DNA from: Malus domestica
Lineage: Eukaryota; Streptophyta; Magnoliopsida; Rosales; Rosaceae
Assembly: GCF_042453785.1 (NCBI RefSeq)
Contig: NC_091670.1
Location: 38,575,501 to 38,639,500, forward strand
Direction of reading: 5' to 3'
Length of the DNA stretch: 64,000 bases
Shown: one piece after another, positions 1 to 64,000 of the stretch
Layout: each line of letters begins with the position of its first letter
How positions within the stretch are numbered: the stretch's first letter is position 1
The notes under the pieces: generated by a model
Databases searched by the model: none
Seen by the model: the letters and a program-made list of their open reading frames with translations, nothing else
Told to the model about the DNA's origin: nothing
Program-made: the position numbers and the translations under genes

Positions 1-172
1 TTCAACAGCCATAGAAGAAGAATCATATATAATATACATCGGGCGTATATAAAGTTATTTGTATAAAACAATGATAGAAGAGTAAGAGACGAACTGGTCT
101 GTCAGATCGATATCGGGTGGGCAGTGGATGTATCATGTATAGCAAGATGGCTGAACCTCAACGTACTGCTAA

Positions 173-1025
173 GGCCATCTCTAACCGAGGGCTGGCCAGA
201 GGGCTCGTTTTAGCTCTCTGGCCCTCCAAGATTCTCCAAGATATTAATATTTTAATGAACAGTACAGGACCATATTTGCCTCCGTCTCCAACCGAGGGCC
301 AGAGGGCCAGAGGGCTCGTTTTAGCCCTGTCACAAAAAACCGTCTCCAACCGAGGGCCAAAGGGCCATAGGGCCAAACATAATTTATTATTTAAAAACTA
401 CAACTTAATTTTATTTAAAAATCATGTTGGTTAGTGTTGTATAATTTTTATGTTGGTTAATGTTATTTAATGTTGTTTCATATTGTTTAATGTTGTTTCG
501 TGTTACTTAATTTAATTTAATGTTGTATAATGGGTTAGGAAGTTATAGAAAAAAAATAGAATTTAAAAAAAATATGAAACAATTTTTGTGAAATAGAAGT
601 TATAGGAAAAAAATGGAATTTAAAAAAATATATGAAACAAATTTTGTAAAATAGAAGTTATATGAAAAAAATATGAACCAAATTTTGTAAAATATAAGTT
701 ATAGGAAAAAAATAGAATTAAAAAAAATTGAAACAAATTTTGTAAAATAGAAGTTATAGGAAGTTATAGAAAAAAATAAGAAAAAAAAAAGGTTTACAAC
801 GGCTAGTGGCGCTAGCTGTTGGAAGTTTGAATTCAAATTGTTATTTCTGTCGGTTATAACCGACAGAAATGAGAAACATTAAAAAAAAAAAAGACCCTCC
901 AACCCTCTCCGATCCCGTGGGACCCTCCCAGATTCCCGAGCCCTCTGGCCTAGTCCTCGGTTGGATACGGTTTTAGGGCTATTTTCGGCCCTTTGGCCAT
1001 CTGGACCCTTCGGTTAGAGATGGCC
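173..1025. mobile_element. Tourist-like (PIF/Harbinger type) non-autonomous element
   Basis: An 853-bp element bounded by inverted ends GGCCATCTCTAACC and GGTTAGAGATGGCC, with the 3-bp direct repeat TAA on both sides (170-172 and 1026-1028). TWA target duplications and GG-starting inverted ends are the hallmark of PIF/Harbinger MITEs. The terminal module is partly repeated inside the left arm near 285-380 (GTCTCCAACCGAGGGCC motifs), and the middle is AT-rich with several diverged copies of a GAAGTTATAGGAAAAAAAT unit (about 540-780). A perfect 28-bp palindrome lies at 843-870. There is no transposase; short open frames here are chance. Confidence 0.8.
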
Positions 1026-1102
1026 TAACATCTCAAATCTCGGGTGGGCTGCAGCACAAACCAGCCAAGGAAAAATAAAAAGACAAGAAGAAAGAAGGTG
1101 AA

Positions 1103-1250
1103 GAAGAGGGGAGTAGGATTATCTCTTTTTTTTTTTTTTTTAATTTTATTTTATTTGAAAGATCATGATTAAGTTATGTCAACATCTTATATTAATATTA
1201 TATTAAAAAAAGGACAAAATAAAAAGTATGATAGGAAGAGAGAGAATGAG
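1103..1250. repeat. Partial MULE-type MITE copy
   Basis: The stretch starts with GGAGTAGGATTATCTC and contains the interior ATTAAGTTATGTCAACATCTT that is also present at about 4450 and, diverged, at about 3475. The matching right terminus seen in the other two copies is missing or too diverged to place, so the right limit is approximate. Confidence 0.45.
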
Positions 1251-3418
1251 ATAAAAAAGGCTAAGAAAGAATCTTAGTGCAGCAGAAGGAGCCTTAGGGT
1301 TAGGAGTACGTGTAGTGTGAACGCTGGATCAGTACTGGCCATTTGGGAACCACCAATTGGTTGAGAGGAAGATGCACGTGTAAACTTGGATTATCTAGTC
1401 AAAACGTGACCTAGTCAGCTGGGTTTATGATCATCTCAGTATGAGGATTATTCTTTTAAAATTTGCTCATGTACTCCTCACGGTGATTTAAATATTATTA
1501 ATTAATAAATGTAATTCAGTTTACACTCTCGAACTAATTGGTCTGCTAATGTGTAACGAGATTCAAGTCAAATACGTAAATAATCATATTAAATGATACG
1601 AAATATATTTAATTGTTAGGGTGAGGAGTAAGTTTTATTTTTAAAATTAATTCACCATAATAAAAGATGGCCCAACTATGTATAAACTCGTCATTTAATA
1701 TTACGACCCTTAATGTGAATAGAATAATACTTGCATTTTCCCTTGTCAGATGAGCTCATGCCCCAACTTAAAAATAACATATTTTCACTGTAGAAATTTT
1801 ATAATTCAAACTGTCGAATTTCTTAATCTTCCTTTAAATATCATCCATGCAAAAGACATTTGAGTTGAATATTATTTAGTCATCCAGATGTATCAAATAA
1901 ATCAACAAAAGGAGTTACCAAGTAACATATTAATGATGAACCATTCATTTATTTGATACATTCAGATGACTAAACGACATTTGATTCGAATGATTTTTGG
2001 TAAGGACAATCTTCACATGAAGGTTAAAAAATTGAACAATTATGATTGTGAAATTTTTAAGATGAAGATACATTGTTTACAAGTAAGGGAATGAGGTTTG
2101 CCCAAAGAGGAAATGCAAGTATTATCCATATAAATATATCATTGTATTTAAACAAATAATTCACATTGTTGTGAAACCAATTATTGAGAGAGAATAAAGA
2201 GAGGGCTGGCTAGAAAAGAGAGAAAGTGAGAAGGACATAAAGGAATTATGTGTATTAGTCTTCATGCCTAATGAATTTATTTATGCTCATCATGGTGCCT
2301 AACAAGTAATACAAAGTATATTAAGATTTGATCTCTAATCCTATTGGGATTACTACTTTAAGTTTACATGGTCACACTAGTTATAAAATGCTATTCATAA
2401 CATTTGCCCCTTGAGTGTGTACAACTTAAGAAGTAATTGTACCAAGTCTTCATAATAAAGAGATGGCGGTTGTTGTCCTTCAAAAAATGCATACGCGAGT
2501 CTCCAAGTAAGAGTGCATATAAAGATTTGTCCGTCTCTAACATGGATCTTCTATACTTACTTTTATTAAACATATAATAAATAACACTATGTATCCACTA
2601 ATGGTTCATTTTCAAGTAGTAGTTACAAGCATATGAGTTCGTTGGACACACATAGATAACTAAACGACTTTTAATTTGATTAAATTATTACATAACATTT
2701 TGAATGAGAAAATGAACATTTTTCAATCAAGACATTTCTACGGTTAATATACTTTAATTACAAATGAGGTGTACAATGTACCTATGAAGTGGATTAAAGT
2801 ATGCCTTTAATAATTAATAAGTTATTTTCCATGATTGAAATTTACACATTAGAATCTAATCAATCAATAGGACAAATATATTGGATTTTCACATATAAGA
2901 CCTCAATAACATTGCACTTAAAAATTATAACACTTCAAACTTTTTTTATTTATAATATTGTGGACTTTACAATGAGGAAATGTACCAAAACATTGTCGTA
3001 ATTAAAAATTAATTAGAACATGACTTAGGAATAATTCTCAGTTTTTTTATTTTTATAAAAAAACGTATAGTTGTTTGTGTTTTTTCTAATTTACTAAATT
3101 TTAGTTCATTATGTTTAACATCCATGAATGAGTATAACACATCACATTATTGTACTGAGAAGATCAAGCTTCAGGCACATGATCATAAGCAGCGTCGATC
3201 CCCCAAAAAGATGGTGCTAAGAGTGGTCAATCCCATGACCATGTGCTTCCTTTTTCTTTGGCCCAACCAACAGAACCATACTTTCCTTCAAGCTCCCACA
3301 AACAGTCCCTATATGGACAGACAACTTGATCGGTGCACACAATCTTGTACCAAATTGTTAGGTTGCAAGTGCATGTCAAAATGTTGACCCATGCAATTGC
3401 ATGAAACCTATTTGTGAA

Positions 3419-3617
3419 GGAGGCAGATTCTTTGGCCTTCTACTTCTCGTGCCCTCCTGTTTTGTGTGGTCATAGTTAAGCTATGTCAATATTATATATT
3501 TTTTTTTTATTAGAAATAATAAGATAAAAAAAATAGTAATATAAAATGTTAAAATGACTTAATCATAATCACACAAACAGAAAAGCACGGAAAATAAGAG
3601 AGCAGAATATCTGCCTC
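3419..3617. mobile_element. MULE-type MITE, hairpin-forming, about 199 bp
   Basis: Left end GGAGGCAGATTCT and right end AGAATATCTGCCTC are inverted, and inner segments GTGTGGTCATAGTTAAG and CTTAATCATAATCACAC also pair, so the whole element folds as a long imperfect hairpin. It is flanked by a direct repeat TATTTGTGAA (3409-3418 and 3618-3627). A 9-10 bp duplication points to a Mutator-like transposase acting in trans. No coding capacity. Confidence 0.75.
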
Positions 3618-3784
3618 TATTTGTGAAAGCCGTTGGATTTGAGTAATTCAGAAGCAACTCTGATTTGCTATAGTTATATGATTATATCACAGAGTCATAA
3701 TTGTTACGTGCGCACCTCTGTCATCTAACATGATTAGACGTGCCACCAACAGATATATATCTCAACATTTTTATGGTTTATTTT

Positions 3785-3940
3785 GAAATAAAAACTAATG
3801 AAAATATATTGAAAATTTTGAATTTTAACCGTAAAAATCAAAATGTATTGTAAGTAAATAGTATTATAAATGAATTTTTACAGTAAAAATATCCTTAACG
3901 TTAAAAGTAAACAATATCAAAATGTTTCGTTAAGATTGTT
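3785..3940. repeat. Degenerate copy of the GGGAACTTTAACG short repeat family
   Basis: It contains AAAACTAATGAAAAT, a diverged GAGTTTTAAC core, TAAGTAAATAGTA and a final TTCGTTAA in the same order as the intact family members at 25770-25922 and 50568-50720, with many substitutions. The limits are approximate. Confidence 0.45.
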
Positions 3941-4383
3941 TCAATGATATAATTTTACAACAGTGGGTTATAGCATAGGGAGGATTTGAGTTCTTTTACA
4001 TTAAATATACTGATTAGTTGGGCTATTATATAAATGTTTATTGTCCTAGCCCTTCCGACTAATGAAAAGTCTGAACTTTGTTTGTTTTTTGTTTTTTTAA
4101 CAGATAATACTATTTTCATTAAGGCGATGTGATGAGTTTAGTTTTATGATGAACTAGTAATAATGTGGTTTAAATTCATCTTTGATGAGAATCTAAATTT
4201 GTTTTAAGAAAATACAAAACAATAAAAGTATTTTAAATACTAAAAAATTGATCACTTTTTTATTGTCAAACAATAGATTTTGTTAGATTAGATCTTAGAT
4301 TTGCTACTGACGAGATTTGAATCTCGCTGTTATACAAAGGCTCAACATTTTTTCACCATTGTAGTAAATGGCCATTTACTCAC

Positions 4384-4576
4384 GGAGGAGGATTCTCTCT
4401 TCTCCTAATCTCTTTCATGTTCCCTCTCTTTCTATTTGAACGGTCATAATTAAGTTATGTCAACATCTTGTATTAATTTTTTTATAAAAAAATAAGATAA
4501 AAAATAATGTATGAGAAGAGAAAATAGAAAAATAAAAAATAAAAAATAAAAATAAAAGAGGAGATAATCCTACTCC
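4384..4576. mobile_element. MULE-type MITE, about 193 bp
   Basis: Ends GGAGGAGGATTCTC and GATAATCCTACTCC are inverted. The 9-bp flanks TTTACTCAC (4375-4383) and TTTACTAAC (4577-4585) match at 8 of 9 positions. The interior TCATAATTAAGTTATGTC identifies the same family as the elements near 1.1 kb and 3.4 kb. Confidence 0.7.
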
Positions 4577-5624
4577 TTTACTAACTCATGACTCTTGAAA
4601 GTTGTTCCTCAATTCTATACATAATTACAGACAAGACTAGACATTTTTGGAATCTAGAAAACGTAGCCCACGCCTCACGCTATAGAGACACTCAGATGAA
4701 ATAAACAAAGGATAAATTCCATTAAGAATTGAATGGGAAAAGTATGGAAATCAGAGAGCAAACAATCCAACTCCAAATTGAATGGCACAACTTGAAGAAT
4801 TTTTTTTTTTTTTTTCACTTGTTAAGTTGTTATGAACAAGATTGATGATATATGTTTTCTTTTTATTACCAGTTATAACTTTTAATGTTTTCTTTTTTTA
4901 AATCTATTTGAAAATTTATTTACGCAGAACTATAAATTTAAATTACCACTTTCATGTTTACTACTATATAATTATAAATTTTATAGTAATAATTTTAGTT
5001 TAGTTCATTTACCGAATAATTTCTGACTTCACCATTGCATAGAATAATGCACATATAATAAGTTATACAATTATAATAAAATTAATTACAATTAGGTATC
5101 GAATATAAATATATGTGAGTCTAACTTAAAATTTCCTTCAACCAAGTAGAGAGAACGGGTAAAGCTATAAAACTACGTTGACATGGTTTTGTCGTTTATA
5201 GTGCAGACAAATAATTACGTATCGCGTCAGCAACAACTTTGCCATAATCCAGTGTTTCATCTAGTGACTTCCGCAATGTTCACAATATATAAGTTTAACT
5301 ATACGCATTTATGCTTTGATTTGGCTTTTCTTAAAAAGTAGTATCAGATATATCAATTATTTAGATTAAATTTTATAAATTATATGAGGTGTTTGTTGAG
5401 GGATCAGTTCATTAGTTTCTTTGATCTCATTTGGTGTTTCTTTTCATTCAAAAGGGACTCGAGAGAAAGCGATATTGTCGTTGGAACTTGATTGAAAATA
5501 GTGTTCATCTGACTTGCACCGATAGACCCCACAACAGTTGGTTGCGCCCAAGAAAGACACACTTATTTAGTAATACATTACATAGTTTATAAATTTATTC
5601 TAACAAATTAAAGCATTACTCTTT

Positions 5625-5775
5625 AGGAAAACTAATGAAAATGATTTGAAAACTTTGAGTTTTAACGAAAATGACAAAAAAATGTTGTAAGTAAATAGTA
5701 TCAAGATTGACTTTTAAAATAAAAATGTATTTTTTCATTAAAATAAATAATACTGAGAACTTTTCGTTAAAATCC
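5625..5775. repeat. Degenerate copy of the GGGAACTTTAACG short repeat family
   Basis: The order GAAAACTAATGAAAATG, CTTTGAGTTTTAACG, GTAAATAGTATC, GATTGACTTTTAA and TTTTCGTTAAA follows the family member at 25770-25922. The GGGAACT terminus is lost, so this is an old copy. Confidence 0.55.
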
Positions 5776-6113
5776 TCTTATACTTTTCTTAAAGCAGGAT
5801 ATCAACACGTTCACAGCGTTTTTATTAATTTTTTTTTTCTTTTCTGAAATCGTTCACATCGCTTTTGAATGTACATTAGACACTTGGCAAATGAAAAGTA
5901 AAATCAATCAAAACTAATTATTAAAGAAAGACTCAGATGGGAAACGTGTAATGACATGTTGAATTACTTCAGTAATATCGGGGAAAGACCGAGGGTAATT
6001 ACGTAAATTAAAAGTAATGTCTATGTCCTTATAAGGCCCTCCGGGGCAAAACACTTGCACAAAACTAACAAAAACAAAATTTGTACCTGTTTTCTTCAGC
6101 CGCCTCGCCGTTG

Positions 6114-6827
6114 ATGGAAGCAGACGAAGTAATGGATTTATACGATTCTTTCTGGTTCAAGTTCCCGATCTTCAAGAAACAACCAGTTTCATCGAACCCA
6201 TCAAATTTTGAAGAACACCCAGATCATGAAATCGAAGAAAACCCAGAAAAACCATCAAAGCCAGAGTTTTTACGGATTCCAACCAGGCACACCAGGTCCA
6301 TGAGCGACGAGTTGAGCTCCAATACGAGCTTCAACTTGAGCACTCTCTCGCCGGACACTGTCCTCCACAGACCGAAGCTCTCCACAATTCTTTCCGGAAA
6401 AGAAGCCAGGGAAATCGGAAACCCGAAACAGATATATTCAGAAGAAGAACCACAGAAGAAAGTTGAAAGGAGGAGGAGGAGAAGAAAGAAGAAGAGTGAG
6501 AGCAAGAGCTTGACAGACCTTCAGTTTGAAGAGCTAAAAGGGTTTATGGATCTTGGTTTTGTTTTCTCAGAGGAAGATAAAGATTCAAACTTGGTTTCAA
6601 TCATTCCTGGGCTGCAAAGATTGGGAAAGAAGGATGACAGCAGAGAGGAGAGGTTTGATGAGTCTGCAATTTCAAGGCCGTACCTTTCTGAAGCTTGGGA
6701 GGTTAGGGAGAAGAGGAAGAGAGAGAAGCCATTGATGAATTGGAGGTTTCCTGCGTTGGAAAATGAAATTGACATGAAAGACAATCTCAAATGGTGGGCT
6801 CATACTGTTGCTTCTGCAGTTAGATGA
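6114..6827 (+). CDS. DUF1685 family protein (237 aa)
   Basis: A single-exon protein of unknown molecular function from the plant-specific DUF1685 family. Visible features are an N-terminal LYDSFWF motif (residues 9-15), a Thr/Ser-rich linker, a very basic tract of Arg/Lys at about 117-128 that could act as a nuclear signal, the family core LTDLQFEELKGFMDLGFVF (133-151) followed by SEEDKDS and SIIPGLQRLG, an SRPYLSEAW motif (188-196), and the C-terminal MKDNLKWWAHTVASAVR (221-237). The first ATG is at 6114; the same frame extends 33 bp upstream without an ATG. A canonical AATAAA lies at 6949-6954. A diverged relative sits 3.2 kb downstream on the same strand. The family assignment is strong; any role is unknown. 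Confidence 0.85.
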   Translation: MEADEVMDLYDSFWFKFPIFKKQPVSSNPSNFEEHPDHEIEENPEKPSKPEFLRIPTRHTRSMSDELSSNTSFNLSTLSPDTVLHRPKLSTILSGKEAREIGNPKQIYSEEEPQKKVERRRRRRKKKSESKSLTDLQFEELKGFMDLGFVFSEEDKDSNLVSIIPGLQRLGKKDDSREERFDESAISRPYLSEAWEVREKRKREKPLMNWRFPALENEIDMKDNLKWWAHTVASAVR

Positions 6828-6948
6828 CGAACATTTTGGTTCTAAGATTTTTTGTACTTTTCTTTTTTGGTTTGGATTTTGCTTCAGTTTTTTTGACATT
6901 TTTTGTATACAGTGGTTAATCAATATTGTTCTACAACTTGTAAATGTG

Positions 6949-6954
6949 AATAAA
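6949..6954 (+). promoter_or_regulatory. Polyadenylation signal AATAAA of the DUF1685 gene
   Basis: Canonical hexamer 122 bp after the stop codon, preceded by T-rich sequence as is usual for plant 3' ends. Confidence 0.5.
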
Positions 6955-6959
6955 AAGTA

Positions 6960-7453
6960 GAAACATTATTATGAATATTTGTGCTTAACTTCTGTTGCAG
7001 CTGGATTGCAAGATTGAATCTCGGAAGAAATTGGTTTCTGGTTTGCGCTTAACTTCCTCTGCATCATTGTTAACATTGTTCATTTAGTTTAATATGAAAA
7101 TCACGGTCAATCACATTTCAAAATTAAAAAATGACTGCCAATAATTTGCAATAAAAAATTTATATTTAATTAACGGCTAATTCACGTGGGCTGAGTTATT
7201 GGATGGATTCAGTGTGACAATGTAACAGGAGGAAATGTCAACGAAGGCAAATGAATCAATGAGTTAGTGTCGGGTCAAACAACAATACCCTAAACCCCAC
7301 GATTTAGGGTTTAGAGTGAGAAGGTTAGAAGGGAAGAGTGATCTCACCTTCACGATTTTAAGTGAACGATTGAGATTATTTGATTCGAGATTTTGCATGG
7401 AAACGATCCGGCAACGATCCTTGTTGCGATTGCACAGGGCCCTAATGAACTAA
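6960..7453. other. Intergenic spacer without recognised gene
   Basis: 3' flank of the DUF1685 gene. It contains CCCTAAACC and TTTAGGGTTTAGAG around 7290-7315 (telomere-box-like, possibly part of a promoter or an old gene edge). No coding frame could be recognised. Confidence 0.4.
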
Positions 7454-8574
7454 GGGTGCGTTTGTTGCACCGGACTATCTCGAACTGGACTAGTTTCAGG
7501 AACTAAGCTGGACTGGCTTAGACTAGACTAAGCTGGATTGACTTAGTGAAGCGTTTGGTGCAGTGTCGGACTAAAAAACAGAATAATTAAAAAAAAGGGA
7601 AAAAACAACCGGTAATATATAAAAAAATATCCATGTTATTTGCTTCAACTTCAATTTCAACCAACATCAAAGTTTCAACCAAAATTTCTCAGTTCCCAAA
7701 TTCTACCAACTTCAATTTCAACTAAAATTTCCAGTTCCCAAATTCTAACAAAATTTCAATGAATTTCAACCAACTTCAATTTCAACTAACCTACAATCAA
7801 ATTCTAAATTGCATATTACCCAGAGGAAGAATTGGCAAATTAACTCATAATCTACCCCAAAAATTCATGTTTTCTATTAAAAACCAAAGATTTACAACCT
7901 CAATTTCTCAAAAGTCACGCATTGGCAATATATTTCCCACGAAAGGTAAGCAAATCAGGCCTCCACCTGCGTCATTGAGGCCTCCATCTGCCATCTGCGA
8001 ATCAAACCTCCAGCCGCGAGCCTCCATTTTCAATTGCAGATCTTAGTCAACCAAATTCGTCCTTGTTCCTTCAACCCCACCATCGTCTCCTCCTCTAAAC
8101 CTCTCTTCTCCGATGACCCACCCCAATCCCCTCCTCAAATCGACATGAATGGCCATGCTGCCGACGGTGGAGAGCTCAAACTCAGCCTAGGGCCTATCGT
8201 CGTCGTTCTCATCTTTTTTGTAGCTCAGACTAAACCCAAAGAAGCGCGTAGCCGAGAATTTGTACATCTCGTCGACGATCGTCGCCATCGGTGGGGTGGT
8301 TCGGCGAGGTTGGTCGAGCAAACATGGACAAAGATGCGAGGAGGATGGCTGGACGAGGATGCGATGAGGAAGGGACGCGAACGGTCTTAGCAGTCCCTTG
8401 CTGATTGGGGGGTCTCGCTAAGCCCTTCTAACGAAGGACTTAGTCGGAGCGTGTCCGGTCTAATCCTATTAAACCTAATCCTTGTGCAAACCAAACATGA
8501 GACTACACTAGCAATTAGTCTAGTCCAGTCCAGTCCCCCCTAATCCGGTCAAACAAACACACCCTAAGGGTATC
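7454..8574. mobile_element. PIF/Harbinger-type non-autonomous element, 1121 bp
   Basis: Left end GGGTGCGTTTGTT and right end AACAAACACACCC are inverted, with TAA on both sides (7451-7453 and 8575-8577). Subterminal regions are rich in GACTAGACTAAGC and TTAGTCTAGTCC motifs in opposite orientation. The interior (about 7760-8390) is unlike the ends and GC-richer on the right; two short open frames occur there but neither resembles transposase. It is either a deleted autonomous element or one carrying captured DNA. Confidence 0.75.
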
Positions 8575-10054
8575 CGACTGCAACAAATTGCAAAGGGAGT
8601 GAGAGGCTGTGCAGGTGCAAGGAAGAAGAAATGAGTAGCCTTGTTTGGCTGCACAGGAACTTCGAAATCAATGGACCGGCCCTGCAGGATACGCATGAAG
8701 TCGCTTAAAGATTGAGCGCACAGATAAAATCAAACAAAAAAAACACACACAAAAAAGTATGGTGTGAACGGTGAAACAGTGAGCTCGTGGAAATTAGGTA
8801 AAATATTATCGAATATATGATGCATTTAGGGTGTGACTACTTGACCCTGAGACCCAGTCATGTAGGTTTATTCACATCTTAATATAATCACACACACACA
8901 TATATAGATACAAAAAATGCCAAATATAATCAATATTTCTAAATAAAAAAATCTTTTCCAACAGAAAAAAAAAAACCGATTCACTTTATCTTTCTCAGCA
9001 GCCTCACGCCCTATACGAATTAATTAATTAAATACAGTATCTACTTGACCTGTGTTTTTATTTTATTAACTATCTAATTCGAATAAAATAAATGTAAAAC
9101 AAACCAAATTTAAAGAAGACTCAATTCCAAGGGCTAATTCTGTAACAAAGAAGGAAGGTCTATCTATGATTCTATGTGTTTATAAAGACTTCCAACTTCC
9201 GAAACATATATTTATACCTTGATAAATTAATAACTTATTAATTAATAATAAATTACTTAATTACTTAATCACTTAATGTTTGCTACATTAATAAATTTTA
9301 CTCAATCTCAAGATTATTAATTTATAGATAAGTTTTTCTTGAAAGTAGGGAATGGTTAGTCTATGTTGTGAAAACTCAAAGGTCAAAAACAATAAACTAA
9401 GTCAAATGCAAAGAAGAACATCTTAAAAGTGAAAGTTTTAATAAACTCTCTGTCACCTTATTTTTTCTAATAATATCTTATACTATTAGTACGAAAATTT
9501 ACGTTACATTGTAAATAGCAAAAAATTGATAGAGAGTTTCTCAACGTTCTAATAAACAAAATCTTAGATTAAAGTTCCAATACACTTTTACCATTTCCCC
9601 CAAAGAATAAATCTTCCAAACTAACAATTATTAATGGAATCATATCGTTTCCCACGTAATTTTAAACAGTCGGACAACGTAAAGTCGCCGCCCACTGCTT
9701 ACACCCCAAATGACCAAAATACGCTCACAGATTCCTCGCAGATTGACTCAGTTGGGACGGGAACACGGATAATACAACACATATTTTTATATAAGTGGTG
9801 AAAATTTTTAATTTTTAAGTTATTAACATTTTAATACATATAACCCACTATTTATATAGGAACACGTGGTGTACTATCTCGTGTGACGGTCATACTGAAA
9901 AATCTCCCCAGGTGAGGAAAGTCAGTTTGGTCAATCAAAAAACGTACAATGAGAACATTTGAGGTCAGTCCAACGTTCAACTAGAAAGTGCAAGTGTCGC
10001 CCAAACACAAACCTCTGCAGTCTCTGTTCGGGCCTTGACTCAGTGTCATTTCTC
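8575..10054. other. Intergenic region upstream of the second DUF1685-like gene
   Basis: AT-rich DNA with poly-A tracts and a small CA/TA repeat near 8889-8905. No gene or delimited mobile element was recognised. The segment just before 10055 is the presumed promoter and 5' UTR of the next gene; no convincing TATA box is apparent. Confidence 0.4.
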
Positions 10055-10582
10055 ATGGACTCTTCGCGAGTCGCGGAGAGCTTTGACTCGCTCTGGTTCT
10101 TCGGCAACGTCTTCTCGTCCAAACCCATGTCGCCAATTGTTCAAAATCAGCGAACGGAGTCGCCGCCAGTGGCTGAAATGTCTATCCCAATGTGCCCCAA
10201 AGGTGACGGACCAGAAACTGTGGAGCCAGGTTCCATGCAGTTGGTGGTGGAATATTATGATTCTCAGAGTCAAAGATCAACGGTGAAGGCAAAGAGGAGG
10301 AGGAGGAGGAAGAAGGGTCTGCAGAGAAATAAGAGGAAGATTCTTGGAGAGTTTGAAATGTCGGGTTTCGATGATCGTGCGGAGGAGGTTAGTTATGGAA
10401 ATTTTTGGTCATCTAGTCCGACGGTTGATGGGAATTGTGAGTTTAACAATCAGAGGTTTGGAAAGTATCCGAGTGCAAATTATGGGATGCCTTCAATCAG
10501 TGATAAAATGGCTATGAAAGAGCATCTCAAGTCATGGGCTTACGCTGTTGCTTGCACTGTCATCGCTTACAATGTTGATTGA
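10055..10582 (+). CDS. Diverged DUF1685-like protein lacking the family core (175 aa)
   Basis: Single-exon frame. The start is the first ATG (10055); the frame is open further 5' but has no ATG there. It keeps the two ends of the DUF1685 family: ESFDSLWFFGNVF (8-20), matching LYDSFWF in the neighbour, and MKEHLKSWAYAVACTV (154-169), matching its C-terminus. A basic tract sits at about 78-94. The central LTDLxFEELKGFMDLGF block and the SIIPGLQ segment are absent; the region after the basic tract reads EFEMSGFDDRAEE instead. The last residues IAYNVD replace the usual terminal Arg. It is most likely an expressed small paralogue that lost the core, or less likely a decaying copy. Function unknown. 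Confidence 0.65.
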   Translation: MDSSRVAESFDSLWFFGNVFSSKPMSPIVQNQRTESPPVAEMSIPMCPKGDGPETVEPGSMQLVVEYYDSQSQRSTVKAKRRRRRKKGLQRNKRKILGEFEMSGFDDRAEEVSYGNFWSSSPTVDGNCEFNNQRFGKYPSANYGMPSISDKMAMKEHLKSWAYAVACTVIAYNVD

Positions 10583-11328
10583 TAATCATTTCGTTTTTAG
10601 CCTTTTAGGACTGTCTAATTGCATACTTCAACATTAATCTCGTATGTGACTTATTAAGCTGTTTGATTTGGGCTTTCCTTTGACAATGTAATGATTCTGA
10701 TATGTGATTAAGGTTGTAATTGTTTCTGTCATTCTTTGATTAAACTAGATAATAGTTTTGTGTCAGTTTGTAGAGAGGTTCTTGTGTGAGGCCACCGGAC
10801 GAGGTGAGGGGAGACAAAAAATGGGGCTGGGTGAACATGGAAAAATCAGAGAGGGTGGGGTAGGGAAACTCTTTTGTGTCTAGGTCCGCACGGAAGAAGA
10901 TGAAAATACTCAACAGAAGAATCCTATGTGAGGACACTAAAGAACCAACGTAAAGTCATTATCGAATAAGATATGGCCGATAATGTATTGATAATATGTC
11001 AATAAGTTTTATTAGCGATGATACATTATGGATGCCAGCTTACCAAGGAACATAGTTGCCTTCTTCCTTGGAAACAGTCTTAGTCAATCACAGTTTAACA
11101 CGTGTGTAAATTTTCCGTTCAACTGGACTTTTTTTTTATCCCAACCGTCCTAATCAGCCTCCACATATGCATCAAATGAGTCGTCCATTTCTTGTGAAAC
11201 GATGCTTTTTTAGCAAGCTAGCAACATTAGGAATTAGATTTCTATTGGCCACAAGTTCATGCATGCCTAAGCTTTGGCTTATATAGGACTTAGAAGCAGA
11301 GAAGCACTTCTGGGAAACACCATACTAA
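10583..11328. other. Intergenic region
   Basis: 3' flank of the preceding gene. No coding region recognised. The open frame on the minus strand at 10740-10937 has no family resemblance. The last 200 bp are ordinary AT-rich DNA up to the first of two abutting MITEs. Confidence 0.4.
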
Positions 11329-11706
11329 GGGTTGGTTTGGTATTGTTGTACTTTGAAAAAAAACTGATGTGAGAATAAACGGCTGTGTTATGAGAATAAG
11401 CGGCTGTGAAATAAATCAGCAGAGTGTTTGGTAAACTTTTTTGTAAAAGTGCTTTTGGAAAAAAAAAAGCAGTCTAATAGTGGGTCTTTTCATTAAAGGA
11501 GCACTGTAGCTCCGTGTGCTTTGAAAAAAAGCCAGTTTTCCAAAGCTGCAAATAGCAGCTTCAGCTTTTTCCTTTGATTTCATCTTATTCTCACAGCAGC
11601 TTCCAAAATAAGCCCTTTTTTTTTAGTTTACCAAACACCTAAAACCCTCACAACTTTTTTTTCATGGGTGCTTTTTTTTTTATGCACCTCACTCCCAAAC
11701 CACCCC
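11329..11706. mobile_element. Tourist-like MITE copy 1 (378 bp)
   Basis: Begins GGGTTGGTTTGG and ends CCAAACCACCCC, flanked by TAA at 11326-11328 and 11707-11709. Internal AGCAGCTT/AAGCTGCT-type and AAAAGTGCTTTT motifs repeat in inverted order. Same family as 11710-12247 and 13619-13973. Confidence 0.8.
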
Positions 11707-11709
11707 TAA

Positions 11710-12247
11710 GGGCTGGTTTGGTATTGCTGTGCTTTGAAAAAAAACTGCTGTGAGAATAAGCGGCTGTGTTGTGAGAATAAGCAGCTGTGAAGTAAATCAG
11801 CAGAGTGTTTGGTAAACTTTTTTGTAAAAGTGCTTTTGGAAAAAAAAAGCAGTCTTATAGTGGGTCTTTTCATTAAAGGAGCACTGTAACTCCGTGTACT
11901 TTGAAAAAAAGCCAGTTTTCCAAAGCTGCAAATAGCAGCTTTAGCTTTTTCTTTTGATTTCAGCTTATTCTCACAGTAGCTTTCAAAATAAGCCATTTTT
12001 TTTCAGTTTACCAAACACCTAAAACCCTCACAGCTTTTTTTCATTGGTGCTTTTTTTTTAGGGAACTTTAACGAAAAACACCTGTTACTGTTCACTTTAA
12101 CGAAAAACCATATTTTTACACTAAAAAGTCAATCCTGGTACTATTCACTTTACTCTTTATTTTGTCCTTATCATTAAAACTCAAAGTTTTCAAGCCCTTT
12201 TCATTAGTTTTCCTTTTTTTTTAAGCACTTCACTCCCAAACCACCCC
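11710..12247. mobile_element. Tourist-like MITE copy 2, carrying a nested insertion
   Basis: Begins GGGCTGGTTTGG directly after the TAA that closes copy 1 and ends CCAAACCACCCC before TAA (12248-12250). It is about 90% alike to copy 1 by eye but 160 bp longer because a short repeat (12061-12213) is inserted near its right end. The two copies share a single TAA between them. Confidence 0.8.
12061..12213 (+). mobile_element. GGGAACTTTAACG-family short element nested in a MITE
   Basis: Starts GGGAACTTTAACG and ends CATTAGTTTTCC. It interrupts the right end of the Tourist-like MITE and is flanked by T-runs ending in A on both sides, consistent with a 9-bp TTTTTTTTA duplication, although the run is of low complexity. 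Same family as 25770-25922, 26004-26156 and 50568-50720. Confidence 0.75.
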
Positions 12248-12250
12248 TAA

Positions 12251-12616
12251 AAGTTCAAAGTAGCCAATACCCAGGGAAATTTCTGTCCAACAAGTCTGGT
12301 CAACTTTATCCAGGTACCTATTCAGTTCACGTGTGCTTACAAAAAGAAAAGGTCCACATGCATAAAATGTTGTTGCAATTGAATATATTCGACTGCAGAA
12401 GATTTGTTCAAAATGTGATTCTTTTTCATGCTTATTTCATACTCGTGCCTTGTCACTCGCCCTCTCAACACGTTGATGCACTTTATTAGGCTCCTAATAG
12501 CATGATTATTCTGATAATTTTATTTTTATAAGAAGTTAAAGAACAGAAGGAAAAAAAATCGGTTGTGGTTGGATTGATTTTTTTATACAACTATTGCTTG
12601 CTATTTTTCACTGCAG
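12251..12616. other. Spacer before the WD40 pseudogene
   Basis: AT-rich with no recognised feature. The end TTTTTCACTGCAG at about 12605-12617 resembles a splice acceptor, suggesting that the pseudogene which follows keeps a former exon boundary. Confidence 0.35.
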
Positions 12617-13161
12617 GCTTGATGGACCCAAATAATGTTGATGCCAAGGAACAGTGTCGTAATCCTGCTTTTGTCCACTCAATAGCAGTTCCTGAAATTG
12701 ATATGTTAGACAAATCAGACAAATGGTGCAGTTGAAGTGATTAATATAGAAGCTGAACTTGCTCCCCTGAGGTCAAAAGGTTCTAAAAAACCTCAGAAAG
12801 GATCTCAATCAAGATCGAAAGATACTGATCTAGAAAACCAGATCAAAGCGGAAGGAAAAGGTTGCATTTGGATTACTCATGCAGCGGTCACACTGCTGCC
12901 GTCTCATGCGTGTAACCAATAGACTTAAATGCAGTTTCAAGGAAACTTCACGTATTGACTAGTACATGTTATTCAGGTAGAAATGATAAGTTGGTAAAGG
13001 TCTGGGATTGGACCAAGTGTCTTGATGCAGGTAGCAGTAGTGATCCGCATTTGAATTGATTGCCTTGGCAGGTCAACTGGCTCTGCACCACTCCGGCTGA
13101 TACGGAAAACCTAGTTGTTTGTGATACAACGAAGGTGGTAAAGGTCTATTCTGTTGCTTAG
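12617..13161 (+). pseudogene. WD40-repeat protein pseudogene (WDR53-like)
   Basis: Conceptual pieces read AKEQCRNPAFVHSIAVPEID, then after a frameshift AVEVINIEAELAPLRSKGS, and after a gap of unaligned sequence SGRNDKLVKVWDWTKCLDAG followed by VNWLCTTPADTENLVVCDTT and KVVKVYSVA with a stop. NDKLVKVWDW is a typical WD-repeat C-strand, and the ending fits the plant WDR53-like WD40 protein (Arabidopsis At5g45760 type, recalled from family knowledge). Damage seen: a frameshift near 12728, a stop near 12912 and a TGA inside the last block near 13060. The 5' part of the gene is absent. It lies upstream of CESA8, consistent with the collinear block described in the summary. Confidence 0.6.
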
Positions 13162-13536
13162 ATTAAAGCTGCACAATCAATGACTGGCAAACTCGTTCCT
13201 GGATATATATCTGAAAACTTGATCACTGTTTTGCATATTGTGCCTTGAAATATGCAATCTTAGAAATGAGTTCCTTGCCACGATGACGTAAAATGCTTAA
13301 TATAAGAATGTGGAGAGGATTTTACGGGCGTCAAAGTGAGTTGCTGACATTGAACGCATTCCATTTCCATTCCAATTTTTCATATGGGTAAATACAATAA
13401 TGACATGACAGAATCTCTACTTTTCAAGGTACTTGGCTAATTCTTACACGTCTCACAATTAGAAAAGAGCAGGATATACTTGAGGAATGAGGATCCTCTC
13501 CGCATCCTTTATATGAGGATCATAGAGATCTTTAAA

Positions 13537-14138
13537 GGGTTGTGATTTTCATATACCTTTAACTATTTTTTTCACATCCTTCCTATTTTTTAGTACTTAA
13601 TTGGTATCATACTATTTAGGGCTGGTTTGTTATTGTTGTGATTTGAAAAAAAACTGCTGTGAGAATAAGCGGCTGTAAAATAAATCGGCAGAGTGTTTGG
13701 TAAACTTTTTTGTAAAAGTACTTTTGGAAAGAAAAAAAACAGCCTGATAGTGGGTCTTTTTATTAAAAGAGCACTGTAGCTCCGTGTGCTTTGAAAAAAA
13801 AGCCAGTTTTCTAAAGTTACAAATAGCAGCTTCATCTTTTTCCTTTGATTTCAGCTTATTCTCACAGCAGCTTCCAAAATAAGCCTCTTTTTTTTAGTTT
13901 ACCAAACACCTAAAACTCTCACAGCTTTTGTTTATGGGTGTTTTTTTTAAGCACCTCACTCCCAAACCACCTCTTAATCTTCCATATATACCCCTCCTTA
14001 TTTAATATTTCATTAATTACCATAAAAAAAGTAGGAAGGGTATATATGGAATATATAAATAGTAGGATACCAATTAACTATTAAAAAATAGGGAGAGGTG
14101 TGGGAAAAGTAGTTAAGGGTGTGTGAAAATCACAACCC
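13537..14138. mobile_element. Middle MULE-type hairpin MITE
   Basis: Starts GGGTTGTGATTTTC and ends GAAAATCACAACCC. The two arms pair almost throughout (for example TAATTGGTATCATACTATT against AATAGTAGGATACCAATTA). Flanks ATCTTTAAA (13528-13536) and ATATTTAAA (14139-14147) match at 8 of 9. The left arm is interrupted by the Tourist-like MITE at 13619-13973. Confidence 0.75.
13619..13973. mobile_element. Tourist-like MITE copy 3 (innermost)
   Basis: Begins GGGCTGGTTTG and ends CCCAAACCACCTC, flanked by TTA (13616-13618 and 13974-13976). Removing it restores the pairing of the surrounding hairpin MITE, which shows it is the youngest of the three nested insertions. Confidence 0.8.
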
Positions 14139-14539
14139 ATATTTAAATTGTGTTTATTTATTGTACATCGTACAGTCAGTTTTCATCAGGTACTATTTAT
14201 ATTTAATTTTAAATAAAAGTATTTAAAATAATTTCTGACTGTACTATGTACGTTGAACGAACACGATTTAAAGATTCTCAGGATCCTCATTCATACTTAA
14301 GAACCTTTACCCAATAAACCTGCAAGTTCAAGACCATCTATGCAATGAATTAATTGTGAAATTCTCACCGAATTAGAAGTTGTATGTTTATATCCGATTT
14401 ATGGTAATTTTGTTGAGAAACGATAGGGAGATTTGCAAAAATGGAACTTTCTCTGGATTATCTATCCTCTCATATTTTTGGCACAATGTTTTATAATGTT
14501 GGCACGAGAATTAATGTTAAACTCATCAACCAACAAAGA

Positions 14540-14760
14540 GGGGGTGATGTGCCTTATATGTACATGGCTACCTCTATATAGCATGAGGCATTTTGGGGAT
14601 TCACTGGTTTCAGATTCCATTGGAACTTCGAAGTTAAGTGAGTTGGGGTGAGAGCATTCCCAGGATGGGTGACCTACTGGGAAGTTAAGCGAGTTAGGGT
14701 GAGAGCATTTCCAAAGCGGACAATATCGTGCTACGGCGGAGTCGAGACTGGGATGTGACA
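14540..14760 (+). mobile_element. Cassandra TRIM solo LTR with embedded 5S rRNA-like module
   Basis: The stretch contains the features of Cassandra LTRs: a GATGTGCCTTATATGTACATG leader, a 5S rRNA-derived block (about 14610-14690, with AACTTCGAAGTTAAG and the C-box-like AGGATGGGTGACC), then CCAAAGCGGACAATATCG and the terminal GGGATGTGACA. 5S-bearing LTRs are characteristic of the Cassandra family. No internal region (tRNA primer site or polypurine tract) or second LTR is present, hence solo. The left limit is uncertain and could reach about 14485. The module GAAGTTAAGYGAGTT..GAGAGCATT occurs twice, 51 bp apart (14630 and 14681). This is not a functional 5S gene. Confidence 0.8.
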
Positions 14761-14789
14761 ATCTCCCCAACATTTCTCAATTTTATTTG

Positions 14790-14938
14790 GGTGGTGTTAT
14801 CTACACACTCATTTTTACTTTTCACACACCTCTCGATTTTCAGTCCTCAGATAAAATAACTTGAAGAGTATCAAAAGACATAAACTTATAAGGAGTGTAG
14901 ATAATAAAATAGTGTGTTTAAAACCACCTTTTTGTTTT
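14790..14938. repeat. Probable small MITE
   Basis: Imperfect inverted ends GGTGGTGTTATCTACACACTC on the left, and on the right a segment whose complement begins GGTGGTTTT and contains TTATCTACACTCCT. No clear target duplication. Non-coding. Confidence 0.45.
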
Positions 14939-14992
14939 CTTATCTCATCCAAAGTGGAGTAATGTTCCTAGCTGTGTGACAAAATTCAAATG

Positions 14993-15067
14993 TTTTTTTT
15001 TTGAATAAATGATAATATTAACACTAACTAGGTAAGGAAGTGGGTTAAGCCCCGCATAATAATGTGG
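14993..15067 (-). mobile_element. 5'-truncated SINE with poly-A tail
   Basis: Read on the minus strand it ends with an A-run preceded by ATTTATTC, a common plant SINE 3' end. The 8-bp direct repeat TTCAAATG flanks it (14985-14992 and 15068-15075). Only about 75 bp remain, so the pol III promoter head is missing. Confidence 0.6.
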
Positions 15068-15075
15068 TTCAAATG

Positions 15076-15979
15076 TTTGAAATAACACAAATTTGGAGGC
15101 TTGTGATTACTACAAGTACAAATTTAACTGCTAAATCCTTAACGATTAGGAAATATAAAAACCCTAATTAATCTTATCTAAACTAAAACTCTAATTACTA
15201 CTTGATCACCCCTTATCAAAACTGAACCAAAAAAAAAAGAAGAACAATTTAGTAATTACATAAACATAAGTTTTGCTGCTTTTTATCGCAACATCACAAC
15301 CAAGTTAGTATAGCATGCTCTATTTAAGAATTAAAAATAAAATAATAATAAAAACTGCTCATCATTGTCCCAATTTTGATAACTGATTTTTCTTAAAAAT
15401 TTAAAAACTAATCACACTTCCTAATAAAAAACAAAATGAAATGAATTGTTCACGCAGTGTGTGTGGGCATTAGCTAGTGTTAATTACCAAAGCCATTTTA
15501 CAAGGCATGCTTGTAGGGCCTTTATTTTGCGAAGTAAGGTAAAAGACACCCAACTCCAGTCCATCCGAGGTTTTTGGTGGGAAAATATCAACAGGTTGAC
15601 AGGATCGGTTGGTTCAAGGATGTAACTTGCCCAACCGAAACCTTCCTTAGACTTCCCGCAAAAATTTAAAATCTCATTCCTTCAGGCAAAAACAAAAGAA
15701 AAACAATACATAGCTTAAGCTTCCCACCTCTCTCTCTCTCTCTCTGTCTCTCTCCTTTCTCTGCAAAAACAATGACACCAACACCCCAACTTACACACCC
15801 TTCCAACCACCACACTCCATCCACCTCTTCCTTCTCGCCATTACAAAACTGGGGTTTCGGCATTTCGTATGAAACCACAGGCCTCAGATTGGCAAGTGGA
15901 GTGTGACCCCTTTTTCCAAGGATCATTTGGACTTTTGGGTTTCTCTGGATATTGAGGAAAGGCTTCGAATTTGTCCAAA
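15076..15979. other. Promoter region and 5' UTR of the CESA8 gene
   Basis: No mobile element boundary or foreign gene was recognised. The last 300 bp are pyrimidine-rich, with a TC microsatellite at about 15728-15757, which is frequent in plant 5' UTRs. No clear TATA box at the expected distance. Confidence 0.4.
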
Positions 15980-18900
15980 ATGATGCAGTCCGTGGCTCCT
16001 GTGTGCAATGTCTGCGGCGAGCAGGTGGGGCTTGGTGCCAATGGGGAGGTTTTCGTGGCATGCCACGAGTGTAATTTCCCCATTTGCAAGGCTTGTTTCG
16101 ATGAAGATGTCAAGGCTGGGCGTAAAGTTTGCTTGCAGTGTGGTATTCCCTATGACGGTATGTCTAGTTCTTGTATTTCTCTGATCTATTTATGTATTTT
16201 AAGATGCTTTGATACATGTCTCTACATTTATTATTCGATTAGATTGGCAACGTTTTGTGATATTTGTACATGAAGTTATGTACCTTCAAGTTGTAGAAAT
16301 AGTTTGGTTGATCACATTGGAACAACCTTCTAGGATAGTGAACAGTTCCCACACTCTTGATGGTGGATTAAGATCAAACTTTTTCTCTCTTTGGCTGACT
16401 TAGGCAAGTTAATCTTGTGTGTCCGCAACTGCAAAGTTTGGTTCCTCTATGTGCTATTTGGATTTTTGAATTGAAACCCAAATGTGCATAGAGGTGAAAA
16501 ATCGTTTTAAAATTGCATCCTTTTGAGTTTTCGGAAGAAGATTGAAAAATGGGCTCATTTTTGGTCTTGATTGATAATTGTGATATCTATGTTTTGTACA
16601 GCTAGTTACATAATCAAACTCATGATTTTCATTCTCATGATGATTCCTAAGCTATATATTGACTCTTAAGTTCTTCAGATAACCCGTTGGCGGAGTATGA
16701 AACAAAGGTGTCAGGCACTCGATCCACAATGGAAGCTCACCTGAATAATTCACAGGTACGAATGTGTATCTACAACTCTAATTTAAGTACTCTTACAGCT
16801 TGCTAATGTTTATACTTTATACCTGTTTCAGCAGGATACAGGAATTCATGCTAGGCATATCAGCAGTGTGTCTACGTTGGATAGTGGTGAGTCATAATTC
16901 TTTTCGTGAATGATTTTAGCCCCCTTGTCTCATTTGTACTAATTTGCGTTCTTTTCTTTTTGTCATCCTTGAAGAATTAAACGATGAATCTGGCAATCCG
17001 ATTTGGAAGAATAGAGTGGAAAGTTGGAAGGATAAGAAGGATAAGAAGGATAAAAAGATCAAGAAGAAAAAGGATACACCTAAGGGGGAAAAAGAGGCTC
17101 AAATTCCACCTGAGAAGCAGATGACAGAGGAATAGTAAGTACAATCAAATCATGGGTTTATATATAGGACACTACAAAAAAAAAATTGATAAAGCAGTTT
17201 CGAAAGTATACGGTGCTAGTTTTTTCATTTAGGCTTCGTGTTTTCGATTCTTCTTCCATAAAGCTGTAACTGTTGTCTATGTCATGCAAAGGTTCAGGTG
17301 TTCATGAAAGGAAAATCTGTTGTTTTTGGCTTAGACGAGATGAGTTTGACTCGTATGCTGTTATTTCATGTTCGTAGTAATCCTGCGATTCCAAATATTA
17401 GATACGAAAGAGAAGAACAAAGCATTCGCACTATACTATGCATCTCTATGAGTTAGGTTGAGATAAAAATGTCTCACATAGGTATTCCGAGCTTTATATA
17501 TCGAAACATAAGTAAGTTTTACTCATGGTATTCAGTTTCCTATCTTTCGTCTCAGTATCCTAACGATTCTTCATAGACACAGTTAATGAAATGGTTAAAA
17601 ACATGTTAATATTTTGGGAAGTGTCGGAGTCTAATTTTCAAAAGGAAGCAAAAGAACAAATATGCAAGTATGAACTTGGATGTGTTCCGACTTTGGATCA
17701 CATACAATATGTAACATTTGATGCTTTATTTATTTTGAACTAGTCTGTTGTTTGAATTATGGCCTTCTATGCAGTTCATCAGAGGCTGCGGAACCACTTT
17801 CAACTCTCGTCCCACTTCCATCTAACAGAATCACACCATACAGAACTGTTATAATTATGCGATTGATCATTCTCGCCCTTTTCTTCCATTATCGAGTAAC
17901 AAATCCTGTTGATAGTGCTTACGGTCTATGGTTCACTTCGATCATATGTGAGATCTGGTTTGCTTTTTCTTGGGTGTTGGATCAGTTTCCTAAGTGGTCT
18001 CCAGTTAATCGGACTACATTTACTGACAGGTTATCTGCCAGGTATATATCTTCAACTGATTTTTCTTATGCTTTAACCTGGTTACCAAGGTAGGTTAACT
18101 GATGTTTTCGTGTTGGATGTACATTTGAATGGTTGTATAAACTTCCATGCCAGGTTTGAAAGAGAGGGTGAACTCTCCGAGCTTGCTGCTGTGGATTTCT
18201 TCGTGAGTACAGTTGATCCGTTGAAAGAACCGCCCTTGATTACTGCCAATACCGTGCTTTCTATCCTTGCTGTAGACTACCCTGTGGACAAAGTTTCCTG
18301 CTATGTGTCTGATGATGGTGCTGCCATGCTTACATTTGAATCCCTTGCCGAAACATCTGAATTTGCAACAAAGTGGGTTCCTTTCTGCAAGAAATTTTCA
18401 ATTGAACCACGTGCACCTGAGTTTTACTTCTCACAAAAGATTGACTACTTGAAGGATAAAGTGCAACCATCTTTTGTGAAGGAGCGCAGAGCGATGAAAG
18501 TAAGTACCTAATGGCCGAAGCTTCTTCTAATTGCAACTGAATACTCATGAGAATATGACATCGAAATCAAATGGAGCAATCGTACTAGTTGTTTGTCTAA
18601 CTATAAAAAAGCTTTTGTTAATTACAACTTCATAACTTTTTACAGAGAGATTATGAAGAGTTCAAAGTGCGAATGAATGCTTTAGTAGCAAAGGCTCAAA
18701 AAACACCAGAAGAAGGATGGACTATGCAAGATGGAACTCCATGGCCAGGAAATAACTCGCGTGACCATCCTGGGATGATCCAGGTAGACAGATACCCTAT
18801 GGTTTATTTAGTTCAACTTTTGAAAATGTTATACTTCTCGAACGAGCCCTATATTCTTTTATGATCTAAACAAAATCTATCCGAGTCAAGTACAGATCAA

Positions 18901-21375
18901 TTGAGCTATAAAATAACTGGAATATATGATTAAAGACTCTGTTCATCTGGGAAAACCATGATTTTAAAGTGACAGTAGTGATACCTTATATTTTGAAAAG
19001 CGTTTTGAAATGTAACGCCTCTTTTTACCCTTCTCAGGTGTTCCTTGGACATAGCGGTGCCTATGACATCGAGGGCAATGAACTTCCTCGATTGGTTTAT
19101 GTCTCGAGAGAGAAGAGACCCGGCTACCCACATCACAAGAAAGCTGGTGCTGAAAATGCTTTGGTATATATGCATGCTATAAGAGTGATAATACCCCATC
19201 CGAGTGCTCTAAAATTTCATTTTTAACTTGCTTGATTGGCTTGATACAGGTAAGGGTGTCTGCAGTTCTCACAAATGCCCCATACATCCTCAATCTTGAC
19301 TGTGATCACTACGTTAACAACAGCCAGGCAATTCGCGAGGCAATGTGTTTCTTGATGGACCCTCAAGTCGGTCGAGAAGTATGCTATGTGCAGTTTCCTC
19401 AGAGGTTTGATGGTATTGATCGCAGTGATCGATATGCTAATCGCAACACAGTTTTCTTTGATGTGAGTTCAAAGCTATCATACATATCCCGACATTTTGA
19501 CAGTAACCTTACATTTCCTGCACAGTTGTAAAGAACTATTGAAGTTTTGAAAATATACAAATCTCTAATTTCAGGTTAACATGAAAGGACTGGATGGCAT
19601 TCAAGGTCCAGTATATGTGGGGACAGGATGTTGTTTCAACAGGCAAGCACTTTACGGCTACGGTCCTCCTTCTATGCCCGCCTTATCCAAGGCTGCTTCC
19701 TCATCCTCCTGCTCTTGTTGCTGTCCCTCTAAGAAGCCCTCTAAAGATGTGTCAGAGGCTTATCGAGATGCAAAACAGGAGGAGCTTGATGCTGCCATTT
19801 TTAACCTCCGTGATATTGAGAGTATGTCATCACTAGACCTTCATTGAAACTGGATTTAGACAAATGGCCTGTGGTTGGGCTTTCAGTATATAAAAGATAT
19901 TGTCTTATGCAGATTATGATGAGCTTGAGAGGTCAATGCTGATCTCGCAGACAAGCTTTGAGAAAACTTTTGGCTTATCGTCTGTATTCATCGAATCTAC
20001 GCTAATGGAGAATGGAGGAGTGGCCGAATCTTCCAACCCTTCAACATTGATCAAGGAGGCGATTCACGTCATTAGCTGTGGTTATGAAGAGAAGACCGCG
20101 TGGGGAAAAGAGGTAGGGTACTATTCAACTTTTTGTAGAACTACTTGATCGAAATGTTGAAGTTTTAGAAGCTTATTCACGAATTTTGGCTGCTACTCAG
20201 TAAGCAGTGTTCTTCTATTTACATGGTTTATTTTCTCTTTTATTTTCCACAGATTGGTTGGATATATGGATCAATCACTGAGGATATCTTAACCGGTTTC
20301 AAGATGCATTGCCGTGGATGGAGGTCAATTTACTGCATGCCCTTGAGGCCTGCATTCAAAGGGTCAGCTCCCATTAACCTTTCTGATCGACTGCACCAAG
20401 TTCTTCGGTGGGCACTGGGATCGGTGGAAATTTTCCTCAGTAGACATTGTCCTCTCTGGTACGGGTTTGCAGGAGGCCGCCTCAAATTGCTTCAGAGAAT
20501 GGCATATATCAACACTATTGTTTACCCCTTCACATCCCTCCCTCTCGTCGCTTACTGCACACTCCCTGCAATATGCCTTCTCACAGGAAAATTCATCATC
20601 CCAACAGTAAGTTTTTTCTGCATTCATTGTCTTAGACTGATGTAATAAAACGCCTCCCGCGCTTGTGGAAGGGCTAGCACATTACTAGTTTTAAACTGTT
20701 GAATCGTTGAATGTGTTTCTTGATACCAAAGAAACTCGGTCACTACATTTATCGAGTAGAGAATAATTCTTTTGATCTTTGATTCAGCTTACAAACCTGG
20801 CAAGTGCCCTGTTTCTTGGCCTCTTCATCTCCATCATTGCTACAAGTGTGCTTGAGTTGAGGTGGAGTGGAGTCCGCATTGAGGACTTATGGCGTAACGA
20901 GCAGTTCTGGGTGATCGGAGGTGTTTCAGCCCATCTCTTTGCCGTCTTCCAAGGTTTCTTAAAGATGTTGGCCGGAATTGACACCAACTTCACCGTCACA
21001 ACCAAATCAGCCGAAGACACAGAATTCGGAGAGCTCTATCTGATCAAATGGACCACACTTTTGATTCCCCCAACTACACTCCTCATCGTCAACATGGTTG
21101 GTGTTGTTGCAGGATTTTCGGACGCCCTCAACAAGGGATACGAAGCTTGGGGGCCACTTTTCGGGAAGGTTTTCTTTGCCTTCTGGGTGATTCTTCATCT
21201 ATATCCCTTCCTCAAAGGTCTCATGGGACGCCAAAACCGGACTCCAACCATCGTTGTTTTGTGGTCAGTGCTCTTGGCCTCTGTCTTCTCCCTTGTTTGG
21301 GTGAAGATAAATCCATTTGTGAGCAAAGTGGACAGCTCAACGCTTGCTCAAAGCTGCATTTCCATAGACTGCTGA
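15980..21375 (+). CDS. CESA8: Cellulose synthase A catalytic subunit 8 (IRX1 type), 13 exons, 982 aa
   Basis: Makes beta-1,4-glucan from UDP-glucose at the plasma membrane as one of three subunits of the secondary-wall cellulose synthase complex. Exons by GT-AG junctions: 15980-16157, 16679-16755, 16832-16886, 16975-17134, 17775-18041, 18154-18499, 18646-18783, 19038-19163, 19250-19462, 19575-19821, 19913-20112, 20253-20606, 20788-21375. Phases agree and give 982 codons plus stop, against 985 in Arabidopsis CESA8. Exon 1 encodes the RING-type zinc finger (CNVCGE, CHEC, CKAC, CLQC). Catalytic motifs are DDG (exon 6), DCDHY (exon 9), TED and QVLRW (exon 12). Exon 10 holds the class-specific Ser/Cys-rich segment with CSCCCPSKK. 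The short N-terminus and [20 protein letters not shown] point to CESA8 rather than CESA4 or CESA7. Several membrane helices follow TED. The gene appears intact. Confidence 0.95.
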
Positions 21376-21842
21376 GAAATTACGACAAAGTTTTCCACGA
21401 TGTTGCATTCGTTATAGTTTGAATGCGAGGAAAAACTTGATCTCTGGGAATCACATGTGAGTTCTTTGTGGAACTGCCGGCCAGATTTCTTTCTCCTCTC
21501 ATTGTAGTTTAGGAAGATTTGTAATGATTTTTGTTTCCTTTTTCTTATGGATTTTGACAATCAGTGTGTAAAGATTTAAGCATTGCTGCCCTACAATATC
21601 AGTGTAAGAAGATGTTGTAATTGTAATGAATTGACACATATATAAGGTACTGCATTTGTGAGTATTTCTTTTCTAGACTACTTGACGATGTGGAGAAAAA
21701 AACTTTGTTTGGCACTTTGACCACGTCATCTGCAGAGCAGCTTTGCAAAATTAAAGGACGTTATATATTTTAGGCTTGTAGTTACACTTGGTGCAAGAGC
21801 TACCTTAATTAAGCAGCCATTTTCCTCCAACGATGTTACGAG

Positions 21843-22605
21843 CATGGTATAAAATATTGATGATATCGGAAATATTGGTAGTCCAAAAACATGAAAATTT
21901 GGATGGAAATATCGGGATATTATCGATATCGATAAAAATTGAATAAAAACCACGGAAATTGTAAGAAAAACTTGGAATTTTTTATTGAAACTTTGAAAAA
22001 TGTTTATTTAGTCAATTATCTATTAGTTTATCAAAAAACATTAGAAGGAAATGCATTACATGATGAATTTAACTGATTTAAGTTGATTATACAGCGAGCT
22101 GGCAAACACTGTGAATGTAGAAAATATGTAGTAATTTATGAAAAAAAATTAAACATACCATAATCATTTATATATAATGATTTACTACAATATTTTACAC
22201 TTTATACATTGCATGGTAAAATATATGAGTGATTTAGTACCACATAAAGTTCCTACGAGGTTCAAAATTTTCACTATCTTCATCATCTCTATGTGTAGAG
22301 TAAGTTTATTGTGAAGAGTATTCATCAAATGATAAATCCCTAAAATAGTTTTGCATGTAATTGTGAACATGACACTCATATAAATATAAATATTTTAGCA
22401 TATTATCACTAAAACATAAGTGATATATGGTGGTTACAATGTTGGAGGAGTGGTTACAGTGTTGGAGGAGTAAAATGGAAGGGGTTCAAATCCCCTTTGT
22501 GTTTTTTTTCCTTCCTTTGCATTGATATTTTAGCGATATTACACCGATATTTTAACAAAATATTGCTGAAGTGTGGGCAAAATTATCAACATCGATATTT
22601 GCCAT
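21843..22605. repeat. Probable dispersed repeat rich in ATCGATATT motifs
   Basis: Left edge ATGGTATAAAATATTGATGATATCGG and right edge ATCAACATCGATATTTGCCAT are loosely inverted, and the interior repeats GATATCG/CGATATT words. A tRNA T-arm-like GGGGTTCAAATCCCC lies at 22481-22495. No target duplication was found, so the type is undetermined. Confidence 0.4.
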
Positions 22606-22944
22606 TTACTTACTATTTGATTAATTACTGCATTAACATGTTCTTGTATTTAAATTTTAATATGAGCAGATGCAGCACAAATGTTTAAACAATGTACAAG
22701 TGTGGCCACATAAGGAAGCCCTTGATTTTATCGGTTATTTACATACTCAACCGGGTTAGCCTTTTCATACAAGCAACCACTCTGATTTTTCACAATCAAT
22801 GTTGCAAAAAGAATAAAAGTGAAGAAAGTTGGTAGATTATTATTATTTTCTTTGCCTACAAGGGTGTTAGTGGCTGCTGGTTTAAGTTCTCATTTCATTG
22901 TTCTTCGGAAGAGATTTTTCATCGTACTCGAAATACAGACACAT

Positions 22945-23069
22945 ACGTTATATGTAAATAAAGATATATGACATACTAATTTATATTCCATACACACAAA
23001 AAAATCACGTTATATGTAAATAAAAAGACATATGACATACTAATTTATATTACATACACACTAAAAAAT
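22945..23069. repeat. Two-copy 62-bp tandem repeat
   Basis: A unit beginning ACGTTATATGTAAATAAA at 22945 recurs at 23007 with few differences, covering GACATACTAATTTATATT and CATACACAC. It lies about 175 bp upstream of the RLP51-like start codon. Confidence 0.75.
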
Positions 23070-23106
23070 CTTTCGCTTCCAAGCTCTTTTATTTATTTTT
23101 TCTTTT

Positions 23107-23113
23107 TATAAAA
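23107..23113 (+). promoter_or_regulatory. TATA box of the RLP51-like gene
   Basis: TATAAAA 136 bp before the start codon, followed by a pyrimidine-rich leader with a long TC microsatellite (about 23189-23228). Position and context fit a plant core promoter. Confidence 0.55.
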
Positions 23114-23186
23114 CCCATGTTCTTCCATTAGTACACACACTTAATTCCTCTCACAAATACACACTCCCACTCTTCCCCATCAGGCA

Positions 23187-23188
<2 letters not shown>

Positions 23189-23228
<40 letters not shown>
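23189..23228 (+). repeat. TC/CT microsatellite in the 5' UTR
   Basis: About 19 uninterrupted CT units directly upstream of the RLP51-like start codon. Such tracts are frequent in plant 5' UTRs and are polymorphic. Confidence 0.8.
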
Positions 23229-23231
<3 letters not shown>

Positions 23232-23242
23232 GTCTCTCTAAA

Positions 23243-24550
23243 ATGGAACCCCCACCGTTGCTTCTCACTCTACTTCTCCACCTCCTCCTCTCCACCACCG
23301 CCGTCTCAGCCACAGCACCACTCCCCCCAACCCCATCTCCCACCTCCTCCCCCACCCCACCAAACTCCACCACCTCACCATCCTCACCATCTTCAAGCAC
23401 ACTCGACCCAAAGCAACTCAGAGCCCTCCAATCCCTCAACATTCCCACCTCCAAAGACCCCTGCACAAACCCCTCCATCCTCCCCCCAAACACCACCCGC
23501 TGCGACTCCTCCAAGCCCTTCCGCCACCTCCTTTCCCTCCGCCTCGTCAACTGCTCCGACGACGTCGCCCTCTCCTTCACCGCCCTCAAATCCCTCTCCA
23601 CCCTCCAGTCCCTCCAGTTCCTCAACTGCCCCATTGCTCCAATCCGCTTCCCCGCCGACCTCGTCGCTTCCCTCCACTCCTTCACATGCATCAACTCCCT
23701 CCGCCGCCTCACCGGCGTCTGGCTCGCCCGCCTCCAAAACCTCACCGATCTCACCGTCTCCAACGTCCAAGTCAATGCCTCTGGACCCTTCGTCATCCTC
23801 GGAAACTTGAAGAAGCTCAGGTCAGTCACCATCTCCCAAGCCAATTTAACCGGCAGCATTCCGAAGCACATGAATTTAAACCTTACCCACATCGATTTTT
23901 CCGGCAATAAGCTTCGGGGGAAGATACCCAGTTTCCTCACACTCCTCGAAAACCTCGAAACCTTAAACCTTTCCTCCAATTCCATCAATGGCGAAATACC
24001 CAATTCGTTCGGGGACCTGATTTCGCTAAAGAACGTGTCTTTGTCCTCAAATTCTTTATCCGGCGCCATCCCGGAGTCGATTTCAGCAATCCCGGACTTA
24101 GTTCATCTCGATCTGAGCTCGAATCAGCTCAACGGAACAATCCCAAAATTCCTCTCCGACATGAAGGGCTTGAAGCACTTAAATCTCGCAAACAACGAGT
24201 TTCACGGGGTCGTGCCGTTCAATGCGTCGTTCATTAGCAGACTGCAAGTGTTCAAGATTAGCGGGAACAGCAACCTCTGCTACAACAACTCTGTTCTGTC
24301 GTCGAAACTAAAGCTGGGGATTTCTCCCTGCGACAAACATGGACTGCCCATGTCGCCGCCGCAGGCGAAAGGCGATGATTCGTCAGCGGATGGCAGCACT
24401 AATTCGGACTATGACGACAGTGATGAGGATGATCAAAAGCAGGATCGACAACATGGGCCAAATAAGGTTGTTCTTGGTGTGGCCATTGCGCTTTCTTCTC
24501 TTGTCTTCCTCGTTATTTTCTTGGTTCTTCTCTCGAAATGCTGTCGTTGA
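23243..24550 (+). CDS. RLP51: LRR receptor-like protein, RLP51/SNC2 type (435 aa)
   Basis: A cell-surface LRR protein without a kinase domain. Its Arabidopsis counterpart (At4g18760, SNC2) acts in basal immunity at the plasma membrane. Single exon. Order: signal peptide (about 1-23), a Pro/Ser/Thr-rich stretch (25-52), an N-terminal cap with [15 protein letters not shown] and cysteines, LRRs from about 160 to 330 with LTGSIP, LRGKIP, INGEIP, LSGAIP and LNGTIP repeats, a capping region ending in NLCYNNS and [10 protein letters not shown], an acidic Asp-rich linker (about 370-400), one transmembrane helix ([20 protein letters not shown]) and a tiny cytosolic tail. The [11 protein letters not shown] entry to the helix is strongly conserved in this subfamily. 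The start is the first ATG, 136 bp after the TATA box. GC-rich 5' half with C-rich codon ends. Intact. Confidence 0.9.
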
Positions 24551-24738
24551 AAGTTGATCAAGCTTGAAACTGCATTGTTTTGTTGATTTAATTTTTGGGA
24601 AATATTTTCCGCATACATGGTTTCTCTTTCTGCGAGACTCCTTTGTTTCTCTCCGGATTTCATTTGATTTAGTCAATCCAACGATCGGCTAATATATTTT
24701 GTATGTAATTTTCCTTCCTTCAGCCACAAGCATTTACT

Positions 24739-24913
24739 ACTTTTTTTTTTTTTTTTTTTTTTAGCACATCGATATTTTACACTAAGTTACACAAAGAACA
24801 GCCTAATTTGGTATCGAATTCGTCATCCACGAGATTCGAACTTAAAACTTCTCACTTCCAAGTGAAGAGAAAAACCACCAAACCGTAGTACTGAATGACA
24901 AACCAATACCACA
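24739..24913 (-). mobile_element. tRNA-derived SINE
   Basis: On the minus strand the element has a tRNA-like head with an A-box-like segment (ACGGTTTGGTGG) and a B box (AGTTCGAATC) and ends in a poly-A tail, seen as the T-run at 24741-24762. It is flanked by a perfect 13-bp duplication ACAAGCATTTACT (24726-24738 and 24914-24926). This fits an RNA polymerase III SINE mobilised by LINE machinery. Confidence 0.8.
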
Positions 24914-24945
24914 ACAAGCATTTACTTATTCTCACTTTTTATTAA

Positions 24946-25101
24946 GAGTAATGCTAGGAGATTAAATTTGTAGATAAAATTTTGAAAACGAAAGGATATA
25001 GAAGTTGATGATTGATTTATTACATAAACGTTGATAAATGTGCTTATTCTTATTAATAATACATCATTTAGTTTGCAAATTTAATCTATGTAGCAATACT
25101 C
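24946..25101. mobile_element. MULE-type MITE, 156 bp
   Basis: Inverted ends GAGTAATGCTAGGAGATTAA and, on the right, a complement reading GAGTATTGCTACATAGATTAA. The 9-bp flanks TTTTATTAA and TTTCATTAA match at 8 of 9. Confidence 0.65.
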
Positions 25102-25769
25102 TTTCATTAATTCTGCTTTCTCCAAGTTTCCTTTCTTCTTTTGGTTGTATATATTCGTAGCACATTCATTAATGTTAAATTTGGATTTGATTTGATAAAA
25201 TGTACTTTTATTTTGGTAAAATTGGGTCCTTATATGCCTCTTTTGGAATTCAAATAATGGTGGTACTGTAATGTGGGTTCGGTCAGTTGGACAGAACAAT
25301 AACCACAATAAGTAGTTTAGTGAAAAATTATGAACAACTTCTTGAAGAAAAAAAGGAAAGTCTTGGATTCAATACTTTGTAAGTTGTAAATCTGCTTAAT
25401 TGTGGCCATGGGTATGGTGCAATTTCCAAATAGCCTCCTACGAGCCTGAAAGGGTTGGATGACCGTAGTTCGTCACCAGTTATCCTCCTTAAAAAATAAA
25501 ATAAGAATAAAAATAAAAAAGCTGGCCAGAATAGTATATCCGCTTTCCATAATAGTATACCCGCTCCCCCAAAAATCAAACACAAATTCCAAATTAGAAT
25601 GATTTAGGGTTGGTTTGAGAATGTGGTGCTTTTAAAAAAAACATGCTTTAAAAAAGGTTTTTTTTTTTTAAAGAATAGTAATCATTGCATATTTAAAGAA
25701 ATTTTTAAATAACAAATATACCCCACATAGTTTACAAAATTACAATCATTGCCCTTGCATTATTTTTTT

Positions 25770-25922
25770 AGAAAACTAATGAAAATAACTTGAAAACTTT
25801 GAGTTTTAATGATAAGGACAAAATAAAGAGTAAAGTGAATAGTACCATGATTGACTTTTTAGTAGAAAAATGTGGTTTTTCGTTAAAGTGAACAGTACCA
25901 GGTGCTTTTCGTTAAAGTTCCC
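25770..25922 (-). mobile_element. GGGAACTTTAACG-family short element
   Basis: Minus-strand copy of the 153-bp family, beginning (on +) AGAAAACTAATGAAAAT and ending GTTAAAGTTCCC. Flanks are TATTTTTTT-like on both sides. Very similar to 26004-26156, which lies 82 bp away in opposite orientation. Confidence 0.75.
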
Positions 25923-26003
25923 TATTTTTTTTGACAATTATTATATCATATTAAATATCATATCCTTTTTAGTTATTTAATATATTCACATCCATTTATA
26001 TAA

Positions 26004-26156
26004 GGGAACTTTAACGAAAAGCACCCGGTACTGTTCATTTTAACGAAAAATCACATTTTTACACTAAAAAGTCAATCATGATACTATTTACTTTACCTTT
26101 TATTTTGTCCTTATCATTAAAACTCAAAGTTTCCAAGCCTTTTTCATTAGTTTTCT
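26004..26156 (+). mobile_element. GGGAACTTTAACG-family short element with clear 9-bp duplication
   Basis: A 153-bp copy from GGGAACTTTAACG to TTAGTTTTCT, flanked by a perfect TTTATATAA (25995-26003 and 26157-26165). The ends are not inverted repeats of each other. The clear duplication defines the limits for the whole family. Confidence 0.8.
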
Positions 26157-26693
26157 TTTATATAATGATATGCATGAAGCGCAGCAACACCAAACTAATA
26201 TCATGATATTAAAGCGGTGGATTTCCATTTTAGAACACTCGGAAGAAATGACTTCAAAAACAAACCCTAATTACCACTAATTTCAGAACTAAAATACTGT
26301 CACGCCCCGAACTCGAAATTGGAAAAATAGCCCCGTTGCGTGACAAATCCCCGCTAATTTCAAATGATAAATTAACCAAAATTTAAACAATCTTGTAATA
26401 AAAACACGAACCTTTCCTTTTCCGAAAGGGAAATTTACTAATTTCCAAAGAGCTTACCAACTTTTTCCTTTGCTCTATGATCTATCTGTGAATTTACAAG
26501 ACGATGTTACAAATTACAACACAGAACAACCCTGCATCTCGACGGCCGATATCCACGCTTGATTCACCCTTCCAATCTCAGTCACGTCAAAACGGGGGAA
26601 CAAGCATAACATGCCTTCAAATTAAACCAAATCATGCATAGGACAATCAACCGAGTGAAGGGGAGATGATTTACACTTCACTCCAACTTCAGA

Positions 26694-29333
26694 TTACCAG
26701 AAACCCCTGCAAGAACAATTCCCGTCCTTCATATGGTGAAAGCGGTTCGAGTCTCTTAAAACAATCTCCCTCCTAGATGTCCTGGAGATGAACTTGGCCA
26801 TCTCATGACAGTCACCGCATACTCGTAGATTCTTCGTCACCCGTATGGTTTTCCCTGGTTGCAAGTTCAGTATCCCAAATGCTATGGCTAACTTCTCACT
26901 GTGCCCACAGAGGGCCACTTCTTTCTCCGCCTCATCTGCATTAATCAAAGCATACTGCATTTTCGGAGACTGGCCTTCTTCCTTCATCTTCAATCGTAAT
27001 CTCTTCAATAGGGACTCTATCTTCGCAGCTTGTGGGTGTGAACTGTCTCCAGCGACAAAGATTTTAACTTTGCCTTTGATCTCTATCCAACTACAGCCTG
27101 GATTCTTTTTCAAGCCTCGCCGAGTGATCCTCTCCCTCAACATTTTCACTTCTTCCCACTTTTCTGCCTCTGCATATATGTTCGCCAGAAGCACATAATA
27201 CCCTGTGTTTTCGGGCTCTAGTTCAAAAACATGTTCAGCGACTTTCTCCGCTAGTTTCACATCATGGTGGATCCTACAACCACAGAGCAAGGAACCCCAG
27301 ATTGTTGCATCTGGCTCAATCGGCATTGTCTTGATAAATTTATACGCCTTGGTTAGATTCCCCGTGCGGGAAAGGAGATCCACCATACAAGCATAGTGCT
27401 CTAACTTGGGAACAATGCCGTAATCATTTCTCATAGTATCGAAGAATCTCCATGCTTCATCGCGTAATCCCGAATGACTGCAAGCATAGAGTATCGAAAT
27501 GAAGGAAACGCTGTCGGGTTCTATTCCTGCTTTTCTCATCTCATTAAAGGCAGCAATAGCTTCCCTTCCAAATCCATGCATGCCATATCCAGCAACGATC
27601 ACAGTCCAAGAGATCAGATCTTTTACGGGAATAATGTCAAAAAGTAATCGTGCAAGAACTAGCACCCCGCACTTGACATACATGTCAACAAGTGCATTGG
27701 CAACATGCCGTTCAGAAAAGTATCCATTTCTCAATATATGACCATGGATCTCTTGACCTCTATTTAGAGCTGCTAGGCTGGCACAAGCCGGAAGGACACT
27801 GGCAATTGTCATGCTGTCAGGTTTTGATTTCTGCATCATCTCAGAAAAGAGTTTAAGAGCTTCATTTGGAAGACAATTTTTTGAGTAACCTCCTATCATG
27901 GTATTCCACGAGACAATGTCCTTCGCAGGCATACGAGAAAAAACTGAGTGAGCATCTTCCATGCTTCCGCATTTTGCATACATATCCATGAGAGTATTAC
28001 AGACATATAAACTCGAGTCCATGCCATGTTCCTTAATGTAGTTGTGTATATCCCTGCCTTTCTTCAATGAGCCACTACTAGCACATGCATGAAGTATGCT
28101 CGTGATTGTATAAGCATCTGGATTAACACCATCCCTTTCCATTTCAGAGAACAATCCGATTGCCTCATCTGAAAGCCCTTCTCGAATGTGCCCTGCTATC
28201 ATTGAAGTCCATGACACAACACTTCTCTCACCCATCTTCTTAAAAACCTGGATTGCACTACTCAGATCCCCGCATTTCGAATACATATCCAGAACATTAT
28301 TACAGAACATGACATCCTCGTCAAAAGAAGCTTTTATTGCATACGCATGAAGCGCCCTGCCCAGCGAAAGATTCCCACCGGCTACACAAGCCATTAGAAC
28401 ATTGATAATGGTAGCCAAATCCACATCTATCCCTAAAGAAACCATCTGTCTGAAAATCTCAACCCCCTTCTCTGCAAGACCGTTAGACACATACGCACTT
28501 ATCATCGAATTCCATGATATAACATCTCGATCGCACAATTCATCGAACACCTTACGTGCATTCTCAATTCTTCGATTCTTAAAATAGAAAGCCATTAGCG
28601 AATTTCCAACCGTGTTATCAGAACCGAAACCCAATTTATACAGATATCCATGAATCCATTCGCCTTCCCGCACACATCCAAGTGCCGAAAAACACTTCAA
28701 AACACATGAAAACGTATACGAGTTTGCTTGGATGCCAAGCTCCTGCATCTTCCCAAACAAGTACACACCTTCCCTGAAATTACGAACCTTCGCATACTCA
28801 TTAATCATAAGATTCCAAACAAACACCTTCCCATTCGATAACTTATCGAAAACCCGCCTCGCTTCTCTTAAATCCCCACATTTTACATACATAAACACAA
28901 GTTTTGCACCCAGTTGCCCATCAGCTTCCACACCATTGTCACAGATAACTGAGTGAACCCTTTTCCCGTCTTGCAGGGACATCATTCCAGCACATAGCTC
29001 CACGACGGAGCAGTAAGCCTCCAAGTCAAGCTCGGATTTTTGAGCCCCGGACACCATTTCCATGGCGGATTTCAGATTACCCATTTCGCAGTACTTGTTA
29101 ATCTTGGCGTTCTTGTCCGCAACTCCGGTGATGGCGGGTGCGGCGAGAGAGTCGGAGACGCGAAATCGGGCACGAGAAAGGCCCGAATTTGGAGATAACA
29201 TAAGGGTTTTTGAAGAGGGTTTGAGGAAGATGTAACCATTTGAGGGTCTGAAAGATTTTGATTTGTTTTCGTGGCGAGGAAGAGGAGGCATCGACAACAA
29301 GTTTGGCGGTGCGGTTGTGGCCACCATCAACAT
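26694..29333 (-). CDS. DOT4: PLS-DYW pentatricopeptide repeat protein, DOT4 type (879 aa)
   Basis: An organellar RNA-editing factor that binds a site-specific RNA through PPR repeats and carries a C-terminal cytidine deaminase-like DYW domain. Arabidopsis DOT4 (At4g18750) acts in chloroplasts on rpoC1. Single exon. The first ATG is at 29333; the frame is open 57 bp further 5' but without ATG. The N-terminus is Ser/Pro/Arg-rich, like a transit peptide. From about residue 100 to 700 there are repeating PLS units (WNxMIxxY, MYxKCGxxxxAxxxF). E/E+ motifs follow with GCSWIEIKGKV. The DYW domain has HSEKLAIAFG (catalytic HxE), CGDCH (CxxC zinc ligands) and the HxKDGNCSC end. The last three residues are GFW instead of DYW. 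Length is close to Arabidopsis DOT4. Intact. Confidence 0.9.
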   Translation of the reverse strand: MLMVATTAPPNLLSMPPLPRHENKSKSFRPSNGYIFLKPSSKTLMLSPNSGLSRARFRVSDSLAAPAITGVADKNAKINKYCEMGNLKSAMEMVSGAQKSELDLEAYCSVVELCAGMMSLQDGKRVHSVICDNGVEADGQLGAKLVFMYVKCGDLREARRVFDKLSNGKVFVWNLMINEYAKVRNFREGVYLFGKMQELGIQANSYTFSCVLKCFSALGCVREGEWIHGYLYKLGFGSDNTVGNSLMAFYFKNRRIENARKVFDELCDRDVISWNSMISAYVSNGLAEKGVEIFRQMVSLGIDVDLATIINVLMACVAGGNLSLGRALHAYAIKASFDEDVMFCNNVLDMYSKCGDLSSAIQVFKKMGERSVVSWTSMIAGHIREGLSDEAIGLFSEMERDGVNPDAYTITSILHACASSGSLKKGRDIHNYIKEHGMDSSLYVCNTLMDMYAKCGSMEDAHSVFSRMPAKDIVSWNTMIGGYSKNCLPNEALKLFSEMMQKSKPDSMTIASVLPACASLAALNRGQEIHGHILRNGYFSERHVANALVDMYVKCGVLVLARLLFDIIPVKDLISWTVIVAGYGMHGFGREAIAAFNEMRKAGIEPDSVSFISILYACSHSGLRDEAWRFFDTMRNDYGIVPKLEHYACMVDLLSRTGNLTKAYKFIKTMPIEPDATIWGSLLCGCRIHHDVKLAEKVAEHVFELEPENTGYYVLLANIYAEAEKWEEVKMLRERITRRGLKKNPGCSWIEIKGKVKIFVAGDSSHPQAAKIESLLKRLRLKMKEEGQSPKMQYALINADEAEKEVALCGHSEKLAIAFGILNLQPGKTIRVTKNLRVCGDCHEMAKFISRTSRREIVLRDSNRFHHMKDGNCSCRGFW

Positions 29334-29773
29334 AGCTCTCTGTTTCTCCGTGAAGTGTGGACACCGACCAAAGCCGCGCGAAAATTTCAACTATTCGGAA
29401 CCCGGAAGATAAATTTTTAAATAAATAAAATAAATAGTGGCGCGTGGTTTACAAACGCCTCAAGAAGTTGTGGACAATTTAAATAAATAAAATAAAATAA
29501 ATGGTGGCTCGGTCTGAGTATTTTATTGTCTGGGATTGTCAGTCTTGTCGGAGAGGGATTCAAACTTTAGTGCGATAATTTAAATTACTCTCATTTACAA
29601 AGAGAGATTCAAACTTGAGTGCAAAAGGACAGACACGCCAACTCCGTTGACTAACTTGAAACAAATAGAAGTTTGGATATTTGATATCAGGAAAATGAAC
29701 TTGTTGTTTGGTGGCAATAGACTGAGGATCATTTTTTGATGCAGCTTGTTAACTTTGGCTTGAGATTACAGAT
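29334..29773. other. Divergent intergenic spacer
   Basis: Lies between DOT4 (minus) and the Rho-N remnant (plus) and so would have served both promoters. It includes two near-identical AATAAATAAAATAAA runs and a pair of GAGAGGGATTCAAACTT / GAGAGATTCAAACTT segments 45 bp apart. No gene recognised. Confidence 0.4.
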
Positions 29774-30545
29774 ATGCCTTCACCACCTTTTGAGCCGCGA
29801 AAGGAGCTTCACTTGGCTGTCACCTGCAGCATTGCGTCTCAAGGGAATGGAAGGCACCAACCTCCTCGGAGACGATCAGAAAGGAGGAGCAACAAGGATG
29901 GAAGTAAGAAACGGGGATCCAGAAAATCGAATGCATCGAGCCAGGAAGAGATCATTACTCTGTTCCGACGGATACAAACTTCGATCTCAAAAGAAGACGC
30001 TGTGGAGGATGAGAAGATTAGCTCCGTTGACTTCGAAGATAGGCCGCAATCTGATTCGATTCTTCGGGCTCTTCACGGTTCAAGGAATCCAAAAGTTAAT
30101 GTTGATGAGATGAACATCTTGTTTGATTCCTTCGTACGCAACTTTTGCAACTAGACATGCTCATTTTTCGTGGTTAGGTCGGTTGATGGCAGTGTGCCAA
30201 CCTCCTTGCATCCATGTTCGGAGTTCCGTCCCCATAGATTAGAGCAGTATAGAATATCAATGAAGATAATTACGATGATTAGATTTCTCATCTTTCACAT
30301 ACTATTTCTTGATCAAATTATAATTACTGCAGGCAAAATTTTGTGAAACGATCCCCAATTCCACCTCAATCAATCCCAAGGTCGAAGTTTCTTGAGCTGG
30401 ATAACGGAGCAACACCTTCAGCGACCAGAAGGTCCGGAACCGGGGAATTAGATTTGGTAAGAGAGGAAGAAATGAACCTCCCGAGCTGAAAGAAATCGCG
30501 AAGTCGAGAGGAATTAAAGGTTACTCAAAATTTCGCATTTACTTC
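29774..30545 (+). pseudogene. Rho-N domain (Rho termination factor-like) protein, frameshifted remnant
   Basis: Resembles the plant Rho-N domain protein encoded next to DOT4 in Arabidopsis (At4g18740). The first part (29774-30154, 126 codons) reads a basic RRRSERRSNKDGSKKRGSRK stretch, then ASSQEEIITLFRRIQTSISK and SVDFEDRPQSDSILRALHG. A second block at about 30333-30545 reads KRSPIPPQSIPRSKFLELD, TRRSGTGELDLV and then, only if one missing base is assumed near 30485, ELKEIAKSRGIKGYSKF, the SAP/Rho-N helix. Without that base the frame stops at once. Either the gene is a pseudogene, or the short first frame is still expressed as a truncated protein. Confidence 0.6.
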
Positions 30546-30879
30546 TTCAAGTTCATGCAGTCGTAGATAGCCAAATGAACAAGCATTGCAGTGATAAATC
30601 CGGCAATAGCAAACCATCAGGGTTTGTTTTCTAACCCGAAAACAGCAATCACAAGTTCAGCCAAGGCGGTTGTAAAGTAAGCAATGAAACAAGAAATAAA
30701 ACATGCTTCCCATATAAGCAAAAAGAGTTGTGAAACAAGCGAGCGTCAGATAGCTCTTAAGATCAAAAATACTCGCACATCGTCTAAAAGAAAATACTAG
30801 CTCTTACTTGGAAATCGGTAAACGGTAGCAACAAATTGCAAAACCTAAAACAAAATATGAGAGATTGTGGTTGATCTGT

Positions 30880-32501
<1,622 letters not shown>

Positions 32502-32583
32502 TGTGGGATGAGTGTTGTTGCAGAGAAGGCGGAGAAGCAGCGGAGGTTGAGAAGATGGAGTACAAATAGGAGAAGCGAGGGAG

Positions 32584-32610
32584 CTAGGGTTTATATTTCT
32601 CATTTGGGCC
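32584..32610 (-). promoter_or_regulatory. Telo box and site II element of the RPL11 promoter
   Basis: On the minus strand GGCCCAAAT (site II, TGGGCC at 32605-32610 on +) is followed by AAACCCTAG (telo box, 32584-32592), about 83-110 bp before the start codon. This pair is the standard promoter signature of plant ribosomal protein genes and drives expression in dividing cells. A further TGGCCCAG lies at about 32702-32709. Confidence 0.65.
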
Positions 32611-33847
32611 GGGTCGGAACCCTCATTGGACTTCAATCCGAGAGTTTTTCGGGCCGGAAGTGAATATCTAACCCAACACTTTTGCTGGGCTCGTGGGTTT
32701 CTGGCCCAGCAACATTTATATAACAATATTCAAACATAAAACTTCTCACTTACAAACGAATAACAACACACTTGACCAACGTTTATATTTATTGAAGAGG
32801 AATTTGGAGAAATAGTTACTGAATTTTAACACAATTAGAGCTTTGGTCCATAAACTAAAAGTGTGTGATCATTGGTCCATGAACTTTTTAAAATGTGGAG
32901 CAATGATCGTTTTCGTAAATTCCGTTATTCCATCCAAATTAAAGGGCAAATAAGGAAAGAATGACAGAGGGGAGGAGTGGTGGGATTTTGTAGAGAGAGT
33001 AAAGTAAAGATGTTTAAGTGAAAATCTTGAGGGCTTAGTGGAAATCTTTGGATTCAAGCTCATTATGATCCACTGCAGTCCGGACAAAATATTTAACGGA
33101 GTTAACGAAAATGATCTATCTATTTCTTTGATCTCAATGCTCACATACACTAGTCTGGCTGTTTCTTCCCACGTCACATCCTTGGAGGCTTCCTTCCCCT
33201 CTCTCCCTCTCACTTGTTCGTGTTTGCAGGTTTATTTACTTAAAGCTGTCGTACGGACTGGAGTTCGTGAATTTTGTGCTAGTGATCTCTTGGCGTGGAG
33301 GCAAAGATACTGGAAAACAGAAAGAAAATGGTCGCCTTCTCTTCCGGTATGCTTGGATATACACAAAAGTCATGCTGCATCATGCATCATAAGTCTCTGT
33401 AACCTAACATTTGAACTGATGAAAGTGCAGAATTCATGGAAATGTCTATTCAATTTCTCACTTAAAAATGGAGCCTACAACAAAGAAAGAATTACAACCT
33501 TTTCCCTTTCTAATTTCATGTCCTAGCTTCTCGTTTTTTTTTTTTTTTTTTTTGAGCTACAAAGGCAAAGATCTATGCCAGAACCACAAAAAGAACCTGA
33601 GAATATCACCGGTCACACTGAAAGAAAGCAGCAAAACAACTGCACTCTGCTCCTTAGTCTGAAACCTCTAGTCTTCCGGGCATACGCAGAATTTGACAGA
33701 GTGCTTTGCGAGTGAATGGAAGACCGGAAAAATCCAATTTAAAGCAACATGTCGCAATACTCCACGCGATGCACGCTGCACATGCAGCCTTGAAACATAA
33801 TGCAACAGAAGAACCTTGAGATTTTATTCACATCCGTTTGCTGGAGC
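32611..33847. other. Intergenic region with a repeat and a possible orphan exon
   Basis: About 32770-33130 looks like a small dispersed repeat (GGTCCATAAACT and GGTCCATGAACTTTT near the left, AACGGAGTTAACGAAAATGAT at the right). At 33231-33345 a stretch bounded by TTTGCAG and CCGGTATGC reads VYLLKAVVRTGVREFC and LLAWRQRYWKTERKW in one open frame and resembles a spliced exon of an unrecognised gene. A T-run sits at 33536-33555. The remainder is probably the 3' UTR of the minus-strand RING-CH gene. Confidence 0.4.
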
Positions 33848-35355
33848 CTAGAACAGATTCACACGAAAAAACCATGGAAGTACAAAAGCTATCACCAAAC
33901 ATGCCATTATGAAGTTGCAAAATGGTTGTCCCCGCCAACAGGATGCATTCCTCTCCGATGAGTTATTACCGATATCAGCAAGCGTTGCTTCATGCCACTC
34001 CTCCATAAATCTGTTATTCCCATGACCGGTAATGTTTTGCGCAGTCTCTCCACATATTTCACACGTCCTGTATGAATAAAATGAGAAAGGAGTCGGCATA
34101 AACTCTAACAAAAAAGTTTAAACGCAGCCATAGCATTACTTTTTATAGTGTGTTCACTATGACATTGATCCGGGATTCGAAACAGAAAAAGAACCAAATT
34201 ATGAATGAAAAACTAGACTACAGTTATAAATAGAACAAAGACCTTATCACCTGTGCAATCTATTTTACAAAACTAAATCTGATAAGTTTTCACTAACAAT
34301 TCTTGGAGATTCAGTAACTCAGTTGGTTTCCACATTCCGAAAGGGAAAAGACCATCGAATTTCCAGTGAGCAACGAGGTTGAACAATTTAGTAACAAGTT
34401 GAAGAAAGAAGTCTATTGGGAATCTTCGTCTTAAGTCTAGATTTCAACAGGTATAAATAAGAATTACGATCTAGTTACGCAGCATTATGAACTCAGAAAC
34501 ATCAAACACGAGATACAAGACAAGAAAAACATAGAAACTACAGATAGTATAGCCGAATACAAAATGAAGTTCAAAGCGCACAAAGCTTAAAGCATATCGT
34601 CGAAATACATGTCTTGTTATAAAGATATGAAGAAAGAGTTACCTGTTTCCTTTTACCCTAAACCATGCTTCGGCACAATGACCATGAGCAACGCCAAGCT
34701 CATCTTTACACCCACAACCGAGTTGAATTAAATCTGCTGTGATCGAACTATTAGCAGTTCCCATTTTTCTCGGCGGTGAGATATCAGAATTTAGATGGCA
34801 AATCCTACAAACCCTTTCCCCGTCCCATTTATTACCAAACCCTCTACCACTCCCACACTTCATATCATTCACATATGAATCATTTTCTGCTTGAGGCACC
34901 TTCTTCTTTGACTCTTCCATTAATACCTTACTCGATCCCAATTCCTCAACCTTCGGAACCAATCTTCTGTTATCTCCAACTGCACTCCCAGACTCACTTG
35001 AATTAATGACAACCACGGTCTCAGATACATTCCCATCAACCGAACAGTTGGAGTTCTTATTAGCTCCTTGCTCAACTTGACTAGGTACCTCATCACTACC
35101 ACGCTGGCCGCACGCCTCCTTATCATTCGGCTTCTCAAGCCCTTCTACCACTGCTTTATCAGACCCCAACTCACTCCCCAGTGCTTCCAAATCTTCATTT
35201 TTTCCGGTGACACAAACATCATCTTCGGATTCAATCACAATAACAGTCTCGACAACCGACCAAACAACAGAACTTTTCGACTTTTCACCCCCCTTCTGAT
35301 CAACTCCACCCAACACCTCCCTCCTATCCTGCAAATCACATGCCCCGGCATCCAT
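33848..35355 (-). CDS. RING-CH (RINGv) membrane protein, probable E3 ubiquitin ligase (310 aa)
   Basis: Two coding exons: 34643-35355 and 33848-34067, joined in phase (311 codons with stop). The N-terminal two thirds are acidic, Ser/Glu/Val-rich and probably disordered; VVETVIVIESEDD and SETVVVINSSES form an internal repeat. A C4HC3 RINGv finger follows: CRICHLNSD, a loop with LGCGCKDELG, HGHCAEAWF and, after the splice, CEICGETAQNI. The C-terminus has one predicted transmembrane helix (FIMACLVIAFVLPWFF). RINGv proteins of this architecture are membrane-bound E3 ligases, so ubiquitin transfer is inferred, with unknown substrate. The intron lies between the sixth and seventh zinc ligands, and both exons are needed for the finger. 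Upstream sequence near 35605 may hold a 5' UTR intron. Confidence 0.85.
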
Positions 35356-36515
35356 TTCTAAACATAAACTCTCTCTCTAACCTCCAAAAGACACCAACTT
35401 TCTCACACACCCAATTAACTCCAATAGTTCACACACAAATCCAATTACACAACCAACAGGCACATAACATTCTTATCTCTCTAAACCATAAGCAATGTGA
35501 TCAAAAACCACTCCATGCGTGTGTGTGTATATAATATCCAATCATCAAATAATCGACGAATAAACTGTTAAAAAAAACAGAAAAATCCCAAGAGCTAAAA
35601 ACCAAACCTTTATCCGTACAGGCCTGATCAATCCCAGAAAAGGAGCTGCAAAAAATAGAACTTTAAATCCTCAGAAACTAAAACATGGGAAATTTCAGAT
35701 CTGGGATTTTAATTCTATACGATTTCAACTACACCAAGTATGTGCTTTCAAATACTAGAAATGGGGTTTTTGATCAAATTATATAACGTGCACGGAGGAA
35801 GGAGTAGGAGGCTGGTGAAGAATGCAAACAAAAGATAAAAACAGGATAAAAGAATACAGAAAGATTTAAGGGAAATGAATAAATAATAACAAGAAGACAA
35901 GGAAACTTGAATTTTGGATCGGTTGAGGAGTGCGGAGATTTATTTCTTTTTTTTTACGGAAGGTGAAGGTGCAAAGAAATTGAATAAAAAGATTTCTTTT
36001 GATTTGGTAGCTGGGGGAATTTAATGTAATTTTATTTGGACAGGAATTCGACTTGGCAGAGAGAGTGTTTGGGGTTGCGTTTTGAATGGGTAAACTTTTT
36101 GGGTGAGTGGCGCGACTTGAGGAAACAGAGGAGGAGTTTCCAAGGTGGGAAGGAAGTCTCCGGATAGATTCAACTGTTTGCGGAGTTACTTTCAAAGTTT
36201 GGTTAGACGTGATGTTTGTTCCCATTGGCAGAGCCAAGTACTCCTTGCCATGTCATTTTTCCTTTAAGGATATACCGGCAATGAGCCGCGTATGACTCCG
36301 AGTTGTTCGAGACTTAGAGTGGTACTAAATCGAAAAATAAGACGTGTATAACTCTTTGACGTAGAATTCTGTAGTGAGGTCTCCGTGCCTCTCACCTTCT
36401 ATTGGATCTAGGTCAAAATTTTCCGTTTTCTTTGGGATAAACTGATAATAAGCATTGCGGATAACTCTGGAGGTAGAGTTTTGTAGCGAGGATCAAAGGG
36501 CTCCCGTTTTCTTTA
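35356..36515. other. 5' flank of the RING-CH gene
   Basis: Contains the presumed 5' UTR and promoter, possibly with a leader intron (TATCCGTACAGG near 35615). Short open frames on either strand have no recognisable family. No delimited mobile element seen. Confidence 0.35.
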
Positions 36516-36970
36516 GGCCATCTCCAATTGATGGAGGTTCAAGGGGCTACCTTTAGCCCTATAGCTTTTCAAGAAATTATATTTTAATGAACAGTGTCAG
36601 ACCATATTTTATACCATCTCTAACTGAGGAGGCCAAATGACCAAGCCAAACATAACTCTTTGACAAAAAATCATCTCTAACTGAAGGGGCCAAAGGGTCA
36701 TTGGTCAAATATAATTTATTATTTTAGTTGAATTAATATGGTTATTTTAATTGAATGGTCTGAAGCCGGGTAGCCGTTGGTATTCAAATGGGCTAAGCTG
36801 GAGGGCTGGTTGGCTGGCTGGAAATGGCCAGCCCGCTGGCCTGATTTGGGGGTTTTGGCCGGTGGGGCTTACAAGCCTTTTGGTCTAGTCCTCGGTTGGA
36901 AACGGTTTTTGTGTCATTCCGAACTGTTTTTAGCCCTATAACCTTTTGGCCGTATCAGTTGGAGATGACC
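36516..36970. mobile_element. Tourist-like (PIF/Harbinger) MITE, 455 bp
   Basis: Left end GGCCATCTCCAATTGATGG, right end CAGTTGGAGATGACC, flanked by TTA (36513-36515 and 36971-36973). The ends and internal motifs (GGGGCCAAAGGGTCA, CCTCGGTTGGAAACGG) are related to the element at 173-1025, so these are two members of one superfamily. Confidence 0.75.
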
Positions 36971-36973
36971 TTA

Positions 36974-39695
36974 GTGCTTCCCGACTTCTACTTCTTGATG
37001 AAAACTTGTAGTATATATGTAGAGTTTTCCCGTTTTCTTTCTTTGGTTTACAAGTTAATCAGACTCCTTTATCGTGATGTCTGGTTGGATTCAGACAAAA
37101 AGACTAAAAATGGTGCACCAACCCTATTGACAAGAACATGTTGATGCTGCAAAGCGTCTAACTTGAGTGGTAGAGGGCTTTATTTCTCTATTTAAAAATA
37201 TAACAAGAGTTGGATTAATTCTTAAATTTGTCATTGGCTCAAACTTGGGTATAAAGGTATCTCCTGCCTAAAATTAGGTTAAAATAATGCATATAAATAA
37301 AACCAATAAGATATGGTGCATTTTCATGAAATATAAGTGTATATACATTGTATGAGGTTGGTGGTACGAGGAACATTTTGTTGATCGGTCTAAGAATTAT
37401 AATTGCAGACCTAAGATTTAACTTCCTTGAAAACTTCCTTATAAGACGGAATTTTAAATAAGATTGAAGCACAATTCAAAAGCAAATAGAAATTACAAGA
37501 CATGTAGAGGTGGCAAATCAACCAATTGGATTGTTAATGAGGACCTGTTAAGAACGTGTAATTAGTAGCTTAATATTTAGGTTGCTAATTTCGTAACAAA
37601 AGCACTTCAAATTCAATAATTTAGAAAGATGGAAAAAATCAATTTATTTTGTATTTGAGAGAAGGGGCCAAGTAGATAGATGATGAGTTTTGTTACCCCT
37701 CAATCTAAACTTTTGAAGTATCTTTATATAAATTGTGAGGTGTTTGTTTTTATTTATTAACCTTGTCAATACGAGACTAAAAAAATAATCATATTTTCGA
37801 GTCTTTAATTAATTTGTATAAGAAATAAATATGCACCTTCCGGGTCAGGCTAACCCTAATTACACGATAAACAAAACTCACCAATCAATGACATACAAAA
37901 TGCATCCAAGTTATAGTATGTTGAATGTCTATTAACCAATTGGGTGGAGCTGACTTTACTTGGATGGTACACAACAACTCTCTTATAAGGTATAATATGA
38001 AATATATATCTTTAACTCAGGGAGGTTTAAGCTTAAAATACTTGAACATAAGGTAGTTTGATGAGATACTAGGGGGAGGGGGAGTTGATTTGTAGGAAAG
38101 AAGTTAAGTAGGGTTTGTTTTTTCTTGGATGGTACAGTTACCCAACTAATTGACAATAATTAGTATTATCATTAGCTTAATTAGGGTTAAGATAATCAGA
38201 CCTTGTCGGGTAAACAATAAGCGTCAATATAATTATCTTCTTTTGTCCTGATAGAAGTAATACTACTTGTTTCAAGAGGCATTATCTGATTAAGATATAC
38301 AACGCCCCTGCAAAAAATGCAAACATAACTCAGTTAACTTTGTATGTACCCAAAAACAAAAAATATTATAACTCAAACAATTTGGAATTAACTTATTTAT
38401 ATTTGGGATTCCATGCACGACGATATTCTAAACTAATAACACTTTTTAATTATGTGTTTAACTTGCCAACATGACTGATGTATCTTTTTATAAAAGTAAT
38501 AGTGTTTCATTTCCAAGATTAATCAAGTGCAAGAGGTGTCATGTGAGTACATTTGCTCAAATTATCAATTTGTTGATTGTAGATTATTCGTAACAATTGT
38601 ACGGCTATCACAATAGACCAACATAACCATTCTGTAACATACCTGTCACAAAAACGGTATGCATGTCGCATCATCGAGTTATTAGTTTAGAATAGAATAT
38701 CATGGTGGAAGGTGCAATTCAAATCCATGAAATGAAATGTACTGGGGAGGATTACGGTACACCAGGTACATGTCGACCTAGAGCATGGTGATCTGTGTAA
38801 ATCCGACACATGCATGCATACCTTAAGATAGAAAATCAAATTACATGAACGGGTTCATCATCACATTACTTTCTTATTCAATAATATGATATAAAAAATC
38901 TGGTCCAACGAACCTGATCCATATAAATCGTTCTTCAAAACCAAATGATGGATAAAGAAGGTCTAGTCCCACGGCCAGTCAACCACCCAATAAGGTTGTG
39001 TACACGTCATGAACCCTAATTAAAGGCAAATACTATGAACTTGAGAAAGAAACCAAGGCTGGCACTTTGGCATTAACATGTGGTCATGCTGATTTGCCAA
39101 ACCACAACCAATCTGATGTGGTTGCAACTTACAAAAGGGAATCAAGATTCTTATCCAAAAAAGGTCTCAATCATGGGTTTGTTCTATCTGTCTACTGTCT
39201 ATTGTGCCACCATTTTGATCACTTACAGAACGAGAGAAGTCACCAATCATGAAGAAAAAAAAGAATAAAAACGAGATCAATTAGTCTTATCCGCTTGATC
39301 CAATTCCTAAAATTTCAGGTGTTAGATTATGGAGCTTACGGTGGAATCCGCACTTTTCCGATTCCATATTGTTACTAACCAAATGAAAAATTGGGAATTG
39401 AAGTGATTCCAATACCGATGTTTTAGTATAAGCAGAAAAGTCGAGAATCGAAATAATCGAAATCATTTTTATTCTCAGTTGCAAGTAAACATGTTAGTTT
39501 GATTAGGAAAGAACTCTATATAGTGAATTAGCAACCCTATCCAAACAACAGAACGTAAGATTCATTTACAGTTGCACTTTCCTTTTGAACTTGCCTGCGA
39601 GCCGGCGAAAGGGCAGACCGACAGCCCTAGCCACCTGGCCTAAACCACGTCTGCCATCACAGTTTCTCTTTAATACTACAACTCATATTTTCTTG
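36974..39695. other. Long gene-free AT-rich region
   Basis: No coding sequence, RNA gene or delimited mobile element could be supported. Short open frames at 37239-37472, 39067-39268 and 39287-39484 have no family resemblance. The last roughly 150 bp are probably the 3' UTR of the LRR receptor kinase. Confidence 0.4.
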
Positions 39696-42600
39696 TCAAC
39701 GAGGTCCTGAAAGTTGCATGGCTTCAATAATGAAAGAAGACTCTTGATGCACATTACTACAAGTCCTCGAGAAATCATGAGCCCTGGCCTCAAAGAGGTT
39801 GGTTCCGCCTTGTGATCCCTCAGTCTCAGTATGTCCTGATTGCCCAACAAGGCCTTCCAAAATCTTCAAGACGTCTGACATCTTTGGCCGGAGGATGGGG
39901 CTTGATTGAGTACACTGGAGAGCTAACTCGACGCATTGTTCTAGTTCTATTGCATCAAAACATCCTTTAAGATCTCGGTCTACTAGCACTTCAAGCCTTT
40001 TCTCCTCATGTAGGGTTCTAACCTGCACAATTCAAGAATATGTGAAATGTTTGAAAAGGCACGAAAACGGAGACAAAAATGAAAGAGTGCAAACTAGGAT
40101 TGTGAAAGATTAACTCTTCTTTTACACAGCTTAGATGTATGAGACAGACAAGGATGAATTATAAACCGAAGAACATTCCCGCGAAAAATGAGACAGACAA
40201 TTTACATGTGAAACTAACACTATTTACCAAATCAAGAATCATTCCCTTCTGAACTTGACCATTTCCAGCATCTAATGCTTTCTGCCCTGTTATGAGTTCC
40301 AGAAGCAGTATACCGAATCCAAAAACATCAGTTTTTTCAGAAGACTGTCCGGTTGAGAGATACTCTGGTGCTATGTGCCCTACAGTCCCCCGCACTGCAG
40401 TAGTAACATGTGATTCCCTCCGATCTAACAGCTTGGCTAGACCGAAATCCCCAACTACAGCTTCATAACTTGCGTCAAGTAAAATGTTTGCAGCTTTGAC
40501 GTCCCTATGAATAATTTTTGGATTACACTGCTCATGCAAGTACAGGAGTCCACGGGCAGCCCCAAGGGCGATACACAATCTTCTGTCCCAATCCAATGAT
40601 GGTTTTTCTCTACCAGTCTCTGTTGGTAAAACTCAAATCGTAAGAACAACCAGCAAAGAAATAAAAAAGATAAGCTACTTAGTATAAAAGACAAATGGTA
40701 CATGAACAAATTGTTAAACTGCTTGGACCGAGGAAGACATTTAGAATGCCTCAACAACAACAACAACAACAACAACAAAGCCTTTTCCCACTAAGTGGGG
40801 TCGGCTATATGAATCCTAGAACGCCATTGCGCTCGGTTTTGTGTCATGTCCTCCGTTAGATCCAAGTACTCTAAGTCTTTTCTTAGAGTCTCTTCCAAAG
40901 TTTTCCTAGGTCTTCCTCTACCCCTTTGGCCCTGAACCTCTGTCCCGTAGTCACATCTTCGAACCGGAGCGTCAGTCGGCCTTCTTTGCACATGTCCAAA
41001 TCATCGGAGCCGATTTTCTCTCATCTTTCCTACAATTTCGGCTACTCCTACTTTACCTCGGATATCCTCATTCCCAATCTTATCCTTTCTCGTGTGCCCA
41101 CACATCCCACGAAGCATCCTCATCTCCGCTACACCCATTTTGTGTACGTGTTGATGCTTCACCGCCCAACATTCTGTGCCATACAACATCGCTGGCCTTA
41201 TTGCCGTCCTATAAAATTTTCCCTTGAGCTTTAGTGGCCTACGACGGTCACACAACACGCCGGATGCACTCTTACACTTCATCCATCCAGCTCGTATTCT
41301 ATGGTTGAGATCTCCATCTAATTCTCCGTTCTCTTGCAAGATAGATCCTAGGTAGCGAAAACGGTCGCTTTTTGTGATCTTCGCTAGATTGCTCCGGTCA
41401 TTAGTGTGGATAAGTATATAAATGGATAGAGATAGGAAAGCAAACACAAGATGTACGTGGTTCACCCAGATTGGCTACGTCCACAGAATAGAAGAGTTCT
41501 CATTAATTGTGAAGGGTTTACACAAGTACATAGGTTCAAGCTCTCCTTTAGTGAGTACAAGTGAATGATTTTGTACAAATGACATTAGGAAATATTGTGG
41601 GAGAATGATCTCGTAATCACGAAACTTCTAAGTATCGGAGTGTGGTGTCGTCTTGACTTGCCTTATCTGTCTCATAGGTAGATGTGGCATCTTCTCTGAA
41701 AGTACTCTTCCTCCATCCAGGGGTGGTATCTTTAACTGGTGGAGATGCACAAGGTAATGTATCAATTTCACTTGAAGCTTACTTGTAGTCTCAGGCTTGG
41801 TCAAGCGCGATACAAACCATGTAGTAGGAGTCCCCCAAGTCGCCGAGCTAGGGGGTCTGCTGAAAGAGGTGACAGACAAGGTAAGCAATCAGAGCTCCGA
41901 CTGATTGTTCACCTTCTCCCCATCTTGCAGCAGCATGAAGGATAAAGAGAAGAAAAATGAGAAGAGATGATATGAGATACTTTTTCTTTTGAAGAAGTAA
42001 CTTTCCACAGGCTTATTCTTGAACTGAGCTGGAGGGTTTTCTGGTTTCCTCCAGAGTATAAGGCCGACTGAAGAATTTGAGGGTCAAAACAAGTCCATCA
42101 AATCTAGAGTACGTTCCACCCTACTGATATGGGATACTTTTGCTTTTGACAGAGTAATGGGTGTATCGGCACGTGTGCTGTTACGCTTGTCTCCACATGC
42201 TTCCTTGTATCCTTCGCACTTGCCCTATCTGTTCCTCAAGCAGATGCAGAATCTTCCCTAGAAACATAAGATGTTGAAGATGAGTACTCGAGAGCAATGC
42301 CAGGTAAGTAATCAGGTAAGGGGTTCCAGGCAGTCAGTTCCTGGCTGGAAGCTTGATTCCAAGTGCTGACTGATTGCTCTCTTTCTCCTTGTCTTGCAGG
42401 TAAAAACAAGGCCAAAGGAAAAGACAGGGAAAAAGCATGATATGAGATACTCTTGCTTTTAACCCTGATGATATGAGATATTCTTGCTCTAGTATAGCTT
42501 GTTTGCAGAGGTATTATCGGGGGGAAAGAAAGCTGAATATTTCGAAAGGCTTCGTTGGGAGTGCCCTCTCAGATATGATGAAGGGTTGAGCATTTTTGCA

Positions 42601-45600
42601 GGTCTGCCTGTCCGTTGGGGATGGAGGTCGACATATATAGGAGTCTCCCTAACAACAAGTAGTAATGCTATTCCTTTACCCTGCTTGGTCATAGCACGGT
42701 AGTGGGAGCTGCCAGTTGCAATGGTACTGTTCCTTTACCCTCTCTTCGCTTTTGAGAAAGTAGTCATGTTGGGAGTCTGGCTCTCGAGATTCGGAGGACG
42801 GTGCCTCTTCGATTTTGGAGCAAGCAATCTTGTTGGGAGTGTTTTCTCGAAAGTGAGTAAAGGTTGGGCATGTTTGCTAGTCTACCTTGCCACGAAGCAC
42901 AGAGGTTGACACACAAGGACTTTCCAATTATCCAGCAGTGGTACTGTTCCTTTACCCTTGTGGGTAATAATATGGTAGCTAGACCTTCAACATTTATGTG
43001 TCTAAACTTTGTTAGTGCTGTTTCTTTGCTATTCTTTTACCTTTCTTGGTCAGAGCGATGTAGTGGGAGCTGCAAGCTTCACGTGCTCAACTTTGGCAGA
43101 GAACTTTGGCAAAGTTATCTGTGGTACCCATGAGCTATTGTTGCGTGTGGGAAGTGGGTGATTGAACAGTAAGATTCATGTGCTTTCTACTTCACCAGAA
43201 GTCTTCGACAGAATGCCCATAATTTCTGCAAAGCTGAATGTGCGTGTGACAGGTGCTGACAAGGCTAGAAAAGTAGGTGCCTCTTCGATTTCTGAGATCG
43301 GCCCTCGTGGTCTCTGAGCAGCCCAGCTTTTGAGAAAGCGAGCGCCTCTTCGATTGATTCGGAGAACGATGCCTCATCGATTTTTGAGAAAGCAATCATG
43401 CTGGGGGTCTGGCTCTCGAAGATTCGGGGAGCAGTGTCTCTTCGATTTTTGAGAAAGTAATCACGTTGGGAGTCTGGCTCTCGAGATTCGAAGGGCGGTG
43501 CCTCTTCGATTTTGGAGCAAGCAATCTTGTTGGGAGTGTTTTCTCGAATGTGAGTAAAGGTTGGGCATGTTTGCTAGTCTACCTTGCCACGAAGCACAAA
43601 GGTTGACACACAGAGACTTTCCAATTATCCAGCAATGGTACTGTTCCTTTACCCTCTCTTCGATTTTTAAGAAAGTAGTCATGTTGGGAGTCTGGCTCTC
43701 GAGATTCGGAGGACGGTGCCTCTTCGATTTTGGAGCAAGCAATCTTATTGGGAGTGTTTTCTCGAATGTGAGTAAAGGTTGGGCATGTTTGCTAGTCTAC
43801 CTTGCCACGAAGCACAGAGGTTGACACACAGGGACTTTCCAATTATCCAGCAGTGGTACTGTTCCTTTACCCTTGTGGGTAATAATATGGTAGCTAGACC
43901 TTCAAAATTTATGGGTCTAAACTTTGTTAGTGCTGTTTCTTTGCTATTCTTTTACCCTTCTTGGTCAGAGCGATGTAGTGGGAGCTGCAAGCTTCACGTG
44001 CTCAACTTTGGCAGAGAACTTTGGCAAAGTTATCTGTGGTACCCATGAGCTATTGTTGCGTGTGGGAAGTGGGTGATTGAACAGTAAGATTCATGTGTTT
44101 TCTACTTCCCCAGAAGTCTTCGACAGAATGCCCATAATTTCTGCAAAGCTGAGTGTGCGTGTGACGGGTGCTGACAAGGCTGGAAAAGTAGGTGCCTCTT
44201 CGATTTCTGAGATCGGCCCTCGTGGTCTCTAGGGAGCCCAGCTTTTGAGAAAGCGAGCGCCTCTTCGATTTCTGAGATCGGCCTTCGTGGTCTTTGAGCA
44301 GCCCAACTTTTGAGAAAGCAAATGCCTCTTCGATTTCTGAGATCAACCCTCGTGATCTCTAAGCAGCCCAGCTTTTGAGAAAGCAAACGCCTCTTCGATT
44401 TCTGAGCAGGCGCCTCTTCGATTTCTGAAGCTCCGTCGAGTGCAGATTTTTATAGAGGCTGACATTAAGTTCCAAAGCACACTTGAATCTCCACCAGTAG
44501 AAGCTTCATTCTTGCACTTCTAAGATCTTGATTTGTCCGACCTCTTCTCTCTTCAACACCTTTGAAAATGTCTGGCCCCTCCGACCGTCGTTTTGACTTG
44601 AACCTTGTTGAAGAGGCAGCCCCGCCTTCTCCAGACAACATATGGCGCCCATCCTTCGTCTCCCCTACTGGTCCTCTTACCGTTGGGGATTCCGTGATGA
44701 AGAATGATATGACCGCTGCGGTGGTGGCCAGGAACCTTCTCACTCCCAAAGATAACAGACTACTTTCCAAACGGTCTGATGAGTTAGCTGTTAAGGATTC
44801 GCTGGCTCTCAGTGTTCAGTGTGCAGGTTCTGTGTCTAATATGGCCCAACGCCTATTTGCTCGAACCCGCCAAGTTGAATCCTTGGCGGCTGAAGTGATG
44901 AGTCTCAAACAGGAGATTAGAGGGCTCAAGCATGAGAATAAACAGTTGCACCGGCTCGCACATGACTATGCTACAAACATGAAGAGGAAGCTTGACCAGA
45001 TGAAGGAAACTGATGGTCAGGTTTTACTTGATCATCAGAGATTTGTGGGTTTGTTCCAAAGGCATTTATTGCCTTCGTCTTCTGGGGCTGTACCGCGTAA
45101 TGAAGCTCCGAATGATCAACCTCTGATGCCTCCTCCTTCTAGGGTTTTGTCCAGTACTGAGGCTCCAAATGATCCCCCTCCGGTGCCTTCTCTTTCTGGG
45201 GCTCTACCGACTGCTGAGACTTCTCCTAAGCAACCTTTGTGAAGGCTCCGTCTTGTGTGTTTATTTTGACTCATGTATATGTACATATTTGTAGCTGATC
45301 GGGGATATCAATAAATAAGCTTTCCTTCATTTCAACGTATTGTGTTAAATACACCAAAGCCTTCTTCGCTAAGTTCTTTGAATTTTCTTTTGTTGAAGCT
45401 TGTATGTTGAAGCTTTCTGATTGGAGCATGTAGGTTGGGGTAGTGTTCCCTTAATTTCCCGAGTGAGGAAAACTTCTCGGTTGGAGACTTGGAAAATCCA
45501 AGTCACTGAGTGGGATCGGCTATATGAATCTTAGAACGCCATTTTGCTCGATCCTGTGTCATGTCCTTCGTTAGATCCAAGTACTCTAAGTCTTTTCTTA

Positions 45601-48600
45601 GAGTCTCTTCCAAAGTTTTCCTAGGTCTTCCTCTACCCCTTCGGCCCTGAACCTCTGTCCCATAGTCGCATCTTCTCATCGGAGCGTCAGTAGGCCTTCT
45701 TTGCACATGTCCAAACCACCGTAACCGATTTTCTCTCATCTTTCCTTCAATTTCGGCTACTCCTACTTTACCCCGGATATCCTCATTCCTAATCTTATCC
45801 TTTCTCGTGTGCCCACACATCCAACGAAGCATCCTCATCTCCGCTACACCCATTTTGTGTACGTGTTGATGTTTCACCGCCCAACATTCTGTGCCATACA
45901 GCATCGCCGGCCTTATTGCCGTCCTATAAAATTTTCCCTTGAGCTTCAATGGCATACGGCGGTCACACAACACGCCGGATGCACTCTTCCACTTCATCCA
46001 TCCAGCTTGTATTCTATGGTTGAGATCTCCATCTAATTCTCCGTTCTTTTGCAAGATAGATCCTAGGTAACGAAAACGGTCGCTTTTTGGTATTTCTTGA
46101 TCTCCGATCCTCACCCCTAACTCGTTTTGGCCTCCATTTGCACTGAACTTGCACTCCATATATTCTGTCTTTGATCGGCTTAGGCGAAGACCTTTAGATT
46201 CCAACACTTCTCTCCAAAGGTTAAGCTTTGCATTTACCCCTTCCTGAGTTTCATCTATCAACACTATATCGTCTGCGAAAAGCATACACCAAGGAATATC
46301 ATCTTGAATATGTCCTGTTAACTCATCCATTACCAACGCAAAAAGGTAAGGACTTAAGGATGAGCCTTGATGTAATCCTACAGTTATGGGAAAGCTTTCG
46401 GTTTGTCCTTCATGAGTTCTTACGGCAGTCTTTGCTCCTTCATACATATCCTTTATAGCTTGGATATATGCTACTCGTACTCCTTTCTTCTCTAAAATCC
46501 TCCAAAGAATGTCTCTTGGGACCCTATCATACGCTTTTTCCAAATCTATAAAGACCATGTGTAAATCCTTTTTCCCATCTCTATATCTTTCCATCAATCT
46601 TCGTAAGAGATAGATTGCCTCCATGGTTGAGCGCCCTGGCATGAACCCGAATTGGTTGTCCGAAACCCGTGTCTCTTGCCTCAATCTATGCTCAATGACT
46701 CTCTCCCAGAGCTTCATTGTATGACTCATTAGCTTAATACCCCTATAGTTCATGCAATTTTGTACGTCGCCCTTGTTCTTGTAGATAGGCACCAAAGTGC
46801 TCGTTCGCCACTCATTTGGCATCTTCTTCGTTTTCAAAATCCTATTGAAAAGGTCAGTGAGCCATGTTATACCTGTCTCTCCCAAAAGTTTCCACACTTC
46901 GATTGGTATATTGTCTGGGCCTATTGCTTTTTTATGCTTCATCTTCTTCAAAGCTACAACCACTTCTTCCTTCCGGATTCGACGATAAAAAGAGTAGTTT
47001 CTACACTCTTCTGAGTTACTCAACTCCCCTAAAGAATCACTCATTTCATGTCCTTCATTGAAAAGGTTATGAAAATAACCTCTCCATCTGTCTTTAACCG
47101 CGTTCTCTGTAGCAAGAACCTTTCCATCCTCATCCTTGATGCACCTCACTTGGTTTAGGTCCCTTGTCTTCTTTTCCCTTGCTCTAGATAGTTTATAGAT
47201 ATCCAACTCTCCTTCTTTGGTATCTAGTCGTTTATACATATCGTCGTAAGCCGCTAACTTAGCTTCTCTGACAGCTTTTTTCGCCTCTTGCTTCGCTTTT
47301 CTATACTTTTCACCATTTTCATCGGTCCTCTCCTTGTATAAGGCTTTACAACATTCCTTCTTAGCCTTCACCTTTGTTTGTACCTCCTCATTCCACCACC
47401 AAGATTCCTTTTGGTGTGGGGCAAAGCCCTTGGACTCTCCTAATACCTCTTTTGCTACTTTTCGGATACAACTAGCCATGGAATCCCACATTTGGCTAGC
47501 TTCCCCCTCTCTATCCCACACACATTGGGTGATTACCTTCTCTTTGAAAATGACTTGTTTTTCTTCTTTTAGATTCCACCATCTAGTCCTTGGGCACTTC
47601 CAAGTCTTGTTCTTTTGTCTTACTCTTTTGATATGTACATCCATCACCAACAAGCGATGTTGATTAGCCACGCTCTCTCCTGGTATAACTTTGCAATCCT
47701 TACAAGTTATACGATCCCCTTTCCTCATTAGAAGAAAATCTATTTGTGTTTTTGACGACCCACTCTTGTAGGTGATCACATGTTCTTCTCTCTTCTTAAA
47801 GAAGGTGTTGGCTAAGAAGAGATCATATGCCATTGCAAAATCCAAGATAGCTTCCCCATCCTCGTTTCTCTCCCCAAAACCATGGCCACCATGAAAACCT
47901 CCATAGTTGCCTGTCTCCCTGCCCACGTGTCCATTTAAATCTCCTCCTATAAATAACTTCTCCGTCTGAGCAATTCCTTGCACCAAGTCTCCAAGATCTT
48001 CCCAAAATTTCTCCTTCGAACTCGTATCCAACCCTACTTGAGGTGCGTACGCACTAATCACATTGATAAGTTCTTGTCCTATTACAATCTTGATTGCCAT
48101 GATTCTATCTCCTACCCTCTTGACATCTACAACATCTTGTACCAAGGTCTTGTCCACGATGATGCCAACACCGTTTCTCGTTCTATTTGTGCCCGAATAC
48201 CAAAGTTTAAACCCTGAGTTTTCTAGATCCTTTGCCTTACTACCAACCCACTTAGTTTCTTGTAGGCACATAACATTTAGAATGCCTCACTAGTCAAAAT
48301 ATAGCAATGCATCATTGTTCTGCAATTAAACCCCAAAATAGGAAACCAACAGAATGATTTCATCATAGGGAAGAAATAAGCAACGAAATGAAATGAAGAC
48401 GGACCTCTCAAACGGTCAGCAACACTTCCATTTGGCATAAAAGGATAAATAAGCAACCTCTCGTTTGGAGTCATACAAAAGCCATATAAACGTAAAAGGT
48501 TTCTATGCAAAGCCAAGCCAATCATTTCAACTTCAGTTTGAAACTGCACTTCTCCAGTGAAATTTGGATCTCTCAGTCTCTTAACTGCCATCATTGTCCT

Positions 48601-51203
48601 ATTTGGAAGACATCCTTTATATACGACTCCATATCCGCCTTGCCCTAGGATGTTTTTGGAACTAAAATTGCTGGTAGCAATTTGCAATTCTCGAAAGGAA
48701 AACCTCTTCAAGTGACTAATATCAAATTCATAATCTTGCTGCACTGCAAATACGAACCAGAGTATATCATGATATATACTGCCATATATTGTGCTCAATA
48801 AAATAAGTTAGCGTAGATCAAGAAGTACCATAAGATGTAAAGAGAAGATGAGATCTGTACCAACGCACCCAAAACACAAGCAGCATTATGGAAATAACAA
48901 ATGTACAACTAATGCCTAGAGCAACAGAAAGCACCCATCGGCGGTGACTGCTGACTTTCTGTGGTGAACCTGCCTCTGCAGGTAAATTTTCGTGAACGTG
49001 AAACCATATCCAAGAAACAGTACATTAAAAAACGGATTTGAGAGGTTGAATTACCATTTGTTGGTTTGGAGACACCAACGCCGATTTGTGCTGAGTCTGG
49101 TGATGAAGGATTGCCAAGAAAGCTGTTCCCTGTAACACTGCAGTAAAACGAGTAAACTCTCAGTTGAAGTTAAGGTGTTCAAACAAAGCTCGTACTGATT
49201 GAATTTTTATTACCATCCCACCCTCATTCCTTTTTTTTTAAAACTAAAATTTTATTTCCCCCGCAAACAATATTTCTGCTGATGGTCTCACCTGTAGCCT
49301 TTTGCCTGTATTTTTGGAGTAGGACCACTAAGATTGTTAAACGATAAATCTCTGTAATATTAGTCGGAAAACAAAATTAGAGCCGGTCTAATCAATACAG
49401 AAATAAGAATGCACAGTTACAAATGAAAGGAACACATACAAGAATGAAAGACCAATGAGATCGGCAACAAGTTTGGGAATTTGACCACTCAACTTATTTC
49501 TATTAAGTCTCCTGAAATGCTTGGCATGGGAAAGGTTTCAAACACAAATAAAAATCACCAAAATAATAATTATCGGAAAAAAAATGTAACTACAATCGAT
49601 AAAAATACGAGTGCACCATCTATTTTAAGCCCTACTCACAAGTAACTTAGATGAGTCAGAAACCCCAAAGAACTCGGAATGTCTCCAGAAAACTGGTTAC
49701 CCGAGAGGTCAAGAGTTTGAAGCTCTGAAAGCGTCCCTATCGCGGCTGGGATGGGACCAGATAACAGATTGTTTTGTAACAACCTGAAATATATGAACTG
49801 AAATATGAATTAACAAGTTGTAACTACTCTTCATAACTACAAGCACAATTACATTCACCGGTAGACCTTTGGTATGTTTCTCATTTATTCGATTTTCATG
49901 CTGATTGCACATACTTCATGTTATACAGCAGAATGCATCATGTAATAGTAATCTTTATCCTTGAGAGACAAACAGGGCGCGGAGAATATCATATTCCGAT
50001 GCATGTACACAGTTACACAGACAAAGAAATGAGTTCCTACAACAAGGCCTCCTAACACACTTATGATTATCCTAGTGTTCCAACAGTTCTTGTTCAGAAA
50101 GTACCCTGCATTGCGATAAAACGTGTTTGCACAAATTTATTGTCTTCTACTCATGTTAACTCACAGAAGAATAATACTTGGATGCTTCGTTCGATCAATT
50201 GAAACACCCCATAACTTTACATTTTTCCACATCTATGTACCGAATGACACAATTAACAAGTGCTTGCTACATATTGCATACAGATCAAATTGTGGCTTAC
50301 AGTGTTCGAATGTGACTCAAGTTCCCAATACTCGGCGAAAGCATCCCGGATAAATCCGTGCTGACCATTGCACTGGAAAAAGCAAGAACATTAAACCCTA
50401 TGTCGAGTTTAGCCACACATGCATGCTACTAACTGTATAAAATTCATAGCTTCCAACAGACAGAAGATAACACTGGTTTCAACAGATGCTCCCAAAAGAA
50501 AACATTCATTTTTTTCTTGTTTCATTGATTTTTTTTTTTATTTTTGGAAACTGTTTCATTCATTTTAAGAAAACTAACGAAAATGACTGGAAAACATTAA
50601 GATTTAACGACAAAGACAAAATAAAGAGTAAAGTGAATAGTACCATGATTGATTTTTTAGTGTAAAAATGCAGTTTTTCGTTAAAATAAACAGTTACGGA
50701 AGCTTTTCGTTAAAGTTCCCTTATTTTATCCAAATGCAATGCACCATCCAATACTTTGCACCAATATTTTCCCACAGCATTTTCCCGAGAAACAAACAGA
50801 AACTAACACACAATGTAGAATTACAGGGACACTCACAGGGAGATAACAAAGCCCTCAGTGGAGCAACTGACCATGTTCCAAGTGCAAGGATCGACAGAGT
50901 TTATATCCCAACCGTCCATCACACTCATCTCATCCTTCATCTCTCTCTTCACCGACATCAATGCAGCCACTAAAGCCCCACCAAAAACAAGAAAGTCACA
51001 CAAACAATTTCACCATAAAAATTATAAAAAAAAAAACTCGAAAAATCGAAAAAATGGAACTTGGGTTTTGAATCTCGAGGGGTCGTACCTTCAAAGTTGA
51101 CACCTTTGGGAGAGAGAAGGCTGTCGGAAGCGGTGGCCAAGGACATACAGAAGCAGACAAAGCAGAAGCCAAAAAGCAGCTTTTTGACACAGTTGTTTTC
51201 CAT
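39696..51203 (-). CDS. LRR receptor-like serine/threonine kinase, At5g45780 type, 11 exons, 627 aa
   Basis: A plasma-membrane receptor kinase with a short ectodomain. Exons (minus): 51089-51203, 50837-50969, 50301-50372, 49640-49783, 49440-49511, 49292-49351, 49055-49137, 48829-48975, 48405-48743, 40228-40619, 39696-40022. All junctions are GT-AG in compatible phases, giving 627 codons plus stop. Order: signal peptide, LRR N-cap with [16 protein letters not shown], about five LRRs mostly in 72-bp exon units, a transmembrane helix ([20 protein letters not shown]), juxtamembrane [15 protein letters not shown], then a kinase with [31 protein letters not shown] (RD type), DFGLAKLLD and GHIAPEYL. 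Closest to Arabidopsis At5g45780, near the NIK/SERK-like kinases. Intron 9 is 7785 bp because of a composite LINE insertion; without the insert it would be about 270 bp. The coding frame is unaffected. Confidence 0.9.
40754..41378 (-). pseudogene. RTE-type LINE 3' end fragment with GTT tail
   Basis: Encodes [20 protein letters not shown] to the end IHIADPT, parallel to the C-terminus of the longer LINE frame at 45503-48271, but broken by a frameshift near 40995. It ends in about nine GTT units (CAA on +, 40752-40778). The match to the longer copy stops abruptly at GGTCGCTTTTTG (41378). Confidence 0.75.
42719..44273. repeat. 640-bp direct repeat with 915-bp period
   Basis: The segment 42719-43358 recurs at about 43634-44273 with few differences, including GGGCATGTTTGCTAGTC and CTTTGGCAGAGAACTTTGGC. 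A third partial copy of its first 200 bp (GTTGGGAGTCTGGCTCTCG) lies between them at about 43458. Confidence 0.75.
44192..44430. repeat. About 65-bp tandem array upstream of the 224-codon frame
   Basis: Units beginning GCCTCTTCGATTTCTGAGATC and ending in CAGCTTTTGAGAAAGC recur three times in a row, followed by two shortened units. The array ends about 140 bp before the ATG of the frame at 44568 and could act as its upstream control region; that role is inference. Confidence 0.7.
44568..45242 (+). CDS. Repeat-associated coiled-coil protein of unknown function (224 aa)
   Basis: An intact open frame within the composite insertion, opposite in direction to the LINE. Start at ATG 44568; the frame is open two codons earlier without ATG. 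Residues 1-30 ([20 protein letters not shown]) contain an LDLNL-like segment; 75-150 form a probable coiled coil ([30 protein letters not shown]); the C-terminus has three Pro-rich repeats ending with GALPT-like units. No catalytic motif. It is not recognised as a host gene; it looks like a protein carried by a Rosaceae repeat. Whether it is expressed is unknown. Confidence 0.5.
   Translation: MSGPSDRRFDLNLVEEAAPPSPDNIWRPSFVSPTGPLTVGDSVMKNDMTAAVVARNLLTPKDNRLLSKRSDELAVKDSLALSVQCAGSVSNMAQRLFARTRQVESLAAEVMSLKQEIRGLKHENKQLHRLAHDYATNMKRKLDQMKETDGQVLLDHQRFVGLFQRHLLPSSSGAVPRNEAPNDQPLMPPPSRVLSSTEAPNDPPPVPSLSGALPTAETSPKQPL
45503..48271 (-). CDS. RTE-type LINE endonuclease/reverse transcriptase (922 codons, 5'-truncated)
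   Basis: Open from the 5' truncation point (48272) to a stop at 45503. The endonuclease begins already inside the first motif ([11 protein letters not shown]) and keeps [16 protein letters not shown] and [10 protein letters not shown]. The reverse transcriptase follows with [81 protein letters not shown] and the catalytic FADDIVL, then a C-terminal region with ECWAVK and [15 protein letters not shown]. There is no RNase H. The architecture is that of plant RTE LINEs, often misannotated as craniofacial development protein 2. No internal stop, so this is a fairly young copy, but without promoter and N-terminus it is probably inactive. Confidence 0.85.
50568..50720 (-). mobile_element. GGGAACTTTAACG-family short element in receptor kinase intron 2
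   Basis: On + it runs from AGAAAACTAACG to GTTAAAGTTCCC, 153 bp, the minus-strand orientation of the family. Flanks TCATTTTA / TTATTTTA are similar. It lies within the intron between exons 2 (50837-50969) and 3 (50301-50372). Confidence 0.7.
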
Positions 51204-53005
51204 TTTTAACAGGAAAATAGAGAAGACAAAAGCAACTTTTTACTACAGCAAAATGCAGGGAGTGAAGGATTGTGTTGTTGACTGAACTTGAGCTCCACCA
51301 CCACCACCAGCAACAACTTCTGCTTTTCTCTCTCTTCTTTTCTTTAGTTTCTTCTCAGTTTGGAATCTATGTTTACTGTTTTCCTCGAAAACCATCGCGA
51401 GTGAAATGATTAAAGAAGGAAAACGATAAAATTTTGTTTAGGATCGTAAGACCAGGACGGAGGGGAAACTCGAGATTCGGGAAGTGACACAGATTGTCTG
51501 CCAAATTGTATTCTGATCGTTGCATTTGTTGTTGACTTCCTTGTCATTTACTCTTTACCTCAATGTTCTTTTTCTTTCCCTTATCTACCAGAGCGATTCG
51601 TCACTTGCTAACTCAACGTTTATTAGGAGATTGCTCCTCCCTGACCACTGTAGTAGTAAGTAATAAATATTGTGTACATGTCGTAATCAAAATTGTTCAT
51701 TTCGTAAATTACGATTTGATGATACTTGTTTATAGAACAAATTGACGGCATCGACCTCAATTAAAATTCTCATAAAAAACCATCCAAGCGAATTGATTTT
51801 TCACAAACATAAACTTCAGATTTTTAATTAAGAAAATTAACGTTTTAGAGTAGGATGCATGGAATAATTACATTTATTTGTAACGGAGACAATTACAATT
51901 TACAACCGCGTGAAAAATGTAATAAATTGTAGTCGTACTCAAATTTGACAGGACAAGTGCAAAGCTCTCGCTAGTGGCGCCAAGTTCAATGCTGCCGGTG
52001 CTTTGGACTTTTCCAGTGCGTAAAGGACATGCTCACTCAAAAATATTTCAATTCGGCCTGTCGGCACAAATTCACCGTCACGTGGATCTATTCTAATGAA
52101 ATAAAAACATATGGGCACATAATGTCATCGTAACGGTAAATCCATGCCATATAAACTTTTCTTCTTGTTCGGGAACCGATTGAAGTTGAAGACTCCCAAC
52201 TCCACGAGCTGAACTGATGGAAAATGTGATGCCTCAAATTTGAACCTTAGGAAGCACGTAATACATGAAACAAGGACGCCAGAATGACGAAATCAAAACC
52301 TAATCTGCGAATCCACGTCGAAAAGTTAAAGCACTTGACAACGCATTATAAATTTCTTTCATGCAAGTCCCTCTAGCGCTTTCTCGATCCTCCCTGCAAC
52401 AAAATGTTGTGTCCCAACCATGGAGGCGACGTAACAAGGGGCATAAACCACGAAAGCGAGGGGTGGGGGGGGAGACGAAGCAGTACATTAAGGAGACAAT
52501 GCATTACACTAAAAAGTTTGCACAAACAGTAGCCAAGTAACAATATTTGTTCGGAATTTCAAGTCGGCGACCACAAACCACCGCAGGACTAAATACGAAA
52601 CAACATTTAAGTAGAGGAAACCCATCCAGCAGCAACCAACGACATTCTCTATTATGAGAGCCCTTCTTCCTAGCTATATAAATACACGTTTCCAGGTTTC
52701 CGGGTTTCCTAGCTTTTCCTCGTCTAACAGCAGCTTCCTTACCAGTCCGACTCCGGCTATCTTTTACTATCAAACATGTACATGAACAAAAAGGAATTTC
52801 GGGGAAAGGGAGGAAATCATAGAGGAGAGACCACATTACATGAAGCCATCCATCCCGCCGCAGTTTGTACTCTTCTTGGTAGAGCAACAAAATGACAATC
52901 TGTCGTGATGGCTTCAATCTGTCGTGATTTACCCACAAAGAAAGTAAAACCTTTGTGTCACACATCAACTAGAAGATAGCAACTTGGATTTTAACTTCTC
53001 CACAC
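51204..53005. other. Intergenic region between the LRR kinase promoter and the GSK3 3' end
   Basis: The 5' UTR and promoter of the LRR kinase lie on the left (a short ACC repeat near 51296, CT-rich DNA near 51330). About 52500-53005 is probably the GSK3 3' UTR. The minus-strand open frame at 52504-52968 has no family resemblance and overlaps that UTR. No mobile element could be delimited. Confidence 0.4.
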
Positions 53006-55894
53006 TTATGTGCCAGCCGGATGCGAGAAGTTCAGACCCATCTGGCGTTTCACATGATCAGGTATCAACCTATTGATAAGTTCTGGGGTGGCGCCAGACA
53101 ACTGCAAGGAGGAATTAAGTATTTGTATTTAGGTATGGGATTATAAAGACCTTGGAAGTACAATTCATGCTTTGTTTTTATATTCTAGCTACGGACAGGC
53201 ATCTTAAGGCTCCATAACCAGATTCAGAAGAAAACAACATACCTCCTGCTTGAAATTAAAGAGAGGTGGAAATGGGCGACCGTTTGGAAGACGAGCATTG
53301 GGCTCACGAAGGTCATCAAAGAAAGAATGTGCACAAGCTTCTAGCTGCAAAGATAAAAAGGGGACGTGCAGCAATAATTAAAAAGAGAACTGCATATATT
53401 GAAACAAGATTCCAAAGGTAAAATTGTTGAGCCAGGAAACTCCTTTTTCACCAGTGAACAAAACTTAACTCATGAGCACCGAGAATCACACTCTCACAAA
53501 TAGATAGAGAAAACAAATGCTTCGCACCCTAATCTTAACTCATGAGTATTGATAAGCGACTATCAAACAAAACTGGATCCTCAAACAATAAATAATGACA
53601 TCAGTATTAAATTAATTGCATTGAACTTACAGCTGTGCAGCGAAGACTTGGTGAGTATTGCAGCAGTCTGGAAGCCAGATCAATTGCTTCTGGAGGCATC
53701 CGTTTGTGGAAAACCTAAATCAAGGAGCCCGAGTTAGTTCGACCTACCACTACCACATTAAAGAAACAGAGGAACTGAACTTTATAAATCCTACCAAGTG
53801 TCTTGTTTTACTAATCAATATTATTTCGACAAAAGAGAAAATATGCTTACATTGCAAACTCCTACAGACCCAATAGATTATACATTAATGTCATCAGTGC
53901 AATATTAATAGGAAGCAAATCTAAATACCTTGTGCCAAGGATGAGCTTTTATCTGTGGAAATCGAAAATCAGTATAATTTGGATTCATGCAACGAATTTC
54001 TTCACGTGTTGGCGTGCCAAGAACCTGCAAGATATATTGTAAGATGCTGACTCATGATTACCAGAACTGAATAATTTAAGAATTGATTATCACTACTCAC
54101 CTTGATGATCTCCACAAGCTGGTCAACTGCATTTTCTCCCGGGAACAATGGCTTCAAAAAACAGTAGAGTATATATGAGTACATCTATAGTAGGAACTAA
54201 ATCAATTATGGAAACAGAATCAACTAACATCTTAGAACGTTATAAAGAACGGCTAACCTGGCCCAAAAGAAGCTCTGCTAGGACACAACCAGCTGACCAG
54301 ATATCGATTGAAGTTGTATAATCCGTGGCACCAAATATAAGTTCAGGAGCCCGATAGAAACGTGAACATATGTATGATATGTTTCCTTCTCCTTTCACCT
54401 ACACAAGAAAATTTACGACAAGTGAATGAAACCCTACATAGAGACTGAAATACAAAAAAATATTTAAAGCCTGAAGGTAACATACCAGCACTTTTGCACT
54501 TCCAAAATCACAAAGCTTAACTTGGTGAGTAAGAGGATCAACCAGAAGATTTTGAGGCTTCAAATCCCTATGGCAAACTCCAGGAACACTGTGTATGTAA
54601 GCCAGCCCTCTAAAAATCTGGAATGCATGCCAAATTAGTGCCACAGAATATAAAACAAGAAGCCAACATCCGGAAGGTTCATCATGTATTACCTGGTACA
54701 TGTAAAGCTTGACATAGATCAGTGGCATTCTCTGGTTTGCATTGCTGTAATGCTTCAAAACGCGGTACATAGTCTCTGGGACATATTCCATAACCAGATT
54801 GAGAAAGAGTTCATTTTTACTGGTAGTGGAAAAGAAACAGTGCTTCAAAGAAACCACATTTGGATGGTCCATCACACGCATCAATTGAAGTTCCCGATTC
54901 TTGTATCTTCTGTCCTGCAAAACCTTCTTTATAGCCACAGTCTCGCCACTTTCCAAGCATTTCGCCTGATCGAAAACAATTATCAGCTTCAATCACAACA
55001 AATGAACTGGTACCAGGTCACAAAACGTACAAAAACGATACTATGACATACCTGGAAAACAATTCCAAATGAACCGGTTCCCACAACGCGCTCCGCCATG
55101 TAACTAATAGTCTGCAAAAAAAGCATAATACCCAAACAAATCAACTTCCGAAGAGAGGATAACCAACCCGATCAGCGATAAAAAACATCTAGATCTCAAA
55201 AATTGGATCGACAATCATATTTTAACCATTCAAATCAATCAAGAAGCAAATTTAAACAACGACAAGCAGGTAATAGAGCAAATTCCAAGGATGGTACCTG
55301 TTTTGGTTCTCCATTTTTGCCTCCAATGGTTGTGGATATGATGTGACCGGTCGGATCGCTACCGTCTACAACGGGAGCAGAAATTTCCTGCACAACACGT
55401 AAAGTTACGACTTTGAAGTAAACAAATTTACCACAAAATATATGGAATTCACCATTAGAGCCACCAGAAACATGCAAAACACGCCACGGATCACAAAAAA
55501 AAAAAAAAAAAAAAAAAAAAAACACCCAAAAGCTTCATGAAACGAAATCCCTAAACGATCACAACAAATATTTTGCTATTTTTTCCACAGATCGGTAGCA
55601 CATGATGCAAGTGCGATGCAGATTGAAAACTTCCAAATTTAACCCAAATTACACAAAACCTTCCGACTTTAATCGAACCCAGTTGATTCACATCAATGTG
55701 ATCTGAGCTAAAACTGGAAGTATCCCAATAAAAACCTTGAATTTGAAGAACCCAAGCTCATACCAAAATCCAGATCAGAGAAAAAGAAACAGAACCGCTG
55801 CTCAGCTGAGAAAGTTTCTACCTTCCGCAACCAAACATAAAAAAAAATTAGAGAAAATAATGAGGGACTGAGAGAGTACCTTATCGTCAGCCAT
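53006..55894 (-). CDS. BIN2: GSK3/shaggy-like kinase of the BIN2 clade (11 coding exons, 379 aa)
   Basis: A cytosolic/nuclear serine-threonine kinase; clade members such as Arabidopsis BIN2 (At4g18710) restrain brassinosteroid signalling by phosphorylating BZR-type factors. Exons (minus): 55880-55894, 55298-55387, 55052-55111, 54693-54965, 54486-54617, 54258-54398, 54101-54151, 53929-54024, 53631-53714, 53243-53344, 53006-53101, every one a multiple of 3. Total 379 residues (BIN2 has 380). Motifs: MADDK start, GTGSFG loop, VAIKKVLQ lysine, [19 protein letters not shown], the activation-loop Tyr in [12 protein letters not shown], and the TREE motif in [11 protein letters not shown], where gain-of-function bin2 alleles map. 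The short N-terminus with [17 protein letters not shown] places it in clade II (SK21/22/23). The exact orthologue within the clade is not resolvable by eye. A 29-base A-run lies in intron 1. Confidence 0.93.
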
Positions 55895-57728
55895 GCTCAG
55901 ATGGGAAGGAAGAGGAGAGAGAAAGAGCGAAAGAAAGAAAGAGCAAGAGGAGAGAGAGAGAGAATCAGACTGTAAATTTTGTGGGGAGGAAGGAGAAGAC
56001 CATGGCGGTGGCGGGAGTAGTGGTGGCGGTGGTAGATGAGAGAGAAGAGGAAGAGGAAGAGAGAGAGGGATGAAGAGGAAGAAGAAGAAGAAGAGAGAAG
56101 AATTAGAGGTGTCCGGTACAAACAACTCCCATGTGACTCCAGCTCTTCCTTTTCAGTTTTTGCTTCTTCTCTCTCTCTCCTCTCTTTCTCTCTCTACCCA
56201 ATGGAGTGGGCCCCCTGGTCTATTCCTTGCCCCCAATTACGACTTTGCCCCGCCTTTTCCTTTATGTCGTCCGCCGACGTCGTCAATTGCCCGATTTCTG
56301 TCTTTCTTTCACTTTTTCTAATTTCCTCACCCTGCAATTATGCAATTTCCTTTTCGATTATTTAATTCCATCTTTTTTGTGGGTGTTTTTTCAACGGTTA
56401 AACAAGTCATCCGTCTTTGTATCTCTATCCTATGTTTGTAACAGCGTCACGTAATGTTGTTATTATATATTCATATGTAAACATAAACAGAAATGTTACA
56501 AAGATTCTCTTAAAATTGGGATTCTTTGTGAATTATTTATCGCATCAAGTTTTTTGCATAACATTTTATACTATTAGTATGGAAATTAACATTAAACTGT
56601 AAAATGTTAGAGAATCTATAGAGAGTTTCAATTTGAAAGTCTTCTTAGCATTTCTCTAACGTAAATTAGGGTGGACACGTTAGCTAGTTTATTGACCAAC
56701 CTATTCGAAATTCATTGGGTTGGGTTGGGTTATAATCTTTAAAGATTTACATTAGAAAAAAAATTTAATTGTTCGTCCAATAGGTGGGTTGAGTTCGATT
56801 TAAAGTATTATTAACCAGGTTGAAATCGACCAACCCGAATATCAACAATTCTTAAACATACATGTATATTACATAGAATGTAATAATTGTTAAACACACG
56901 CTTGTCTATTTATACTTGATTTCAGTAATTAAATTTAAATATGACATATTTTAAATTAGTTGTCACTTATATGCACTTAACAAATCAGAAACATAGTAAA
57001 TAATCACAACCCGTGAAATCGCCCAACTCAACCTGCCTTAGAATAGTTTGGATGGATTAGTTTGCCTAATTTCTTAAGTGAAAGTGAGTTTAAATAAGGG
57101 GTGTGACTATTATCCACATACCCTTTTTACTTCTTACACATCCTTATCAATTTATGTTATTTGATTTTTTTCAATTCATTCAATTTGACGATCGAAAATT
57201 GAAAGGGATGCACACTTCTTAAATAATGTCAATCCAAATCTATTAAGTTGGGCAACGAAATAAAGTCCAACCCGACTAACACACTCCATATTCATGTACG
57301 GTATAAATGTACTGTTGTATAAGAATTTAAATAGATCGGAAAATCACCCCTTGTCTTGTCTTTTGTTTCCCTTTTGCCTAGTTTTTTTCCCAGATGACAA
57401 GATATTAATTGAATTGCCAACAATTTCCCCAACATACCATTAGCAACGAAAATTGAAAAGACATGGCATGGGGCATTCACTCATCACTGCCAGATTTAGA
57501 TATCCCCGATTGTATATACTGAATGTTATTCTTATCTCACGTCATGTGACTAAATAATTAGTTATGATGAGTTTTTCAATTAGTTTTGATGAGTTTTTTG
57601 TTTTTCTGTTAGACGTCGGAGAATACTTCAATATTTCGGTTATATTCATCAACGTATACAATTGCTAGACATGATAGGATACATTCACTCATCGCTGCCA
57701 AACTTAGATAACTCAACTATATGTAATT
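55895..57728. other. GSK3 5' UTR/promoter and gene-free region
   Basis: GA-rich leader of the GSK3 gene (about 55905-56110 on +), then AT-rich DNA without recognised genes. Around 57466-57600 a segment (CATTCACTCATCACTGCCAG .. TTAGTTATGATGAG) is repeated at 57680-57728 and continues after the L1 insertion at 59898-59960, so the L1 sits in one unit of a tandem pair. Confidence 0.45.
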
Positions 57729-59883
57729 GAGGATGCCACGGCAGACGACTCGATGCTCTTTTGCAATGACACGGCAGAGGATGCGCAGTGGGTGAGAGAA
57801 GTTTTAAGGGTCTATGCTTATGGGTCGGGCCAAGAAATAAATTTGTCGAAAAGCTCAATTTTCTTTAACCCAAAGACCAAGAAACGTGCTAAGCAGGAGA
57901 TTGTACAAACCCTAAACATCTAAAGCATGGATGGCTTCGGGAAATACCTTGGTTTACAGGCTGACTTTGGTCATTCCAAGAAAGCTGTGTTCGAGGAGGT
58001 TCGTGAACAAATCGAAACCCGTATGGCGGGTTGGGCGGAACAATTCCTTTCTCAGGCGGGGAAGGAAACCCTCATAAAGGCAATGGCCATGGCTATACCT
58101 AACCATGCCATGGGCTGTTTCAAGCTTCCCATCAGTGTGTGTAAAGACATTGAGAAAGCTGTTAGGAATTATGTGTGGAGGGGGAACGGATGCAGGAAGG
58201 GTGTCCATTGAGTTGCCTAGGAAAGGCTAAGATCGCAAAAACATAATGGAAGGCTGGGATTCAAGGACATACAGTATTTCAACCTCGCCCTCCTGGCTAA
58301 GATTGGATGGAGACTTATTCATAGGCCTAATTCCCTTCTTGCTAATGTGTTGAGAGACAAATACTTCCCGGGTAAGACGTTCAGGGAAGCATGTTGTGGA
58401 AAGGGAATGTTCTGGGGTTGGAAGGGTATTTTTGAAGCACGAAAGGTTCTTGACAATGGTATCAAATGACGGGTAAGTGATGGAACCTGCATCAATATCC
58501 GGGGAAGACCCGTGGTTCCCAAAACCTTCCACTTTCAAGGCTCGGACACGCGAGGGCCTGCATGCAACTTTGGTTTGTGATCTTATTGATCCGGACGCAG
58601 TCGCGTGGAAGATCGATGTTATTGTTGGAGGTTTCTATAAGGAGGATGTGGCATCGATTCTTAGTATTCCTTTAAGCAGGAGCATACAAGGTGATAGATT
58701 GGTTTGGCACCACTCAAAGAATGGGGTGTATACTATTAAAACTGGATACGGGGTGGCTTTAGGGCTTATGGAAAATGACGATCTGGGGAGGAAAAGGCGT
58801 GGAGCGCCGAGTTCAAACTCAAACCTCAACCAAGTCTAGAACAAGATATAGAGCTTGGAGGTTCCAAACAAAATGAAGTTCTTTGTCTGGAAATGTTGTA
58901 ATACCACTCTGGCAGTCCGAAGAAATCTGAAAATGAGACATATGAGAGTCGACAATGTTTGTGAGGTGTGCAAGCAGTTTGATGAGACGGAGAACCACAT
59001 TTTCTTTCGGTGTGAAATCAGTCACATTTTCTGGTTTTGCTCCCCCTTCAGATTAACTCCTTTGAGCTGGATGGGGCTGATTTCCTTGCAACCTGGGTGA
59101 CTTTCTGCAACCGGGTCAAGGGCAAGGTTAACGAACTTGAGTTACTGCAAGAATTTGTGTTTGGGCTCTGGCGTCTCTGGAAAAACAGAAATGAGATGGT
59201 TTTCAAGGGTGAGCACCGATAACCTTTAGAAATCTTGAAGCTATGGAAGAGGAACCTCGCCGAGTTTCGGGATGCAGGTGTCCTATGGGTTGCGAGTGTA
59301 AAACCTTTTGATGCCAAGATCGTTTCAAATTTAGGAAGACGGAGTGAGCACTGGCAAAAGCCGAGGTTCGGGTCAATCAAGATAAACACTGATGCTGCTT
59401 GGTGTAAAGAGACTCTGGGTGCTGGTGTGGGCTGGGTTGCCCCATGATTTTGTAGGCCTGCTGCAAGCGGCGGGGGGCTCGGGCGGTATTTTTTGCCACA
59501 GTGCAGCGTCAGCTGAGGCCACTGCAATTCGAGATGGCTTAGAGTTTTGTATTAAACATGGATTTAGCACGGTTATTGATGAATCTGACGCCAAGGCTCT
59601 CATCCAAATGATTAGGAAGGAGATTACCCTTGATTTCAGTTTGGAATGCACTCTTGATGACATTAAGACTCTAGCGCGTGGCTTAGAGTCGGTGACTTTT
59701 GAATTCGTTTCTCGAGAAAGTAATTGTGTAGCTCACTCGATGGCTAAGTATGTATTCCAGGAGGGTATGGGTTTTGTTTGGGACTGTATTGGGCTTGAAT
59801 TCCTATTTAACATTCTAGCATAGGATGTAAAACTCTATATTCGCCTATAATATTTCTACCTTTTGTTAAAAAAAACATAAAAA
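57729..59883 (+). pseudogene. 5'-truncated L1-type LINE with zinc-binding RT end and RNase H
   Basis: Starts just at the reverse transcriptase active site (ADDSMLFCND) and runs through the thumb (KYLGLQADFGHSKKAVF, GWAEQFLSQAGKETLIKAM), the zf-RVT region (KFFVWKCCNTTLAVRRNL, CEVCKQFDETENHIFFRC) and an RVT_3-type RNase H (IKINTDAAW, AEATAIRDGLEFC, ESDAKALIQM, RESNCVAHSMAK). Many stops and frameshifts (for example near 57918, 58209 and 58467). It ends in an A-rich tail and is flanked by a 14-bp duplication AACTATATGTAATT (57715-57728 and 59884-59897). The structure is that of plant L1 elements often annotated as putative ribonuclease H proteins. Dead copy. Confidence 0.85.
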
Positions 59884-59897
59884 AACTATATGTAATT

Positions 59898-60710
59898 TAT
59901 TGTTGTCTTATCTCTCGTCACGTGATTAGACAATTGGTTATGATTTTCTATTAAAAATAATTTGGTTATATTATGTACTTATGAATACAACAACTACATG
60001 TGAGTTTTCTCCTACAATTAGAAATCTATGAACGTGTTTTCCTTGCCTATATAACTGTTCTAAAAATCCCCGCCTAGGCGCTAGGCGGTTGGCCACCATC
60101 CAGATTAATGCATAGGCGTTTGAAAATTAAGAAATGGCTCCTAGACCTACTGAGGCGCCTGCCTAAGCACCCGCCTAGCCCACCCATACCCTTCTAGGTT
60201 GTGACTCACTTAAACAGAAAATATATAACTTTCATTTTGCATTTTATTTTTTCAATAAATTGTAAGATACTTGTTGAATACTTAAAGGAACACACATTAT
60301 ATACTTGTCCTTCATGTTTTCATTATGTTCCAATATCTCATAATATGTATGTCATTCCATTTTGTATTTTATGATGACATCATATATATTTTAAGTATCA
60401 ACAAATACTTATTTACATGAAATATAATATATTTAATTAAATCCGTCTAATCTGTCTAGGCGCCTGCCTAATCGCTTAGGAGTTAGGCCCCAACGCGCCG
60501 CCCAACTAGCATCTAGTGTCTTTTAGAACCTTAATCGAAACAAAGAAATGGTATTGTTAGAGAGGTTATCTCTTCCTCTAATATCTTGCCATAATATTCT
60601 AGATTGGGTGAAGTTTAGTAAGTTTTATAGGTCTACTCTTGGAGTGTACTCCAAGCCTTTCTGAAACCCTAGTCGATCCTCATGTCTCTTCCTATCTCTA
60701 GTCTTTCTCA
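59898..60710. other. Intergenic DNA containing one palindromic repeat
   Basis: Apart from the element at 60057-60539 no feature is supported. The first 60 bp continue the duplicated flank described for the L1 insertion. Confidence 0.4.
60057..60539. repeat. Palindrome-rich element (CCGCCTAGGCGCTAGGCGG type)
   Basis: Short inverted ends GTTCTAAAA / TTTTAGAAC. Both arms are rich in GCCTAGGCG and TAGGCGCCTGCCTA words in inverted order around an AT-rich centre. This GCCTAGGC-rich repeat type is common in plant genomes. No target duplication was identified, so the superfamily is undecided. Confidence 0.6.
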
Positions 60711-60985
60711 TGGCCACCGATTCTTCCTCCTCTATTTCTTCTTCCTCTTCCTCCTCATCTGTCACCCTCACCCACTTCTCTAACCCTAGCACTGCAAGCT
60801 TCCTCAAACTCGATGAAAAAAGCTCAATGGCTTCGACAGATGAAGCCGTTTCTCATTGGCCAAAATCTATACAAATTTGTTGATGGGTTTCACTCTGCTC
60901 CTCTTGCCACCATTCTCGTCGTGCCGCCAACCGATCTCAAGTCTTCCAACAGCTACGATCAAAACATCCAATCATGTGATGACTG
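60711..60985 (+). pseudogene. Ty1/copia gag N-terminal fragment
   Basis: ATG at 60711 opens a Ser-rich start (ATDSSSSISSS, VTLTHFSNPSTASFLKLDEK), then the frame shifts near 60815 to QWLRQMKPFLIGQNLYKFVD, the typical start of plant copia gag polyproteins. The similarity ends near 60985. No LTR, integrase or reverse transcriptase is nearby, so only a scrap remains. Confidence 0.65.
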
Positions 60986-61338
60986 CTTGATTCCAACATG
61001 ATATTTTATTTTAAACTAATTAAATTACGGAAATAGCGAAAGATCCAAACTTCGGTTTAGAAGAACAAACACATTTTGTTTTAGCTAATTTAGCTACACC
61101 CACGTATGCATGATGATCAAACACTTTAAATGTACATTGCTTCATCCATGAAATTATAAAGTAGCTAAGTTTATGATTGATCAGACGAGACAATAAGAAT
61201 TGCAGGATTGCTCACTCCTAGTACTGCAAGCCTTGTGGTCCAATGGCCACAAAGGAGTAGGGTTTATGAAGTTGAGTTGAATTGCATTTATGCCATTCAT
61301 CTACTCTGGTACATGGATTAGGCAGTTGATGGTTTAAT

Positions 61339-61558
61339 GAATGAGGATTCTCCTGATCCTCTTTGTGAGGATTTTGGAAATTCTTAAATCGTGTCCGTTT
61401 ATCGTACATCGTGCGGTCAATTTTCGTCAAATACTGTTCATGTTTAATTTTAAATAAAATTATTTAAAATAATTTCTAATCGCACAATGTACGATAAACA
61501 GATACAATATGAGGATCCCCAAGATCCTCATAAAGGGGATCCGGAGAGGTCCTTATTC
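61339..61558. mobile_element. MULE-type MITE, 220 bp, intact relative of the 13.5-kb element
   Basis: Ends GAATGAGGATTCTCCTGATCC and, on the opposite strand, GAATAAGGACCTCTCCGGATCC. The 9-bp flanks TGGTTTAAT and TAGTTTAAT match at 8 of 9. The centre CGTACATCGTGCGGTCA .. TCGCACAATGTACG pairs internally. Confidence 0.75.
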
Positions 61559-63738
61559 TAGTTTAATTAGTTTAACTAATATAAAACTTAAACCAAATAT
61601 AAAATTAAAGAACGAATAATTAAACGAGAAGTGTGAGTCACAAAGTGGAAAGCTCAATAATATATGTCTTAATATTTTGAAGGTTAGATTGTCTTTTTCG
61701 CAGTCTTCAAAGACTTTGTAAACCTCCATATTTTATTTTTCTTTGACCCATCGATCGACCTATGCATTTTCTTATTCACACTACTATATCTCTATCCCAA
61801 TTCAACACCACTAAAGCATTACAGAATCATACAAATATTTACTTCTTGATTAGCCGAAAGAAAAAGCTTTAAAGTTAATATAAAATATCACTTAATATTA
61901 ATTAATTGCTCATGGAACCATTAGTTTTTTATTTATTTTATAGTCGGTGAATTTTTACTCACCGTCATTATACTTTGAAAATAGTGGTGAGCATTAACAC
62001 TATTTGATTGTTCTTAAATAAATGCAATTGAATCCATCTATTACATAAATTTAAAAGTTTAAACTCACATAATAACTATCGTGATTTTAGAGCATGCATT
62101 ATCAGAGTCAGATGCACACGGGGATCTAGGTGGTACCAAGACCACATGAGATTAAGAAAATATACATGTGAAGGTTTTCTGGATCCTTTGAATGTTTTGA
62201 ATGGGTTCATTTGTACCTATAAAGTATTTGATGTAATATCTGCTAGACATATCTCAACAGGTTGCGTGGACAACATTCGACAAATTCTTCAATATTACTT
62301 ATCAAATCTTCGACGAAATGTCCCAATGAATAAACTAAAATCATTTGTGCACACTTCACATTCTATTTCTACCTAAAAAAACCTAGGCCTTTAACACTGG
62401 CGTCATCCAAAATTCATCTAGTAGCCTAGTCATTAGCCACAGTGTAAAAATGGTGGTGTGCCTAATCATTTTGTCTGAAGACTGCCCTTGGTCTAATGTC
62501 TTTCTATTAAAAGCACTGTTTGTTTTGACCATTATTACATGCGAAAATAATTTTCTACTACTCGATGCATAATTTCTTTTTGGAAAGCTATTAATTTTTT
62601 ATGTTGATTTTCATCATAAATTACTGAAATTATCATGAGAATTACCTAAAACCTGCAAACTTTGCATATACACGTCAAATTAATTAGTTAGAGTAATTTA
62701 GCACTCAAACATGTTCTTCGTTTTTGCATATTAACGGATACCTGATTTTTACTTTACAAAATTTCTCAAATTTTTTCCGAGTCATTATTGTAAATGAAAA
62801 TTTGCTATAGATGGTTATGCAACATTAAGACCTGCTCATAATCAGGCTTAAGTTTTAGAAATTATTTCCATTCTTTTATTCGTAAATTTTATTTTGATAT
62901 GTATTGTTTTAAGATTTGACGTGAATCGTATTTGTAATGTTTTATTTTCCAACTTTTCTTTGGTTCAATTGTGTTGATGAGAAACTACTGAAATTTATGC
63001 ATGCTTGTATTGTTATTTTTACAGGGCATGGTGAATCAAGGGTTGAACCAGCCACACGAGAACAAGAATTGTACAAGGAAAGTGTGAACAAACTCCCAAG
63101 CTTCTCATGTATTAGGGGTTATGCTGCAAAAGTCTAATGACCCCAAAAGGCCGCCTTTAGGGCTTCATGATTTGGGCATTTAGAAAACGTTTATAGACTA
63201 AGTTTTAGTGGTCAGTTGGTCCACATATTTTCGTGAATTGAGCTATTTAATTGGTTGTGAGGTTACCCGCTTCACCAAAAAGTACTGCTGATTGATCACC
63301 GAGCTTGGTATATATTACTATTACTAGGACGAAAATTACAACTATAAATTTGTAGCGTCGATGGTCATTAGACTCAAAGACAGCACCACGTCTTGCGAAA
63401 GGGAGATGGCTGGATGTTGGGCTTTGGTAATACTCAAAGAAATGTGAGAAGCACTTATCCCCTTAAGGGTGACAGCATGTTTTGGGCTCTATGTAAAAAT
63501 GATGGGTTGGAAGGCTTGTCGAGGATAAAACATTGATTGGCCCAACCTGGGCTTTTGTATCTGAGGTTGTTAACTTGTAGGAAGAAGTGGTGTTGATTTG
63601 GCCATAAAACTTGTAGGAAGAAGTTTTCAATTCTTTTTTAATTTTTTTTTCTCTTTAACAATTCAGTCAAACTATTGAATAATAAGAAGTAATTAAGAAT
63701 GCTAAGGCCATAAAACTAACTTGGGTGGTATATTAATT
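61559..63738. other. Gene-free AT-rich region with a possible terminal exon
   Basis: Mostly AT-rich, with no mobile element delimited. At 63025-63137 a frame preceded by ATTTTTACAG reads GESRVEPATREQELYKESVN and KLPSFSCIRGYAAKV before TAA; it has the look of a last exon, but no upstream exon or family could be recognised. Confidence 0.35.
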
Positions 63739-64000
63739 ATGGCAGGTACGGTACCAGATGAGATTGGTGATCTTCAAAATTTACAGATGTTAGGACTCGA
63801 TATTAATAATCTCAATGGTCCCATCCCACGCAAAATCTTCAATATGTCCATGTTGAGACAAATTGCACTTGTTGATAATCAACTCTCAGGAAGTCTTCCA
63901 ACAGACATAGGCATTGGAGTTCCAAACCTAGAATTCATGTTTGTTGGAATGAATAATCTCAGTGGACTAATCCCCAGCTTTATCTCCAATGGCTCTAAGC
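63739..64000 (+). CDS. LRR receptor-like protein or kinase, partial (cut by the window end)
   Basis: An open frame running off the right edge, reading TVPDEIGDLQNLQMLGLDIN, NNLNGPIPRKIFNMSMLRQI, LVDNQLSGSLPTDIG, VPNLEFMFVGMNNLSG and LIPSFISNGS: consecutive 24-residue plant extracellular LRRs. The GVPNLEFMFVGMNNLSGLIP style is common in subfamily XII receptor kinases (EFR/Xa21/FLS2-like), inferred from the repeat style alone. The first codon is uncertain: the ATG at 63739 is in frame, but TGGCAG just before GTACG could be a splice acceptor, and the region upstream has no signal peptide. It could be a fragment of a decayed gene. Confidence 0.65.
   Translation, partial: MAGTVPDEIGDLQNLQMLGLDINNLNGPIPRKIFNMSMLRQIALVDNQLSGSLPTDIGIGVPNLEFMFVGMNNLSGLIPSFISNGSK

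Follow-up and report, generated by a model that had tools for sequence, protein, structure and literature searches.

The insertion studied here appears to be a recent copy, truncated at its 5' end, from a family of chimeric LINEs that, judging from its sequences, looks autonomous; it lies in the window, i.e., the whole stretch of 64,000 nucleotides of Malus domestica DNA that was analyzed. A chimeric family that had been built beforehand and was spreading by itself is the preferred reading, and a probability of roughly 0.85 is given to steps 1, 3, and 4 of the pathway set out below, taken jointly.

Structure of the insertion

A single 17-bp duplication surrounds three parts: a LINE truncated at its 5' end, other DNA amounting to 4.1 kb, and the 3' end of a second LINE, which carries a (GTT)n tail. 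The features are as follows (L035 is an LTR retrotransposon of the donor type, described below).

40737 to 40753, no strand: target-site duplication, left copy, 17 bp, exact match to 48273-48289
40754 to 40778, minus strand: (GTT)n 3' tail of the compound LINE (TRF 40752-40778, period 3, 9 copies)
40779 to 41374, minus strand: terminal LINE 3' end, no longer coding, 94% to 45504-46089
40787 to 40799, minus strand: 3'-terminal hairpin CCCACTTAGTGGG directly before the tail, matched exactly in 23 of the 25 copies that have a terminal end
41371 to 41612, minus strand: 3' LTR remnant of an LTR retrotransposon, matching L035 s251-492 (92.6%) and s8595-8835 in the other LTR (91.3%)
41613 to 45503, minus strand: passenger block, covering the 3' portion of the internal region in an LTR retrotransposon of the same kind, from matches to L035
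44562 to 45242, plus strand: 226-codon antisense ORF within the block, no Pfam match
45504 to 45513, minus strand: microhomology junction between LINE and LTR retrotransposon, CCACTYAGTG in LINE sense
45503 to 48271, minus strand: LINE ORF with endonuclease and reverse transcriptase, open, N-terminus missing (ORF list and Pfam)
45504 to 48272, minus strand: LINE body of the chimera, 5'-truncated in the window (compared with full-length relatives)
48273 to 48289, no strand: target-site duplication, right copy, exact match to the left copy

A sequence-only reading had noticed that one 17-bp duplication encloses both LINE parts and unrelated DNA, and this was confirmed. There are exactly two copies of ACATTTAGAATGCCTCA in the window (40737-40753 and 48273-48289), and no further site was added when 3 mismatches were permitted. 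Shuffles gave a mean of 0.29 matches at 3 mismatches, with two or more matches in 2 of 100 shuffles. The GTT tail reported for the left LINE fragment is likewise present, as a (CAA)9 run at 40752-40778 that is read as GTT from the minus strand. One 5'-truncated LINE-type insertion between the 17-bp copies, with the tail of a second LINE as its 3' end and a foreign middle, is supported. No further copies of the element were found elsewhere in the window by blastn.

The two LINE 3' ends, whose comparison had been suggested, form a direct repeat of 586 bp (40789-41374 and 45504-46089) with 94% identity, and the terminal one would represent the 3' end of the chimeric RNA. The right LINE contains a single open frame of 922 codons (48271-45503, minus strand) with matches to Exo_endo_phos (4.5e-06) and RVT_1 (4.5e-36), and it starts about 488 bp from the family 5' terminus as seen in locus L024. 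It does lack a tail, as had been stated, with only about the last 12 nt missing in addition. A foreign middle also stands, with its proposed limits of 41379 and 45501 shifted: LINE homology extends to 41374, homology to the LTR retrotransposon begins at 41371, and the right junction, tail-less and about 12 nt from the end of the LINE, is best assigned to the stretch that both have in common, 45504-45513. The microhomology there is 9/10 identical between donor (CCACTCAGTG) and LINE (CCACTTAGTG).

The insertion sits in an intron of a host kinase gene, the flanking parts of which are the following.

40159 to 40596, minus strand: host kinase-gene exon 3' of the insertion (Pkinase 3.7e-24)
48277 to 48798, minus strand: open frame that includes the kinase-gene exon on the 5' side of the insertion (PK_Tyr_Ser-Thr 1.3e-11, spanning profile positions 4-94, with 102-204 covered by the other exon); the exon begins some way right of the duplication

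For an empty-site comparison, the flanks were joined with one 17-bp copy kept, the join being at 254. A C5 paralogue gives a single match to query positions 3-274, which reaches 20 bases beyond the join at 83% identity, and its right flank (query 266-565, 92%) resumes 69 bp further on. Since the match runs across the joined flanks, this paralogue is, from the match coordinates, without the 7.5-kb insertion.

Origin of the passenger block

As its similarity to L035 indicates, the block is derived from an LTR retrotransposon, of which it comprises the 3' internal region and part of the 3' LTR. L035 was found without a LINE; it measures 8,858 bp, has LTRs of 515 and 514 bp, and shows ACATC beside both outer ends when the LTR end is placed at ...ACAAACA / ...ACAAATA. 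The sequence TTTGGCGCCGTTTATGGGAAC adjoins its LTR and is a candidate primer-binding site. Its Retrotrans_gag match (0.0011, 19.6 bits) lies under the curated 24.1, and no reverse transcriptase or integrase was found among the 6 of its 59 ORFs that were scanned. Block positions 41613-42715 match L035 s783-1920 at 85% and positions 44544-45513 match s2747-3703 at 89%, and the repeat-rich middle matches in pieces only. Because the similarity amounts to only 85-92%, L035 is not the immediate donor. Broken remnants of the antisense ORF are present at L035 s2710-3443, on the strand opposite its putative gag; an antisense extra ORF is a feature of Tat-type Gypsy elements. It is possible that HODOR, an abundant 9.7-kb LTR element present in apple and pear and reported to be gathered in putative centromeres (PMC13334179, PMC6901071), is kin of the donor. 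Helitron ends for the block had been considered on reading the sequence alone and were dropped once L035 was found.

A family of chimeric elements

Evidence for a family emerges from other loci of the same genome. Of 39 other long block matches that were scored, 20 were fetched, namely, the 11 best and 9 further down. All 20 relatives (L009-L028) have the order that the sequence-only reading had proposed to search for, that is, LINE, block, and LINE 3' end, with the tail at the same element position and with different flanks. Target duplications of 12-21 bp were identified in 14 of them, at the element boundaries in 12 and further out in L013 and L015, as compared to 11 bp at most in a control of 420 mismatched pairs. 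No convincing duplication was found in five of the 20 loci (L009, L014, L017, L020, and L028), and L023 has one of 9 bp only. The extent of 5' truncation is graded among the fetched loci. Full-length relatives measure 8.0-8.4 kb and begin with AACTCCGCCTATGTC or one base later, and a 951-codon endonuclease-reverse transcriptase frame is intact in 4 of the 20 loci, L020 and L023 having been left out of this scoring.

In the genome, the LINE/block junction was found at 2,397 places and the block/terminal-LINE junction at 2,500, counted apart and not per copy, and controls with reversed patterns gave 0. A 31-mer from the reverse transcriptase, taken 1.27 kb upstream of the junction, was found 2,099 times. 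The chimeric element is put at roughly two thousand copies. On C1, this 31-mer was found at 46 places with at most 1 mismatch; 29 of these have the exact junction and 10 more have an exact block k-mer at the right distance. The remaining 7 have neither partner k-mer, and therefore plain LINEs may exist; in 2 of these 7, an LTR-start k-mer was seen by eye about 5 kb away.

An unrooted tree of LINE ends contains one split (support of 0.995) that separates 18 internal from 23 terminal ends, and the two ends within an element differ by about 6%, which together argue for one ancestral duplication of the LINE end. Variation falls mostly at codon position 3 in internal copies (67 of 123 cells) and less so in terminal copies (52 of 131); the majority sequence of the terminal ends has an in-frame stop, whereas internal ends remain coding. 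No intact instance of the hairpin was found in the 24 internal joints scored. The window copy differs by 0.17-0.41% from its nine nearest copies, and the family was apparently active until very recently. In one relative, L015, the 5' end includes spliced RNA from a host gene, the corresponding intron being 89 bp long and ending in CGTAG. This copy may be an instance of 5' transduction in a plant; a 2026 review states that none has so far been reported there (PMC13317346).

Proposed origin and alternative explanations

The following pathway is proposed. In step 1, a LINE received an LTR retrotransposon in the sense orientation, about 0.87 kb before its 3' end, as evidenced by the LTR terminus in old copies. 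In step 2, RNA running through the 3' LTR into that LINE end would have served for target-primed reverse transcription, since the 3' hairpin and tail at which it ended were those of the LINE itself, and the reverse transcriptase would then have jumped at the 10-nt match onto LINE RNA near its 3' end. This would have produced a LINE ORF, a piece of the LTR retrotransposon, and a LINE 3' end in succession, with no tail in the middle. In step 3, such a chimera may have been able to copy itself because it had kept the ORF and 5' end and received a working 3' end from the second LINE end; amplification to the thousands of copies counted would have followed, with the later deletions that are seen at block ends in the family. 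In step 4, one young RNA inserted into the kinase-gene intron, leaving the 17-bp duplication observed there.

The sequence-only reading was that of a 5'-truncated read-through transcript, inserted once. A single insertion holds, whereas the making of the chimera at this site does not, given the order shared by 20 loci and the numbers of both junctions. In the window, a LINE, 3' foreign sequence, and a tail do lie within one target duplication, as is the case for LINE 3' transduction, and the one duplication around all parts fits read-through and capture in the very event behind this insertion; yet the event is not specific to it. Each junction is present thousands of times, and the split between internal and terminal ends is about 6% deep, as compared to the 0.17% that separates the window copy from its nearest relatives. 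Single-event transduction at the window site was therefore rejected and has next to no probability. Since the 20 loci share the order, each with its own flanks, and each junction occurs about 2,400-2,500 times, the window copy inherited a pre-built chimera. An assembly artefact or the segmental duplication of one chimeric locus, for which the use of a single assembly might speak, is just as improbable in view of the 20 fetched loci, whose flanks beyond the tail differ, whose target duplications are independent, and whose 5' truncation is graded. Simple insertion of the block as an independent element into a LINE 3' end, be it at this locus or in an ancestor, would agree with the LTR-retrotransposon sequence that the block contains, but it was rejected because 586 bp of LINE 3' end are present on both sides of the block and one block end is inside the internal region of the LTR retrotransposon; it is very improbable. 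A complete element elsewhere with its ends at exactly 41379 and 45501, which would have refuted the sequence-only reading, was not seen: the block forms part of the 8.86-kb L035, and neither position is an end of L035.

The step for which an alternative carries appreciable, though clearly less than even, probability is step 2. In a plain ancestral 3' transduction, one LINE would have been situated in an LTR retrotransposon that itself lay in a second LINE, read-through would have reached the tail of the second LINE, and the tail of the first would have been deleted before or after. All three parts have the same sense, the LTR terminus exactly abuts LINE sequence in three older copies (L030, L033, and L034), followed by about 0.87 kb of LINE 3' end, and microhomology deletions are known in the family (L033/L034). 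Read-through thus accounts for the half of the chimera that links the LTR retrotransposon to the second LINE, where the earlier proposal is borne out. The first junction is less easily explained in this way: it is identical and tail-less in the 24 internal joints scored, and it coincides with a 10-nt match situated about 12 nt before the end of the LINE. The absence of a tail and this microhomology favor template switching over plain read-through at that joint, and a template switch in step 2 is fairly probable. Deletion of DNA between a LINE and a neighboring LTR retrotransposon, using the same microhomology, would leave an identical joint, and deletions of this kind are seen here in L033/L034. 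An intact source locus with LTR end, 5-bp duplication, and LINE was found at 0 places in a search with one guessed pattern and at most 3 mismatches.

Comparison with known systems

The data suggest that a new autonomous LINE lineage has probably arisen from the fusion of three retroelement pieces. In this lineage, coding and RNA 3'-end recognition, two roles of one ancestral LINE 3' sequence, would be divided between two copies separated by about 4.1 kb, and a long LTR-retrotransposon passenger with an antisense ORF would have been carried through thousands of transpositions; the lineage would have been active recently and able to take up spliced host RNA at its 5' end. No published account of such a chimeric LINE family was found in the open-access literature. 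LINE transductions and chimeras are usually met as single insertions, whereas here one chimera has become a family of thousands, so that there are many descendants in which to trace the passenger, both of its junctions, and the duplicated 3' end. Furthermore, the split of the same 3' sequence into coding and noncoding copies makes the 3' nucleotides needed by a plant LINE reverse transcriptase directly testable.

RTE-type plant LINEs encode endonuclease and reverse transcriptase in one frame, have a trinucleotide tail, generate target duplications, and are subject to 5' truncation. The apple element resembles them in all these respects, with a simple-repeat (GTT)n 3' end rather than poly(A) in 20 of 20 loci. 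A short 3' region behind the ORF, typical of RTE-clade LINEs and perhaps not defining, is absent: about 4.7 kb follow the stop codon at 45503, consisting of the LTR-retrotransposon piece and a second copy of the element's own 3' end. Human L1 3'-transduction lineages and SVA are retroelements that carry flanking or foreign sequence and pass it to their progeny, as the apple family does; the apple passenger, however, belongs to a plant family of thousands of copies and is flanked on both sides by the element's 3' end. Transduction is described in the review mentioned above (PMC13317346). LINE-1 is described as forming chimeras with diverse RNAs through template switching or RNA joining in the course of target-primed reverse transcription, similar to what is proposed here, but these chimeras are mammalian, and no LTR-retrotransposon piece inside a proliferating LINE is described in the available part of that report (PMC13174262). 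In the Magnaporthe MGL/Mg-SINE/WEIRD chimeras, two or three RNAs were fused by LINE template jumps; 33 two-part chimeras and one three-part chimera, the latter with a 14-bp target duplication, were termed retropseudogenes (PMC2104539). Unlike these, the apple chimera itself encodes the enzyme and has multiplied.

The window insertion and its site

The sequence-only reading had placed one 17-bp target duplication around the whole compound, and this holds: the sequence occurs exactly twice, at the claimed places, and allowing 3 mismatches reveals no further place in the window. Enclosed by the two copies are the (GTT)n tail, a 3' LINE end, the 4.1-kb passenger block and the LINE body, with the following features:

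minus strand: LINE body, a single open 922-codon EN-RT frame
44562-45242: 226-codon ORF of the block, oriented opposite to both gag and the LINE
45504-45513: joint between LINE and block

The 5' end of this copy lies about 488 bp into the family sequence, and the start of the endonuclease is lost. The host locus is a protein-kinase gene, judged to be receptor-like; the insertion occupies one of its introns, in the same orientation as the gene, and the kinase domain is divided between the exons flanking it. A query consisting of both flanks joined at position 254, with a single copy of the 17 bp kept, matches a paralogous locus on contig C5 in one piece over positions 3-274 (83%), extending 20 bases beyond the join, and query positions 266-565 match at 92%, 69 bp further on. 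Since the match runs across the join, this paralogue is without the insertion.

A family of chimeric LINEs

The window insertion belongs to a successful family of chimeric LINEs. The genome (651 Mb, 19 contigs) was searched with 1.6 kb of the block, and 40 places, window included, were scored among 2,363 first-look candidates. Twenty of the other 39 scored places were fetched (L009-L028; the top 11 and 9 of lower rank), and all 20 contain LINE sequence, block, LINE 3' end and tail in the same order as the window, with differing flanks. In whole-genome counts allowing up to 3 mismatches, for which reversed-pattern controls gave 0, the LINE-block junction was found at 2,397 places and the junction of the block with the terminal LINE end at 2,500. 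The proposal of a single 3' transduction specific to the window site, by read-through from a LINE into the 4.1-kb DNA and a second LINE tail, is thus wrong: the compound was not made there. An RT 31-mer was present at 2,099 places, and a 31-mer of the block's ORF at 5,964, which may include LTR-retrotransposon copies. At least 39 of the 46 RT places on contig C1 (up to 1 mismatch) are chimeric, because 29 carry the junction without mismatch and another 10 an exact ORF k-mer where it would be expected; neither was seen at 7, which may include plain LINEs, the partner lists comprising exact matches only and that of the ORF k-mer reaching 29.9 Mb. For two of these 7, inspection by eye showed an LTR-start k-mer at a distance of about 5 kb. 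Of six loci chosen for absence of the exact junction, five still lead from block to LINE, and one is 5'-truncated within the block.

The fetched loci form a gradient of 5' ends, with L012 stopping just beyond the block and others arriving at a common 5' terminus, (A)ACTCCGCCTATGTC. Systematic comparison of the boundaries revealed duplications of 12-21 bp in 12 of the 20 loci, the maximum among 420 mismatched pairs being 11 bp. The duplications are located further out in L013, which has an internal deletion, and L015, which has a 5' extension; that of L023 measures only 9 bp, and no trusted target duplication emerged from this comparison for L009, L014, L017, L020 and L028. L028 (C12:8426473-8436373) has an inverted 1.5-kb LINE 5' piece beside the truncated copy, an arrangement that twin priming would produce. 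At 2,920-2,934 compared sites, the divergence of the window copy is 0.17% to L011 and L012 and ranges from 0.17 to 0.41% across L009-L017. The ORF start is reached by 7 of the 20 loci, four of which have an uninterrupted 951-codon frame.

L013 (C12:3437742-3447642) is a non-autonomous derivative of the chimeric LINE: it has kept the true 5' terminus and the tail, shows a large internal deletion, totals about 5.4 kb and is surrounded by a 16-bp duplication.

Origin of the passenger block and its joints

In older copies the block starts with TGTTGATGCACAAAATC, an LTR terminus. The LTR-start 31-mer was found at 5,805 places, older chimeric LINEs among them, and some form same-strand pairs 8.1-8.5 kb apart, as judged by eye. 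One such pair delimits L035 (C1:9494976-9504900), an LTR retrotransposon of 8,858 bp; its LTRs measure 515 and 514 bp, ACATC flanks it on either side, one stretch is a putative primer-binding site, and gag was matched weakly, short of the curated threshold. The block is 85-92% similar to L035 along a stretch that runs from within the LTR to the 3' portion of the internal region; it lacks 290 bp around the inner end of the LTR, and its repeat-rich middle matches only piecewise. L035 itself appears non-autonomous, with a gag remnant, many tandem repeats and a remnant of the antisense ORF. The 226-codon ORF, for which no Pfam match was found, remains uninterrupted in the window copy even though the LINE carries the block as no more than a passenger.

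In the older copies L030, L033 and L034, the LTR terminus directly abuts LINE sequence, about 0.87 kb from the tail, the mark of an earlier insertion of an LTR retrotransposon into a LINE. Deletions have removed this joint from L029, a further copy, and from the window's subfamily; when the genome was searched with one guessed pattern for the opposite edge of that insertion in the source LINE, no place matched at up to 3 mismatches. At the LINE-block joint, donor CCACTCAGTG and LINE CCACTTAGTG are identical at 9 of 10 bases, and the joint falls inside the 3' hairpin of the LINE; this LINE lacks its tail and roughly its final 12 nt. Template switching from LTR-retrotransposon RNA to LINE RNA would explain this joint directly. 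Alternatively, DNA may have been deleted at that microhomology, and a similar deletion did occur nearby in L033 and L034.

The two copies of the LINE 3' end

An unrooted tree of LINE 3' ends has a single split (support 0.995), separating 18 internal from 23 terminal copies. In 16 of the 17 elements compared, the two ends diverge by 5-8%; the 9% of the 17th, L013, reflects an over-extended match. Tree and divergence together indicate that the 3' end was duplicated once. Variants of the internal copies concentrate on third codon positions (67 of 123 minor-allele cells); this bias is lower in the terminal copies (52 of 131), and such cells do not represent independent events. The majority sequence of the terminal copies contains an in-frame stop. 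Of 25 terminal copies, 23 carry the hairpin CCCACTTAGTGGG beside the tail without any change; in none of the 24 scored internal joints is it intact. These patterns suggest a division of labour in which the protein would depend on the internal copy and RNA recognition on the terminal one.

A second chimera with host RNA

L015 (C7:13640907-13650807) is a chimeric LINE with the full 5' terminus, preceded within its 17-bp duplication by 456 bp that contain a partial MIR domain (24.2 bits, slightly under the curated 25.6) from a host gene that is presumably SDF2-like. This piece matches C15:2645410-2645839 at 99.5% over 430 bp, and its first 29 bp match again further upstream; between the two matches an 89-bp intron, AG|GTGAGT...CGTAG|G, has been removed. 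At the following GTGAG splice site nothing has been removed: the sequence continues to the LINE start, so that part of that intron is retained. No LINE was found at the C15 source locus within the 3.4 kb fetched. In L015, spliced host RNA has been fused to a LINE 5' end, either through 5' transduction from a source that this assembly lacks or through a jump at that end.

Comparison with known chimeras

In the open-access literature searched, no account was found of a LINE that proliferates while carrying an LTR-retrotransposon passenger, and repeat databases may already list such an element. Chimeras as such have precedents: they are described in mammals (PMC13174262), and in Magnaporthe LINE template jumps yield two- and three-part chimeras (PMC2104539).
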